Assembly (NCBI GenBank): GCA_913046365.1
Contig: CAJWRM010000012.1
Coordinates: 1-64,000 of the forward strand
Reading direction: 5' to 3'
Source of the DNA: an uncultured Flavobacteriales bacterium
Lineage (GTDB): Bacteria > Bacteroidota > Bacteroidia > Flavobacteriales_D > Crocinitomicaceae
DNA length: 64,000 bases
Made by a program: the position numbers and the translations under genes. Below the pieces are notes generated by a model that saw only the letters and a list, made by a program, of their open reading frames with translations, did no database searches and was not told the DNA's origin. This document shows positions 1-64,000 of the stretch, in pieces; position 1 is the first letter of the stretch, and every line of letters starts with the position of its first letter.

Positions 1-264
1 GTACCTATGCATGCTGTGTTTGCAATTGTTATGGGGTATTATTTGGGTGTTCAGAGGAGTTTTGGTGTCAAAACTGCAGCCCTTCAAGGTTTGCTTCTCG
101 CTTCACTCTTACATGGTGTGTATGACTTTGTGCTCATTTATCCGGGGATTCATCCCGGACTCCAACTTCTTGGATTTTCGGCTTGTTTGTTTTTTGGTTT
201 TCGGTTTGCACGTAAAGCCATCAAGTTGCATCAAGAGTCTTCTCCTTTCAAGGATGTTGACTAG
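1..264 (+). CDS. PrsW-family intramembrane protease, C-terminal fragment (5' end outside window)
   Basis: Open frame from window start; HAVFAIVMGYYLG...LLHGVYDF membrane segments resemble the PrsW C-terminus. Confidence 0.6.
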   Translation, partial: VPMHAVFAIVMGYYLGVQRSFGVKTAALQGLLLASLLHGVYDFVLIYPGIHPGLQLLGFSACLFFGFRFARKAIKLHQESSPFKDVD

Positions 265-377
265 GTCAATTTGTAATAATTAATCAATGTTATTGATGAA
301 TATATGCTATCTTTAAGGTCTTATTTGTCAAGCATTGAACTTAAGATTTTTTGTTTGTTTAATTTGAATAAATTATT

Positions 378-551
378 ATGGAAAAAAGAACACTTTACCG
401 TATTTTGGGCTATTTTTTGATTGCTCTTGTGGTCGTTGTAACTGGCCGATATATCATTAAGTTGCCCATGATTATAAAGGTTTTGGCCCTTGCATTAAAT
501 GCCATAACAATCTATTATGCATACAATTATTTAATAAAAGAAAAAGAATAA
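378..551 (+). CDS. Small membrane protein (57 aa)
   Basis: ATG at 378, TAA at 549-551; MEKRTLYRILGYFLIALVVVVTGRYIIKLPMIIKVLALALNAITIYYAYNYLIKEKE; sits 1 bp before the next CDS. Confidence 0.6.
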   Translation: MEKRTLYRILGYFLIALVVVVTGRYIIKLPMIIKVLALALNAITIYYAYNYLIKEKE

Positions 552-552
552 A

Positions 553-1380
553 ATGAATTTAAAAAGTACATTGAAATCAATTGGTATTAGCGTCGCAAGT
601 CTAATTATATTAATCATTCTATTTATGTCTTGGATGGATGTTGATCCTGGCGAAGAAGGTTTTGCCTATCGGCCATACGGTGGTGGTGTTGATGTTGAAT
701 CTAGCTACACAGAGGGGACTTATTTTATTCCACCATGGAACGATATCATTACTTATAATATTTTGCAACAATCAAAGTCCTATGAGTCAACAGTCATGGA
801 TGTTAACGGAACGGATATCTCTGTTGAGGTTGCGGTAAATTTTTCAGTTAAAAAAGGTAATGCGGCTAAGTTACACCTTAAACATGGAATCGGTTATATT
901 CAATTTATAGATGATAAGGTAAAAGGGGCAATTAAAGATGTTGTAGGGCGGTATACCTATCAAGAAGTTTATTCATCCAAAAGAGAAGCTTTGGAAGGTG
1001 AAATCGAAGAGATCCTAGTCGCAGATTTCAAAGGAAACTTTCTTGTCTTTCACTATGTAGAGATCTCAGATGTGAATCTCCCTCAGAATATTGCAACCGA
1101 GATTACGAATAAAGAAACCCAGAAGCAAAAAAACCTGACAGCAGAACAAAAGAAACAGGAGCAGGAATATTTGGCAGCTGCCAAAATAGCAACAGCAAAA
1201 GGTGATTCTGCAAAAACAATAATTAGAGCGACTGCTGAAGCACAGTCTATCAAAATAAAGCAAGAACAATTAAAGAAATCTCCTCAGTATATTGAGTATT
1301 TAAAAGCTCAAAGATGGGACGGGAAAATGCCTCAGGTTGTCGGTTCTGGTGGAGGATTAATTATTGATCTAAAAAAATAA
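553..1380 (+). CDS. SPFH/band 7 (prohibitin-like) membrane protein
   Basis: N-terminal TM helix, PGEEGFAYRPYGGGVD, ISVEVAVNFSVKKG, C-terminal coiled coil rich in K/E/Q/A. Confidence 0.85.
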   Translation: MNLKSTLKSIGISVASLIILIILFMSWMDVDPGEEGFAYRPYGGGVDVESSYTEGTYFIPPWNDIITYNILQQSKSYESTVMDVNGTDISVEVAVNFSVKKGNAAKLHLKHGIGYIQFIDDKVKGAIKDVVGRYTYQEVYSSKREALEGEIEEILVADFKGNFLVFHYVEISDVNLPQNIATEITNKETQKQKNLTAEQKKQEQEYLAAAKIATAKGDSAKTIIRATAEAQSIKIKQEQLKKSPQYIEYLKAQRWDGKMPQVVGSGGGLIIDLKK

Positions 1381-1389
1381 GGTCAATAT

Positions 1390-1590
1390 TTGAAACAATT
1401 TGTTACTACCACTGGAAGAATTTTAGCTGTAATTTCCGGTATTCTTTTAGCTTTTGGGTTCCAAAAGCTATCTGGTCAATATTCGAGTCAGCTCGAAACC
1501 TTAAAGCATATGCCTTATGGTCATCTTTATGTTGTTCTTTTAATTGTTGGTGTATTCATGATCATGAAAGGGAATCGCATGTACCCTTAG
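1390..1590 (+). CDS. Small hypothetical membrane protein
   Basis: 66 aa ORF with two hydrophobic segments directly after the SPFH gene; TTG or later start uncertain. Confidence 0.45.
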   Translation: MKQFVTTTGRILAVISGILLAFGFQKLSGQYSSQLETLKHMPYGHLYVVLLIVGVFMIMKGNRMYP

Positions 1591-1607
1591 GATATATAGG
1601 AGATTGC

Positions 1608-3482
1608 TTATCTTATTTTAATCCATTCGTTATTAAATTGTATTTCTTCTTCCTCTTGTAAATAATCCAAATTCTTCATGATGAATTCCTCATTGAACCC
1701 TGTCTGATTCATTAAGGTCGCAATTGTGGATGGTTTGTTTAATAATTTGAGAATCAATTCTGAAGGTTCTTTATCTTCGTTTAGTTGCTTTACACACTTG
1801 TCGCAGTTACCACATTCTTCTCCTTTTTCTCCAAAATAGGATAGTAGCTTTTGGCTTCTGCAGTTCTCTTCGCCTAGAAATTGAATCACAGAGTCAATTT
1901 GAGCTTCATAATTCTTCTTTCGAATTCCATAGACACTAGGGTGAAGCAAAAAAGTATCGTTTTGGGCCCGTGCTCTTAAAAAAGTGATTGTTGGTTCTTT
2001 TGAGGCTTTTATAAAATCACACAAGCCAAAGTTGTTTAGCTGATCTAACTGTTTTTCAACATGTGTTTTACTCATTTTCAGCGTCTTTGATATTTTATTA
2101 ATATCTACATGTTTGTACACATCAAAAACACCAGGGAGTTTTCTTGTCAAATATGTTGTGAGCTTATTGAATGCAGGGTATTGTATTTCAAAGTTGTAAA
2201 GCTCAGTAATGCCAACAATTAGTTTTATTTTGGAAGGGTGGAATACGGATTCTGACAAGGATAAATCTCCATTGAGCTCTAGTATTTTAAGTCCATTATA
2301 AACGAGTATAGGAGGTAGCCTATGGTTGTTTGCAAAATCTTGAATATTAATTTCTACGACTTGGTCCTTGCCATCTCCATAAGCCACTTTGAAGTGCTGG
2401 AATAGCGTACTATATAGTTTTGATATTTTCCTTTTTTTTGGAAATCTAACTGAGATACTTTCTTTTAGTTTATTAAGGTCGTTTTCATTATACAATGCAA
2501 AACCAATTGCTTTTTCTTGATCTCTTCCGCATCGACCTACTTCTTGAAAGTATCCTTCGATAGAATCGCTTATTTCATAGTGGATGACATATCGAACATC
2601 GGCCTTGTCTATTCCCATTCCAAATGCATTTGTGGCAATGATGACCTTTTTTTGGTTCTGCATCCAGCTATTCATAGTGGATGTTCTGTCCTCGTTGTTC
2701 ATACCTCCGTGGTACATGGAACAGGATATTCCTTCGCTTGAGAGCATTGCATTTATCTCTCGTACACTTCGTCTCGTTTGGCAGTATATAATTCCCGAAC
2801 TATTCTTGAGGCTTTTACATAGCTCAAGCACACGCGCTTTTTTATAATTTGAATGAAATATGCGATATGCAATATTTGGTCTATGGAAGGAAGCTTGATG
2901 AAGTTTTACATTTTTGAGTCCAAGTTTATCAATAATGTCCGCTTGCGTTTTTTTGTTGGCTGTGGCTGTGAATGCTGCAAAAGGGACAGCGGGCTTTATT
3001 TCTCTAAGTTTAGATATTCGAACATATGATGGGCGAAAATCATGCCCCCATTGAGAAATACAGTGGGCCTCGTCAATTATAATTTGCGATACCTTCATAG
3101 CTTTGAAGCGTTCAATAAAGATTTGGGTCTCGAGTCGTTCGGGAGATAGGTATAAAAAATCATAGCTTCCGAAACGTGCATTATCCAAAGTAATGTCAAT
3201 TTCTCTATAGCTCATTCCGCTGTACAGTGCGGCAGCTTTTGCTCCATTTTTTGTAAGTTGTTCGACTTGGTCTTGCATTAAGGATATGAGTGGTGAAATG
3301 ACAATGGTTAAGCCGTCTTTCAAAATACCTGGTACTTGATAACAAATTGATTTACCCCCTCCTGTTGGAAGTAATGCGAATACATCCTTATCGGCACATA
3401 GGTCATCAATAATTATCTCTTGACCTGGTCTGAATGCCTCATGACCCCAAAATTTTTTTAGAATTTTTCGCGATGAATCCAT
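1608..3482 (-). CDS. recQ: RecQ family ATP-dependent DNA helicase
   Basis: LLPTGGGKSICYQVP, IIDEAHCISQWGHDFRPSY, QEVGRCGRD, C-terminal Cys cluster CGNCDKC. Confidence 0.92.
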   Translation of the reverse strand: MDSSRKILKKFWGHEAFRPGQEIIIDDLCADKDVFALLPTGGGKSICYQVPGILKDGLTIVISPLISLMQDQVEQLTKNGAKAAALYSGMSYREIDITLDNARFGSYDFLYLSPERLETQIFIERFKAMKVSQIIIDEAHCISQWGHDFRPSYVRISKLREIKPAVPFAAFTATANKKTQADIIDKLGLKNVKLHQASFHRPNIAYRIFHSNYKKARVLELCKSLKNSSGIIYCQTRRSVREINAMLSSEGISCSMYHGGMNNEDRTSTMNSWMQNQKKVIIATNAFGMGIDKADVRYVIHYEISDSIEGYFQEVGRCGRDQEKAIGFALYNENDLNKLKESISVRFPKKRKISKLYSTLFQHFKVAYGDGKDQVVEINIQDFANNHRLPPILVYNGLKILELNGDLSLSESVFHPSKIKLIVGITELYNFEIQYPAFNKLTTYLTRKLPGVFDVYKHVDINKISKTLKMSKTHVEKQLDQLNNFGLCDFIKASKEPTITFLRARAQNDTFLLHPSVYGIRKKNYEAQIDSVIQFLGEENCRSQKLLSYFGEKGEECGNCDKCVKQLNEDKEPSELILKLLNKPSTIATLMNQTGFNEEFIMKNLDYLQEEEEIQFNNEWIKIR

Positions 3483-3532
3483 TGATTAACTTGATTTTTT
3501 TTACTTAGGTATAATTTTTGCTCAGGTTTACC

Positions 3533-3563
3533 TTGAATAATCCGCATATTAAACGTACTTTTG
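3533..3563 (+). promoter_or_regulatory. Predicted Bacteroidetes-type promoter of ilvE
   Basis: TTG (3533-3535), 20 nt spacer, TACTTTTG (3556-3563), matching TTG-N17-23-TAnnTTTG; ATG at 3585. Confidence 0.55.
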
Positions 3564-3584
3564 TACCCCTTAAATCAACAATAT

Positions 3585-4655
3585 ATGTCAACAGATCTAT
3601 ATACTTTTCCTGTAACTAAGACCTCTGATTCAAAGATAAAATATTTTGATTGGGACCATCTTGATTTCGGAAAGAATTTCTCGGACCATATGTTTCTTAT
3701 GGAATATAAGGATGGTGAATGGGGGCAAGGAGAGATTCTTCCTTTCGCCAATTTAACCATGCATCCTGCAATGTCTGCCATTCATTATGGTCAATCAATC
3801 TTCGAAGGTTTAAAGGCAAATAGAACAGTGAATAATGAGGTAAGTGTTTTCAGACCGGACATGAACGCGAAAAGATTCAATGAATCTGCTGTGCGTATGT
3901 GTATGCCAACGATACCTGAGAATTTATTTGTAGAGGCGATTCGTCAGCTAGTTGCTTTAGATGCGGATTGGGTTACTTCTCGTGAAGGGCATTCGCTTTA
4001 TATTCGACCATTTATGTATGCTACAGATGAGCTTGTTGGTATTCGCCCGTCAAGAAGCTATAAGTTTTTAATTATTACAACACCTGTAGGGCATTATTAT
4101 TCAGAACCAGTTAATGTTAAAATTGAGAAGTCTTACACACGCGCGGCATCAGGCGGTGTAGGTGGTGCAAAGGCAGCTGGTAATTATGCAGCTTCGATGT
4201 ATCCTGCTTTGCAGGCGCAAAAAGAAGGTTACCACCAATTGGTTTGGACCGACGCGGCTGAGCATAAATATATTGAAGAGTCAGGTACAATGAATATTGT
4301 ATTTCAAATAGGAGATAAGCTTATTACCCCTGACGAGAGTCATGACACAATTTTAAGAGGAATCACAAAACGAAGTGTTTTTGAAATTGCTGAAAAATGG
4401 GGTGTAACGGTGGAAGAGAGGATGGTTACTGTTGCGGAGATTGTCGAAGCTGCGAGAAATGGCACTTTAAAAGATGCTTTTGGAGCCGGTACAGCTGCAA
4501 CAATTGCACCTATTGCTATGATTGGCTATGAGGATGAGAAATTCATGCTCCCCCCTGTTGAAGAACGTCTGCTATCAAACAAAATCAAAAAATACCTAGG
4601 TGATCTCAAAGTAGGGCGTATTGCCGATGAGTTTGGTTGGAATCTATTGGTGTAA
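3585..4655 (+). CDS. ilvE: Branched-chain amino acid aminotransferase
   Basis: HYGQSIFEGLKANR, GGVGGAKAAGNYAASMYP, EESGTMNIVFQ; start moved from 3561 because the track start overlaps the -7 box. Confidence 0.9.
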   Translation: MSTDLYTFPVTKTSDSKIKYFDWDHLDFGKNFSDHMFLMEYKDGEWGQGEILPFANLTMHPAMSAIHYGQSIFEGLKANRTVNNEVSVFRPDMNAKRFNESAVRMCMPTIPENLFVEAIRQLVALDADWVTSREGHSLYIRPFMYATDELVGIRPSRSYKFLIITTPVGHYYSEPVNVKIEKSYTRAASGGVGGAKAAGNYAASMYPALQAQKEGYHQLVWTDAAEHKYIEESGTMNIVFQIGDKLITPDESHDTILRGITKRSVFEIAEKWGVTVEERMVTVAEIVEAARNGTLKDAFGAGTAATIAPIAMIGYEDEKFMLPPVEERLLSNKIKKYLGDLKVGRIADEFGWNLLV

Positions 4656-4831
4656 ACCCATACTTTTGTGTTTGTCCTAACTGCTAAATTTATTCTATGA
4701 GAACATTCCTTCTATTCATATTTTTAATTTCGAGTATTTTTTCCAAGATGTTTTTGATGCTCGAATAAAGGAGTATAGAAATATTAATATATTAGTTAAT
4801 ATAGATCTCTACTGATATTGCAAAAAGTTAA

Positions 4832-5788
4832 TTACCTATTGAATTGGAGCTCCACAAACACTGGTAGATGATCAGAGTAACCACTTAAGTACTTACTACC
4901 TCCATATGTCCTGAATGGGACTTTATTTCCTTTATATTCTGTAATTAAATAATCGGGTGTGTAAATATTTCCTGATTCTGGTTTTATATTGAACTTATTG
5001 TTTTGAAAGCCTTCTGAAATCATGATGTGGTCAAGTATGTTCCATTCTCCTCTGTAGCAGTTTGTCCCTCCGTATTTATTCGATTTTTTTGTAATACAAG
5101 GCGTCATTGTTTCTTTGAGCTGCTCAACGGACCTGTTGCTTGGATAATCATTTAAATCACCCATAAGGATGATTTGTGTGTTTGGATCCTCCATAAGTAA
5201 TGAGTCAATAAACCGCTTTGCTTCAGTAGATGCTTTGATACGTTTTGGCGAACTTTTTTCTGTTCCACCACGTCTGCTTGGCCAATGATTAACCATAGCA
5301 AAAAAGACTTCTTTTTTATAGGAAAATTTTGCCCATACAATGTCTCTAGAGGTAGGTGTTTTTTGTTCCGGTAAATTAAAGCGAATAAAACCTTTGTCAA
5401 TTAAGTTCAGCTTTTTAGTATTGAATAGCATTCCGACATCGATTCCTCTGGCGTCAAGGCTATTGAAATGAACAGTGCTGTATTGCTTAAGCTTTTTGTT
5501 TCTTTTCAGAATATCATTCATTACAAACTCGTTTTCTATCTCACATAATCCAATAATCATAGGAGTTTTCAGTGCACATATGATTTCGTTAATTTGGCTT
5601 ATTTTAGTGTTGTATCGTTGTGAAGTCCATTGCTTGTTGCCTTTAGGAAGAAATTCTTCATCATTGTTCGGGCCGTTGATTGTATCAAATAGGTTTTCTA
5701 CATTATAAAAGGCTATACGCTCTGTCTTTTGTGCTTTGCAGCCAGTGAAAAGTAAAACAATAAAAATAGGTAGTAATGCTTTATTCAT
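4832..5788 (-). CDS. Endonuclease/exonuclease/phosphatase family lipoprotein
   Basis: MNKALLPIFIVLLFTGCKAQ lipobox; FYNVENLFDTINGPNNDEEFLP, GDLNDYPSNRS, SDHLPVFVEL. Confidence 0.85.
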   Translation of the reverse strand: MNKALLPIFIVLLFTGCKAQKTERIAFYNVENLFDTINGPNNDEEFLPKGNKQWTSQRYNTKISQINEIICALKTPMIIGLCEIENEFVMNDILKRNKKLKQYSTVHFNSLDARGIDVGMLFNTKKLNLIDKGFIRFNLPEQKTPTSRDIVWAKFSYKKEVFFAMVNHWPSRRGGTEKSSPKRIKASTEAKRFIDSLLMEDPNTQIILMGDLNDYPSNRSVEQLKETMTPCITKKSNKYGGTNCYRGEWNILDHIMISEGFQNNKFNIKPESGNIYTPDYLITEYKGNKVPFRTYGGSKYLSGYSDHLPVFVELQFNR

Positions 5789-5795
5789 GTCTTTA

Positions 5796-6740
5796 TTAAA
5801 ACTGTTCAAGTAAAGTGATTCTCTCTTCGATAGGAGGGTGGGTAGCAAATATACTTGCTATGCGCTTAATGAGTTTTATCTCAGAAATGAAACTCGGCGT
5901 TCTTTTTCCCGGGCCATTATCAATAAACATTTGTCTTACATCATTGTTTTTGAGGTTATCCAGTGATGAGTTTCCTGATATTTTTCGAAGTGCATTGGCG
6001 AGCCCTAGAGGGTTTTTGGTCATTTCAGCTGCGCCTGCATCAGCGAGGTACTCTCTCTTTCTGCTTAGGGAAAATTTCACAAAGATAGATAAGAGGTACA
6101 TTGATACTGAAACTAATAGGATTATGAGTGCAATAATGAAACCTCCTTTACCATCTTTTTTTCGTGAATTTCTTCTTCCGCCTCCATTTCTTATAACGGA
6201 TTCAAATATACCGGAGAAAATCCCAACAAAAATGATGCTTATGATTAAAAGTCGAACATCGTTATTTCTGATATGCATTAATTCATGCGCGATTACGCCT
6301 TCTAGTTCGTCATCGTCTAGTTTATCGATAATACCGCGGGTTAGCGTGACCGTATAATTCTTTTCGTTCAACCCGCTTGCATACGCGTTGAGCGCTGGTG
6401 ATTCAATAATACGAAGTATTGGCATTTTCATACCGACACTCATACAAAGGTTTTCTGTAAGGTTATAAACCCGCATATTTTCTTTTCGTTCAAGACTTTT
6501 AGAACCAGTAGCGTAGTTGATCATTCTGGAGTGACCTAAAAATCCAATGAGAAACCATGCGCCTGTGAACCCGAGTACGTATGGAGTTGCTGAAAGAAAA
6601 GCCTCGTTTGTGCTTCCTGGGCTTAAAAATATTAATACAATGTAAAGACCAGTGAGCAATATAGCAGGGAAAGCAAAAAGAAGGAGTATCGATTTCCTAT
6701 TGTTAGTCGTTATTTGCTGTTGTAGGCCAACGTATTTCAT
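5796..6740 (-). CDS. M48 family (HtpX-like) metallopeptidase
   Basis: GVIAHELMHIRNNDV (HExxH), SRKREYLADAGAAEMT, multiple TM helices. Confidence 0.9.
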   Translation of the reverse strand: MKYVGLQQQITTNNRKSILLLFAFPAILLTGLYIVLIFLSPGSTNEAFLSATPYVLGFTGAWFLIGFLGHSRMINYATGSKSLERKENMRVYNLTENLCMSVGMKMPILRIIESPALNAYASGLNEKNYTVTLTRGIIDKLDDDELEGVIAHELMHIRNNDVRLLIISIIFVGIFSGIFESVIRNGGGRRNSRKKDGKGGFIIALIILLVSVSMYLLSIFVKFSLSRKREYLADAGAAEMTKNPLGLANALRKISGNSSLDNLKNNDVRQMFIDNGPGKRTPSFISEIKLIKRIASIFATHPPIEERITLLEQF

Positions 6741-6743
6741 TTC

Positions 6744-7307
6744 TTAGAATTTAACCTCTGGCGCTTTGCTAAGGTCTTCTCTAGCTGTCTCGCCAAGATC
6801 AAACATGTCTTCACTTTTAAATCCAAACATGCTCGCAAACAATACATTCGGGAATTTTTGAACAGCGATATTTAGCTCTTTAGTCGCCGAATTGAAGAAT
6901 CTTCTGACTGCAGCCAGCTTGTTTTCTATATCAGATAACTCTTCTTGAAGCTGCATAAAGTTGCTACTCGCTTTAAGATCTGGATATGCCTCTACCTGGA
7001 TATTGAATCCACTGAGCGCTGAACTTAGCTGTTTTTCGGCTGAAATTTTATCCTTGATAGAAGAAGCCCCAATTGCTTTGTTACGCGCTTCTGTAATAGC
7101 GGATAAGGTACCTGCTTCATGTTCCATATACCCTTTGACTGAACCGATAAGCTGCGGTACAAGATCATGGCGCTGTTTGAGCTGAACATCAATGTCGGCA
7201 AATGCGTTTTCACGGTTGTTTTTTAATTTGACAAGTGTGTTGTAGATACTAATGATCATTAATACAAAAATTGCTACAACAACGAGGAGTATAACTAAAG
7301 GACCCAT
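6744..7307 (-). CDS. LemA family protein
   Basis: N-terminal TM, LVKLKNNRENAFADIDVQLKQRHDLVPQL, AYPDLKASSNFMQLQEELSDIENKLAAVRRFFN; adjacent to an M48 peptidase. Confidence 0.92.
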   Translation of the reverse strand: MGPLVILLVVVAIFVLMIISIYNTLVKLKNNRENAFADIDVQLKQRHDLVPQLIGSVKGYMEHEAGTLSAITEARNKAIGASSIKDKISAEKQLSSALSGFNIQVEAYPDLKASSNFMQLQEELSDIENKLAAVRRFFNSATKELNIAVQKFPNVLFASMFGFKSEDMFDLGETAREDLSKAPEVKF

Positions 7308-7475
7308 TTTTTTAGTGTTAATTATTTATAGTTGGCTTAAAGATAATTCTAAATCTTGAGTCATTTTGTTTATTAACAGAAATTAAGGTCCTAAAATTTT
7401 CCAATATAAAAGGGATGCATTATCTATGTTAACGAACTAGGCATTGTCCAAGAGTACGAATAATTTTATTTCAGC

Positions 7476-10058
7476 TTAGTCTTTTATTGATAGCTCCTCA
7501 ATTTTTCTCTCTAATACTTTAATTCGTTCATTCTGTGTATTAATAATAAGTTGTTGTTCTTGGATAGCTTTTACAATGACAGGAGTTATTTCATGATAAC
7601 TCATGCCTAAACGCTCCATAGGTACTAAATGAAATTCTCCTGGTCTATCTTCACTAATCGGTTCCCAATTGTGCGTTTGAACAACCTCTGGAAGCACCTG
7701 CTGAACTTCTTGAGCTATCAGACCCAATTTGATTTCTTTTTTATCAGTTTCGAGGGGAGTAATACCAATTGACTTTTTGTTCCATCTATACGAAACAGGT
7801 CTTAAAGCCAGGATTTCATTTAATCCATATTCTAATTCATTGATAGCCTCTTTTTCACGTTTGTCAGAGGTAATAATCGTACCATTAGTGGCAAATATAT
7901 CGTCCCACCTTAAACTGGAGGTGCCTAAATCACGAGTGTTATCAATTGAAGGAGCGAAATTATTATTGATCATAGTTATACCATCACCATCCAATAAATA
8001 CTCTATTGACCCAATCCCAACTGCTGTACCCGATACGGACCCGTTATCAAAATCAGCAACGTAATCGACCGTGGTGCCGTTTACAGTAGTGCCATTTTCT
8101 GAGTCCCCAAAAAGATCATTTCCAATTCGAACTATATCGTCAGCTGCATCAACAAAAAAAGCATAATCTCTATTATCTGAAGCTATTCTAAAATTGTGAT
8201 CATTGAAACCGTTTGGATTAAAGACTAAATCCCCGTCCCAATATCCATTTCCAACAAAGTAACCTGCCCACCCATTTTCATGAGTGTTTACGCCTTGTAC
8301 CGCGCGATTATTATCGCCTAAAGCGTTGAAATAACCACCGTAGTGAATACCCGTTCCTGAATTACTAACCAAACTGTAAACACCATAGATAGAACTCGTA
8401 TTGGTTGCTGCAGGTAGAATTAAGTTATAACTACCTCTTAGTGAACCATTTCCACCACTTATATTATTATAAGTGCCATACTTGGTTACATTTGCATCGT
8501 TCTGTATATCGTTATAAACCCCATATATATTACCTGATGCTGTTCCATTTTCGAATTTATTATAGAACCCATATTTTGCACCTGCAACATCAGGAAATTC
8601 ATTTCGTACTCCATATTTTTCTCCTCCAGAACCGGCATTTTCAAAATCGTTATAAACAGCATATTTTGCTCCAGAACCCGTATTGTCAAAATCGTTATAA
8701 ACAGCGTAAGAAGTGGCATTTCCTGAACCTGTCATTTGATTGTAATCACCATACATGTTGCCACTATGGTTTGCATCAGATTCCATTTCTTTATACTCAC
8801 CATAACGTTCACCATCGCTGTATTTTACCCTCGTGTACTCGCCATATAATGTAGATGTATTCGTTGGTGTTACCGCTTCAGTTAAGTTGTAAGATGCATA
8901 GTTTTCTATACTTACAGCTGTTCCAAAATGTCTTAAATAGTTATAAGAGGACCTATGTGAACCTATTCCGTAACTCTCGAGAAGATTAAAACTACCAATA
9001 CCGGACCCATTTGACTCAGTATTCATATAAGTAGTGTTCATAATTCCATAACGCGAACCAACTCCCTGTCCTTCTACCTTATTAAAAATCCCATATTTCC
9101 AGCTATTGGTTGTACTGGTGTTTTTATTATATATACCATAAGCGGTAGAGTTAGTAGAGCTCTCCATAAGGTTGTAATATCCGTAACTCGTGGTCGTATT
9201 GGTGTTGGGTAAGTTGGTATATAAACGGGCTAAATTACTTTGTGTACCAATCCCTACATTACCATCTGTAGTAATACGCATATTTTCACTATTGTTCGTG
9301 CGTATGATCAAATCTTGAGCATCTGTAGTGCCTATGAAATTATTTGTAGGGTCTGTCCCTGAATTGCCAAGCAAACCCCAGGCGTTTGTGTCACCATCTT
9401 CACCGTCTTCACCTTGAATACCTTGAACTCCTTGAGGACCTTGACCACCGGTTTCGCCTTGAATTCCTTGCTCACCTTGTAGACCTTGATCGCCTTGTGG
9501 ACCCTGATCGCCTTGTGGACCCTGATCGCCTTGTGGACCCTGATCGCCTTGTGGACCTTGATCGCCTTGTGGACCTTGATCGCCTTGTGCACCCTGTTCA
9601 CCTTGTGCACCCTGTTCACCTTGAATTCCTTGTTCTCCTTGTGGACCTTCACCGTTTCCGGATGTTTTTGCATATAAGGCATAGGGAACACTCATTAATT
9701 GAGAAGTGCCCATTATTGCATAACTTGTTCCTCCTGTTACATCAACAGCTGTTTCAATAAAGTAAGGTCCGTTCGCCCAATCTATCGTACTAAAATCATC
9801 TGTGCTTGTTCCTGTTCCTATTTCTAGGTTGACTAAACCATAGCCATTAGTGGTGGGGGCAAATGTTTCTTGGTATACTGCTGTGCCACCAATGGAGCCT
9901 TGTTGGATCGTGATTTGCATTCCAACCGCTTGGTCGGTCATTGGATTGCTTGAGGCATCTCTTACAACGGCTTGGTATTTAAAACTTTCTGGCGCTTGTC
10001 CAAGAGATGTGAATGTGATAGTTGCTATGGCAACAAGTGATAGTAGTGTTTTTTTCAT
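7476..10058 (-). CDS. Secreted collagen-like / YGxYN-repeat protein with C-terminal Peptidase_S74 (tail-fibre type) chaperone domain
   Basis: Signal peptide, (GXY)n region GPQGEQ...GDQGPQGDQ, about 20 YGxYN-type repeats, [29 protein letters not shown]...[17 protein letters not shown]. Confidence 0.85.
9480..9660 (-). repeat. In-frame tandem repeat, 18 bp unit (GDQGPQ), within the collagen-like domain
   Basis: Near-perfect repeats of gatcgccttgtggaccct; six GATCGCC occurrences at 18 bp spacing plus diverged flanking units. Confidence 0.9.
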
Positions 10059-10059
10059 A

Positions 10060-10521
10060 TTAATGAGTTTTAACCAGTTTAAATGTTTTTAACTTTTGAT
10101 TCTTAGAATTAAGAATCAGAGAATATTTTCCCGCTGCCAATTGACCAACTCGAATATGGGTTTCGTCTGCGGTAAGTTTATCCTGTAAAATCAATTTCCC
10201 CTTTGCATCATAAAGTGTATAAGTGACGTTCTCGAACGCACTTGTGCTAATGTTCAAAATCTTTGATGTTGGGTTTGGAAAAATAGTGGCTTCGTAGCCT
10301 GGTGCATGGTTCTCCAATCCTACAAAATTCCAATTGGTTTGATGAAAGCCCTGGGTTAGGGTGTTGATTCCATCGGATTCAGTGTTGATTATAATTTCTC
10401 CAATAGTAAAGTCGATCTGTGTACTTGTATTAGAGTATGAGTCACCTTGAGTGCTTACAATTTCCTGAGCCGATGTTATAATTGGGTTTAAAAAAAGAAG
10501 TAATATGATTCGTTTTTTCAT
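10060..10521 (-). CDS. T9SS type A sorting domain-containing small secreted protein
   Basis: Signal peptide; [16 protein letters not shown]...[13 protein letters not shown]...[23 protein letters not shown]. Confidence 0.85.
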
Positions 10522-10595
10522 GTTATAAATATAAGATTATTAGTTGTTTATGTTTTATATCTGTGAGTTTTTTAACTACTATACTTATTAATTTT

Positions 10596-10627
10596 TAATC
10601 ATAAATAATGATTAATAACTAATCATT
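10596..10627. promoter_or_regulatory. Candidate operator: three alternating inverted half-sites upstream of dinB-dnaE
   Basis: TAATCAT(10596-10602)-aaata-ATGATTA(10608-10614)-ataac-TAATCATT(10620-10627); outer arms AATGATTA/TAATCATT are perfect. Confidence 0.6.
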
Positions 10628-10629
10628 GC

Positions 10630-10637
10630 TATATTTG
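10630..10637 (+). promoter_or_regulatory. Predicted -7 element of the dinB-dnaE operon
   Basis: TATATTTG matches TAnnTTTG; dinB ATG at 10692. No clear TTG -33 element. Confidence 0.5.
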
Positions 10638-10691
10638 TATTCCAACGATTTGCAGTGTTTTTTTATTGAGTAGCCATTAAATCTGTTACAA

Positions 10692-11909
10692 ATGCCTTTA
10701 TTGCGATCTATCGTCCACATGGACCTTGACACCTTTTTTGTTTCCTGTGAGCGTCTTTTAGACAGCCGCTTGAACCACAAGCCAATTCTGATTGGGGGCA
10801 CGAGTGATCGAGGAGTAGTCGCCTCCTGTAGCTATGAGGCCCGAAAATTCGGTATTCATTCTGCAATGCCCATGCGTATGGCGAAGCAACGTTGTCCTGA
10901 AGCAATTGTAATCAAAGGAAACTCCTCAACATATACAAAATACTCTAGGCTGGTCACAGACATTATTAAAGAGGCCTCTCCACTGTATGAGAAGTCTTCT
11001 ATTGATGAGTTTTACATTGATTTTACGGGAATGGACCGCTTTCATGGGGTGCTCAAGTATAGCTCCGAGCTCAGACAGCGTATCCTCAAAGAAACGGGCC
11101 TGCCTATATCTTTTGGTTTGTCAGAAAATAAAACGGTATCTAAAATTGCAACGGGAGAAGCGAAGCCCGACAATCAAATACAGATTAATTATGGTAATGA
11201 AAAGAATTTTTTGAGTCCATTGTCGGTCCGTAAGATTCCGATGGTAGGCCTCAAGACCTACCAATCGCTTTGTAATTTGGGGATTAGAACCATAAAGCCT
11301 ATTCAAGAGATGCCCATAGAAATGATGGAGCGTATCATGGGTAGAAACGGTGTGGGGATCTGGAAAAAAGCAAATGGTATTGACTTAGCACCTGTGGTAC
11401 AACATAACGAACGAAAGTCAATTTCAACCGAGCGTACTTTTAACCAGGATACGACCGATGTCGTCAAGCTTAAAGGGATTCTTTCTGCAATGGCTGAAAA
11501 CCTTGCCTATCAGCTTCGTAGAGGAGATAAGCTTAGTGGTTGTGTTACGGTTAAGGTTCGGTATTCTGATTTTCAAACCCAAACGATTCAAAAGAAAATC
11601 CCTTACACGGCAGCAGACCACGAGCTGATACCGATGGTGCTAGAGCTCTTTGAACGTGCTTTTAGCAGAAGGCTATTGGTTCGATTGATAGGAGTGCGTT
11701 ATAGCTCTTTAGTCTCAGGGAATTATCAGCTAGGCTTGTTTGGAGATACCGTTGACTATCCATCCTTATATAATGCATTGGACCGTATTCGTTTAAAGTA
11801 TGGAGACCGTTCCGTGATTAAGGCGATAGGAATGGAAGCAAAAACGATAGGTGGGTGGAATCCTTTCAATGGAGAACCACCAGCATTATTAGCCAACCGT
11901 AGGTCTTAA
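10692..11909 (+). CDS. dinB: Y-family DNA polymerase (Pol IV type)
   Basis: IVHMDLDTFFVSCERL, GVVASCSYEARKFGIHSAMPM, SSIDEFYIDFTGMDRF. Confidence 0.92.
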   Translation: MPLLRSIVHMDLDTFFVSCERLLDSRLNHKPILIGGTSDRGVVASCSYEARKFGIHSAMPMRMAKQRCPEAIVIKGNSSTYTKYSRLVTDIIKEASPLYEKSSIDEFYIDFTGMDRFHGVLKYSSELRQRILKETGLPISFGLSENKTVSKIATGEAKPDNQIQINYGNEKNFLSPLSVRKIPMVGLKTYQSLCNLGIRTIKPIQEMPIEMMERIMGRNGVGIWKKANGIDLAPVVQHNERKSISTERTFNQDTTDVVKLKGILSAMAENLAYQLRRGDKLSGCVTVKVRYSDFQTQTIQKKIPYTAADHELIPMVLELFERAFSRRLLVRLIGVRYSSLVSGNYQLGLFGDTVDYPSLYNALDRIRLKYGDRSVIKAIGMEAKTIGGWNPFNGEPPALLANRRS

Positions 11910-11924
11910 GCTTTTCAGTCGGAG

Positions 11925-14870
11925 ATGAAAGTACAGTCTTGCTACAGCTTGAAATATGGCGTGTTACAACCCGAAGCGCTTGTCGAATGGGCACTTGCAT
12001 CGAGGTATCCTTTTCTATTACTTGCGGATATTAATTCGACAGGGGCTGCTTTGTCGTTTGTACGTTCTGCGCAAGATAAAGGGGTAAAGGCCGTAATTGG
12101 TGTCGAGCTACGCAATGATATGGAGCTAAAAGCAACAATCATTGCTAGAAACAATAGGGGATTTCATGAATTAAATGTTTTTCTATCAAGATACCTGCAT
12201 GGTAAAATTGATTTCCCTGACCGTATTCCGCACCTCAGTAATTGCTACGTATCGTATCCTTTTCCAGGTCCAATACATAAACTTAATGAAAACGAGTATA
12301 TTGATATTCAGTATTTTAACTTAACCAATATAAATATTAAGTTAAGTAGTTTAAACCTTAATAAATTACTTGTGCTTCCTGCAATGGTATTCAGAAACCA
12401 ACGCGATTATAATACCCATCGTTTGCTGCGTGCGATTCATTACAACACCTTGCTTTCTAAGCTAGAACGTTCACAGTGTGCAAACAATGGATATCTAATG
12501 GATTTCAATACCTTAAAACAAACCTTTGAACCGTATCTTCTTGCTTTGGATCGAACCGTTCTGCTTTTGGAGGATTGTGGGCTTACTTTTGATTTTAGTG
12601 AAGCGGCGCTTCCTCAAAATCCTGCAACCTTTACGGGAAGTGAAGCTGAGGATGAACTACTACTACGAAACCTTTGCTTAGAAGGACTTCCTTTACGTTA
12701 TAAGGAGCTTACAGATGAAATCGTCGAACGCATCGAGAAGGAAATAGAAATCATTGCAAAGAAAAAATACCTTTCTTACTTTCTGATGACCTGGGATTTT
12801 ACCTCATATGCACGTTCCAGAAATTACTTTTATGTGGGCAGGGGAAGTGGAGCCAACAGTATTGTAGCTTATTTACTTCGCATTACAAATGTGGACCCCT
12901 TAGATCTTGACCTATATTTTGAGCGCTTCATGAATGCTGAGCGCAAGAGTCCACCGGATTTTGATATTGATTTTTCCTGGCATGATCGAGACGATGTGAT
13001 CCGCTATATTTTTGAGAAGTACCCAACTGCAGCCTTGCTTTGTACCTATAATACATTCCAATACAGAGCCACTATTCGGGAGCTTGGGAAGGTTTTTGGC
13101 TTGCCGAAAACAGAAATAGACCAGCTCGCCGTAAAGCAAGCTAAGCCTAAAGATGCCTTGTCGGCTTTAGTATTGAAGTATAGTGAATGTATTCAAGGCT
13201 TACCTTCCTATTTGAGCGTCCATTCTGGAGGTATTGTCATAAGTGAAAAACCGATGACCTGGTTTTCTGCTACTTTTTTACCTCCCAAAGGGTTTCCAAC
13301 TACACAATTCTCTATGCTTGAAGCTGAAGATGTAGGGCTCTATAAGTTTGATATATTGAGCCAGAGAGGGCTCGCAAAGATTCAGGAAGGTCTAGCACTT
13401 GCGATTAAGAACCATCCTGAAAATCCACCACGCGACATTAATGACTTAGCGTTTTTTAAGAATGATCCACGAATCAATGCACTTTTGACTAAAGCAGATG
13501 CATTGGGTTGTTTTTACGTTGAGTCTCCCGCTATGCGTATGCTTATGACTAAGCTAAGTGTCGAGAATTACTTAGAGCTTGTCGCTGCGAGCTCAGTAAT
13601 TCGTCCTGGAGTTTCGCAATCAGGGATGATGCGTACTTATATTTTGAGACATCGTTTTCCGAAGGAGCGTAAAAAAGCACACCCTCTTTTACTTAAAATT
13701 ATGCCAGAGACTTATGGTGTAATGGTGTATCAAGAAGATGTCATTAAGGTAGCGCATTATTTTGCAGGTTTAACACTTGGAGAATCTGATGTATTGCGAA
13801 GAGGAATGTCAGGAAAATTTAGGTCGCGCAGTGAATTCTTGGTCATTAAGGAAAAGTTTTTCCAGAATTGTGGCAACAAGGGCTATCGTTTTGAGTTAGT
13901 CAAATCCATCTGGGACCAGATCGAGAGCTTTGCAGGGTATGCTTTTGCAAAGGGTCATTCTGCTTCCTATGCAGTAGAGAGCTATCAAAGCTTATACCTC
14001 AAAGCTTATTATCCATTGGAATATATGACAGCTTGCATTAATAACTTTGGTGGCTTTTACCGAACAGAGTTTTATATACATGAAGCTAGAAAGCTCGGGG
14101 CTAGCGTGGAAGGGCCTTGCATCCAAAAGGGTTCTTACACATCCGTTCTCAAGGGTGTGGTTTTAACTTTAGGGTTTAGCTTGGTGAGTGGTGTAGAAAG
14201 AAATACAATTCTGAGTATTGTGAAATGTAGAAGTGATTTTGGTTGCTATGAAAGCTTTGAGGCCCTACTTGATCGGGTATACATTCCATTTGAGCAGCTT
14301 GTTTTACTGATTAGAATAGATGCATTACGTTGTTTTGGTGTTCCTAGAAAAGAGCTGCTTTGGCAGGCACATTTTTTTCATGACAAAAAACCTAAAAACA
14401 TCCAATCTTTATTGCCTTTACAGGGTTCTTCAAAACAGCCAGACCACCTTCCTACACTCAAGGAGCACCGTCTTGAGCTAGACTTTGAATATCTAGAACT
14501 GATGGGTTTTTCTTTGTGTAGCCCGTTTGAATTACTCGCATTACCCGTGGATTCTAATTGCAGTCCATTGTTATTTCCTTCCTTTAAAGGTAAGGTAGTA
14601 CAGGTTTACGGCTACTTGGTGGCGCTCAAAAATTCCAAGTCTTCCAAAGGACAAGCCATCTCATTTGGTATGTTTTTAGACCAGGATGGTGCAACTGTAG
14701 ATACCGTACATTTTCAGGAGTCTTTAAAACATTATCCATTCTCAGGTTCAGGGATTTACTTTTTGGAAGGCAAGCTAGTTGAAGAGTTTGGTTTCTGCTG
14801 TCTTGAGGTGCGTTATATGAAAAAGCAATCTTATATTGAAGATCCTCGTTTTTCAGAGCAAACCCATTAA
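11925..14870 (+). CDS. DNA polymerase III alpha subunit, short (981 aa) second/error-prone type
   Basis: GRGSGANSIVAYLLRITNVDPLDLDLYFERFMN, PPDFDIDFSWHDRD, GYAFAKGHSASYAVESYQSLYLKAYYP, OB-fold VYGYLVALKNSKSSKGQAISFGMFLD; immediately downstream of dinB. Confidence 0.9.
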   Translation: MKVQSCYSLKYGVLQPEALVEWALASRYPFLLLADINSTGAALSFVRSAQDKGVKAVIGVELRNDMELKATIIARNNRGFHELNVFLSRYLHGKIDFPDRIPHLSNCYVSYPFPGPIHKLNENEYIDIQYFNLTNINIKLSSLNLNKLLVLPAMVFRNQRDYNTHRLLRAIHYNTLLSKLERSQCANNGYLMDFNTLKQTFEPYLLALDRTVLLLEDCGLTFDFSEAALPQNPATFTGSEAEDELLLRNLCLEGLPLRYKELTDEIVERIEKEIEIIAKKKYLSYFLMTWDFTSYARSRNYFYVGRGSGANSIVAYLLRITNVDPLDLDLYFERFMNAERKSPPDFDIDFSWHDRDDVIRYIFEKYPTAALLCTYNTFQYRATIRELGKVFGLPKTEIDQLAVKQAKPKDALSALVLKYSECIQGLPSYLSVHSGGIVISEKPMTWFSATFLPPKGFPTTQFSMLEAEDVGLYKFDILSQRGLAKIQEGLALAIKNHPENPPRDINDLAFFKNDPRINALLTKADALGCFYVESPAMRMLMTKLSVENYLELVAASSVIRPGVSQSGMMRTYILRHRFPKERKKAHPLLLKIMPETYGVMVYQEDVIKVAHYFAGLTLGESDVLRRGMSGKFRSRSEFLVIKEKFFQNCGNKGYRFELVKSIWDQIESFAGYAFAKGHSASYAVESYQSLYLKAYYPLEYMTACINNFGGFYRTEFYIHEARKLGASVEGPCIQKGSYTSVLKGVVLTLGFSLVSGVERNTILSIVKCRSDFGCYESFEALLDRVYIPFEQLVLLIRIDALRCFGVPRKELLWQAHFFHDKKPKNIQSLLPLQGSSKQPDHLPTLKEHRLELDFEYLELMGFSLCSPFELLALPVDSNCSPLLFPSFKGKVVQVYGYLVALKNSKSSKGQAISFGMFLDQDGATVDTVHFQESLKHYPFSGSGIYFLEGKLVEEFGFCCLEVRYMKKQSYIEDPRFSEQTH

Positions 14871-16264
14871 GGATTCTTTTGATCCAAAATATAGATAAAG
14901 GAGGCAATGGCAGCGGCTCCAAGTTCTAATTCCCGCTTATTTACGTTTTCAAATACGTCATTTGGAGAATGATGCATATCAAAGTAGCGCTGTGAGTCTG
15001 GAACAAAACCAAAGAGTGGAATACCTGGATAGGATTCTTTGAGCGGTCCAATATCTACGCCTCCATAACCCTTTTCAAAAACATGAAGGTCATAAGCCTT
15101 AAATACAGGCGCCAATGTTCTCAACCATTCTATTTGCTCTTCAGAACCATCACAGGTAAAACCTCTTGGTGCAAACCCACCCCGGTCACTTTCTATTGCA
15201 GCAAAGTGTTTCTCTTCATTTTCTTTTACCCATTTGGCATAGGTTTTACCTCCCTTATTTCCATTTTCTTCATTCATAAAGAAAACGAGTCTCAAAGTGT
15301 GCTGAGGTTCGTAATTCATTTCCTTCAGAATTCTAAATGCCTCAAGACAATGTATGATGCCTGCACCATCATCGTGCGCACCTTCTCCTGTATCCCAAGA
15401 ATCAAGGTGTCCGCCAACCGTAATGATTTCATCAGAATACTTGCTTCCCTTGATTTCTCCAAGTACATTGTATGATGTGGCGTCTGGGAAAGACCTGCAA
15501 TCCATCTCCATGACGAGTTCTATATCTTGTTTTGGATTATTTTTAAAAACCGCATGGATTTTATTAGCGTCCGCGGTGCAAATTGCAGCGGCAGGGATTT
15601 TATCTACTCCATCAGCATAATACATAGAACCCGTGTGTGGATGTGGGTCTGAGGCAAGTCCTAAGGAGCGAATCACTGATCCAATAGCTCCTTTTTCTGC
15701 AGCTACTGAAGCGCTGTTTCCCCTCAATGGATAGCAACCTCCATAGGCCTTAAAGGTTTGAATTTGTTTTGCATCCATTGCTTGATTTACAAATACAATT
15801 TTTCCCTTCACCATTTCTATGGATGCTGCCTTTAGGGAATCAAGGCTTTCAAATTCTATCAATCTGCCTCTTAGTGTTCCCTTTGTTCCAACCGATCCTC
15901 CCAATGCAAGGCCCCTCAGCTTTATATGGTCGCCACCACTTGTTTTTAGATAAAATACTTCTTTTGTTCCCCTCTCCCAATGCGGAACTTGTATTTCATG
16001 AAGTCTAGTTTCAAGGCCGTAAGCATTCATTTTCTTTTGTCCCCATTCAATAGCCATTTGTGCTTCAGTCGAGCCAGTGATTCTTGCGCCAATCTCTTTA
16101 CACAAAAACCTAAGGTCTTCGTAGGCATGTCCTTTCGTTAAAGCCTCCGTATATATATCACGGATAAATTGTGCACTACTTGTTTTTATTTCGCTGTCTT
16201 GAGCAAGAAGTAAGGTTGAAGTGAAAAAAAATACAACAATAGAAAAGGCTTTTAGCTTATTCAT
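14867..16264 (-). CDS. M28 family metallopeptidase (secreted)
   Basis: Signal peptide MNKLKAFSIVVFFFTSTLLLAQ; VGGHLDSWDTGEGAHDDGAGI, MNEENGNKGG; start adjusted from 16294. Confidence 0.88.
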   Translation of the reverse strand: MNKLKAFSIVVFFFTSTLLLAQDSEIKTSSAQFIRDIYTEALTKGHAYEDLRFLCKEIGARITGSTEAQMAIEWGQKKMNAYGLETRLHEIQVPHWERGTKEVFYLKTSGGDHIKLRGLALGGSVGTKGTLRGRLIEFESLDSLKAASIEMVKGKIVFVNQAMDAKQIQTFKAYGGCYPLRGNSASVAAEKGAIGSVIRSLGLASDPHPHTGSMYYADGVDKIPAAAICTADANKIHAVFKNNPKQDIELVMEMDCRSFPDATSYNVLGEIKGSKYSDEIITVGGHLDSWDTGEGAHDDGAGIIHCLEAFRILKEMNYEPQHTLRLVFFMNEENGNKGGKTYAKWVKENEEKHFAAIESDRGGFAPRGFTCDGSEEQIEWLRTLAPVFKAYDLHVFEKGYGGVDIGPLKESYPGIPLFGFVPDSQRYFDMHHSPNDVFENVNKRELELGAAAIASFIYILDQKNP

Positions 16265-16386
16265 AATGATTATTGGGTGTTTAAAAGTAGGCAAAATTAT
16301 ATTTTACTGCACAATCGATAATCATTCATGTTTATTAAAAATCAATGGCTTCTCTCTAAACAGGGAGTATTCTTAGCATTCTTTCT

Positions 16387-16394
16387 TATCTTTG
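16387..16394 (+). promoter_or_regulatory. Predicted -7 element of ychF
   Basis: TATCTTTG (TAnnTTTG) 17 nt upstream of the ATG at 16412. Confidence 0.45.
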
Positions 16395-16411
16395 ATATCC
16401 AAAAAAAAGAT

Positions 16412-17509
16412 ATGTCTCTAAAGTGTGGTATTGTTGGTTTGCCGAATGTAGGTAAGTCGACCCTTTTCAATTGTTTGTCCAATGCAAAGGCGCAATCTGC
16501 GAACTTTCCTTTTTGTACAATTGAGCCCAATATTGGTACGATTTCCGTTCCAGATTCCAGACTTGAGAAGTTAGAGAGCTTAGTGAATCCCGAACGTGTC
16601 ATTCCAACAACTATGGAGATCCTAGATATTGCTGGTTTGGTTAAAGGTGCGTCCAAAGGCGAAGGTCTGGGAAATAAGTTTTTGGCCAACATCCGAGAGA
16701 CAGATGCAATCTTACATGTACTTCGTTGCTTTGAAGATGGAAACATTATTCACGTCGATGGTTCGGTAGACCCTATGCGTGATAAAGAAATCATAGATAT
16801 CGAGCTTCAGCTAAAGGATTTAGAGTCTGTCGAAAAGAAAATTACATCCCTTTCTCGTGTAATCAAATCTGGAGATAAAGATGCAGTAAAAGAAAATGAT
16901 TTGGCGATAAAGCTTAAAGATGGACTTGAACAGGGGCTTTCTGTTCGTGCTTTGGGTTTGAACGAGGATGAAAAAGAGCTTGTACTTTCATTTAACCTGA
17001 TAACTGCAAAGCCAGTCATGTATGTTTGTAATGTAGATGAAGCATCGGTTCAAAATGGTAATCATTTTGTAGACGCTGTTCGTGATGCTGTAAAAGATGA
17101 GGGGGCTGAAGTATTAGTTATCGGTGCCAAAATAGAGGCGGATATTACTGAGCTTGAAACCTATGATGAGCGCCAGATGTTTTTAGATGAGCTGGAGCTT
17201 GAAGAACCAGGAGTCAACAGGTTAATTCGTTCTGCATATTCTTTATTGAATTTGAAGACGTACTTTACGGCAGGGGAAAAAGAGGTTCGGGCATGGACAA
17301 TTAAAGAAGGAATGTCGGCACCACAAGCAGCCGGTGTTATTCACACTGATTTCGAAAAAGGGTTTATTCGAGCTGAAGTGATGAAGTATGATGATTTTAC
17401 AGCGCTCGGATCAGAGCAAGCTGTTAAGGAATCAGGAAAGTTTAAAGTAGAAGGAAAAGAATATATCGTGCAGGATGGTGACATCATGCATTTCAGATTT
17501 AACGTTTAA
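16412..17509 (+). CDS. ychF: Redox-regulated ATPase YchF (Obg-related GTPase family)
   Basis: [40 protein letters not shown]...[25 protein letters not shown]. Confidence 0.95.
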
Positions 17510-17517
17510 CTAGAAAG

Positions 17518-18798
17518 TTGATAATAATGATAAAAGCAAATAATCCAAATTTAGAATCTTGGGTAGTAGTCCCTAGAGATTCTGATTTTCCAATCCAGAA
17601 CCTACCTTTAGGTATTTTTAAAACCGATTCCTTGTCACCTCGCGTAGGTGTGAGAATAGGTGATTCAATTTTAGATTTAAAGACGCTTCATGTTTTGGGT
17701 TATTTAGATAATCTACCATTTACATTGGAAGTCCTTGATGCGCCAACTTTGAACGGTTTAATGAAAAAAGGAAAACTAGCTGCTCGAAGATTAAGGGATC
17801 GTGTTTCTGACCTTCTGAATAAGCAGAATACTGAATTACAAAATAATACCCACCATGTGGAGCAGGTTTTAATTGAGGAAGCTTCTTCTGAAGTCCTTAT
17901 GCCCATTGAGATTGGGGATTATACTGATTTTTATTCGAGTCGTGAACATGCTACCAATGTAGGAACGATGTTTAGGGATCCTAACAATGCTTTATTGCCA
18001 AATTGGCTACATATCCCCGTTGGGTATCATGGACGTTCATCTTCCGTAATTCCATCAGGCCAAAATATACACAGACCTAAAGGACAAACTAAACCGAATG
18101 ATGATCAAGGACCAATGTTTGGGCCTTCTAAAATGATTGATTTTGAGCTTGAGATGGCTTTTGTCACTTTTGATGGAAAGCCCTTGGGGGATTCGATTAC
18201 CACTGCTGAAGCAGAGGATTATATCTTCGGAATGGTCCTTTTTAACGATTGGTCTGCACGGGATATTCAGAAATGGGAATATGTTCCTTTAGGACCATTT
18301 TTAGCAAAGAACTTCGCTTCATCTATTTCATCTTGGATTGTGAGCCTAGATGCATTACAACCTTTTTGTGTGGATACACCTAATCAAGAACCAGAGGTAT
18401 TGGATTACCTTAAATTTGAAGGTAAAAAATCTTACGATATTCATTTACAGGTTGCAATTACTCCTGAGTCAAGTGAAGAGACTATTGTTTGTAACTCAAA
18501 CTTTAAGTATATGTATTGGAATATGGCACAACAGCTAGCACATCATACCGTAAATGGATGTAATGTTAGAGGAGGGGATTTGCTTGGTTCTGGGACAATT
18601 TCAGGACCTACTCCAGATTCTTATGGCTCAATGCTTGAGCTTGCGTGGAAGGGCACCAAACCTGTATCAATGAACGATGGAACGGAAAGGAAGTTTATTA
18701 AGGACGGAGATACCGTTACGATGAGAGGGTTCTGTAAAAATGACAAAATTCGTTTAGGATTTGGAGAAGTCACCTCAAAATTGTTACCTTCTAAATAA
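17518..18798 (+). CDS. fahA: Fumarylacetoacetase
   Basis: DFYSSREHATNVGTMFR, GYHGRSSSVIPSGQNIHRPKGQ, NDWSARDIQKWEYVPLGPFLAKNF. Confidence 0.92.
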   Translation: MIIMIKANNPNLESWVVVPRDSDFPIQNLPLGIFKTDSLSPRVGVRIGDSILDLKTLHVLGYLDNLPFTLEVLDAPTLNGLMKKGKLAARRLRDRVSDLLNKQNTELQNNTHHVEQVLIEEASSEVLMPIEIGDYTDFYSSREHATNVGTMFRDPNNALLPNWLHIPVGYHGRSSSVIPSGQNIHRPKGQTKPNDDQGPMFGPSKMIDFELEMAFVTFDGKPLGDSITTAEAEDYIFGMVLFNDWSARDIQKWEYVPLGPFLAKNFASSISSWIVSLDALQPFCVDTPNQEPEVLDYLKFEGKKSYDIHLQVAITPESSEETIVCNSNFKYMYWNMAQQLAHHTVNGCNVRGGDLLGSGTISGPTPDSYGSMLELAWKGTKPVSMNDGTERKFIKDGDTVTMRGFCKNDKIRLGFGEVTSKLLPSK

Positions 18799-21042
18799 AT
18801 GAATATAGTATCTTCTGATTCCATAGCAAACCTGGAGCAAGAACGCAAAGAAATATTAAATGCGTTTAGGGGATTAATGCGTGCCTTAAAGGACCGGAAT
18901 AAAGAAGAAACCAAACTTATTCGAAAGGCTTTTGACGTCGCATTAGATGCCCACAAAGAGATGCGGCGAAAGTCAGGTGAGCCTTATATTTATCATCCAA
19001 TTGCCGTAGCTCGTATTTGTGCAGAAGAGATGGGACTTGGTCCGACTTCAGTAATTTGTGCATTGCTACACGATACGGTTGAAGATACCCATATCACATT
19101 AGAAGATGTAGAAGATTTATTTGGCCAAAAGGTTCGTTTAATTATCGATGGACTCACAAAGATTCCTGATGTTTTTGATTCAAATGCATCAATACAGGCT
19201 GAGAATTTTCGCAAAATGATTTTGACAATATCTGAGGACTTCAGGGTTGTACTTATAAAGCTTGCTGACCGTCTTCACAATATGCGAACACTGGACAGTA
19301 TGCGTTCAGATAAACAGTTAAAGATAGCTTCTGAAACAAAATTTTTATACGCTCCACTTGCCCATAGACTCGGTTTATACTCTGTAAAGACGCAATTGGA
19401 GGATCTTTCCATGAAGTACTGTGAGTCTGAGGCTTATATTGATATCGAGGATAAGCTAGCCAAGACCAAAGAGGTTAGAACGAGATTTATACGCAGGTTT
19501 ATTTCACCCGTTAAGCAAGCTTTGGCACATGAGGGGTATGTTTTTAATATAAAAGCGAGAACAAAATCAATCTCCTCGATATGGAAGAAGATGAATTCAA
19601 AAGACATTCCCTTTGAAGAAATATTCGATGTATTCGCAATTCGTATTATCGTCGATACGCCAACTGAACTTGAAAAACCAGATTGTTGGAGGATTTATAG
19701 TATCGTTACTGACTTTTATCAGCCTAGTCCCGAAAGGTTAAGAGATTGGATATCTACCCCAAGGGCAAATGGCTATGAATCTCTGCATACTACGGTTATG
19801 TCTCCACAGGGTAAATGGGTAGAGGTTCAGATTCGTTCTAAACGAATGGATGAAATTGCCGAAAGAGGTCTTGCTGCACACTTTAGATACAAGGAGGCAG
19901 CCAATGAAGAAAATAAGCTGGACAGATGGATTAGTGAAATTAGAGATCTTTTAGAATCTTCTGATTCAGATGCCATTGATTTTGTGAACGATTTTAAATT
20001 GAATTTATTCAATGAGGAAATATATGTCTTTACTCCAAAGGGCGAACTACGTGTATTGCCGACGGGCGCAACTATTCTTGATTTCGCTTATGATATCCAT
20101 ACGGATATTGGAGGTTCTTGTATTGGCGCTAAGGTGAATAATCGCCTGATGCCCTTGTCTTATGAGCTGCAAAATGGAGATCAACTTGAAATCATCACCT
20201 CTTCAAAACAAAGGCCAAAAGATGAATGGCTTCGTTTTGTCGTTACTGCTCGTGCGAAATCAAAAATCAAATCTTCCTTAAATGAAGAACGTAATTTAAT
20301 CGCTCAAGATGGCAAGGAAATATTAGAACGCAAGTTCAAGCAGTTCAACCTGCGAATGGGTTCTGAAAACCTTATGTTTCTTGAAAAACATTTTGGTGTA
20401 CCAACCATAACTGAGTTGTATTTCAGAGTTGCAAAAGGAAAGATAGATTTGACCAAGCTCAGGGAGATTGATCAAATGAATGGTTTGTTCAAAATTGAAA
20501 GAAAGCCTTCAACACGAAAAAGGAAGAGTGTTCGTGACTATGAGTCGGAATTTGTTACGATGGATCCAAAGAAAGCAACCTTGCGTATTGGAGATGACTT
20601 TCAGGGCTTTGATTATCAAATGGCGAAATGCTGTAACCCGATACCTGGTGATCAGGTTTTTGGTTTCATCACTGTCTCTTCTGGGATTAAAATTCATCGT
20701 TTTAACTGTCCAAATGCTGTGAATATGATGTCAAAAATGGCTTATCGTTGTATTAAGGCAAGATGGAAGTCTGATGATATGGTTGAACGTGTAGCAGCCA
20801 TTAAAATTATTGGTATCGATCAATTTGGCTTAGTCAATAGAATAACTGAAATAATCTCTAATCAGATTAACATCAATATGAAAAGTATTTCTTTTGATAC
20901 CAACGATGGTGTATTTGAAGGACATATTAAAGTTCTTGTATATGACACGGGTCATCTCGAGCAGCTTACACGTGAATTCGAGCAAGTAGAAGGGGTAAAG
21001 CGCGTTGTCCGCTGGGATGAAGAGGATACAGAGATTAATTAA
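18799..21042 (+). CDS. Bifunctional (p)ppGpp synthetase/hydrolase (RelA/SpoT)
   Basis: HD hydrolase motif HDTVEDT; synthetase YESLHTTV; TGS domain VFTPKGELRVLPTGATILDFAYDIH; C-terminal ACT. Confidence 0.95.
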   Translation: MNIVSSDSIANLEQERKEILNAFRGLMRALKDRNKEETKLIRKAFDVALDAHKEMRRKSGEPYIYHPIAVARICAEEMGLGPTSVICALLHDTVEDTHITLEDVEDLFGQKVRLIIDGLTKIPDVFDSNASIQAENFRKMILTISEDFRVVLIKLADRLHNMRTLDSMRSDKQLKIASETKFLYAPLAHRLGLYSVKTQLEDLSMKYCESEAYIDIEDKLAKTKEVRTRFIRRFISPVKQALAHEGYVFNIKARTKSISSIWKKMNSKDIPFEEIFDVFAIRIIVDTPTELEKPDCWRIYSIVTDFYQPSPERLRDWISTPRANGYESLHTTVMSPQGKWVEVQIRSKRMDEIAERGLAAHFRYKEAANEENKLDRWISEIRDLLESSDSDAIDFVNDFKLNLFNEEIYVFTPKGELRVLPTGATILDFAYDIHTDIGGSCIGAKVNNRLMPLSYELQNGDQLEIITSSKQRPKDEWLRFVVTARAKSKIKSSLNEERNLIAQDGKEILERKFKQFNLRMGSENLMFLEKHFGVPTITELYFRVAKGKIDLTKLREIDQMNGLFKIERKPSTRKRKSVRDYESEFVTMDPKKATLRIGDDFQGFDYQMAKCCNPIPGDQVFGFITVSSGIKIHRFNCPNAVNMMSKMAYRCIKARWKSDDMVERVAAIKIIGIDQFGLVNRITEIISNQININMKSISFDTNDGVFEGHIKVLVYDTGHLEQLTREFEQVEGVKRVVRWDEEDTEIN

Positions 21043-22577
21043 TTATTATCTAGTGTGGCGAAGTCTTTTGGCCTCAATATATGGTTCCATTTGAAATTTT
21101 TAATCCATTTGTCTTTCATATTAATCTGATCAATTGGATAAAAAATACCCGTAGGTTCTGTTCTATACGTTATACCAGTAACTTCACCGCTATCTAGGTG
21201 AACTGTTAATGTTGACGCTTCGAGCTTATTTAACCCCATTCTTTTAATGGTTAGTAGGCTATCTGTTTGCTCTTCATCTTCCGGGAAATATATACTTGTT
21301 GCAGAACCATAAACGTCTGTCTGAATAAGTTTTCCTTTTTCCATAAATGCAATAATGTCCTTGCCGGATATTTGATTGTAAAAGGTGCCAGAGTCAAGCT
21401 CCATAAGGACAGAGGAATTGTCGTAAATGTCAATATGGTCAATCAATGAGTCTTTTAAATGAATCTGCATAGAATCTCCCTTTAGCTCGGCATTTTCAGA
21501 CCATATAATTGGGGATGAGTATAGTGTCATTAGGTCTGCAAGTTCAATAAAGGATAATGAATCACAGATTGCTTGAATTTGCGTATTGTAGATGCGCACG
21601 CCATGATAGGCAAATATTTTTTGCTGAGCTTCCATTGTATCTGGTAGGATTCTTAAAGTGTCACTATGAATATAAATGGTGTCACTATTCTGAATGAGTT
21701 CAGCTAAGACACATTCTGAGACGAATGTCTCATCTTTAGATTCGTCTTTTAATAGGTAATTTGATTGAATGCGAATATTGTTCTTTTCTTCAGTAAAATG
21801 AACGTTTTTTTTGGCTTCGATTTTTTGTAGGCTGTCATTATAAAATATCGTATCTGCAAATAATGTTTTTTCTGGATCCTTGAACATGGCATCTCCATGG
21901 AGATAACCCAAATTCTTTTTTGTGTGAAACCAACCATAAGAAGAAACAATATCAGCGCTATCTTTCTTGATTTTTGTTTTGCCAAAAAAGTAACTTTTCT
22001 GCTGGGCATAATTGAACTGAAGGGTGTCTGTTGTCATGGTCAAAGACTCATTTGTATATTTTACACTATCCTGAAAATAGTAGTTTTTTGTATCCGGATA
22101 GAAGTAACCTATTTTACTCGTGATGCGTTCTTTAGAATTTGTTTTCTGTATGACTCCATGGTTTCTGTATGTGGCTCTTCCTGATGCCGAGTCATATTCA
22201 ATGCTATCGGTTGTTAGTTTATAATCACCATCCCTCATTTTTACACGGCCCCAGAGTTTTGATTTATCGGCTATTCCATCAAAAAAAGCAGAGTCGCAGA
22301 AAATATTGAGCTTTTCTTTTATAATATGGACATTTCCATAAGCACGAACAATTTGTGCTTTTTCAAAATAATAAGCGCTATCACAAAACATTGTATTTTG
22401 TTGGTATTCAAAATTGACATCTCCCTCTAGTTTTAGCAAGTCATTTTCTTCAAAATAGTTGGCTTTTTTGGACCCCGGGAGTAATTTAAGCACATCTTCT
22501 TGGGCCACGTAATTATGGCTCAAAAAAAATGCGCTTACGAAAAGCGCATAATGTACAATCTGCTTTTCTAAAATCAT
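21039..22577 (-). CDS. OstA/LptA-like LPS transport protein
   Basis: Signal peptide; repeated LEGDVNFEYQQNTMFCDSAYYFEKAQIVRAYGNVHI-type OstA strands. Confidence 0.8.
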   Translation of the reverse strand: MILEKQIVHYALFVSAFFLSHNYVAQEDVLKLLPGSKKANYFEENDLLKLEGDVNFEYQQNTMFCDSAYYFEKAQIVRAYGNVHIIKEKLNIFCDSAFFDGIADKSKLWGRVKMRDGDYKLTTDSIEYDSASGRATYRNHGVIQKTNSKERITSKIGYFYPDTKNYYFQDSVKYTNESLTMTTDTLQFNYAQQKSYFFGKTKIKKDSADIVSSYGWFHTKKNLGYLHGDAMFKDPEKTLFADTIFYNDSLQKIEAKKNVHFTEEKNNIRIQSNYLLKDESKDETFVSECVLAELIQNSDTIYIHSDTLRILPDTMEAQQKIFAYHGVRIYNTQIQAICDSLSFIELADLMTLYSSPIIWSENAELKGDSMQIHLKDSLIDHIDIYDNSSVLMELDSGTFYNQISGKDIIAFMEKGKLIQTDVYGSATSIYFPEDEEQTDSLLTIKRMGLNKLEASTLTVHLDSGEVTGITYRTEPTGIFYPIDQINMKDKWIKNFKWNHILRPKDFATLDNN

Positions 22578-23851
22578 TAAGAATTGGCTAACGTTTGTTT
22601 TCTGTCAGGTCCGACTGATACAACGCGAATAGGCACATTTAATTGTTTTTCGAGGTAATCTACGTAGGCCTTGAATGTGTCAGGGGCATCGTCAAGCGAT
22701 TCAAGTTGTGTCAAATCCTTTTTCCACCCGGGTATATTTTCGTATACCGGAGTGATTTTACTATCGTTTATATCAAAGGGAAAATGATTGACCTCTTTTC
22801 CATCAATAATATATTTTGTGCATGCTTTGATTTCATCAAATATACTAAGTACATCTCCTTTCATCATGCAAAGCTCCGTAACACCATTGATCATGATTGA
22901 ATAACGCAATTGAACCAAGTCAATCCAGCCACATCGTCTTGGGCGACCAGTTGTTGCGCCAAACTCATGTCCTTCTCTTCCCATATCTTCTCCGTCCTTG
23001 TCGAACAATTCAGTGGGGAAGGGGCCGCTTCCAACCCGTGTACAATAGGCTTTAAAAATACCGATCACCTTTCCGACCTTTGTTGGTGGAACGCCAAGTC
23101 CAGTGCATGTTCCAGCAGTAATCGTATTTGAAGAAGTAACGAAGGGGTAGGTCCCGAAATCAATGTCTAGCATTGTTCCTTGTGCTCCTTCAGCCAAGAC
23201 TTTTTTACCCGTTTTAATTGCTTCGTCAATGTATATTTCACTATCCACAAATTCCAACTCTTTCATTTTTTTGATTCCTTCAAACCAAGGTTCTTCGAGT
23301 TCGCATAAAGAATAACTAAATTCAGTATAGTGGCTTAAGATATTTTTATGCTTTGCAACCAATGCATCATACTTTTTCTGGAAGTTTGGTGATAAAATAT
23401 CTCCAACTCTTAATCCATTTCTCCCTGTCTTATCCATATAAGTCGGGCCAATACCTTTCAGTGTAGATCCTATTTTATTCTTTCCTTTTGCCATTTCAGA
23501 TGCGGCATCCAAAAGTTTGTGCGTAGGTAGAATGAGGTGTGCTTTTTTCGAGATCAACAATCTTGATTTGTATTCAACATTGTAGGGAGCTAGCTTATCT
23601 AATTCTTGCTTAAAAATTACAGGGTCTATAACTACACCATTTCCAACAAGGTTTACTACTTCTGGATGAAAAATACCAGAAGGAATTGTGTGCAAAACGT
23701 GCTTAATGCCCTCAAATTCAAGAGTATGACCTGCGTTCGGGCCACCTTGGAATCTTGCGATAATGTCATATTTTGGTGTTAAAACATCAACAATCTTTCC
23801 TTTCCCTTCATCTCCCCATTGAAGTCCTAATAATACATCTACGTTCATCAA
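22577..23851 (-). CDS. purA: Adenylosuccinate synthase
   Basis: VLLGLQWGDEGKGKIVDVL, RFQGGPNAGHT, EGAQGTMLDIDFGTYPFVTSSNT. Confidence 0.96.
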   Translation of the reverse strand: MMNVDVLLGLQWGDEGKGKIVDVLTPKYDIIARFQGGPNAGHTLEFEGIKHVLHTIPSGIFHPEVVNLVGNGVVIDPVIFKQELDKLAPYNVEYKSRLLISKKAHLILPTHKLLDAASEMAKGKNKIGSTLKGIGPTYMDKTGRNGLRVGDILSPNFQKKYDALVAKHKNILSHYTEFSYSLCELEEPWFEGIKKMKELEFVDSEIYIDEAIKTGKKVLAEGAQGTMLDIDFGTYPFVTSSNTITAGTCTGLGVPPTKVGKVIGIFKAYCTRVGSGPFPTELFDKDGEDMGREGHEFGATTGRPRRCGWIDLVQLRYSIMINGVTELCMMKGDVLSIFDEIKACTKYIIDGKEVNHFPFDINDSKITPVYENIPGWKKDLTQLESLDDAPDTFKAYVDYLEKQLNVPIRVVSVGPDRKQTLANS

Positions 23852-23854
23852 ATT

Positions 23855-24190
23855 TTACTTAAAATAGTTAATAGCAGATTCTTCCGAATCATACATAGAA
23901 AAAACATCATTCATTTTCGTGATCTCAAATAGTTTTGAGATGAGCTTATTTGGTGAACAAATTAAAAGGTCACCGTTCTCAATTCTGCATTTTGTCATTG
24001 TTTTAACAAATACAGCGATACCAGTTGAATTGATGTGCGTCAGCGCTTTAAGGTTAAAAATCACCTTAAATGACTTCAAGTTTGAGACAGCATCTTTGAG
24101 GTTTTCTGCATCAGATTCGGTTAGTATTTTACCTTGAAGATGAAATATCATACAGTCTGAATTAGCCTCTGCTGTTACATTCAAATTCAT
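23855..24190 (-). CDS. STAS-domain protein (anti-sigma factor antagonist type)
   Basis: [25 protein letters not shown], 111 aa. Confidence 0.82.
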
Positions 24191-24636
24191 TCTTCAGTTT
24201 TATTATTTTTTGTTCCATAAAAATAAAGCGAGTGATGTTGAATTTTTACATCAAATAAATCTTCTATTGTGGACTTTATTTGTTGAATCCTTGGGTCACA
24301 AAACTCAATAACCTCTCCAGTATCTGTGCATATGACATGATCATGTTGTTTTGAACCATGTGCCTTTTCAAATTGGGCGATGTTTTTACCGAATTGGTGC
24401 TTGCTTACAAGGTTACAAGCTAATAATAATTCAATGGTATTATAAAGTGTCGCTCGAGAAACACGGTAGTTGTGACTCTTCATTTTTAGGTAAAGGGATT
24501 CGATATCAAAATGTCCGTCGTGTCTGTATATTTCATGCAATATAGCAAAGCGCTCCGGTGTCTTCCGATGTCCATTCTTTTCTAAGTAAGCAGAAAAGAT
24601 TCCTTTAACTGTTTCTTGTAGTGTGCTTTCACTCAT
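24187..24636 (-). CDS. Fur family transcriptional regulator
   Basis: [63 protein letters not shown]. Confidence 0.9.
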
Positions 24637-24730
24637 AGCAAAGAACAAATTTACAATATAAATTAATTCAAGTTTCCATTATTTGTGAATGGTTTTAAAC
24701 TCTTATCAACACAAATACCAAAATAGGTTC

Positions 24731-24757
24731 AAAAAAAAAGGGGAGAAGCTCCCCTTT
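24731..24757 (-). terminator. Rho-independent terminator downstream of rpsA
   Basis: AAAGGGGAG-AAG-CTCCCCTTT stem followed (minus strand) by a T tract. Confidence 0.85.
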
Positions 24758-24776
24758 CTATGCTTTGAAGACAGAA

Positions 24777-26549
24777 TTATTTTTTCTTATCCATTTTTTC
24801 TTTCAACTCCGCCAATGCGTCAAGATCTCCAAGTGTAGATTTCTCAGCATTCTTGTTGACAGCATTTAGATTGCTCGTGCTGGATTTTCTCGATGGTCTT
24901 GAACTCGTTGCAGGCTCAGAGTGCTCCTCGTGCGTTCTGATATGTGAAACAACGATTTTTCTTGCATCTCTATTGAACTCAATCACCTTAAAGTCAAGAA
25001 CGTCTTCAACTATCGCGTTGTTTCCGTCAGCTTTCTTTAAGTGCTTGGCTGGACAAATTCCCTCTAAACCATATGGTAAAGAAACAATTCCTGATTTGTC
25101 TTTCATTTCAATGATGGTTCCATTATGAACAGTCCCTTCAGCGAAAGTCGCTTCGAATACTTCCCATGGATTCTCTTCAAGCTGTTTGTGGCCTAAAGAA
25201 ATCCTTCTGTTTTCTTGGTCAATCTCTAAAACAATCACTTCCATCGCTTCTCCAGTTTTGCAGAATTCAGATGGGTGCTTGATTTTCTTTTGCCATGAAA
25301 GGTCAGAAATGTGGATTAATCCATCAACTCCTTCTTCCAATTCAACGAAAACACCAAAGTTTGTGAAGTTTCTAACTTTTGCTGTGTGCTGCGTATTAAC
25401 CGCATACTTAGTATCAATGTTACTCCATGGATCTGGCATTAATTGCTTAATTCCAAGAGACATTTTTCTTTCTTCTCTATCTAAAGTTAATACAACTGCT
25501 TCAACGGAGTCTCCAATTTTCATAAAGTCCTGTGCAGAACGTAAGTGCTGTGACCAACTCATTTCAGAAACGTGAATCAATCCTTCAACACCCGCTGCAA
25601 TCTCTATGAAAGCACCGTAGTCAGCCATGACAACTACTTTACCAGTAACTTTGTCACCAACTGCCATTTCAGTATCTAAAGAATCCCATGGATGTGGCTG
25701 AAGTTGTTTCAATCCAAGAGCAATTCTTTTCTTCTCATCATCAAAGTCAAGAATAACTACATTGATTTTAGAATCTAATTCCAACATTTCCTCTGGATGC
25801 GAAACGCGTCCCCACGAAAGGTCCGTGATGTGAATTAATCCATCAACACCACCTAAATCGATAAACACACCGTAAGAAGTAATATTCTTTACGATACCTT
25901 CAAGAACCTGTCCTTTTTCAAGGCCAGAAATGATTTGTTTCTTTTGCTCTTCAAGTTCTGCTTCGATAAGCGCTTTGTGCGAAACAACAACGTTTCTAAA
26001 TTCTTCATTGATTTTGACAACTTTGAATTCCATGTTTTTTCCAACATATACATCATAGTCACGGATCGGCTTAACATCTATTTGAGAACCTGGAAGGAAA
26101 GCTTCGATGCCAAACACATCCACAATCAATCCACCTTTAGTTCTGCATTTAACATGACCAGTAATTACCTCTCCTGTTTTCAAAACTTCATTTACGCGAA
26201 TCCACGCACTGTGCATTCTTGCTGTTTTGTGAGAAACGATTAGCTGACCTGTTTTATCTTCTCTACATTCTACATAGACGTCTACAACATCACCTATTTT
26301 AAGATCCGGATTGTAACGGAATTCATTTGCAGCAATTACACCTTCGGATTTGTATCCGATATTAATAATAGCTTCTTTTTTGGTAAGATGTACGACTGTG
26401 CCTTTGATTACCTCTTTTTCGTTGATCGACGTTAAGGTTTTTTCATAAACGTCAGACATTTCTGACCTTTCTACTTGACTGTAGCCATCTAATTGAAGTG
26501 CTTCCCAGTCGAAATCTGCAGTTCCCTGCGTTGTTTTTGTTGTTGCCAT
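24777..26549 (-). CDS. rpsA: 30S ribosomal protein S1
   Basis: Multiple S1 repeats (GVFIDLGGVDGLIHITDLSWGRVSHPEEM, GAFIEIAAGVEGLIHVSEMSW, GVFVELEEGVDGLIHISDLSW). Confidence 0.96.
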   Translation of the reverse strand: MATTKTTQGTADFDWEALQLDGYSQVERSEMSDVYEKTLTSINEKEVIKGTVVHLTKKEAIINIGYKSEGVIAANEFRYNPDLKIGDVVDVYVECREDKTGQLIVSHKTARMHSAWIRVNEVLKTGEVITGHVKCRTKGGLIVDVFGIEAFLPGSQIDVKPIRDYDVYVGKNMEFKVVKINEEFRNVVVSHKALIEAELEEQKKQIISGLEKGQVLEGIVKNITSYGVFIDLGGVDGLIHITDLSWGRVSHPEEMLELDSKINVVILDFDDEKKRIALGLKQLQPHPWDSLDTEMAVGDKVTGKVVVMADYGAFIEIAAGVEGLIHVSEMSWSQHLRSAQDFMKIGDSVEAVVLTLDREERKMSLGIKQLMPDPWSNIDTKYAVNTQHTAKVRNFTNFGVFVELEEGVDGLIHISDLSWQKKIKHPSEFCKTGEAMEVIVLEIDQENRRISLGHKQLEENPWEVFEATFAEGTVHNGTIIEMKDKSGIVSLPYGLEGICPAKHLKKADGNNAIVEDVLDFKVIEFNRDARKIVVSHIRTHEEHSEPATSSRPSRKSSTSNLNAVNKNAEKSTLGDLDALAELKEKMDKKK

Positions 26550-26640
26550 TGGGCTGTTAACATTTGTATTTCAAGGCTCCTTATTCCTTGAAAGGGTTTA
26601 TATGGGTCACATAATTAAAGGAGGGTGACCATTTTGAGAG
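26550..26640 (-). ncRNA. Putative structured rpsA 5' leader (two hairpins with complementary loops)
   Basis: Minus strand: GGTCAC-cctcctttaattat-GTGACC (26630-26605) and TTTCAAGG-aataaggag-CCTTGAAA (26593-26569); loop CUCCUU complementary to loop AAGGAG. Confidence 0.45.
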
Positions 26641-26642
26641 TG

Positions 26643-26650
26643 CAAAGATA
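26643..26650 (-). promoter_or_regulatory. Predicted -7 element of rpsA
   Basis: Minus strand TATCTTTG (TAnnTTTG), about 11 nt upstream of leader hairpin 1. Confidence 0.5.
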
Positions 26651-26714
26651 GGGAATTCTTTAGAATAAGAAAGACTTTTACTAAAGTGAATTGAAAATAA
26701 TTAGAAGGCCCTAA

Positions 26715-27299
26715 TTAATTGTCATTTGGATTGTTCGGGAATTTAGAAATCATTTTAAATTTCCCTTGTTGCATTTCGAGCGCTGTTTTCCATAAATCTT
26801 CATGGTTTGTATCTAAAATAAGCTTGTGGTCTACGTTGTTCACTGTAATCCAAGAATTTTCTTTTAATTCAGCATCTAACTGCTCAAGATCCCAACCGGA
26901 GTAACCTATAAAGAATCGGATTTTTTCTCGCGCCGATGGTGTTTTTTCTAAAACGGCACAAATCTCGTCAAAATCTCCTCCGTAAAATAGATTTTTTTGT
27001 ATTTGCAACGAATTTGAAATCTTATTCCCAAATGAATGAATAAAGAAAAGACTATCCTTAGATACGGGGCCTCCAAATCCAATTTTAGCATTGATATCAG
27101 GGAAATTGGCGTCAATTTTATGTAAATCTATTTCTGCAAAATTATTTAGTACAAAACCAAAGGTTCCCTCCTCATTGTGTTCACATAGCACAACCACAGA
27201 TCTCCCAAAATACGGATCGTTTAGAAAGGGATCGGATATCAAAACGCTCCCTTTTTTGGGCCTTTCATTATTGGTAAATGAAAAGTTTATTTTCTTCAT
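26715..27299 (-). CDS. YqgE/AlgH family protein
   Basis: KKGSVLISDPFLNDPYFGRSVVVLCEHNEEGTFGFVLN, FFIGYSGWDLEQLDAELKENSW; start adjusted from 27323. Confidence 0.9.
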   Translation of the reverse strand: MKKINFSFTNNERPKKGSVLISDPFLNDPYFGRSVVVLCEHNEEGTFGFVLNNFAEIDLHKIDANFPDINAKIGFGGPVSKDSLFFIHSFGNKISNSLQIQKNLFYGGDFDEICAVLEKTPSAREKIRFFIGYSGWDLEQLDAELKENSWITVNNVDHKLILDTNHEDLWKTALEMQQGKFKMISKFPNNPNDN

Positions 27300-27339
27300 G
27301 TTACAAAGGTGCGAAAAAGACAAATCATCTCAATAGCAA

Positions 27340-27368
27340 TTGGTACATTAAATAGATTTTTAAATTTG
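27340..27368 (+). promoter_or_regulatory. Predicted promoter of ppx-like gene
   Basis: TTG (27340-27342), 18 nt, TAAATTTG (27361-27368); ATG only 5 nt downstream at 27374. Confidence 0.5.
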
Positions 27369-27373
27369 TATTC

Positions 27374-28255
27374 ATGAAATATGGTGCCATTGACATTGGA
27401 ACAAATGCGGCACGACTTCTAATTGGTGAAGTCGTTCATGATTCAGGTCGCTCATTTGTAAAGAAAATATCGTACACACGAATACCACTGAGGTTGGGTG
27501 ATGATGTTTTCCCATTGGGTAGGGTTGATGTTAAAAAGAAATTGAACCTCATAAACACCATGAAGGCATTCGAGATCATAACAAACATTTTCGAGGTAGA
27601 ACATCTACAAGCCTTTGCAACTTCGGCGATGCGTGAAGCAGAAAATGCAAGCCAGATTGTTATGGATATAAAAAGTGCAACTGGTATTGACTTGAAAATC
27701 ATTTCAGGGGCGGAAGAAGCGGATGTTATTCTAGGCACTTTTATGCTTTTGGATTTTGATAAGGGTCAGCCTTTTGTGGTAATAGACGTTGGGGGAGGGT
27801 CAACTGAGGTCAACATTTTCAAAAAAGGAGAAAAAGTGGGGTCGAGATCATTCAAAGTGGGAACACTTCGGATCCTCCGGGGCAAATTTGACGAAGCCGT
27901 TTGGTCAGAAATTAATGAATGGATTTCAGCCTATATTCTTCCCTTTGAAGAATACCGATTGTTTGGAACAGGAGGTAATATCAATAAAGCACACAAGCTT
28001 CTTGCACATGGTCCTAATGAGCCTGCCTCTATTGAAGAATTGTTATCACTAAAGGCAGATCTTGAATCTTTAGATTTGGGTGCTAGAATGAAAAAATTTC
28101 AATTGCGTCCTGACCGTGCCGATGTAATTGTTCCAGCTCTAGATATTTATACAAGGGTTATTTCTAACTTTAAATCAAAGCTTATTCACGTGCCAAAGGT
28201 TGGCTTGTCTGATGGAATGGTCTATCAAATGTACCTCAACGAAAAAAATAAATAA
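27374..28255 (+). CDS. Ppx/GppA exopolyphosphatase-family protein
   Basis: YGAIDIGTNAARLLIGEV, ATSAMREAENA, FVVIDVGGGSTEV. Confidence 0.9.
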   Translation: MKYGAIDIGTNAARLLIGEVVHDSGRSFVKKISYTRIPLRLGDDVFPLGRVDVKKKLNLINTMKAFEIITNIFEVEHLQAFATSAMREAENASQIVMDIKSATGIDLKIISGAEEADVILGTFMLLDFDKGQPFVVIDVGGGSTEVNIFKKGEKVGSRSFKVGTLRILRGKFDEAVWSEINEWISAYILPFEEYRLFGTGGNINKAHKLLAHGPNEPASIEELLSLKADLESLDLGARMKKFQLRPDRADVIVPALDIYTRVISNFKSKLIHVPKVGLSDGMVYQMYLNEKNK

Positions 28256-29619
28256 TGTCTAGCAAACCGAGAATTTCAAAAGGTACAAGGGATTTCCTCC
28301 CAGCTGATGTCCAAAAAAGGGAATATATGTTTGGGATAATGCGTTCTGTGTTTCGTAAATATGGATATCAACCCATCGAAACGCCTAGTTTCGAGCTTAC
28401 TTCAACGTTGATGGGTAAATATGGCGAAGAAGGAGATAGATTGATTTTTAAAATTCTAAATTCAGGTGAAAAGTTGAAAAAGGCTGATGTTGATGCCTTG
28501 GATAATAATGAGCTTCCTAAGTTTGCGAATTCTATCTCTGAAAAGGCACTTCGCTATGACCTTACCGTTCCTTTTGCGCGTTTTGTCGTACAGCATCAAA
28601 ATGAGCTTTCGTTTCCATTTAAAAGATTTCAAATCCAGCCTGTTTGGCGATCAGACCGTCCTCAGCACGGCAGATATCAAGAGTTCACGCAATGCGATAT
28701 TGATGTGGTAGGTAGTGACTCATTGTTGTACGAGGTGGAATGTATTCAGATTTTTGATGAAGTACTTTCGGGTTTGCAGCTTCCTGGTTTTGCTATTAAA
28801 ATGAATAACCGTAAAATTCTTTCGGGGATTGCGCAAAAAAGCGGAGCAGATGGTTATCTGGTAACAATCGTTACTGCGATCGATAAGCTTGACAAGATAG
28901 GTGAAGACGGTGTGCTCAATGAACTCAAACAAAAAGAGGTGCCTGATTCAGCCATCAATGCACTAAAGCCTCTTTTATCATTTAGTGGGTCTAATGAAGA
29001 AAAATTGATACTCATGGAGGAATTTCTTGAGGGTTCTGAAATTGGAATAGAAGGACTTCAAGAACTCAATGAAGTTTTAAATCAAGTTGCTGAATTGGGA
29101 TTGAAGTGCGGTCGATTAGAATTTGACATTACCCTTGCGCGCGGTTTGAATTATTATACCGGTGCTATTTTTGAGGTAGCTGCGGATGGCGTTAAGATGG
29201 GCAGCATCTGTGGAGGAGGCCGTTACGATGATTTAACAGCTCAGTTTGGTCTTAAGGATGTGTCTGGTATTGGGATCTCTTTTGGCGCAGACCGTATATA
29301 TGATGTGCTCAATGAGTTGAATTTATTCCCGAGCTCAACAGAGCGTAGTATTTCTTATTTACTGCTTAATTTTGGTGGAGAAGATATGAAGTCAAGTCTA
29401 GGGCTTGCCAAAGATATTAGAGCGAAAGGATTAGATTGTGAGCTTTATCCGAGTAACGCAAAAATTCAAAAGCAATTCAAATATGCAGATTCGCGTAATG
29501 CACGCTTTGTCATTATGATTGGAGAAGATGAAAGAAAATCAGACTCAATTACATTGAAGAATATGGATAGTGGTGTGCAAGAAAAGATCAGCCGTAAAGC
29601 CTTTTTAGATCGTCTTTAG
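28255..29619 (+). CDS. hisS: Histidyl-tRNA synthetase
   Basis: KGTRDFLPADVQKREYMF, FQIQPVWRSDRPQHGRYQEFTQCDIDVVG, RGLNYYTGAIFEV, GGGRYDDL. Confidence 0.96.
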   Translation: MSSKPRISKGTRDFLPADVQKREYMFGIMRSVFRKYGYQPIETPSFELTSTLMGKYGEEGDRLIFKILNSGEKLKKADVDALDNNELPKFANSISEKALRYDLTVPFARFVVQHQNELSFPFKRFQIQPVWRSDRPQHGRYQEFTQCDIDVVGSDSLLYEVECIQIFDEVLSGLQLPGFAIKMNNRKILSGIAQKSGADGYLVTIVTAIDKLDKIGEDGVLNELKQKEVPDSAINALKPLLSFSGSNEEKLILMEEFLEGSEIGIEGLQELNEVLNQVAELGLKCGRLEFDITLARGLNYYTGAIFEVAADGVKMGSICGGGRYDDLTAQFGLKDVSGIGISFGADRIYDVLNELNLFPSSTERSISYLLLNFGGEDMKSSLGLAKDIRAKGLDCELYPSNAKIQKQFKYADSRNARFVIMIGEDERKSDSITLKNMDSGVQEKISRKAFLDRL

Positions 29620-29633
29620 TAAATACAGTTAAA

Positions 29634-30101
29634 TTATTTGAATGTAGGAGATGTATAGAGCATTTCAACATGCGGTATGCCATCTTCAAGGTATTCTTTG
29701 CCGGTAGATTTAAAGCCGTGCTTTCCGTAATAATTTTCCAAGTGTTTTTGGGCAGAAAGTCGGACATCTACTGGTCCAAATTCAGCTTGGACAAAGTTCA
29801 TGGATTCTTCCATAATCAGATGTCCTAATCCTGTTCCTCTGCAGCTTTCATCTACAACAACTCTACCAACAGAAACCTCAGCATAAGAAATCTTTTGTGG
29901 TAATATGCGCGTTGCTGCAACGACCTCACCTTCATTGTTTTTGTAAAATAGGTGGTAGGCTAGTTTGTCTTTTCCGTCTAGATCTTGATAAGGGCAGTCT
30001 TGTTCAATGACAAAAATCTTTATACGCAGTGCAATTATATCATGAAAATGATCGAGGCTCAAAGCTGAATAAGGCTGTACAAACTTTTTAAAATTCATCA
30101 T
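29634..30101 (-). CDS. GNAT family (ElaA-like) N-acetyltransferase
   Basis: LRIKIFVIEQDCPYQDLDGKD, SVGRVVVDESCRGTGLGHLIMEESM. Confidence 0.88.
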   Translation of the reverse strand: MMNFKKFVQPYSALSLDHFHDIIALRIKIFVIEQDCPYQDLDGKDKLAYHLFYKNNEGEVVAATRILPQKISYAEVSVGRVVVDESCRGTGLGHLIMEESMNFVQAEFGPVDVRLSAQKHLENYYGKHGFKSTGKEYLEDGIPHVEMLYTSPTFK

Positions 30102-30156
30102 GTAAATGTAACAAAAGCATTCAAGTCAAGATATTGCTTCGATATTGGTCTTTGGT

Positions 30157-32988
30157 TTAGCGTTGTTTGATCAGTTTAATGGAACTGATTTTATTACTGC
30201 TTATTTGTTTGGCTAAAAGTTGGTATAGTCCTGGTGCAAGTTGATGTAAATTAATATGCTGGGAGTATCCAATATTTCTTTGATAAACAAGTTTCCCTTT
30301 CAGGTCGTAGATAGTTAATTCAATCGGTTCCGATAATAACACTTGAATTTCATCAGTAAATGGATTTGGTGCGATATTAATTGCTGCTGATGATAAGTCG
30401 AGGACCCCTGCATCTTCATAAACTACAATAACTGATGTATCTGTGCTTACACAACCATTACCATCTGTCAACGCATAGACAATTTCATGTGTTCCTATTC
30501 CTGCTAAACCTGGGTGAAATGAGGTGCCAATAACACCAGGGCCAGAGTATACGCCACCTGTTGGAACTCCTGTAGTTACATTGAATGCCGGTTGGTTTAC
30601 ACCAATCTCTGCAATGTTTTCAAGGTATTCTACGGGCAGGGTTGAGAGTAGCTCGACATTTGTCGTGTCTGAAGCTGAACATCCGTCAGTATTAAAGCCG
30701 CTAACAATATAGGTTCCTGCTGATGGGATAAACGGTTCACTTTGAATGACGTTATTGTTCCACTGAAACGTTGTTGCCGTTCCAGTCGCCGTAAGCGTCA
30801 ATTCACTATTGGGGCAAATGAGATGGTCACTACCAGCATTCACAGAAGGATTCGTGTAACTCAATAACGGTTGAACGGCAGATCTATAAGTGCAGCCCAT
30901 TTCATCCGCTAAGGTTACCTGATAGTCGCCGGGGATAGCTGTCGTAATGGAAGCGCTCGTCGCTCCATTCGACCATGAAATCGCCACAGGGTTCAGTTCA
31001 GAGCTGTAACCAAAGGTAGCAAGCGCTCCTGGACAGATTCCATCTGGACCATTAATAAACACAGGTTCGTGCTTGGCAAGTAGGGTTAGCAGTGCATTGG
31101 CTTTGCCATACCCATATGCAAAGTTTGGTACGTTTCCTGTGAATGCATCAATATCCGTATTTGCAGTGAGGTCATTTTTGAAATCTTGAAAGTTTGCTCC
31201 CGGGCACTTTTGTAGATATAGGGCAGCGATTCCTGCAACTACAGGTGAAGCCATTGATGTCCCGCCGTTTCTTATATGAAATCCTCCTTGGTCAATCAGA
31301 GAGGCATTTGCTGGATTATTTAACCATGAAAATGGACCTGAGCCAAGAGAGATATCTCCAGAAGCTGTGATGTCTGGTTTTTGAACACCTGTCCTCGATG
31401 GCCCTATGCTACTCGCAGAATAAAGCTCTCCAACTGCTATTCCGGGTGAAGCATTGTAGGTGTTTCCGTTAAGGTCTATATGGCTCATTCTATTGCGAAG
31501 GTTCCCAACAGAAATTACTTTTTCGGAACAGTTCCATGAATCGACAATAGTTTGCAAGGTATCAGGGGTAATATAATGTACAATTTCTGGCACAGATGCG
31601 CTATCGGGTACTTCAATTACAAAGTTACTTCGTCCCGAAAAGGTTCCTCCCCATAGGTCATAGTGACCAGCCCCAAAGGTTTCAAACCCAAAAACATATT
31701 CAGAGGAATCAATAGGGGTAAAGCCTGGTCCGGTGACGGCAATTTGGCCGATGATGTTGCTTCCAAAAGTTTCTCTGTATATAAAAGCCACCGCAATGAG
31801 GTCACCATTTTCATTTTCAATATTTTCAAATTCAGGTATTCCTGTTGTGAAGCCACTAGAAAAAGGCAGAAACACGGTTGAACCTGTTCTTTCATATTGG
31901 TTGTTGGGATTGCAGGAAGAAATCGCGTAGCTAAAGTTTGCCTCTGATGTATCAACGACAAAATCAAAAATCACTACGTCGTTTACGCTATTGACGATGG
32001 TTGAAGAGGGATTTGGGATACTCCAAACAAATGAGGTATCACTTGTAACATCTGTACCGACATGATAGGGGCCATAATCCCCAGAATTACCAGCAGCAGA
32101 AACAACGATACGTCCTTCTTTTTCGTCTAGCAAACTATTGATAAGTTCTGCTGCAGGATCGGTTGCATCATGCGTACCGTAATAGTCTCCCAAAGAGAGA
32201 TTGATCACAGCGGGCTTGTTCAAGGAATCAGCAACCTTAAAGATGTAATCACAGGCATCTGCAATGCTTAATTTCCAGTTATACACATCCTGGCTAAAAT
32301 CAGATTCCACGACAATTAAATCAGCTTCCGGTGCAAACCCCTTGTTGGTTCCATTGGCTAAACCATTTGAAGCTGCCATTCCTGATACTGTCGAGCCATG
32401 TGCTGAGCTCACCTCTAGACTCGTGCAGGTACCGTTATTAATTGCCGCGCTATCCCAAACGATTCCTTTTTCATAAAGTTCATAATAATTTGGGTGATTG
32501 CTGTCGTTCATCGTGTGGTCCCAATACCTCAATACGCGCGTGCTCCCGTCGGGATTTTGGAAGTCAGGGTGGTTATAGTCAATGCCTTGATCAACAATAC
32601 CAATTACTACACCCTTACCCGTATAGCTTGTATCTAGTCCACCAAGTCCGTTATGAACTAGGTTTCCTTTGTGATGAATCAATGCACTGTCTGATAGTAT
32701 TTTAGGTCTTGATATATGAAAATATACTTCATCGAGTTTTCCGCTTAGTTGGGCATTATAAAATTGATCCGCGTCTCCATGGCAAAATAAATAGTTTTTG
32801 GTTTCATGTTTGAGTCGAATGCCTATTTCTTCTAGGTAATTTTTATTTTTCGCATTGTTTTTGAGCGCAAAAGGCATTGAAATAGATTCCTGCTTTTGTT
32901 CAATAAACTGCTGAAAAGTAAATGGTGTTTTTTGCGACAACAACTGATTTGAAACAATTAGTACAAATAAGAGCGTGAGATATTTCAT
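30157..32988 (-). CDS. S8 (subtilisin-like) serine peptidase with T9SS type A sorting domain
   Basis: GIVDQGIDYNHPDF, AHGSTVSGMAA, NGGTSMASPVVAGIAALYLQ catalytic motifs; C-terminal INIAPNPFTDEIQV...GLYQLLAKQISSNKISSIKLIKQ. Confidence 0.92.
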   Translation of the reverse strand: MKYLTLLFVLIVSNQLLSQKTPFTFQQFIEQKQESISMPFALKNNAKNKNYLEEIGIRLKHETKNYLFCHGDADQFYNAQLSGKLDEVYFHISRPKILSDSALIHHKGNLVHNGLGGLDTSYTGKGVVIGIVDQGIDYNHPDFQNPDGSTRVLRYWDHTMNDSNHPNYYELYEKGIVWDSAAINNGTCTSLEVSSAHGSTVSGMAASNGLANGTNKGFAPEADLIVVESDFSQDVYNWKLSIADACDYIFKVADSLNKPAVINLSLGDYYGTHDATDPAAELINSLLDEKEGRIVVSAAGNSGDYGPYHVGTDVTSDTSFVWSIPNPSSTIVNSVNDVVIFDFVVDTSEANFSYAISSCNPNNQYERTGSTVFLPFSSGFTTGIPEFENIENENGDLIAVAFIYRETFGSNIIGQIAVTGPGFTPIDSSEYVFGFETFGAGHYDLWGGTFSGRSNFVIEVPDSASVPEIVHYITPDTLQTIVDSWNCSEKVISVGNLRNRMSHIDLNGNTYNASPGIAVGELYSASSIGPSRTGVQKPDITASGDISLGSGPFSWLNNPANASLIDQGGFHIRNGGTSMASPVVAGIAALYLQKCPGANFQDFKNDLTANTDIDAFTGNVPNFAYGYGKANALLTLLAKHEPVFINGPDGICPGALATFGYSSELNPVAISWSNGATSASITTAIPGDYQVTLADEMGCTYRSAVQPLLSYTNPSVNAGSDHLICPNSELTLTATGTATTFQWNNNVIQSEPFIPSAGTYIVSGFNTDGCSASDTTNVELLSTLPVEYLENIAEIGVNQPAFNVTTGVPTGGVYSGPGVIGTSFHPGLAGIGTHEIVYALTDGNGCVSTDTSVIVVYEDAGVLDLSSAAINIAPNPFTDEIQVLLSEPIELTIYDLKGKLVYQRNIGYSQHINLHQLAPGLYQLLAKQISSNKISSIKLIKQR

Positions 32989-33077
32989 GGTATAATTGTT
33001 GCTAAATCTAAATTATGGATTATTTTCGCTAATTGAAAATATCCAATAAGGTCAAACAACGAAATCAATATAAACCA

Positions 33078-34469
33078 ATGAAAATTAAGATGATGAAAGT
33101 AAAACAAAGTCTATCCATTCTAGCTATGGTATGTGCTACGATGTCTATTGCACAACCTATTGAAGGGACTTTAAACTGGTACAACCAGGACGGTCAAGGT
33201 ATGTTTACTGAGAAGGCATACAAGTATTTAAAGAAAAAAGAATCCAAAACAGTTATCGTAGGGGTTATTGACTCTGGTGTAGATATCGAGCATGAGGACC
33301 TCAAAGGGAAAATTTGGGTAAATTCAGATGAGATTGCTGGTAATGGTATTGACGATGACGGAAACGGTTATATCGATGATGTTCATGGATGGAATTTTTT
33401 AGGAAACGAAAAAGGTGAGCACTTAAACGAGGCGAGACTTGAGAAGACGAGAATTTTAGCTTCACTGTCTGCGAAATACGCGAATGTTGATTCAAGTTCC
33501 GTTGCAGAAGATGATGAATACAAGCTATATCTTCAAGTGAAACAAGAGGTAGAAGCAGGGCGTGCGCAGTTTGAGCAATACATGGGAATGCTCGACAAGC
33601 TTCCAGAGAACGCACAGAACTATATCAAATCCCAAATGGATTATAACCTGAATGTTGATTTTGATGACCGTAGTCTTATCGGAGATGATCCAGACGACTT
33701 TACTGACGTAAACTACGGAAATGCAGATGTTGAAGGTCCAGATGCTTTGCATGGAACGCATGTTTCTGGTATTATTGGCGCAATTCGTGGAAATGAGCTC
33801 GGTGGAGACGGCGTTGCTGAAAATGTGAAAATCATGGTACTGAGAGCTGTTCCGAACGGAGATGAATTTGACAAGGATATCGCCCTTGCTGTAAGGTATT
33901 GTGTAGACAATGGGGCAGAGGTAATCAATATGTCCTTCGGAAAGGGGTATTCACCACACCAAAAAGAGGTGTATGAGGCATTTAAATATGCAGATGATAA
34001 CGGTGTATTACTTATTCATGCGGCAGGGAATGACGCTAAGGATATCGATGTAGAACCAAATTACCCTACATCCATGTATAGCTTTCAGGAATCACCTCTT
34101 GATCACTTTGTGACCATTGGTGCTTCAACAAAAAATAAGGGTACTGATATGGTCGCTTCTTTCTCTAATTTTGGTGCAAAAGGCGTTGATGTATTTGCAC
34201 CTGGTTTTGAAATCTATAATACCGTACCACAAAGTGAGTACATGAATCTTCAAGGCACATCAATGGCGGCGCCAATGGTTGCAGGAGCAGCTGCTATGCT
34301 GAAGTCTTACTTTCCGGCGCTATCAATGAAAGAAATTAAAGAAGTCATGTATAGTACTTCGACAAAGTACCCAAAGGTGGAAGGCTTTGCGGATAAATCA
34401 GTAACAGGCGGCGTTGTCAATCTACTTAAGGCAGCGAAAGCTTGTAAAAAGTTGGCAAAAAAGAAATAA
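33078..34469 (+). CDS. S8 family serine peptidase
   Basis: VGVIDSGVDIEHEDLKGKIWVN, HGTHVSGIIGA, QGTSMAAPMVAGAAAMLKSYFP; signal peptide after MKIKMMKVKQ. Confidence 0.92.
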   Translation: MKIKMMKVKQSLSILAMVCATMSIAQPIEGTLNWYNQDGQGMFTEKAYKYLKKKESKTVIVGVIDSGVDIEHEDLKGKIWVNSDEIAGNGIDDDGNGYIDDVHGWNFLGNEKGEHLNEARLEKTRILASLSAKYANVDSSSVAEDDEYKLYLQVKQEVEAGRAQFEQYMGMLDKLPENAQNYIKSQMDYNLNVDFDDRSLIGDDPDDFTDVNYGNADVEGPDALHGTHVSGIIGAIRGNELGGDGVAENVKIMVLRAVPNGDEFDKDIALAVRYCVDNGAEVINMSFGKGYSPHQKEVYEAFKYADDNGVLLIHAAGNDAKDIDVEPNYPTSMYSFQESPLDHFVTIGASTKNKGTDMVASFSNFGAKGVDVFAPGFEIYNTVPQSEYMNLQGTSMAAPMVAGAAAMLKSYFPALSMKEIKEVMYSTSTKYPKVEGFADKSVTGGVVNLLKAAKACKKLAKKK

Positions 34470-34470
34470 G

Positions 34471-34923
34471 ATGCGCCTATTTTTAGCGCTTTCAGTTTGG
34501 GCCTTTGCTTTTTTGGGTTTTTCGCAAGACAAAGCTTTGGGTCAGCTTATTAATCAATGGCATCAGGATGCAGCTTCGGCTTCATTCTCTGCTTATTTTA
34601 GCGCCACATCCAAAGGTTTTATTTTCTTAGGTACAGCGCCTGAGGAACGTTGGAATAAGGCAGATTTTCAAGCGTTCTGTAAGCCTTATTTTGACAAAGG
34701 AGCAGCTTGGGATTTTAAACCCTCCAATCGGAAATGGAGCTATTCTGAAGATGGAAATACTGCCTGGTTTGATGAAGATCTTGAAACCTGGATGGAGGAT
34801 TGTAGAGGCACAGGGATTTGTATCAAAGAAGGGGCACATTGGAAAATTGCCTATTACAACCTTCATGTCCTCATTGAAAATGAGAAAATACAGGAATTTA
34901 TTACGCTCCGTAAAAAACAATGA
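34471..34923 (+). CDS. Secreted SnoaL/NTF2-like domain protein
   Basis: Signal peptide; QDAASASFSAYFSATSKGFIFLGTAPEERWNKADFQAFCKPYFDKGAAWDF. Confidence 0.7.
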   Translation: MRLFLALSVWAFAFLGFSQDKALGQLINQWHQDAASASFSAYFSATSKGFIFLGTAPEERWNKADFQAFCKPYFDKGAAWDFKPSNRKWSYSEDGNTAWFDEDLETWMEDCRGTGICIKEGAHWKIAYYNLHVLIENEKIQEFITLRKKQ

Positions 34924-35807
34924 CAGAAGGGGAGGGTACAGACTTTAAGGTCCAAAAAGACCTGCTTAAAGAAGCGTTGATGTCAGACTTCTCCATGTCA
35001 GAAATTCAACAAATATGGCGCCAAATTCTCACTCATTTTTTAAGTATTTCGCCGATTGAGCAAATTTCAATGGGTGACCATCAATTTAGCCTTCAAGAAT
35101 CAAAAATCATCAATGGAATTTTGAAGCGCCTTAAAAATAAGGAGCCTTTCCAACATATATTGGGAGAGATTGAGTTTTACGGACTAGAGCTGAAATCAGA
35201 TCCACGCGCCTTGATTCCTAGACCAGAAACAGAGGAGCTTGTGCATTGGATCGTTGAGGAAACGAGAACAAAACCGTTGAATATTTTAGACATATGTAGT
35301 GGCAGTGGATGTATTTCACTCGCCCTAAGCCAGGCTTTTCAGGATGCGCAAGTATATGGTTATGAGCTGTCAAGAGCTGCGATTGATTTATCAGAAGAAA
35401 ATGCTTTGGCACTGAAGCTTCCTGTTGTTTTTAATTGCGTAGACGTTCTCGATATTGATGAATTTACTACTTCATTGAAAAAACAAACAAAACTAGGGCT
35501 ATTAGATATTGTGGTTTCGAATCCTCCTTATATTCCGTGTAAAGAGAAAGAAGCAATACAAGAGCTCGTGCTCAAGCACGAGCCTGGTATGGCATTGTTT
35601 GTTCCTGACGAAGATCCCTTGCTCTTTTACCGGAGTATTGCTAAGGGAATATTGCCTTTTTTATCAACAAGTGGGGTGCTCTATTTTGAGTGTCATTATT
35701 TATACCTTGAAGACACACGGAATCTCCTACTTGAATTGGGTTTCACAAATGTTGAAAAAAGAAAGGATTTACAGGGCAAATGGCGCATGCTAAAAGCACA
35801 GAAATAA
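34920..35807 (+). CDS. prmC: Peptide chain release factor N(5)-glutamine methyltransferase
   Basis: LIPRPETEELV, ILDICSGSGCISLALS, VVSNPPYIP. Confidence 0.92.
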   Translation: MTEGEGTDFKVQKDLLKEALMSDFSMSEIQQIWRQILTHFLSISPIEQISMGDHQFSLQESKIINGILKRLKNKEPFQHILGEIEFYGLELKSDPRALIPRPETEELVHWIVEETRTKPLNILDICSGSGCISLALSQAFQDAQVYGYELSRAAIDLSEENALALKLPVVFNCVDVLDIDEFTTSLKKQTKLGLLDIVVSNPPYIPCKEKEAIQELVLKHEPGMALFVPDEDPLLFYRSIAKGILPFLSTSGVLYFECHYLYLEDTRNLLLELGFTNVEKRKDLQGKWRMLKAQK

Positions 35808-35817
35808 GTATCTTTAG

Positions 35818-38300
<2,483 letters not shown>

Positions 38301-38317
<17 letters not shown>

Positions 38318-39179
38318 AGGAACAGGCGTAGCTCTAGTGACGCCATTTAACGCCGACGGAACGATAGACTTTAATGGACTAACAAAACTCGTCGAGCTTC
38401 AGATTTCAGGAGGTACAGATTTCCTTGTTGTTCAAGGAACTACAGGCGAATCCCCAGTATTGAGTCAGGAGGAAAAAATGCAAGTTTTACAGCATGTTAT
38501 GGAGGTCAACCAGAGACAGCTTCCCGTAGTTTATGGTCTCGGCGGAAACAATACCAAAGAGGTTTGTGAAAAAATCAAGCTACTGCCAAAAGGGGTTGAC
38601 GGTCTGTTATCTGTATCACCATACTATAATAAGCCCTTACAAGCTGGAATTATTGCCCACTACAAAGAAATTGCACGCTGCACTCAGTTACCGATTATAT
38701 TATATAATGTGCCGGGTAGAACGAGCTCCAATGTTAGTGCAGCGACAACACTTGCGCTTGCACAGATTCCAAATGTTGTAGCCATGAAAGAAGCCTCAGG
38801 AGACTTCGATCAAATTATGGAAATCCTTAAAAACAAACCCAAAGATTTTTCCGTGCTTTCAGGAGATGATGCGATCACGATGCCTTTGATTTCAATGGGT
38901 GTTGAAGGTGTGATCTCGGTTGTGGCCAATGCCTTACCTGAACGCTTTAGCAGCATGGTGAGTCGTTCCCTAAACAATGAGATGTACCACGCTAAAAAAG
39001 AGCATTTTGAGCTATTTGATATGATTCGTTTGTTGTTTACTGAAGGAAATCCCGGAGGCATTAAAGAAGCGCTTGCCTACAGGAAGATCTGTGAAAACCA
39101 CATGCGTTTGCCATTGGTGCCTGTTTCGGAAGGCCTAAGAGCAAAACTCTTCGCAGAAATGAAAACACTACTAACATGA
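38301..39179 (+). CDS. dapA: 4-hydroxy-tetrahydrodipicolinate synthase
   Basis: GTGVALVTPFNADGTID, VQGTTGESPVLSQEEK, YNVPGRTSSNVSAAT, AMKEASGDF. Confidence 0.95.
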
Positions 39180-39946
39180 AAATATATCAATTAATATTTC
39201 TTTTGGTGCTGGTTTCCTGTGTTGATTCTGATGCGACACCGAATGCATCAGAAAATGTAGCTCTTTCTCCCGTAAAAGGTGAGTCAGAAAATGTTACCGA
39301 AGTACCTGTTGAAATTCCTGTCGTAGAATCCTTAGGGCCTGAAATTTTTGAGGGGTTAGTCGATATTCAGTCTTACAATTCAGATATTTATGTAGAGCTT
39401 AAATACGCAAGTAAAGACAACTTCATGGGGTTCCCGCTGTATGAACGTATGAAAAGGGCTTACTTACAGCCTGATGTGGCCAAGCGCCTAAATTATTGCC
39501 AAATCTACTTATCCGCTTTAGATACCTCCTTACATCTTTTGGTGTATGACGCAGCGCGTCCTGTTAGTGTGCAAAAGCTCATGTGGGATGCTCTTGATAC
39601 AGTTCCGCCTGCTGTACGTGGGAAGTATGTCTCTAATCCTGCAAACCTCAGTTTGCACAATATGGGTTGCGCTGTTGATATTACAATTTGTACTGCTGAT
39701 GGAGTCGCCTTAGATATGGGTGCAGGCTATGACGATTTTCGAGACATTGCTTTTCCAAATAAAGAAGCCAAGTATCTGAAGACAGGTGAGCTCACAAAAA
39801 AACAATACGAAAACCGTTTACTACTCCGCAAAGTAATGACAAGCCAAAAGTTTCGTCAGCTGCCCACAGAATGGTGGCACTACAATGCATATTCAAGGGA
39901 TGTGGCGCGCCGTATGTTCAAGGCACTTGAAGTAGAGCCCTATTAA
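39176..39946 (+). CDS. M15 family D-Ala-D-Ala dipeptidase-like lipoprotein
   Basis: Lipobox LVLVSCVDS; VYDAARPVSVQ, SLHNMGCAVDI, PTEWWHYN. Confidence 0.88.
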   Translation: MKIYQLIFLLVLVSCVDSDATPNASENVALSPVKGESENVTEVPVEIPVVESLGPEIFEGLVDIQSYNSDIYVELKYASKDNFMGFPLYERMKRAYLQPDVAKRLNYCQIYLSALDTSLHLLVYDAARPVSVQKLMWDALDTVPPAVRGKYVSNPANLSLHNMGCAVDITICTADGVALDMGAGYDDFRDIAFPNKEAKYLKTGELTKKQYENRLLLRKVMTSQKFRQLPTEWWHYNAYSRDVARRMFKALEVEPY

Positions 39947-39971
39947 GGTTCATTATTTTAGTATATCATTT

Positions 39972-40952
39972 CTAAAAAAAGTGTGCGGTTTCACCAATAA
40001 AATATCCACGTTCTCGTACGAAGTCTTTCAATGCGTTTCTCTGCTTTTTCTTAGGGTAGATGGACAAGATGCAAATACCTTCGGGAGGAAGGATGAAGAT
40101 GTTTTCTAGGATTACATCGCGCTTTTTCTGTCCAATTAATCCGGGGTCTTGCGCAAACCAACGAAAGGGAACTTTCTCTTCCTGCAACATTTTTGCGATC
40201 AGAACTCCTTTCTTTTCGGTGCCAATCAGGAAAAGTTCTTTTTTATTGAACTCCTCTAAAAAGTACCCAAGCTTCAGTTTAAAAAAGCTTTCTTGTTGAT
40301 AGATCTCAGAGTTTCGGCTCGTTCGATCTGGGTGTTCCCTCCACAAATGAGTGAGCTGATGACATGATTTAATAATGAAGCCAGCCTTGCGCCAATGAAA
40401 TACCATATCATAGTCCTCTGGATAGGTCAATTTGCTAAACCCTTGCATTTCGTCAAAATCCTCCTTTCGCATCATCCAATTCGGTGATGCGACCACGCAT
40501 TCTCTGTAAATACGTTTGTAAAAGGATTGCTGGTCAGCCGTTTTGTTCAGCCAAGCCTCATAGCTTTGATAGCCCTCAGATATCTCTTGTTCGCCAAAGT
40601 ATTTTACTGTACCTGTTGCAATAACGCCTTCTTTTTTAGCGCTAATAACTTCAAGCAAGGTCTTTAGCTTGTGGAGAGGCATAATGTCATCGGCATCCAT
40701 ACGTGTTACATAATCTCCTTTGATGTATTTTTGGGCTGTTTGTAGGGCTTGTAGTATGCCGTTACCCTCATTTTGGATGACATAGATGCGCGAATCCTGA
40801 AAGCTTTCAATAATGACCTTTGAACCATCACGCGAATGGTCATCCACCGCAATCAGCTGCCAGTCTGTATGGTTTTGCATACGGATGGAATCGATGCATT
40901 CCTTCAGATAAGGAACAGCATTCTTGAACGGTAAAACGATACTGACTTTGAT
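39972..40952 (-). CDS. Family 2 glycosyltransferase (start codon abnormal, see findings)
   Basis: IKVSIVLPFKNAVPYLKECIDSIRMQNHTDWQLIAVDDHSRDGS...GDYVTRMDADDIMP; frame extends to 40952 upstream of the track ATG at 40880. Confidence 0.8.
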   Translation of the reverse strand: MKVSIVLPFKNAVPYLKECIDSIRMQNHTDWQLIAVDDHSRDGSKVIIESFQDSRIYVIQNEGNGILQALQTAQKYIKGDYVTRMDADDIMPLHKLKTLLEVISAKKEGVIATGTVKYFGEQEISEGYQSYEAWLNKTADQQSFYKRIYRECVVASPNWMMRKEDFDEMQGFSKLTYPEDYDMVFHWRKAGFIIKSCHQLTHLWREHPDRTSRNSEIYQQESFFKLKLGYFLEEFNKKELFLIGTEKKGVLIAKMLQEEKVPFRWFAQDPGLIGQKKRDVILENIFILPPEGICILSIYPKKKQRNALKDFVRERGYFIGETAHFF

Positions 40953-41061
40953 GGCGATAGTTTTAAAGCTAAAATAGCAGATTCTGCGCTACGGTCAAGA
41001 ACTTCGTAAAAAGATTACGATTTGATAATTTAAGTTTGATATGAACTTAAAAACAAAAGCT

Positions 41062-41367
41062 ATGAAAACCCCATTATCCCCAAGATTAATTCCTGTTGTA
41101 CATGTAACTGATTTTCAAACCAAAGTTAACCCTATTGAAGTTGGACTCTCCGTTTTGGTCGACGATAGAAAAGCCTTTATCTACGAGCACATGCTCAATG
41201 ATGGTTTCTATCAACGTGAGAAAATTGTGATTCAGTTCTCTGAAAAGCATCCAAAATTTGCCGATGGCTTGTTTCAAACCAAGTATTACGAAATCAATGA
41301 GCCTGGAAAGCTCGCTTGGGGGCATGAAGGAGAAGTGATGAAGGTAGAATATTTGCATGTGGCCTAG
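41062..41367 (+). CDS. Hypothetical protein
   Basis: Short ORF on its own promoter-sized gap; no family recognised. Confidence 0.55.
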   Translation: MKTPLSPRLIPVVHVTDFQTKVNPIEVGLSVLVDDRKAFIYEHMLNDGFYQREKIVIQFSEKHPKFADGLFQTKYYEINEPGKLAWGHEGEVMKVEYLHVA

Positions 41368-41398
41368 TCACATGAAGTTGTATTTGATCTAAAAAGTC

Positions 41399-41992
41399 AT
41401 GAAGTTATTATTATTCGTTTTTTCCTTACTGTCGATAGGTATAACCGCTTTTTCGCAGGATTCAATTCAAAATATAGGTATTGATCATCTAGAAAATGGT
41501 AAATACCGTAAGGCCATAAAACAATTTACCAAAGCACTTGAGCTAGAAACCGATAGCTGCGAGATCTATTACAATCGAGGCAATGCCTATTTTGATTTAG
41601 AGAAATATTCACAAGCCATCATTGATTATTCAAATGCCCTTAAGATCAATGCCGAATACATCGATGCTTATAATAATAGGGGCGCTGCATATGGTCGCTT
41701 GAAAATGTATCGAGAAGCCAGAATTGATTATAATATAGTACTTCGGGCAGAACCTCTAAATGAATTGATTTATTACAACAGAGGGTTGGATTACTATGAT
41801 GCCGGTGCGTATGCGCAAGCCGTAGACGATTTTACATCCGCCATCAAGATCGATCCAGATTTCGCGAATGCGTTTTTGAACCGGGGCATTGCCAATTACT
41901 TATTGGGTATTGATGGATGTTCAGATTTAATGGAGGCCAAATACCTAGGAGCAGATGTCCATCCCAAGGCGATAGAGGGGATTTGTAATTAA
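41399..41992 (+). CDS. Secreted TPR-repeat protein
   Basis: Signal peptide plus repeated AYxNRGxAYxxLxxYxxAIxDYxxAL TPR units. Confidence 0.88.
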   Translation: MKLLLFVFSLLSIGITAFSQDSIQNIGIDHLENGKYRKAIKQFTKALELETDSCEIYYNRGNAYFDLEKYSQAIIDYSNALKINAEYIDAYNNRGAAYGRLKMYREARIDYNIVLRAEPLNELIYYNRGLDYYDAGAYAQAVDDFTSAIKIDPDFANAFLNRGIANYLLGIDGCSDLMEAKYLGADVHPKAIEGICN

Positions 41993-42000
41993 AACAAAGT

Positions 42001-42230
42001 TTCAAGAAAATGAGTTTCATTTTCGTTTTGTACAATTGATTTCCCTTGGTTTCTTGGCTTATTCAACGAGCGATGCTTGAGTACATCATACATTCCTAAC
42101 AGTGACCGCATGTCATGGTCACAACGTGTTCATTTTTCGTGGTACACAAAGGCATAGTTCACTTCTGCATCGATATCGGTCTTGGGTGCAGTAATGTGAA
42201 TGTGCAATTACCGATGCTTTTGTTGTGATA
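42001..42230 (-). pseudogene. Decayed gene fragment, similar to 43440-43640
   Basis: Minus strand HIHITAPKTDIDAEVNYAFVYHEK*TRCDHDMRSLLGMYDVLKHRS interrupted by stop; shared ctgcacc...gatatcgatgYagaag with the second fragment. Confidence 0.4.
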
Positions 42231-42345
42231 GCCTCACGTATTGATGTTACGAAAGTTTTTGGCACGATTCTCGCTTAATCCCAATAAAAGTTTGATTCGA
42301 ATATTACAGATTCCGAAGACTTAAAATTTATTATTTATTAAATCC

Positions 42346-43413
42346 ATGCTTATTAAAACATTTATACTATTCTTTTCTTTTCTTTTCTATTTTGTCGCTT
42401 TCGGTCAGAAAAATAATATTCCGAGTAAACCTACTAGAACCGCTCCCTCTAAACCTGCAGTTCAAGCGGCTCCGAGGCCTACGAGTTCTCCTGTTTCTAG
42501 ACCTTCTAAACCCGTCAGGCAACCTAGACCTGCTGTTTCAAGGCCTTCAAAACCCTCTTCATCAAGTTCGAAGCAACAGTATATTACTAAGCATCCTGCA
42601 CCTTCTCCCATACAGCAGCATAGTACGAAGCATCCGGCACCTAATGTTAGTTCATCCTCATCAAATTCAAACCATCAACCTTCTGAAGGTAACGTAAGTT
42701 CATCAAATGCGTGGCCCCCTTCTTCGAATAGCAATATTTCATACTATTGGTACTATTTATCTCAGTCTTGCGGAACGAATCCAAATACCGGATACTACAA
42801 TTCCTCTGTTCCAATGGTAGGCGTTTCAGGAACGGGATTTGAGTATGGTCGCTTGGCCCGTCTTACAGGTGGTAAGTATGTCAATTACCCCTCTCATCAG
42901 TTAGTTCGTGCGCTTGAAGATGTAATTACTCAACATGCAAATGACTCAACGGATGTTGTGATTTTAGTTGATATTTCAAGGAGTATGAAAAATAATGTAA
43001 AGGATATTTCAAAGAAAAGTCATCAAATTTTACAAGCCATGCCTTATGGCTCAAGACTAGGTGGAGCTGTCTTTAGGTATTCTAAATGGCCGAAATGGTT
43101 CAAGTATTCTGATCTAAATGAGGACCATTATTATGCATTAGAGTTGATTTCAGAAAAAAGGAAATATTTTAGCAGCGAATCCCACTATGATGCGGTGTTA
43201 AATGCAATGAATTCAAATACTTGGATGAACAGAAAAAGAATGGTGATCACCATAACGGATGAATTCATTGAATCTGGAGAAAACTATCATTCTGAGAGCA
43301 CGGTTGTTTCAGTGGCAAACGCCAAGAATATAGAGCTTTATACGATTAAGTTATTTAATGTTAGCATACCAAGAAGGATGCACCTCCTCCTAGAGCCAAA
43401 ACTTCGGTATTAA
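42346..43413 (+). CDS. Secreted vWA-domain protein with Pro/Ser-rich linker
   Basis: Signal peptide, low-complexity KPS/SSSS linker, vWA MIDAS-like DVVILVDISRSMKNN, MVITITDEFI. Confidence 0.8.
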   Translation: MLIKTFILFFSFLFYFVAFGQKNNIPSKPTRTAPSKPAVQAAPRPTSSPVSRPSKPVRQPRPAVSRPSKPSSSSSKQQYITKHPAPSPIQQHSTKHPAPNVSSSSSNSNHQPSEGNVSSSNAWPPSSNSNISYYWYYLSQSCGTNPNTGYYNSSVPMVGVSGTGFEYGRLARLTGGKYVNYPSHQLVRALEDVITQHANDSTDVVILVDISRSMKNNVKDISKKSHQILQAMPYGSRLGGAVFRYSKWPKWFKYSDLNEDHYYALELISEKRKYFSSESHYDAVLNAMNSNTWMNRKRMVITITDEFIESGENYHSESTVVSVANAKNIELYTIKLFNVSIPRRMHLLLEPKLRY

Positions 43414-43439
43414 TGAGAAATCCGGGGGTATAGATTCTC

Positions 43440-43640
43440 TTCGATTATCCTTACAGCGGCCGTTATGGATTCATTTCAAAGTCCTTCTTGTCTAAACCTA
43501 TGAGGTTATTCAAGGACTCCATGTCCATATCATTTTATTGGGGTCTCGTCGGTGTAATACCAAGTAGTTGTCCATCTCTTCTACATCGATATCCGATGCA
43601 CAGGTGCAGAATTTGATTTGATCAGAAACTTGACAAATGG
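43440..43640 (-). pseudogene. Decayed gene fragment, similar to 42001-42230
   Basis: Minus strand QVSDQIKFCTCASDIDVEEMDNYLVLHRRDPNKMI then frameshift into MDMESLNNLIGLDKKDFEMNP*. Confidence 0.45.
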
Positions 43641-44291
43641 CTACAGTTTCCAGATTTGCTTTGGGTTGTAGGTCTTGACCTTTGCGTCACTTTCTCGATA
43701 TGATACACGAATCATCTGCTTGGCCAAGAAGTCGACTGGCATGGGCATTTGAGAGCGTAAAACCCCAAGCTTATTGATCATATTCAGGAATTTGATACCC
43801 GACTTTTCATTGCTGCGCAAAAATGATCCACGGTCCAAAAATGGCGGCTGAAAGATGTGGACCTGCTTAAAGTTCATTTTACTGACGGCATCTTCTAGCT
43901 GGCCTTTGATTTTTGCATAAAAGAAAGGTGACTTACTACTTGATCCCGTCGAGCTAACGAGCAGGAGGGAAGGCACCCCGTTTTCTGCTGCCGCTTTGGC
44001 AACATCATGCTGGTAGGTGAAGTCTATCTTGAATTGGGCATCTTTACTTCCCGCAAGCTTAAGTGTTGTGCCCATGGCAGAAAACAATACATCTCCCTTG
44101 AGCTGTGCTTTCCAAGTATCAAGCGCATTGAAATCTACAACATGCCATGTTAATTTAGGATGAGATAAGGACGCCTTCTTTCGCGCAAAGACATGCACAA
44201 GTACATAGTGCTCGTTCTCAAGCAGCTGTTTGACGAGTGAGGTTCCCGTGGCACCTGTGGCACCAATCACAAGAGCAGTTGTAGTGATCAT
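43641..44291 (-). CDS. NAD(P)-binding Rossmann-fold oxidoreductase (HTATIP2/YbjT-like)
   Basis: ALVIGATGATGTSLVKQLLEN, LLLVSSTGSSSKSPFFYAKIKGQLEDAV. Confidence 0.82.
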   Translation of the reverse strand: MITTTALVIGATGATGTSLVKQLLENEHYVLVHVFARKKASLSHPKLTWHVVDFNALDTWKAQLKGDVLFSAMGTTLKLAGSKDAQFKIDFTYQHDVAKAAAENGVPSLLLVSSTGSSSKSPFFYAKIKGQLEDAVSKMNFKQVHIFQPPFLDRGSFLRSNEKSGIKFLNMINKLGVLRSQMPMPVDFLAKQMIRVSYRESDAKVKTYNPKQIWKL

Positions 44292-44345
44292 GGTTTAAAA
44301 ATAAGGAATATATAAAATTTTAGTAAAATATCATTTTAATGGCAA

Positions 44346-44378
44346 TAAAAAACCCCAGCAATAATTTTGTGCTGGGGT
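44346..44378 (-). terminator. Rho-independent terminator for the T9SS thioredoxin-fold gene
   Basis: ACCCCAGCA-N9-TGCTGGGGT; minus strand followed by TTTTTT. Confidence 0.85.
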
Positions 44379-44400
44379 CAATATATAACTATGATTAATC

Positions 44401-45219
44401 TTACTTTAAGATATTTAGGTTAATTTTTGTACTTGTGTTGTCTCCCAAAGCAACGTGAAGAATGTACTGCCCATTCTCCAAAGCACTTGTGTTTAATGTC
44501 AAGGTATTGCTTCCCGCTTTACCATTATAGGTATCCGAAGAAACTAAAGCGCCAATTAGGTTGAATACTTTAACATTAACGTCGCTAATAGCGTCAAGGT
44601 CTAGTTTGATTTTAGCGCTCGTAGATGCAGGATTTGGATAAACCGATAATTCTATTGAGTTCAATTCATCAAGGGATACCTCGCCCCAAAATTCATCTAT
44701 AACATCAACGAACTCAGGAAGTCCACCACCAGCTGCCCATGGGTCGTATAGGTCGGCTTGTATAGTTCCTGTAGCTGGATCGATTACATTGATCGTAGGG
44801 AATCCTAGAGGCCAGTAATTTGCTCCTGATAAAGATAAGTTTGTTTCGTTAACAAACGGGTAAGTTGAACCGCTTAGCCAATCTCCTTGTGTGTTACCAC
44901 CAGTCCCTTGAAGAGCGTCAAGTCCTGTGCTAGCATCTGCCTCGTAAAAGATTACTCGAATTTGATCGGTTCCATTAGGTCCGTATTGATCATGTAGATC
45001 TTGTAAGTAATGTGCTTCATGGAAAGCCCAACAAGGTGAACACCATGTCGCTGAGGCATCTAAAACGACGACCTTTCCAGATTCAAGAATACCAGATAAA
45101 GAGTGCGTATTACCATCAAGGTCCGTAACGGTAAAGTCCTGTGCAGGAGCACCAATTTGTGCAAAAGAAAATGTTGCCAAGCTAATAAAAGCCGTAAAAA
45201 GTGTAATTGTTTTTTTCAT
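44401..45219 (-). CDS. TlpA/thioredoxin-fold protein with T9SS type A sorting domain
   Basis: VVLDASATWCSPCWAFHEAHYLQDLH; C-terminal LSVYPNPASTSAKIKLD...GQYILHVALGDNTSTKINLNILK. Confidence 0.9.
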   Translation of the reverse strand: MKKTITLFTAFISLATFSFAQIGAPAQDFTVTDLDGNTHSLSGILESGKVVVLDASATWCSPCWAFHEAHYLQDLHDQYGPNGTDQIRVIFYEADASTGLDALQGTGGNTQGDWLSGSTYPFVNETNLSLSGANYWPLGFPTINVIDPATGTIQADLYDPWAAGGGLPEFVDVIDEFWGEVSLDELNSIELSVYPNPASTSAKIKLDLDAISDVNVKVFNLIGALVSSDTYNGKAGSNTLTLNTSALENGQYILHVALGDNTSTKINLNILK

Positions 45220-45368
45220 AATAAGTTTTATAAGATTTAATGATGCACAAGGTACAATTAAATCCTAAAACCTAATAATCTTAAATCATTGTTTTAACGC
45301 AACATATTAAGGGAATGGTACAGTGATTTATTTTCGGAATGAAATGCTACCATGATTTCATTAAGGAC

Positions 45369-46148
45369 TTAATTTGCTGCCACCAAAACCATCATTACGA
45401 GCATGATCAGAAAGATCCCTTGCGTTGTTTTCAGGAATTGATAATCTTTTTGAAGTGCCGTGGTATAAGGTTTGTTATTTAGTAGCTTATAGATGACGGC
45501 CACAATACCAGCAAAAGTAAATGTTTCGATTATGCGCATTGGGTGGATACCTATACCGAGCAGTTCAGGGTAATATTTAATTTTGAAGGTTGCTGTCAAT
45601 GAAAGGAGCGCTAAGCTCCCGAGTATTTTATACTGCTTACTCAGTGATATATCTTTATTGCTTATGGATTGACTTCTGTAAAAAAACACACCTGATAGCA
45701 GGGCAAGAAATCCAAAGTAGGAACCGTACAACAAGTAGGGAGGTCGAGGCCAATACAAGATTTTACATAGCGCCATAATCAGGGTTATCGAAAACAACAA
45801 GGAAAGCAGCGCATAATACCATTTGCTGGTCTTAAGTGCCGATAAAACGAGAATGAGTCCTAAGGTAGCCATCGACACCACCAACATCATGTTCGCTCCT
45901 GGCCAGTGCATCACCTTGAACATAACGGCCGCCACATAGGTGGCGGCACTAACAATGGTAAGCTTATATAGCTGAGACAATAGGGATGTTCCTTTGACCT
46001 GCATAAGCGTCAACAAAAGCATAAGGGCAGCGCAGGATAAACTCACAAAAATCGTTATTCCCGCACCCGGGAGGTGCATGAATTTGAAAACCATTCCGAT
46101 AAGAAAAAGAATACCGACTAGGGGTTGGGCAATTTTATTGATCATCAT
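45369..46148 (-). CDS. Multi-spanning membrane protein with repeated GldL-like FKxMHxPGA motifs
   Basis: GMVFKFMHLPGAGITI, AVMFKVMHWPGANMML, LCKILYWPRPPYLL, TFKIKYYPELLGI. Confidence 0.7.
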   Translation of the reverse strand: MMINKIAQPLVGILFLIGMVFKFMHLPGAGITIFVSLSCAALMLLLTLMQVKGTSLLSQLYKLTIVSAATYVAAVMFKVMHWPGANMMLVVSMATLGLILVLSALKTSKWYYALLSLLFSITLIMALCKILYWPRPPYLLYGSYFGFLALLSGVFFYRSQSISNKDISLSKQYKILGSLALLSLTATFKIKYYPELLGIGIHPMRIIETFTFAGIVAVIYKLLNNKPYTTALQKDYQFLKTTQGIFLIMLVMMVLVAAN

Positions 46149-46226
46149 TATTCGTTTAAGGGTTTATGCACTTCATAATGAATGCACATTTATTCCGTTA
46201 CATAAGATACAAAAAAAAGTGCAGCA

Positions 46227-47174
46227 TTATTTTTCTTGTCGTGGTAAAAAGATTTCGGCAAGCATACACCGGGCGCTTCCTCCTCCATAATTTTCTATGG
46301 TGGTGAGTGGTGCATGAATGATTTTCGAATGTTGCTGGATTTGTGCGATTTGATCTGATGTAATTGAATGATAAGCTTTTGAGGACATGATTAAGAAGGA
46401 TTCATTCGCTTTATTTTTTGCTTCAAGCATATTGCCCGCAAAATGATCAAGCTGGCCTAAGCTTAGTTCAACAATTGCTTTATTTGTCTTTTTTAAGCTG
46501 TCCATTACCGTTTTTCTCTCTGTCAAGTCTGTGATACATTCCAAACATATCACACAATAATCTTCTGCCACACAAAGCATTACATTGGTATGGTAAATTA
46601 GTACTTCCTTTTGTTTCGCATTGTGATAACTCCTAAAGGCGACTAGTTCGGAATCGATTTCTTGAGCATATTGCTTGACCAGTTCCTCACTAGTGCGTTC
46701 AGACAATGCAGCATAGATTATATTATTTGTACGGTCTAGGATCATACTTCCTGTTCCTTCCAAAAACAAACCTACATCTTCGTATTTGGACCAGTCAATT
46801 ATTCTATCAATGCTAAAGCCTTGTTCTTGCGTCAGTAGGTCCAAAACTTCTTGCCTGCGTTCCTTTCTTCTATTATTAGCAAACATCGGGTATAAATAAA
46901 CCGTGCCGTCCTTATGCGTGGAGAACCAGTTGTTGGGAAAAACCGCATCCGGTGTTGCTTTTGTCGCTAGGTCATCATAAACGATTACCTCAATACCTTT
47001 GGCGCTTATTTTCTTCACAAAGGCTTCAAATTCATTGAGAGCCGCGCGTTTAATCTCAGCACTCGAAAGTCCTGTGCCTCCTTTTTGAAAATGATTATCC
47101 TCCGCAGTCTGTTTGTTATAATCAAATCCGTGTGGCTTGACCATGAGCAGGGTTGAGGTGGTTTGCTGTGACAT
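46227..47174 (-). CDS. Arginine deiminase-related / CtlX-like amidinohydrolase
   Basis: LLMVKPHGFDYNKQTAEDN, DAVFPNNWFSTHKDGTVYLYPMFANNRRKER, FLEGTGSMILDR, ENYGGGSARCMLAEIFLP. Confidence 0.88.
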   Translation of the reverse strand: MSQQTTSTLLMVKPHGFDYNKQTAEDNHFQKGGTGLSSAEIKRAALNEFEAFVKKISAKGIEVIVYDDLATKATPDAVFPNNWFSTHKDGTVYLYPMFANNRRKERRQEVLDLLTQEQGFSIDRIIDWSKYEDVGLFLEGTGSMILDRTNNIIYAALSERTSEELVKQYAQEIDSELVAFRSYHNAKQKEVLIYHTNVMLCVAEDYCVICLECITDLTERKTVMDSLKKTNKAIVELSLGQLDHFAGNMLEAKNKANESFLIMSSKAYHSITSDQIAQIQQHSKIIHAPLTTIENYGGGSARCMLAEIFLPRQEK

Positions 47175-47233
47175 GATTCTTCGAAGATACGTAAACAAAA
47201 TTTTCCTCTAGTCAGTTCTGCTTTTGAATTACC

Positions 47234-47524
47234 TTAACCAACAAATACATTACCGACTAGGTGCAGCTTAAATTCAATCTCAAATTCGTCACGTAAGCAA
47301 ATCTTCAGCTCCATAGTATTCTGTTCGGGATCATAATAATACATGCTTAGGTCCCATCCTTTATCTTTTCTTTCGTGACAATAGCTAGCTCCTGGGAAGC
47401 GCCAATCTACATAATGCTTTACGGCGTCTTCTAAAGCTACTCTTGAAGGTCTCTTAAACACGACTTGTTTTGGAGGTGTTTCCTTTTTGTTTTTCCCAAA
47501 TAAGGGCAGAAATATTGATTTCAT
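47234..47524 (-). CDS. Hypothetical protein
   Basis: 96 aa ORF; stop/start overlap with upstream gene. Confidence 0.6.
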   Translation of the reverse strand: MKSIFLPLFGKNKKETPPKQVVFKRPSRVALEDAVKHYVDWRFPGASYCHERKDKGWDLSMYYYDPEQNTMELKICLRDEFEIEFKLHLVGNVFVG

Positions 47525-47922
47525 AGTTTCCTGTATATTAAATCATACGTATATCCGTCATAATCATCGTAGCTGAAAAAGTATTTATCTTCATCCTTTA
47601 TCTCTCTCAGCACCACGTCATAGTCATCCTTGTACTCTATAGCAAACAGTATGTAGACGTGATTCCTTCTGTCACTCTTAAAGTATCTGAACATCAAAAC
47701 CTTTGAGTCTCTATCCACATTAAACTTATCCATCTTGACGTCATAGAAGTCATATACCTTTAGGCATATATCTATGGCCTCGGCCTTGTCGTCTGCCCTG
47801 CAGAGATACTCTGCATCTCCCATGTATGTAAACCCTTTGGGGACATTGAATGGTTGACTGAAAGCTTCGTTGGATAGACATATTATGAAACACATACTTA
47901 AAATTCCGATTATATTTTTCAT
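47521..47922 (-). CDS. Hypothetical secreted protein
   Basis: Signal peptide MKNIIGILSMCFIICLSNEAFS; overlapping gene chain. Confidence 0.65.
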   Translation of the reverse strand: MKNIIGILSMCFIICLSNEAFSQPFNVPKGFTYMGDAEYLCRADDKAEAIDICLKVYDFYDVKMDKFNVDRDSKVLMFRYFKSDRRNHVYILFAIEYKDDYDVVLREIKDEDKYFFSYDDYDGYTYDLIYRKL

Positions 47923-48599
47923 GAGTTTACATTTAATGGGTTTACCAATTCAATTTTTACAATGTCATTTATAAATCTTTCGAGATCTGTTCTTTTTCCT
48001 AGGAGATAGCTAGCTGATTCCAATATGACTTCTTTTGGAATACTCAATAGCGTTTTACTTGATACTGCCATTTGAAATACATGTCTTGCGTCTCCATTGA
48101 TCCAATTCACAGATTTGATTTTGTTACGCGTATTGAATCCAATTAAAAATTGGTCTTGTAGTCCTGAAACATCGATTATTGTCTGTACATTTTCGTGCTG
48201 CACAGCAATTAGGACAGGGGAGTGATCCGCTGTTATGTGGTCTTTTAGCCTGACAATAGGATCGTGCAACAATACGAGCTTTGGGCTGAGCAGAACGACT
48301 TCGTGTTTTTTGCTCTCTGTATCCAAGATGAGCTGCGCTAAGATTTGTTTACCGAGCTTTTGAATTGGCAGGATGTTCATGGCAACGAGTGCTGATTCAA
48401 ATTCCTTTTTTAAATGAAACCCGCGCATGTGCATAATTGCGCCGGGATTTAAACTACGGCGATATATTTCGGCACGTAATGCGATGTGGAATTCACCTCT
48501 GGAGGACACCCAGCCGTTGTGACCAAGGTCTTTGTTGTACGCCTTTACAAGCGCAAGGTCAGAGTAAGTTCTGAGCCTTTTTTCAAATTGATTTGACAT
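47919..48599 (-). CDS. Hypothetical protein
   Basis: ATG at 48599 (MSNQFEKRLRTYSDLALV) follows directly on repeat copy A; track start at 48626 lies inside the repeat. Confidence 0.6.
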   Translation of the reverse strand: MSNQFEKRLRTYSDLALVKAYNKDLGHNGWVSSRGEFHIALRAEIYRRSLNPGAIMHMRGFHLKKEFESALVAMNILPIQKLGKQILAQLILDTESKKHEVVLLSPKLVLLHDPIVRLKDHITADHSPVLIAVQHENVQTIIDVSGLQDQFLIGFNTRNKIKSVNWINGDARHVFQMAVSSKTLLSIPKEVILESASYLLGKRTDLERFINDIVKIELVNPLNVNS

Positions 48600-48779
48600 A
48601 ATGAAATGTTTTAAAAGGTTAAACAATTCATCATCAAGAGAAATGTAAATGGGATTCGCTATTTGTTTTTAGGTGCGAGCCTCTCATCTTTTTTCCACCG
48701 TGCCCTGCGAAGGATCGGTTGGCATCCGTGACTTTCACGGAACTCTTAATGATATTCTGCTATACTAACGCAAGAAGTT
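48600..48779 (-). repeat. Imperfect direct repeat, copy A (5' leader-like)
   Basis: Matches 49531-49709 with scattered substitutions; contains hairpin CCGTGA-ctt-TCACGG (48726-48740). Confidence 0.85.
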
Positions 48780-49530
48780 ATAAAAGATTACAGTTTTCTT
48801 GTAATAATTTTAAATATTCTTGAATAATAGCTTTGGTCTTGAGGTACTGCTTTGACCGTGAATTCGCGTTTTCATTCAGATATAATGATCGATTTACCTC
48901 GAGCATAATTGATTGAACATTTTTGTTTTTTTTATAATGAGTAAGCGGAACGATGGTGCCGCTATAAGGCCAGTCCACTCCAACGGAAAAACCTTTTTCA
49001 TTGAAGAAGTTCTTGGATAATTTAATAAGTTTTTTAGGTGTATGAAATGTATCGGTTCCAATATTAAAATCAGGTCTATCTTGGTTTTGATTTAGGTCTC
49101 TCTTAAATGGTTTGTCGGGAAAAGAATGACAATCTACAATAGTTGCTTTGCCGTTTTCTGTTAGCTGCTGCTCAACAGCTTGATGTAGCTTCTCGTGATG
49201 CGGCCAGTAATAGTCTTTTAATATTGATTCTCGATTCACTGGAGTTATATTTCTTATGGTGAGGCCTTCATCATTTTTTTCATATATAACGCCCATCCCG
49301 TATTGTGCCATAATTTCGTTTGAATCTTCTGGGAATCTTTCAACATCACAAAAAACACGAGAAAAATTTGCTTTTACAGTGAGGGCATCTTCAAATAAGA
49401 ACAAATCATCCGTATGCCAATCTGTTAATTTAAGTACCTCTTGTTTTAATGTCTTTTGGTCGAAAATGTACATGGCCGAATCAGGTATATACTCTGAAGC
49501 ATGTGGTATGTGTAATATTAGTTTATTCAA
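48778..49530 (-). CDS. N-formylglutamate amidohydrolase family protein
   Basis: LILHIPHASEYIP, LTDWHTDDLF, DVERFPED, TIVDCHSFPDKP; probable TTG start at 49530 directly after repeat copy B. Confidence 0.85.
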   Translation of the reverse strand: MNKLILHIPHASEYIPDSAMYIFDQKTLKQEVLKLTDWHTDDLFLFEDALTVKANFSRVFCDVERFPEDSNEIMAQYGMGVIYEKNDEGLTIRNITPVNRESILKDYYWPHHEKLHQAVEQQLTENGKATIVDCHSFPDKPFKRDLNQNQDRPDFNIGTDTFHTPKKLIKLSKNFFNEKGFSVGVDWPYSGTIVPLTHYKKNKNVQSIMLEVNRSLYLNENANSRSKQYLKTKAIIQEYLKLLQENCNLL

Positions 49531-49709
49531 AATGAAAAGTTTTAAAAGGTTAAACAATCCATCATCAAAAGAAAGTAAAATAGGATTCGCGGTTTGTTTT
49601 TAGGTGCGAACCTCTCATTGTTTTTCCACCGTGCCCTGCGAGGGATCGGTTGGCATCCGTGATTTTCACGAAACTCTTAATGATTTCTATTCCATTAACG
49701 TAAAAACTT
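49531..49709 (-). repeat. Imperfect direct repeat, copy B (5' leader-like)
   Basis: Pair of copy A, 931 bp apart, same orientation, same position relative to downstream start codon. Confidence 0.85.
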
Positions 49710-49756
49710 TGAAAAAATTATACTTGGGAATGAAAATAGATTTAGAATGGTACTTT

Positions 49757-50125
49757 TTAGTCGTCCCAATGCTCATCTTCAAATTCGGAAAAGATTTCAT
49801 AGACTTCCTCATCACTTTCGAAATAACCCCAATTGTTTTCCCCTTCACATTCAAGCCAGAAGATACCATCATTCTTCTCTTGATCTGTGGTGTAATTCCT
49901 TAAAGAATAGGGCGCATAATAAATATCTACCTCTCGGCTCAATGATATACTATCCGCACCATGGTCAATGCATTCTCGAACCAGTATTTTTTCCTCATCC
50001 GAAAGCACTTCAGTTTCAATCATTTTTCGCCTACGATCGTCGGCCTGTTCACCAAATCTATCGTGCATCCATTCTCTAAAATAGGAGTCATTTTTAATCT
50101 TTTGAAGAATTGTTTCATAGTTCAT
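49757..50125 (-). CDS. Hypothetical acidic protein
   Basis: MNYETILQKIKNDSYFREWMHDRFGEQADDRRRK...; start adjusted from 50245. Confidence 0.6.
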   Translation of the reverse strand: MNYETILQKIKNDSYFREWMHDRFGEQADDRRRKMIETEVLSDEEKILVRECIDHGADSISLSREVDIYYAPYSLRNYTTDQEKNDGIFWLECEGENNWGYFESDEEVYEIFSEFEDEHWDD

Positions 50126-50306
50126 TTTCAGTGGGTTTGAGTACATATAAATATACAAAAAACTATCGTGAAATCCTACATTCATGATGGGTAATAACGC
50201 TAAGAAATACCTCGTGAAAAGTCGGTAAAAAAACGGTGTGAACAACTGTGCGCAAAATCTGTTTAAAACTCAATCATCCTATTGTATTTCAAAAGCATAG
50301 AACTGC

Positions 50307-50314
50307 TAAATTTG
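50307..50314 (+). promoter_or_regulatory. Predicted -7 element of the mevalonate operon
   Basis: TAAATTTG; TTG at 50282-50284 with 22 nt spacer; ATG at 50333. Confidence 0.5.
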
Positions 50315-50332
50315 TAGGACAAACGGAATAAC

Positions 50333-51682
50333 ATGACTAAGAAATCAGTAAAAGGCTTTTCAAAGCTTTCTAAGGAGGCTAAGATTGAATGGATCGCCAA
50401 TGAGTACCTTGATGGAGACGAAGAATGTGTTGGGCTCCTCAAGAGCTATTGGCACAATGATGCTAAGGTGCAGAAAATCCACGATGAATTTATTGAGAAT
50501 ACCATTTCCAATTTTTATGTTCCTTTTGGGATTGCGCCAAACTTTTTGATCAATGACGAGATTTTTTGTGTGCCAATGGCCATTGAAGAGAGCTCTGTTG
50601 TCGCTGCGGCTGCCAAGAACGCCACATTTTGGATGAATCGAGGTGGATTTAAAGCCGAAGTGATTTCTACCACGAAGGTGGGGCATGTGCATTTTGCCTG
50701 GTACGGCGAATATGAGACGCTTGTAAGCTTCTTTGAATCCATGAAGCACAAATTTATTGAACAAACCAATGACCTCACCGAAAACATGCGCAAGCGAGGA
50801 GGAGGGATACTAGATATACAGCTCGTCAACAAGACAGATGACGAACCGAATTACTATCAGCTTATGGCGAAGTTTGAAACCTGTGAGGCTATGGGTGCCA
50901 ACTTCATTAATAGTATCCTGGAGGAATTTTCAAAAATCTTACAAGGGGAACTTGAAAACAGCGATCTATCAGAGGCGGATAAAAAGGTGATGGTCATCAT
51001 GTGTATCTTGAGTAACTATACACCAGAATGTTTGGTGCGCGCTGAAGTTTCTTGCCCAATAGAAAGCCTTACAGAAGGAACAGATCTTTCTCCTGAGGAA
51101 TTTGCCAAAAAGTTCGAGCAAGCGATTCATGTGGCCAAGATTGAACCTTATAGAGCAACTACGCATAACAAAGGAATCTTTAATGGTATCGATGCTGTCG
51201 TGATTGCGACTGGAAATGACTTTAGGGCCATTGAGGCTTGTGGACACACCTACGCAGCGAAGGATGGTCGCTATAGCAGCTTAACACATGTAGATATTAC
51301 GGATGGAAATTTTCGTTTCTGGATTGAGGTTCCGATGGCGCTAGGAACCATAGGTGGTTTGACAGCCCTGCATCCAATGGTAAAATTTGCACACCAATTG
51401 CTTGGTAAACCGAACGCGGCACAGCTCATGAAAATCATTGCATGTGTTGGCTTGGCACAGAATTTTGGTGCAGTTCGCTCCCTAGTAACAACAGGTATCC
51501 AAAAAGGACACATGAAAATGCATTTACTGAATATCATCAACCAATTGGGTGGAACAGCAGAAGAGCGTATAGTCATAAAAGACTATTTTGCTGACAAAGT
51601 GGTTTCTCACAAAGCGGTGGTGGATTATTTCTGTACAATGCGGGGTATTACCCAAGAAGAGCTACAAAATCAAAACAAGTGA
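50333..51682 (+). CDS. Hydroxymethylglutaryl-CoA reductase (class II-like)
   Basis: VPMAIEESSVVAAAAKNA, AMGANFINSI, FNGIDAVVIATGNDFRAIEACGHTYA. Confidence 0.93.
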   Translation: MTKKSVKGFSKLSKEAKIEWIANEYLDGDEECVGLLKSYWHNDAKVQKIHDEFIENTISNFYVPFGIAPNFLINDEIFCVPMAIEESSVVAAAAKNATFWMNRGGFKAEVISTTKVGHVHFAWYGEYETLVSFFESMKHKFIEQTNDLTENMRKRGGGILDIQLVNKTDDEPNYYQLMAKFETCEAMGANFINSILEEFSKILQGELENSDLSEADKKVMVIMCILSNYTPECLVRAEVSCPIESLTEGTDLSPEEFAKKFEQAIHVAKIEPYRATTHNKGIFNGIDAVVIATGNDFRAIEACGHTYAAKDGRYSSLTHVDITDGNFRFWIEVPMALGTIGGLTALHPMVKFAHQLLGKPNAAQLMKIIACVGLAQNFGAVRSLVTTGIQKGHMKMHLLNIINQLGGTAEERIVIKDYFADKVVSHKAVVDYFCTMRGITQEELQNQNK

Positions 51683-52584
51683 AAACCTTTCGGGCAAACG
51701 GAAAGCTTTTAATAAGTGGTGAATATACCATCCTGGATGGCAGCTTGTCATTGGCGCTTCCGACCAAGAGGGGGCAGGTCTTACATTATAAAGAAATTGA
51801 TCAAGACATACTACATTGGCGAAGTCTAGATATAAAAGGCGAAACTTGGTTTGAAGCACATTTTAAAGGTGCTGAATTAGCGGTTTTAGAAAGCTCAGAT
51901 GCCCGCAAAACCGAAACACTTAAAGAAATATTAATAGCCGCCTCAAATCTTTCTCATAGCGTTGATAGACTTCGGGGTAAGGTAACTACGGAATTGGAAT
52001 TCCCAACAAATTGGGGATTAGGCTCAAGCTCTACTTTGCTTTGTTGTATTGCACAATGTTTTGACATTGATCCAATGCAATTGCATTTCAAGGTGAGTAA
52101 TGGGAGTGGATACGATGTGGCTTGCGGAAAGACGGATTTGGCGATCACTTATCAATTAGAGGATGGCTTGGCAGAGGTGAATGAAATCAATTGGAAACCA
52201 ACCTTTAGCGCTTCTTTGTTTTTTGTATATCTGAATACCAAACAAAAGAGCAGTAGTGAAGTCAATAAATACCAAGACAGAAAATCTAGTATTGACTTGG
52301 CTGCAATTGTTGAGCAGATTTCAGCCTTAACCCGAACAATGATGAATGCAAATTCGCTTGATGTTTTTAATGAAGCGATTACCAAACATGAAGAAATAAT
52401 GAGTGCAGCATTGGGTTATCCAACTGCTAAACAGCTTTACTTCTCTGATTATAAGGGCGCTGTTAAGTCATTGGGGGCTTGGGGAGGAGATTTTATCCTT
52501 GCGACAGGAGAAGCTGAAGACCGCATGTATTTCGTGGATAAAGGGTTTTCTGTGATTCAGGAATTTGAGTCTTTAATTCTGTAG
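51679..52584 (+). CDS. GHMP kinase (GYDIA-type family)
   Basis: FRANGKLLISGEYTILDGSLSLALPTK, FPTNWGLGSSSTLL, NGSGYDVACGKTDLAITY; GTG start overlapping HMGR stop. Confidence 0.85.
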   Translation: MKTFRANGKLLISGEYTILDGSLSLALPTKRGQVLHYKEIDQDILHWRSLDIKGETWFEAHFKGAELAVLESSDARKTETLKEILIAASNLSHSVDRLRGKVTTELEFPTNWGLGSSSTLLCCIAQCFDIDPMQLHFKVSNGSGYDVACGKTDLAITYQLEDGLAEVNEINWKPTFSASLFFVYLNTKQKSSSEVNKYQDRKSSIDLAAIVEQISALTRTMMNANSLDVFNEAITKHEEIMSAALGYPTAKQLYFSDYKGAVKSLGAWGGDFILATGEAEDRMYFVDKGFSVIQEFESLIL

Positions 52585-52665
52585 CGCAAAGATTTCATGA
52601 AAACCTTGTTGATAATTATTTCGCAACCCTATTTACGCACCTTTCTTAAACCTTACATTTAAGCA

Positions 52666-53745
52666 ATGATTCAAGAAGAATATACCGCAGAAGCAACTTT
52701 GTCCCTCCCTGAATCAGGTACAGTAGCTTGGGAGAGCCCCTCAAATATTGCGCTAGTGAAGTATTGGGGGAAGAAACCTGTACAGCTTCCCGCCAACGCA
52801 TCTATTAGCTTTACACTCAAGAATTGCTACACGGCAACCAAGTTGTCTTTTTCCAAAGCAGACAAGCGAAGCGTAAAGGTTTTTGTTAGTGGTAAGGAGC
52901 AACCATCTTTCATAAAAAAGATTGAGACTTTCTTCGAACGAATTGAAGGCTATTGTCCGTATGTAAATCATTATGCATTCAAAATTGAAACTGAAAATAC
53001 CTTTCCACACAGCAGTGGTATTGCTTCTTCGGCTTCAGGATTTAGTGCCTTGGCATTGTGTGTTTTAAGTATTGAGCGGAAAGCAGCAGGACTTTCTGAC
53101 CCGGACTTTTACAAGAAGGCTTCTTTTTTAAGCCGGCTAGGGTCGGGGAGTGCATGTCGTTCAGTATATGGTCCGATGGGTGTCTGGGGTGCGCATGCTG
53201 ATTATGCAGGAAGTAGCAATGATTTTGCGGTTCCTTATGATGACGTCCATGATGTTTTCAAAACGTATCAGGATACCATATTATTGGTAGACAAAGGAGA
53301 GAAGAAGGTGAGCTCAACCCTCGGACATGACCTCATGAATGACCATCCCTTTGCTGAAAATCGTTTTGAGCAAGCAAGGAATCACATGCTTGAGTTACAT
53401 AAAATCCTCAAATCTGGGAACATTTTGGACTTTAATCGGTTAGTAGAGAAAGAAGCACTAACCCTTCATGCGATGATGATGACCTCTGATCCTTACTTTA
53501 TGCTCTTTAAACCAAATACCTTGAGTATTATTCACAAGGTTTGGGAAAAGCGTGAGTCAGATAGTATTCCTTTTACAATCACTTTAGATGCAGGCGCAAA
53601 TGTTCATTTGCTTTATCCTGCTGAATATAAACGAGTTGCCATGGACTTCATCAAGAACGAATTAATTGCTTACTGTCAAAATGAGCAGTATATTTGTGAT
53701 GAAGTTGGAAATGGGCCGCTACTAAAAATGGAGCACTATGCTTAA
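52666..53745 (+). CDS. mvaD: Diphosphomevalonate decarboxylase
   Basis: SNIALVKYWGKK, HSSGIASSASGFSALAL, GSGSACRSVYG, ITLDAGANVHLLYP. Confidence 0.92.
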   Translation: MIQEEYTAEATLSLPESGTVAWESPSNIALVKYWGKKPVQLPANASISFTLKNCYTATKLSFSKADKRSVKVFVSGKEQPSFIKKIETFFERIEGYCPYVNHYAFKIETENTFPHSSGIASSASGFSALALCVLSIERKAAGLSDPDFYKKASFLSRLGSGSACRSVYGPMGVWGAHADYAGSSNDFAVPYDDVHDVFKTYQDTILLVDKGEKKVSSTLGHDLMNDHPFAENRFEQARNHMLELHKILKSGNILDFNRLVEKEALTLHAMMMTSDPYFMLFKPNTLSIIHKVWEKRESDSIPFTITLDAGANVHLLYPAEYKRVAMDFIKNELIAYCQNEQYICDEVGNGPLLKMEHYA

Positions 53746-54676
53746 AGAATCGTTGTACTACAGTAAAATTCTTCTTTTCGGAGAATACGGAATCATCCAC
53801 GATTCTATGGGTTTATCTATACCTTATAATGATTATAACGGAAAGCTACTTTTCAGTGCTAAGCCTGATGAGGTCTCAAAAGACTCCAACCGAAAGCTAG
53901 AAAAATTCTTGTTACACCTTGAAGGGCTTGAAGCGAAGGGTGAATTGCCATGCGCCTTGGACCTTAAGAAGTTTCGTGTAGACCTAGAAAAAGGCATGCA
54001 CTTTGATTCAAGTATTCCACAAGGCTTTGGTGTAGGAAGCTCTGGTGCCATTGTTGCCGCAATCTATGATAACTATAGCCAAGATAAAATCGCTTCAGAT
54101 GCGAACATGAGTAATGAGAAATTCATTGAGCTTAAAAAGACATTTGGAACCTTAGAGTCTTATTACCACGGTAAGAGCTCTGGTCTAGACCCTTTGATTT
54201 GTTATTTGAACTTACCCGTACTAATCAAGTCAAAAAGTGAAGTAGGGACCGTAGGTCTTCCCGATACCTCGACAGGTAAAGGAGCGATCTTCTTAATGAA
54301 TACAGGTACTACGGGAAAAACACAGCCACTGGTACAACACTTTATGGAGCGTTGTAAAGAAGAGGGATTCCGGAAAATGTTGAAAGGGAAATTCAAGAAA
54401 TACAACGATGCATGTATCGATGCGTTCCTGAACAAAAAATCGAAGCCGCTTTTGGCAAATATGAAAGGTCTGTCCAAAATTCTTTTGGAGCATTTCAAGC
54501 CAATGATTCCTCAAGTATACCATAAACTATGGCAAGAGGGAATTGATTCTAACGCCTATTATCTCAAGCTATGTGGTTCTGGTGGTGGAGGCTTTATTCT
54601 CGGTTTCACTGAGGATATTGAAAAAGCGAAGTCTAAACTTCAAGGGTATCCATTAAATGTCATCCACAGATTTTAA
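53738..54676 (+). CDS. Mevalonate kinase (GHMP family)
   Basis: SKILLFGEYGIIHDSMGLSIP, PQGFGVGSSGAIVAAIYD, YYHGKSSGLDPLICYL, KLCGSGGGGFILGFT. Confidence 0.87.
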   Translation: MLKESLYYSKILLFGEYGIIHDSMGLSIPYNDYNGKLLFSAKPDEVSKDSNRKLEKFLLHLEGLEAKGELPCALDLKKFRVDLEKGMHFDSSIPQGFGVGSSGAIVAAIYDNYSQDKIASDANMSNEKFIELKKTFGTLESYYHGKSSGLDPLICYLNLPVLIKSKSEVGTVGLPDTSTGKGAIFLMNTGTTGKTQPLVQHFMERCKEEGFRKMLKGKFKKYNDACIDAFLNKKSKPLLANMKGLSKILLEHFKPMIPQVYHKLWQEGIDSNAYYLKLCGSGGGGFILGFTEDIEKAKSKLQGYPLNVIHRF

Positions 54677-55565
54677 TACCGAAAAGCCCTCTTTTAGGTC
54701 TAAAAGAGAACGTTTTGTAGTTAAAGCATTAGCCATGCTTTCCTTGGTGCGTTGGTACAATGTCTTTGTGCTGACTTGCGCACTTTATTTAAGTGCAATG
54801 TATATGCTTAATTCAGGTATATCAAAACTTTATATATTGAAAGACATATACTTGCATATGAATATTTTAGGTATTGCTTCTTTGCTTATGGCAGGCTATA
54901 TTATTAATGGGTTTTATGACTTTGAAAAGGATATGATTAACCATCCAGAGCAAACCATTTTTGGCCGCGTGGTCAGTAAATCCTTCTGTTTTAATAGCTA
55001 TGTCTTTCTTTTATTTATTGGACTTGTTTTGTCTTCTTTTTCAGGTTGGAAGGTCTTTCTTTTCAATGCTGTCTTTTCATTTGGTTTGTGGTTCTACTCA
55101 CATAAGCTTCGTAAAAAACCCTTAACAGGTGAGCTTGGCGCCACGTTGCTCACGGTTTCTCCCTTTGCTAGCATAAGTATTTACTACATGATTACAAACC
55201 TAACGATAGGTCTATTCGTTGGGTATATTTCAGCTTTAACATTGACAAGGGAGGTCATTAAAAGAATGGTTTCTTTGAAGGGGGATCTGATTGTAGGAGA
55301 GAAAAGTATTCCTATACTTTTCGGCATTCGCAACTGCAAGTATATTATCCTCTCTTTTATGATTGCTTCGATGGTCATGATTATTGTGTTGTTTCCCAAG
55401 ATTTTGACCCAGGACATCTCCTACTATTTTGGCGCGAGTTTTGTGATGATCTTTATATCCACTTTTATTTTGCGTGCCTCAAAAACACCAACGCAATTTG
55501 ACCGGATCAACAATATCTACAAAGGACTTATTGTTTTGGCAATCGCATCTATTTTTTGGTATTAA
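54657..55565 (+). CDS. UbiA-family prenyltransferase (geranylgeranylglycerol-phosphate geranylgeranyltransferase-like)
   Basis: Many TM helices; NGFYDFEKDMINHPEQTIFGRVVSK (NxxxD-type motif); in mevalonate operon. Confidence 0.88.
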   Translation: MSSTDFNTEKPSFRSKRERFVVKALAMLSLVRWYNVFVLTCALYLSAMYMLNSGISKLYILKDIYLHMNILGIASLLMAGYIINGFYDFEKDMINHPEQTIFGRVVSKSFCFNSYVFLLFIGLVLSSFSGWKVFLFNAVFSFGLWFYSHKLRKKPLTGELGATLLTVSPFASISIYYMITNLTIGLFVGYISALTLTREVIKRMVSLKGDLIVGEKSIPILFGIRNCKYIILSFMIASMVMIIVLFPKILTQDISYYFGASFVMIFISTFILRASKTPTQFDRINNIYKGLIVLAIASIFWY

Positions 55566-56431
55566 CGGCCGTAGTTGTGAAGTTCTGACTCAGAAGTTTC
55601 ATCGAGATAGATTCTCTTTTTTTCATAAATAAGTTCTTCATCCTGACTTAGTCCCAATAACGGTTTTATGATGGCAAATTCTGCAAGTATGGCATTTTTC
55701 GGGCTGCTAAACGCATTGGTATAAAGGACATCGTTTTTGATCCCTTCTTTAATTTCTTTTAAAGCCTCAGAAAACAGATTAGAATGTGCCGTATATATAA
55801 CAATGGCAGTAAGTAATCTGCTATGCAGTCCAGAACCCAATGCACTTTCTTGAGCGCAATCGCAGCATATGTCATAGCAGTATGTCGTGTAGTTGTGTTT
55901 TATGGTGCTCCAAGCCTCAAAAATAATATCAAAGCCACCTTCGATCTTAAGACGTGTTTCATCTGGCTCCCCTCTCAATAAGTGCTTTGAGGCATGGTCG
56001 AATATGAACTGCATGTTTGCGTGTACATCGAGTATCTCAGGGTCTTCTTTCAGGTATTGAAATTCTTCAAGATCAGCATCTGAATAAAGATTTATGTGAA
56101 ATTCAAATCCCGGAAGCGAACGACTAAGTTGGGTACGCACTTCCTCCAGCGCAAAATGAAGCTCTTTTGCATCTTCTTTTTTATTGATTATAAAGCTACC
56201 TCTCAGGCGCCCGCTAAGCTTTTTTTGTTCAGTAAACAACCAGTCTACAGTTGAGGTATCACGCATTTTAGCGATTGAATCATAAAAGGCAATTACGTCG
56301 CTATATAGGGTTTTGTCACTAGGATAATAAACATTAAGCAGTCTTTCTGTATCGACGTCTATATCGATATTTTTTTGCCCAAATGAGTTTATCGAAAGGG
56401 CAGTGATTAAAAGCGTGATGGTTGTTTTCAT
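55562..56431 (-). CDS. Hypothetical secreted protein
   Basis: Signal peptide MKTTITLLITALSINSFGQ; no family recognised. Confidence 0.65.
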   Translation of the reverse strand: MKTTITLLITALSINSFGQKNIDIDVDTERLLNVYYPSDKTLYSDVIAFYDSIAKMRDTSTVDWLFTEQKKLSGRLRGSFIINKKEDAKELHFALEEVRTQLSRSLPGFEFHINLYSDADLEEFQYLKEDPEILDVHANMQFIFDHASKHLLRGEPDETRLKIEGGFDIIFEAWSTIKHNYTTYCYDICCDCAQESALGSGLHSRLLTAIVIYTAHSNLFSEALKEIKEGIKNDVLYTNAFSSPKNAILAEFAIIKPLLGLSQDEELIYEKKRIYLDETSESELHNYGR

Positions 56432-56447
56432 AAATTAATTTTTGTTT

Positions 56448-56984
56448 TTATTCATCGCAATAGACCTCTTCGCCTTTTAAAATCGTATTGGTAATAATGA
56501 ACTTTAAGTCTTTTTCAAAGGTTTTGTAGCTTTCTTTTGAGTTTGGGTAAGTAATATTGGTCTTCCATTCTCCTCCTTCGGATGAGGATCGAGTTTTATG
56601 AATTTTTTTAATAAGCACTTTATTTCTAAAATAATACAATGATTCATCTTCTATAAAAAACGCATCATCATCCATATCTCCCTCGTAGGTCGAAGATTGG
56701 ACGAAACAAATTTTTCTACATTCGGGATTGAGGTATATTGACTGGCTGAAAGTATAAAAATTGTCGAGCTCGGCAATTGAAGCAATACTTAAAGCGTCAT
56801 ATTCATCGTTTCTTAACTCCGTGGTTTGGTGTGGGGAATAATAAAAGTCTAGATCTTTACTATTGCTATCCGCATAAATTTTAATAATATCTATTTCATC
56901 TGTAATTTCTTTAAAGTCTTTTTCATCTTGAGAAAAAGTGTTAAAACAGATGATCGTGAGAAGTATAAAAATTATTTTTTTCAT
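56448..56984 (-). CDS. Hypothetical secreted protein
   Basis: Signal peptide MKKIIFILLTIICFNTFSQ; no family recognised. Confidence 0.65.
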   Translation of the reverse strand: MKKIIFILLTIICFNTFSQDEKDFKEITDEIDIIKIYADSNSKDLDFYYSPHQTTELRNDEYDALSIASIAELDNFYTFSQSIYLNPECRKICFVQSSTYEGDMDDDAFFIEDESLYYFRNKVLIKKIHKTRSSSEGGEWKTNITYPNSKESYKTFEKDLKFIITNTILKGEEVYCDE

Positions 56985-57235
56985 TTAGATTTTTAATTCG
57001 TGTACAAAATTTATACCAAATAAATTCATAATTCGTGATTAAACCCCATTCATCTTATCTAAAAAATTAGGTTTCGAAGTGTATCTCATTGATAATTAAA
57101 GTAGTTATTAAGTTATCAACTTTTAATGTTAAAAACAACTAAATGTTTTTTTCAAATGGCCTTAAATAAGATGTAGATTCGTTAATACAATCGTCGTGAA
57201 CGGTTTTTGAAGAGTTAAATAAGATAAGGAGAGAT

Positions 57236-58507
57236 ATGTTTAAAGAAGTTAGAAAAAGAGATTACACGAAAGAAGTTTTTGATTTAAATAAGATTACTGA
57301 AGCTGTATACAATGCGATGCAGTCTTCCGGTAATGGTACTAAAGAGGATGCGACCAATATATCATTGGAAGTGTTTGATGTTCTTTCGGAGCGAAATGGA
57401 AGAATTGTCAATTACATTCCAAGTATCGAGGAGATACAAGATGTTGTGGAGCAGAGATTGATGCAAAGTCAATTTTTAGATGTGGCCAAGTGTTACATTT
57501 TGTACCGCAACGAGCAGGCCCAGAAAAGAAAGCCGAATATTTTTGAAAAGAGAATCAACCTAAAACCATATGAATATCCAGACCTATATGAATATGTAGC
57601 CGCCATACGTCACTCATACTGGATTCACTCTGAATTCAACTTCACTAGTGACATACAAGACTTTAAGACGAAGTTAACTGATAAGGAGCGCAGTGCAATT
57701 AAAAACACCATGCTAGCAATTTCTCAAATTGAAGTAGCAGTTAAAAGTTTCTGGGGTGATATCTATCAAAAAATTCCAAAGCCAGAGGTTGGCTCTGTAG
57801 GCGCTACGTTTGGAGAAAGTGAGGTGCGTCACGCAGATGCTTATTCGCATCTTCTTGAAATCCTCGGGTTAAATAAGGAATTTCAGACACTCAAAAAGAA
57901 GCCCGTTATTATGAGAAGGGTACAGTATTTAGAAACTGCTTTGGCGGCTTCTAAAAGTGAAGATGCAAAAGAATATTCTGAGTCTGTCTTGTTGTTCTCT
58001 TTGTTTATTGAACATGTTTCATTGTTTTCGCAATTCTTAATTATTATGGCCTTCAACAAGCATCGTAATATGCTTAAAGGTGTTTCAAATGTCGTTGAGG
58101 CGACATCAAAAGAAGAGCAGATTCATGGCGACTTCGGAATTGATTTGATCAAAATTATCAAGTCCGAGAATCCAGACTGGTTTGATGCAGACTATGCTGA
58201 GCGTATTCAAGATATGTGTCGCAAGGCCTTTAAGGCAGAAAGTGGAATAATTGACTGGATCTTTGAGCAAGGTGAATTAGACTTTTTACCGAAAAGCCAA
58301 ATCAATGAATTTATAAAAGACCGATTCAATCGATCTTTAGAAAGCATAGGAGTAGATAAAGTTTTTGAAACTGATGAAGAGGTATTGAAGGATACTGAGT
58401 GGTTTAATGATGAGATTATTGGCACAAAGCATGGTGATTTCTTCGTCAAAAGATCAATTAATTACAGTAAAAGAACACAAAGTATAACCGCAGACGACCT
58501 TTTTTAA
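57236..58507 (+). CDS. nrdB: Ribonucleotide reductase beta subunit with N-terminal ATP-cone
   Basis: ATP-cone MFKEVRKRDYTKEVFDLNKITEAVYNAMQSSG...VVEQRLMQSQFLDVAKCYILYR; R2 core VRHADAYSHLLEIL and EEQIHGDFGID; C-terminal tail TADDLF; AAGGAG 6 nt before ATG. Confidence 0.93.
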   Translation: MFKEVRKRDYTKEVFDLNKITEAVYNAMQSSGNGTKEDATNISLEVFDVLSERNGRIVNYIPSIEEIQDVVEQRLMQSQFLDVAKCYILYRNEQAQKRKPNIFEKRINLKPYEYPDLYEYVAAIRHSYWIHSEFNFTSDIQDFKTKLTDKERSAIKNTMLAISQIEVAVKSFWGDIYQKIPKPEVGSVGATFGESEVRHADAYSHLLEILGLNKEFQTLKKKPVIMRRVQYLETALAASKSEDAKEYSESVLLFSLFIEHVSLFSQFLIIMAFNKHRNMLKGVSNVVEATSKEEQIHGDFGIDLIKIIKSENPDWFDADYAERIQDMCRKAFKAESGIIDWIFEQGELDFLPKSQINEFIKDRFNRSLESIGVDKVFETDEEVLKDTEWFNDEIIGTKHGDFFVKRSINYSKRTQSITADDLF

Positions 58508-58508
58508 T

Positions 58509-60299
58509 ATGGAGAAAAAAATACAAAACATAGAAGATAAAGCGCAGAAAGGACAAAAGGATCTGAATGCAGAGGTTTTATTAAAAGCTAGACGTGAAAC
58601 CCTAGATGCGCAGAAGGAAAAGGAACCATTTTCATGGCTGACTGAGCATAGTAGAAATTTCCTTGAGGCAGGTTATTTGGTCCCAGGAGTTTCTCCTGAG
58701 CAGCGGATTCGAGAAATCGCAGAACGTGCGGAGGATATCCTCGGTATTGATGGCTATGCCAATAAGTTTTACCATTATATGTCTGAAGGATTCTTTTCGT
58801 TGGCCTCACCTGTATGGTCAAATTTTGGAAAAGAGAGAGGGCTGCCAATAAGCTGCTTTGGGTCAAATGTGTCCGATGATATGGGGAATATATTATATAC
58901 CCAATCCGAGGTAGGGATGATGTCTAAACTAGGAGGAGGGACTTCAGGTTTCTTTGGTAATATCCGTCACCGTGGTGCTCCTGTAAAAAACAATGGAAAG
59001 GCTTCGGGTGCTGTTCATATCATGCAACTATTCGAGACAATGGTTGACGTTGTAAGTCAGGGTTCAGTTAGGAGAGGTCGTTTTTCTCCATACCTTCCAG
59101 TTGAGCACAATGATATTCATGAATTTTTGGATATTGGAACAGAAGGAAATCCCATACAGGAATTGACACATGGAGTTACTGTTTCAGATGCATGGATGGA
59201 AGAAATGATTGCAGGTGATGCCAAGAAAAGAGCGATCTGGGCAAAAGTAATCCAGCGACGTGGAGAAATTGGATATCCTTATATCTTTTTCAACGACAAA
59301 GCAAACAAAGGGGCTCCTGAAGTCTATAAAGAAAAAGACCTTAAGATATTAGCCAGTAATTTGTGTACGGAGATTATGCTTCCGTCCAACGAAAACTGGT
59401 CTTTTGTTTGTGTCTTGTCTTCCCTTAATGTTTTACATTATGACAAGTGGAAAGATACTGATGCTGTTGAAACCATGGTTCACTTCCTTGACGCAGTCAT
59501 TACGGAGTTTTTAGATAAATTAGATGTATATCGTGACTCTAGTGACCGTGAAGACCGTCAGACTTTCTTGTTTATGGAGCGCGCCTACAATTTTGCAAAA
59601 GAAAACAGAGCATTAGGTCTTGGTGTACTTGGTTGGCATTCTTTACTTCAGTCTAAGAAGTTAGCCTTCAATAGTCAAGGTTCTTATGACCTAAATACAG
59701 AAATTTTTAAGCTAATCAAAGAGAAGTCCTATAAAGCATCTGAGGAATTGGCAGATCGATTTGGAGAACCAGAGGTTATGAAGGGGTACGGAAGAAGGAA
59801 CGCAACCTTAAATGCCATTGCACCGACGACATCTTCTGCTTTCATTTTGGGGCAGGTTTCTCAGGGTATCGAACCAATTTGGTCGAATATTTATGTGAAG
59901 GATATCGCGAAGATTAAAACTACAATCAAGAATCCATTCTTATTAGAGTTACTTGAAGAGAAAGGAAAGAATACCACTGATGTATGGCATTCAATACGAA
60001 ACCGAGATGGTTCTGTTCAGCATTTAGACTTCCTAACAGATGAAGAGAAAGATGTCTTCAAAACTTATTCGGAAATAGATCAAATGGACATTGTTTATCA
60101 AGCCGGAAACCGTCAAGAATATGTAGACCAAGGACAATCGTTGAATATTATTGTGCATCCTGATATGCCAATAAAGGATATTAATAAACTATATATTACT
60201 GCATGGAAAATGGGCTTAAAGTCTCTTTACTATCAGCATAGTATGAATGCCGCGCAGAAATTCAAGCAAAAAAAGGAATGTGTTTCTTGCGAAGCATAA
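58509..60299 (+). CDS. nrdA: Ribonucleotide reductase alpha subunit lacking an ATP-cone
   Basis: SLASPVWSNFGKERGLPISCFGSNV, KLGGGTSGFFGNIR, CTEIMLPSNENWSFVCVLSSLN, C-terminal KKECVSCEA. Confidence 0.93.
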   Translation: MEKKIQNIEDKAQKGQKDLNAEVLLKARRETLDAQKEKEPFSWLTEHSRNFLEAGYLVPGVSPEQRIREIAERAEDILGIDGYANKFYHYMSEGFFSLASPVWSNFGKERGLPISCFGSNVSDDMGNILYTQSEVGMMSKLGGGTSGFFGNIRHRGAPVKNNGKASGAVHIMQLFETMVDVVSQGSVRRGRFSPYLPVEHNDIHEFLDIGTEGNPIQELTHGVTVSDAWMEEMIAGDAKKRAIWAKVIQRRGEIGYPYIFFNDKANKGAPEVYKEKDLKILASNLCTEIMLPSNENWSFVCVLSSLNVLHYDKWKDTDAVETMVHFLDAVITEFLDKLDVYRDSSDREDRQTFLFMERAYNFAKENRALGLGVLGWHSLLQSKKLAFNSQGSYDLNTEIFKLIKEKSYKASEELADRFGEPEVMKGYGRRNATLNAIAPTTSSAFILGQVSQGIEPIWSNIYVKDIAKIKTTIKNPFLLELLEEKGKNTTDVWHSIRNRDGSVQHLDFLTDEEKDVFKTYSEIDQMDIVYQAGNRQEYVDQGQSLNIIVHPDMPIKDINKLYITAWKMGLKSLYYQHSMNAAQKFKQKKECVSCEA

Positions 60300-60327
60300 C
60301 ATTAGAAACTTTTTGAATACATTTAAT

Positions 60328-60358
60328 ATGGCTATCCTCTAGGATGGCCATTTTTTTT
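60328..60358 (+). terminator. Rho-independent terminator after nrdA
   Basis: ATGGCTATCC-TCTA-GGATGGCCAT followed by TTTTTTTT. Confidence 0.88.
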
Positions 60359-60412
60359 ACAAGAATGTATTTAAATAAACCAAAGCTTTCGGTTTAGTAA
60401 AATCTATTTAGT

Positions 60413-61156
60413 CTAACAGCCTGTTTCTTCATGCGAATAGACCATTCCGTAGGGCGACATTGAAATATGAATGGATTGGTCTCCAGGGTTTTCACCAGAG
60501 GGATCAGTAAGAACCCAGAAAAAATAACTCCCATCCGTTTCAAAGTGTACACCCTCGTTTGCATCGCTCCCATATTTAGCCAATAACCGAAGTGCAATTA
60601 AATAAAATTGAGTCTTGCTTGCGATGTGTGGGATTAGGAAAGATTCTTCGTGGGATACTTTACCACCAAAAAAAGTTTTGCTTATTACACCGTTGTCATA
60701 TACCTTCGTTGAGGTTTCACCTGAAGAATAATCGCCGGGCCAAACGAGTCTACTATTGTGAAGTAAATTACCTGAATTGATAAGTTTCTCAATGTCAATT
60801 GGTTTTGACGCGTTGAGATAATGTTCCAGTACGTAACCAATATCTTCTCCGTATTTCACCTTGATAAAAGGGCTTTCGATTACAATGAGTGGATCCCGCA
60901 GTATCGTATCTTTGAAGCAGGTATTTTGCTCTGAATAGGTATCTATTGATTCGAGGACAGTAACCAATTCGCCTTCAGAAATTATTTTAAGTGTCGGAGA
61001 TGAAATAACAGGTTTTGACAACATTTTAGCTCCATTAAATTTCCAACTGTATACTTTTTGATTTTCTCGGTAATCATGATGCGCACAACCCCAAGGTTCT
61101 TGGGCATTAATTAAAAATGAGGTAAATAAAATACAGGTAGCAAGTAATCGTTTCAT
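60413..61156 (-). CDS. Hypothetical secreted protein
   Basis: Signal peptide MKRLLATCILFTSFLINAQ; 247 aa; start adjusted from 61189. Confidence 0.65.
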   Translation of the reverse strand: MKRLLATCILFTSFLINAQEPWGCAHHDYRENQKVYSWKFNGAKMLSKPVISSPTLKIISEGELVTVLESIDTYSEQNTCFKDTILRDPLIVIESPFIKVKYGEDIGYVLEHYLNASKPIDIEKLINSGNLLHNSRLVWPGDYSSGETSTKVYDNGVISKTFFGGKVSHEESFLIPHIASKTQFYLIALRLLAKYGSDANEGVHFETDGSYFFWVLTDPSGENPGDQSIHISMSPYGMVYSHEETGC

Positions 61157-61345
61157 TTTATTTCTTTTACAGTGGTTTACAATAGTCATACCAAGTTAAA
61201 AGAAAAATATAATTGACACCTACGATTTATACCATTGTATTTAGGTCTTACAAAGCGAATATATAATTGAATTTATTTTGTTGAGATATATCGCTTTGTT
61301 TAACTAATATTCTGGATTATAGGTAGATTATAAAGTTGAACATAC

Positions 61346-61933
61346 TTACTTTCTTTTCACAATACGTGCCCTTATGCGGCTTAATGATACCGGGGTGATG
61401 CCTAATACATTTGCTAAATATTTATCTGGCACTCTATTGCTGAGTGTAGGATTCTTCTTGATAAAGTCTTCATATCTCTCCTCTGCATTCATTAAAACAA
61501 ATGTTTCTAGACGCTGTAGCATTTTCTTCATCGCATTCCTTGCAAAAAATTTTCTATTTCGCTCTAGCTTAGGATTACTTTCAATGATATTTTGGACTTT
61601 ATCGAAATCAATAGAAAAGGTCTTTGTATCCTCAATGCATTCATAATAAAAACGCGAAGGTTGGTCGAATAGAATAATATCAACATTGGTAAGAATTTGA
61701 TTCTCTGAAATCAGTCCAAAGGTAATCTCATCACCTTTATCATTTATACAATATGCTCTTACAAGGCCACTTCGAAGAAAATAAACATCTGTTTTTAGCG
61801 CGCCTTCCTCAATTATAATTTCTTTCTTCTTGAAGCTTTTGGACTTTGCTGATTTAATGAGTATGCCGGCATCTTCAATGCTAAGCTCCTTACCAAATTT
61901 ATAGATCTGTCGAAGTTTATTTATATCTACCAT
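61346..61933 (-). CDS. Crp/Fnr family transcriptional regulator
   Basis: cNMP-binding fold KKKEIIIEEGALKTDVYFLRSGLVRAY; HTH VPDKYLANVLGITPVSLSRIRARI. Confidence 0.88.
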   Translation of the reverse strand: MVDINKLRQIYKFGKELSIEDAGILIKSAKSKSFKKKEIIIEEGALKTDVYFLRSGLVRAYCINDKGDEITFGLISENQILTNVDIILFDQPSRFYYECIEDTKTFSIDFDKVQNIIESNPKLERNRKFFARNAMKKMLQRLETFVLMNAEERYEDFIKKNPTLSNRVPDKYLANVLGITPVSLSRIRARIVKRK

Positions 61934-61952
61934 TCGTCAATTTTATCGATAC

Positions 61953-62651
61953 TCAAAACTTATGGTGTAAGCTGAGCTGAAACTGATTCTTACCTTGGTT
62001 GTCTGTAGTTTGATTCATTATGCCGAATTGGACCCTAAAGCCATTTCTAATGACATATCCAAGAGCCGCATAAGCCCTGTTTCGGTCAAATATTTCAACG
62101 GAATTATTGTTCCCAATGTTTCTCTGACCATTGATAAATATTTCATTATACAAGGCGAGATATATGGCCTTTTTCTCTAATGTCTTTTTATTTAAAGGGA
62201 CATTTATAAATAGGTTGTATCTATAACGCGTGCGAAGGTCTTGATTTTCAACAAATCTTTGCTCATATCGAAAACGATGATTGGTGTAGATTCGGCTTCC
62301 AAATTTTACAGGGTATAAGGCCTCTTGATAAATACGATGTTCTCCTGATGTTTCATCACTGCTTCCATTCACGCCAGTAGTTATATTTCCATATCCTAAG
62401 GTGAATTTGACTTGTGTATTTTTTGGTTTGTAGGTAACACCACTTCGAATTAGCAGTTGTTCGAGGTCACCACCTAGATTCCAGTTTCGATATTGAAGAT
62501 CTCCTTGAATACCCCAGGGGCTTTCCTTAAAATTAGTGTTGTAGAAATACATGTACCATGCACCTAGCTGATCATTTTTTTCTTGCGCATTTGAGATGTT
62601 CGGGATAAGAAACGAGATTATCGTTAAGGAGTAAATAATGAGTTTTTTCAT
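61953..62651 (-). CDS. DUF2490 family outer-membrane-like protein
   Basis: Signal peptide; LGAWYMYFYNTNFKESPWGIQGDLQYRNW, FRYEQRFV, C-terminal QFQLSLHHKF. Confidence 0.82.
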   Translation of the reverse strand: MKKLIIYSLTIISFLIPNISNAQEKNDQLGAWYMYFYNTNFKESPWGIQGDLQYRNWNLGGDLEQLLIRSGVTYKPKNTQVKFTLGYGNITTGVNGSSDETSGEHRIYQEALYPVKFGSRIYTNHRFRYEQRFVENQDLRTRYRYNLFINVPLNKKTLEKKAIYLALYNEIFINGQRNIGNNNSVEIFDRNRAYAALGYVIRNGFRVQFGIMNQTTDNQGKNQFQLSLHHKF

Positions 62652-62725
62652 GAGGATTTATGTTTTGTAAACACCATTGAAAACCAAGTAATGTTAACGC
62701 AAAATATTTGTGCTAAAAATAATAA

Positions 62726-64000
62726 TTAGCGCATACTATTCCAAAGACTTCTTATCTGAATTGAACTGATAATTGCATCGATATCTGATAATGGGTCTAG
62801 CTGAATAGAAATTGTTTTTTTGCCATTAATCGGCATGTCAAAGAAGTTCTCTGAAAAATTATATTTGCTGTCGCAGGTTACGTGAACTCCTCGTGCAAAA
62901 TGATCGCTTTCAACCGTTAGATAGAGAACATTACTTTTATCGCATTCTACCTTAAAACTGAGGTTAGGTCGGGGGAGTACGAGCTCCTTAAAGTGTTTGA
63001 AATAGATGTTCTTTGAGGCACGAATTCCTTTTTCATCCCTTAATGCCAATTGTAGATAAGTATAGCGTTGGTTTTCAGCGTTAGGAAGACCATCCTTAGG
63101 AATTGTTAAAACGACCTTAGATCCATTTGGGGCAATATCTACCTTTTGATTCCAGCTTATGATTTTTTCAATATCCTTAAACTCTGAAAGTATAACAGTC
63201 AATTCTCCTTGGTAGGAATTAGCCAAGTCAGAAACCACATTGATTTGGAGATTATCCTCAATAAATTCATAGCTTAATATTACTGGAGCAAAGCTTTCTT
63301 TTACTTTGTAGTGAAGCGCTTTCCATTTTCCATAATAATCAATGCTTGACCAAGATGCACCAGGCCAACAATCGTTTAGCTGCCAATACAAGGACCCCAT
63401 ACAGCGGTCTTTATTTCTTCTATGGGCTTCTATTGCGGTTTGAATCCCATCAGCTTGTAACAATTGACTCATGTAAAGAAGTTCTTCGAAACCGATAGGT
63501 TTTCGAAACGATCGGTCTAAATACTCCTCGATAGTCTCATTACCTATGCTAGAGCGTTGATGTGATTTCATTACCTCCGAATGCATGGCTCGGTCTTGTC
63601 CTTCGGCAAATTTATGAAAGCTCGAATATTCAGGGAAGGATTGAAACCCATACTCACTCATAAAACTAGATATTTTGGCGTTGTAGGAAGAGAAAGGTTC
63701 TTTTCCCCACCAAACACCCCAATAATGTGTGTCTCCATGTGTATATTCCTCGGGGAGTCCCTCGGAAGCGCTTGGAGAAGATGCCCAGTAATCAATTTCT
63801 TTATGGTATTGATTCACTACTGAAGGCAGGATTGTATGAAATAAGGTGTCGTAGCTTTGCCATATTTTTTGCGATACTTCTGGAGATTGTTCTTTGTTTA
63901 CATTTTGTTCCCATCCCCACCTTTTCCATGCCGCGAGCACTTCATTGTTTCCACACCATAATGCGATTGAAGGATGCTTGCTAAGCCGCTTAACGTTGTT
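62726..64000 (-). CDS. Beta-mannosidase-like GH2 glycoside hydrolase (N-terminus outside window)
   Basis: Frame open to window edge: NNVKRLSKHPSIALWCGNNEVLAAWKRWGWEQ, SEYGFQSFPEYSSF, GSLYWQLNDCWPGASWSSIDYYGKWKALHY. Confidence 0.9.
   Translation of the reverse strand, partial: NNVKRLSKHPSIALWCGNNEVLAAWKRWGWEQNVNKEQSPEVSQKIWQSYDTLFHTILPSVVNQYHKEIDYWASSPSASEGLPEEYTHGDTHYWGVWWGKEPFSSYNAKISSFMSEYGFQSFPEYSSFHKFAEGQDRAMHSEVMKSHQRSSIGNETIEEYLDRSFRKPIGFEELLYMSQLLQADGIQTAIEAHRRNKDRCMGSLYWQLNDCWPGASWSSIDYYGKWKALHYKVKESFAPVILSYEFIEDNLQINVVSDLANSYQGELTVILSEFKDIEKIISWNQKVDIAPNGSKVVLTIPKDGLPNAENQRYTYLQLALRDEKGIRASKNIYFKHFKELVLPRPNLSFKVECDKSNVLYLTVESDHFARGVHVTCDSKYNFSENFFDMPINGKKTISIQLDPLSDIDAIISSIQIRSLWNSMR

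Follow-up and report, generated by a model that had tools for sequence, protein, structure and literature searches.

We found that the rpsA gene, coding for ribosomal protein bS1, is preceded in the window (the whole 64,000-nt stretch of DNA analyzed here) by a leader whose conserved structure, predicted with high confidence, consists of two hairpins and a loop-loop (kissing) helix between them. Judging from the comparison of sequences, this two-hairpin kissing shape has been preserved, with drifting letters, in well over a hundred species, and the rpsA kissing leader is almost certainly a real RNA control element, apparently one that has not been described previously. Translation initiation in Bacteroidota takes place largely without Shine-Dalgarno (SD) pairing, and bS1 is among the proteins suspected of compensating for this; to our knowledge, how bS1 synthesis is set in the phylum has not been described. 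The element would be the first S1 leader known to us in Bacteroidota, and, having a loop-loop helix as its conserved core, a rare kind of ribosomal-protein leader (r-leader). Together, the kissing leader in the order of the window and a variant in Flavobacteriaceae provide a concrete, mutable target, Flavobacterium itself included.

The whole arrangement lies on the minus strand. The rpsA gene (24777-26549; 590 aa, six S1 domains) has an AlgH-like DUF179 gene upstream and a Fur-family gene downstream, and is the only ribosomal-protein gene downstream of the leader. A -7 box of the Bacteroidota sigma-A type, TATCTTTG (26643-26650), occurs at the same place in nearly all relatives' rpsA leaders. 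Since the sigma-A box of F. psychrophilum, TAnnTTTG, sits at -12 to -5 (PMC9723704), transcription is predicted to start at about 26638, 8 nt ahead of hairpin 1 and thus upstream of it, as the sequence-only reading of this DNA had required. Counted from this predicted start, the leader measures about 89 nt, which is long by comparison with the median of 24 nt for flavobacterial leaders (PMC9723704). Hairpin 1 (26605-26630) is formed by GGUCAC (26630-26625) and GUGACC (26610-26605) around a 14-nt loop, CCUCCUUUAAUUAU (26624-26611). It is followed by an A/U-rich single-stranded linker, CAUAUAAACCC (26594-26604), a composition also seen in relatives, and by hairpin 2 (26569-26593), in which UUUCAAGG (26593-26586) and CCUUGAAA (26576-26569) enclose a 9-nt loop, AAUAAGGAG (26585-26577). 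The kissing strands are CUCCUU in loop 1 (26623-26618) and AAGGAG in loop 2 (26582-26577), a perfect complement with a duplex energy of -6.2 kcal/mol. Hairpin 2 is followed by UACAAAUGUUAACAGCCCA, with an unpaired, near-invariant UACAA (26564-26568, that is -19 to -15 from the AUG) directly 3' of the hairpin; the rpsA AUG lies at 26549, 19 nt past hairpin 2. Direct reading of the minus strand (about 26638-26550) thus bears out the hairpins, the loop complement, the -7 box and the spacing before rpsA as they had been reported from the sequence.

Minimum free energy (MFE) folding of the window leader returns exactly hairpins 1 and 2. Its energy (-18.7, against -14.0 +/- 3.0 expected from composition; z -1.56) is ordinary for the composition, so that the window sequence alone does not exclude chance. 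We found no terminator or attenuator on the rpsA strand in 26500-26750, the sole terminator-like site (26517-26530) being on the opposite strand. Elsewhere in the window, two SAM-I/IV riboswitch aptamers lie about 900 nt apart on the minus strand (48654-48757 and 49586-49688).

Concerning conservation, we read the rpsA leaders of 33 genomes of the window's genus, of other genera of its family, of 12 further families of the order, and of other families of the class. All leaders read in the order (13 families) share the same plan, namely promoter box, hairpin 1, A/U linker, hairpin 2, UACAA and AUG, and it is found in Lishizhenia tianjinensis, Brumimicrobium species and Crocinitomix catalasitica among other named carriers, which points to a Crocinitomicaceae genome as the source of the window. 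In rpsA, the closest named record, a Crocinitomicaceae MAG, matches it at 99%, and an uncultured Flavobacteriales MAG at 100%. Few parts are kept as letters: the promoter box, the UUUC/GAAA or UCUC/GAGA at the base of hairpin 2, the invariant C at its foot, preceded by the U/A-rich last 8 nt of the linker (65 leaders), and UACAA, each of its positions agreeing in 67 or 68 of the 68 leaders; the search was anchored on ACAA, but all leaders of the order had ACAA. The two stems and the loop helix are instead kept as shape, the latter mostly of 6-7 bp with a mean duplex energy of -7.1 kcal/mol. Hairpin 1 lies no more than about 10 nt from the predicted 5' end, and the distance from hairpin 2 to the AUG has a median of 19 nt (interquartile range 18-20, n=76). 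The letters of the loop helix change freely: beside the CUCCUU/AAGGAG of the window, its family has CCCUGAA/UUCAGGG, CUCUAUA/UAUAGAG, CCUAUUC/GAAUAGG, GUUCGG/CCGAAC and GUUUCGU/ACGAAAC, for a total of 50 distinct loop-loop helices within this family alone, and other families have helices such as GCGGCA/UGCCGC, UUACAGC/GCUGUAA, GUGGUG/CACCAC and UCAGCC/GGCUGA.

The sequence-only reading had proposed a kissing-hairpin RNA ahead of rpsA and suggested looking for covariation among related leaders. We found that both stems and the loop helix are indeed kept by compensatory change across relatives. For this we used a structure-registered, N-padded alignment of 47 leaders, plain MAFFT alignment of whole leaders mis-registering hairpin 1. 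Changes on both sides occur at 19 of 19 pairs, comprising all six of hairpin 1, all seven aligned positions of the kissing helix, and all six outer pairs of hairpin 2. Both-side cells number 405 against 112 in shuffled data, where cells are leaders and not independent events, the 13 families carrying different helices. The covariation score is 1.079, compared with 0.234 for shuffled and at most 0.174 for slid alignments. Of all cells 99.3% are paired, compared with 55.5% after shuffling and no more than 47.7% after sliding; the percentage is inflated by the N-padding of the rows and by a kissing register that had itself been obtained through a search. In the outer pairs of hairpin 2, G-U combinations outnumber A-C ones by 37 to 2, an excess that points to a sense RNA and is only supportive, G-U having been permitted in detection.

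Two further tests are free of the register and padding bias of the alignment. In the first, blind to kissing, hairpins were picked by plain MFE folding in 84 leaders; this version replaced a naive stem score, which had placed hairpin 1 wrongly in roughly one leader out of four. A leader's own loops share at least 5 consecutive Watson-Crick pairs in 52% of cases, against 1.9% for the loops of unrelated leaders (z 19.4, own versus permuted loops). In the second, a joint search for hairpin 1 and the kissing helix was run identically on real leaders, chimeras and shuffles, and a kissing score of at least 12 was reached by 89% of the real leaders, compared with 11% after swapping and 17% after shuffling. 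Five non-redundant leaders (L011, L093, L096, L099, L100) gave no kissing solution in this automatic search, and show 4 to 8 bp by eye. In eight leaders the loop helix uses up both loops completely, as in classical kissing complexes, which favors simultaneous helices over alternative folds. Plain MFE folding prefers in some species an extended duplex using the loop strands, and the RNA may alternate between folds instead of holding three coexisting helices.

The window also has a possible 3-bp mini-hairpin around the start codon, GCC-CAAU-GGC (26545-26554, minus strand). In 58 of 68 leaders, a GCC is found no more than 8 nt away from the start. A few leaders (L111, L114, L116) have a longer mini-hairpin or parallel changes in it, and it remains suggestive only. 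In some relatives (L111, L114, L116, L219), where the second codon differs, the upstream half of the GCC-NNAU-GGC arrangement is changed as well (UUCAGA/UCUGAA, UCAGA/UCUGA).

The element is specific to rpsA and single-copy where tested. A pattern search (linker, hairpin 2, UACAA) of 60 genomes recovered 14 rpsA leaders; the five matches elsewhere all lie inside open frames. A covariance model built from the alignment, R1, has a single match in the window's own genome, the rpsA leader; its matches elsewhere are rpsA leaders with one exception inside an ORF, and none occurs in Bacteroidales controls, the model being insensitive (23-36 bits) because of the alignment padding.

Outside the order, a variant form whose hairpin 2 is larger occurs in two families, f17 (61 genera sampled) and f16 (27 genera). 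The former is likely Flavobacteriaceae, since uL4 of its member G346, a Flavobacterium, is identical at 203 of 209 positions to the F. johnsoniae chain of 7jil, and the latter would be Weeksellaceae. As the A/T richness of these leaders makes the longest complement over whole regions non-discriminating, we compared loop halves. In f17, pairing of 3' half with 3' half reaches at least 5 bp in 88% of leaders versus 8% of swapped ones, and pairing of 5' half with 5' half is weaker (46% versus 14%); in f16, loop-half pairing is weakly discriminated in these crude tests. G346 has an 8-bp loop-loop match. In a set of f17 leaders (L211-L240) two loop complementarities are found that would cross each other, one between 5' halves (for instance AGCGA/UCGCU) and one between 3' halves (for instance UCGGAA/UUCCGA); they would imply a fold knotted further or a pair of alternative states. 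About a dozen leaders of this set have 20-50 additional nt between UACAA and the AUG. In a leader from a further family (f18, L127), UACAAAC comes after a UGUGUAU-loop-AUACACA hairpin, and farther 5' there is a UUUUAUA/UAUAAAA match; judging from this leader, the element may reach into another order. The rpsA leaders of Bacteroidales (L183-L200, L202-L205, L209, L210) lack the element and are short. Some 20-30 nt ahead of the start, most of them share AUAAUGUCUAAC and, after it, a stretch resembling UUAAUU, which may be a separate element for the control of S1. In class-level relatives (L118 and L119 of family f14, L120 of f15), rpsA has an SD-like AAAAGGAG or AAGGAGGA near its start, which is unusual in Bacteroidia.

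The position and conservation of the leader suggest that it probably regulates rpsA translation, and analogy makes bS1 a plausible candidate, favored on balance, for its ligand. Control by bS1 is suggested by the fact that rpsA is the sole ribosomal-protein gene behind the leader, and by the precedent of gamma-proteobacterial bS1, an autogenous repressor of rpsA mRNA that competes with the 30S subunit where a strong SD is absent (PMC10931766). The reading that we rather favor is thus a cis-acting kissing leader that would control initiation of rpsA translation in feedback with its product. The kissing complex, whose compact fold ends at -20, would sit just where the initiating 30S subunit has its upstream edge, presenting UACAA and A/U-rich single strands next to the presumed contact of bS1 with mRNA. 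Free bS1, when in excess, would attach at this site and keep the RNA in its compact form, shutting the 30S subunit out from the start; with little bS1 present, ribosomes would load and S1 would be made. In E. coli structures, domain 4 of bS1 lies near mRNA positions -12 to -15, and in F. johnsoniae an A at -12/-13 aids initiation, with bS1 as the suspected reader (PMC6847099). UACAA, at -19 to -15, adjoins this stretch. Against this reading, S1 often unfolds RNA, from which activation and not repression would be expected, and Bacteroidales rpsA is regulated or started without a kissing element. We nevertheless lean towards bS1 as a repressor, over an activating role and over a preference of S1-free ribosomes for the leader.

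The last of these options may take the form of a sensor of ribosome composition, the kissing leader being an entry platform preferred by 30S subunits that lack bS1, so that S1 is made as S1-free ribosomes build up, a counterpart of the way in which bS21 controls rpsU through bS21-less ribosomes. The fixed 19-nt spacing to the AUG, the conservation of shape and not of letters, and the finding that bS21-less ribosomes favor rpsU in F. johnsoniae (PMC9976891) are all consistent with it; r-leaders, however, usually bind the free protein, and we judge such a sensor rather unlikely. A more doubtful version is an IRES-like docking module, its shape being read by bS1-lacking 30S subunits and rpsA being translated by a specialized ribosome sub-population in which SD pairing plays no part; S1 supply would then track the number of S1-free ribosomes. 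A 5' kissing complex might also act without any feedback, by guarding the mRNA against decay or by keeping the start open as a constitutive enhancer. The closeness of hairpin 1 to the predicted 5' end (about 10 nt or less) and the high expression required of rpsA would suit such a stabilizer, but one stable hairpin would suffice for it, and a precise loop helix at a fixed distance from the AUG, found at rpsA only, exceeds the needs of a 5' cap hairpin, making this explanation unlikely as well.

Much less can be said for the remaining alternatives. A riboswitch or thermometer, responding to a small molecule or to temperature, could use a compact tertiary RNA contact beside the start codon, but there is no conserved pocket, almost no letters being conserved beyond UACAA and the linker, no Rfam match, and the gene encodes a ribosomal protein; we regard it as very improbable. 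The sequence-only reading had drawn attention to the SD core in loop 2 and to its anti-SD-like complement in hairpin 1, which resembles the 3' end of 16S rRNA. In a reading of this kind, loop 1 would act as an anti-SD and mask the AAGGAG of loop 2 from the ribosome. The CUCCUU/AAGGAG complement of the window is perfect, but these letters are confined to its closest relatives (L001-L005), and unrelated complementary pairs take their place elsewhere. Moreover, the 3' end of AAGGAG lies about 27 nt ahead of the AUG, too distant for a normal SD, and Bacteroidia 30S subunits hide their anti-SD (PMC9976891), leaving SD sequestration extremely improbable. The likeness to the 16S rRNA 3' end, which we did not find in the assembly of this genome, is incidental, since the equivalent helix beyond L001-L005 uses different letters. 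To chance complementarity with no function we give next to no credence: the single-sequence fold is non-significant, but the joint search, the kissing-blind test and covariation all contradict it, the permuted-loop z score and the both-side changes in every pair being decisive. As for the two short upstream ORFs that had been proposed as part of the control, MVTLL* (from 26632) and the out-of-frame AUG at 26563 do exist, but neither their conservation nor a control role was borne out. The frame of the former is without an early stop already in the close relative L002; the AUG of the latter, at -14, is seen in L001-L005 only, other leaders having scattered AUGs with no pattern.

Structure and genomic context are best read as those of a new ribosomal-protein leader, with a covarying 5' UTR structure on a ribosomal-protein gene and a consistent association with rpsA only. 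Rfam 15 contains no relevant match to the leader at gathering or relaxed threshold; the only relaxed match nearby, HOTAIR_1 (26706-26734), is far below its own threshold and due to chance. No S1 leader or kissing element in Bacteroidota was found in open-access papers, and an earlier description may exist beyond these. Like the rpsA leader of gamma-proteobacteria, the present one is a structured 5' region of the same gene, uses no canonical SD, and has A/U-rich single strands at the start; the E. coli leader is, however, described as a specific fold having a weak SD but no kissing complex (PMC10931766), whereas two hairpins and a loop-loop helix are predicted here. Flavobacteria and Bacteroidia also have r-leaders for S4, S15, S16, L13 and L19, similarly conserved RNAs directly before one ribosomal-protein gene in the same phylum, but none of the 20 r-leaders of that study is for S1, and its text mentions no kissing loop or pseudoknot (Eckert and Weinberg, 2020; PMC7247131). 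In F. johnsoniae, which belongs to the same group, the loosely bound 30S protein encoded by rpsU controls its own translation through extended SD pairing with a freed anti-SD (PMC9976891), whereas the SD letters of the rpsA leader are not conserved. Leaders of rpsO (S15) also have two hairpins or loop pairing on the mRNA of a 30S protein, as a pseudoknot in E. coli and, by a prediction for this one species, as a kissing loop in M. tuberculosis (PMC8470358); they differ from the present leader in protein, phylum and sequence. The predicted M. tuberculosis form is the nearest structural precedent that we found. The classical kissing complexes RNAI-RNAII and TAR-TAR* have loop-loop helices of 6-7 bp that at times consume the whole loop. 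The kissing helix of rpsA is similar in length, but it would be intramolecular, lies in a ribosomal-protein leader, and lets its letters drift freely.
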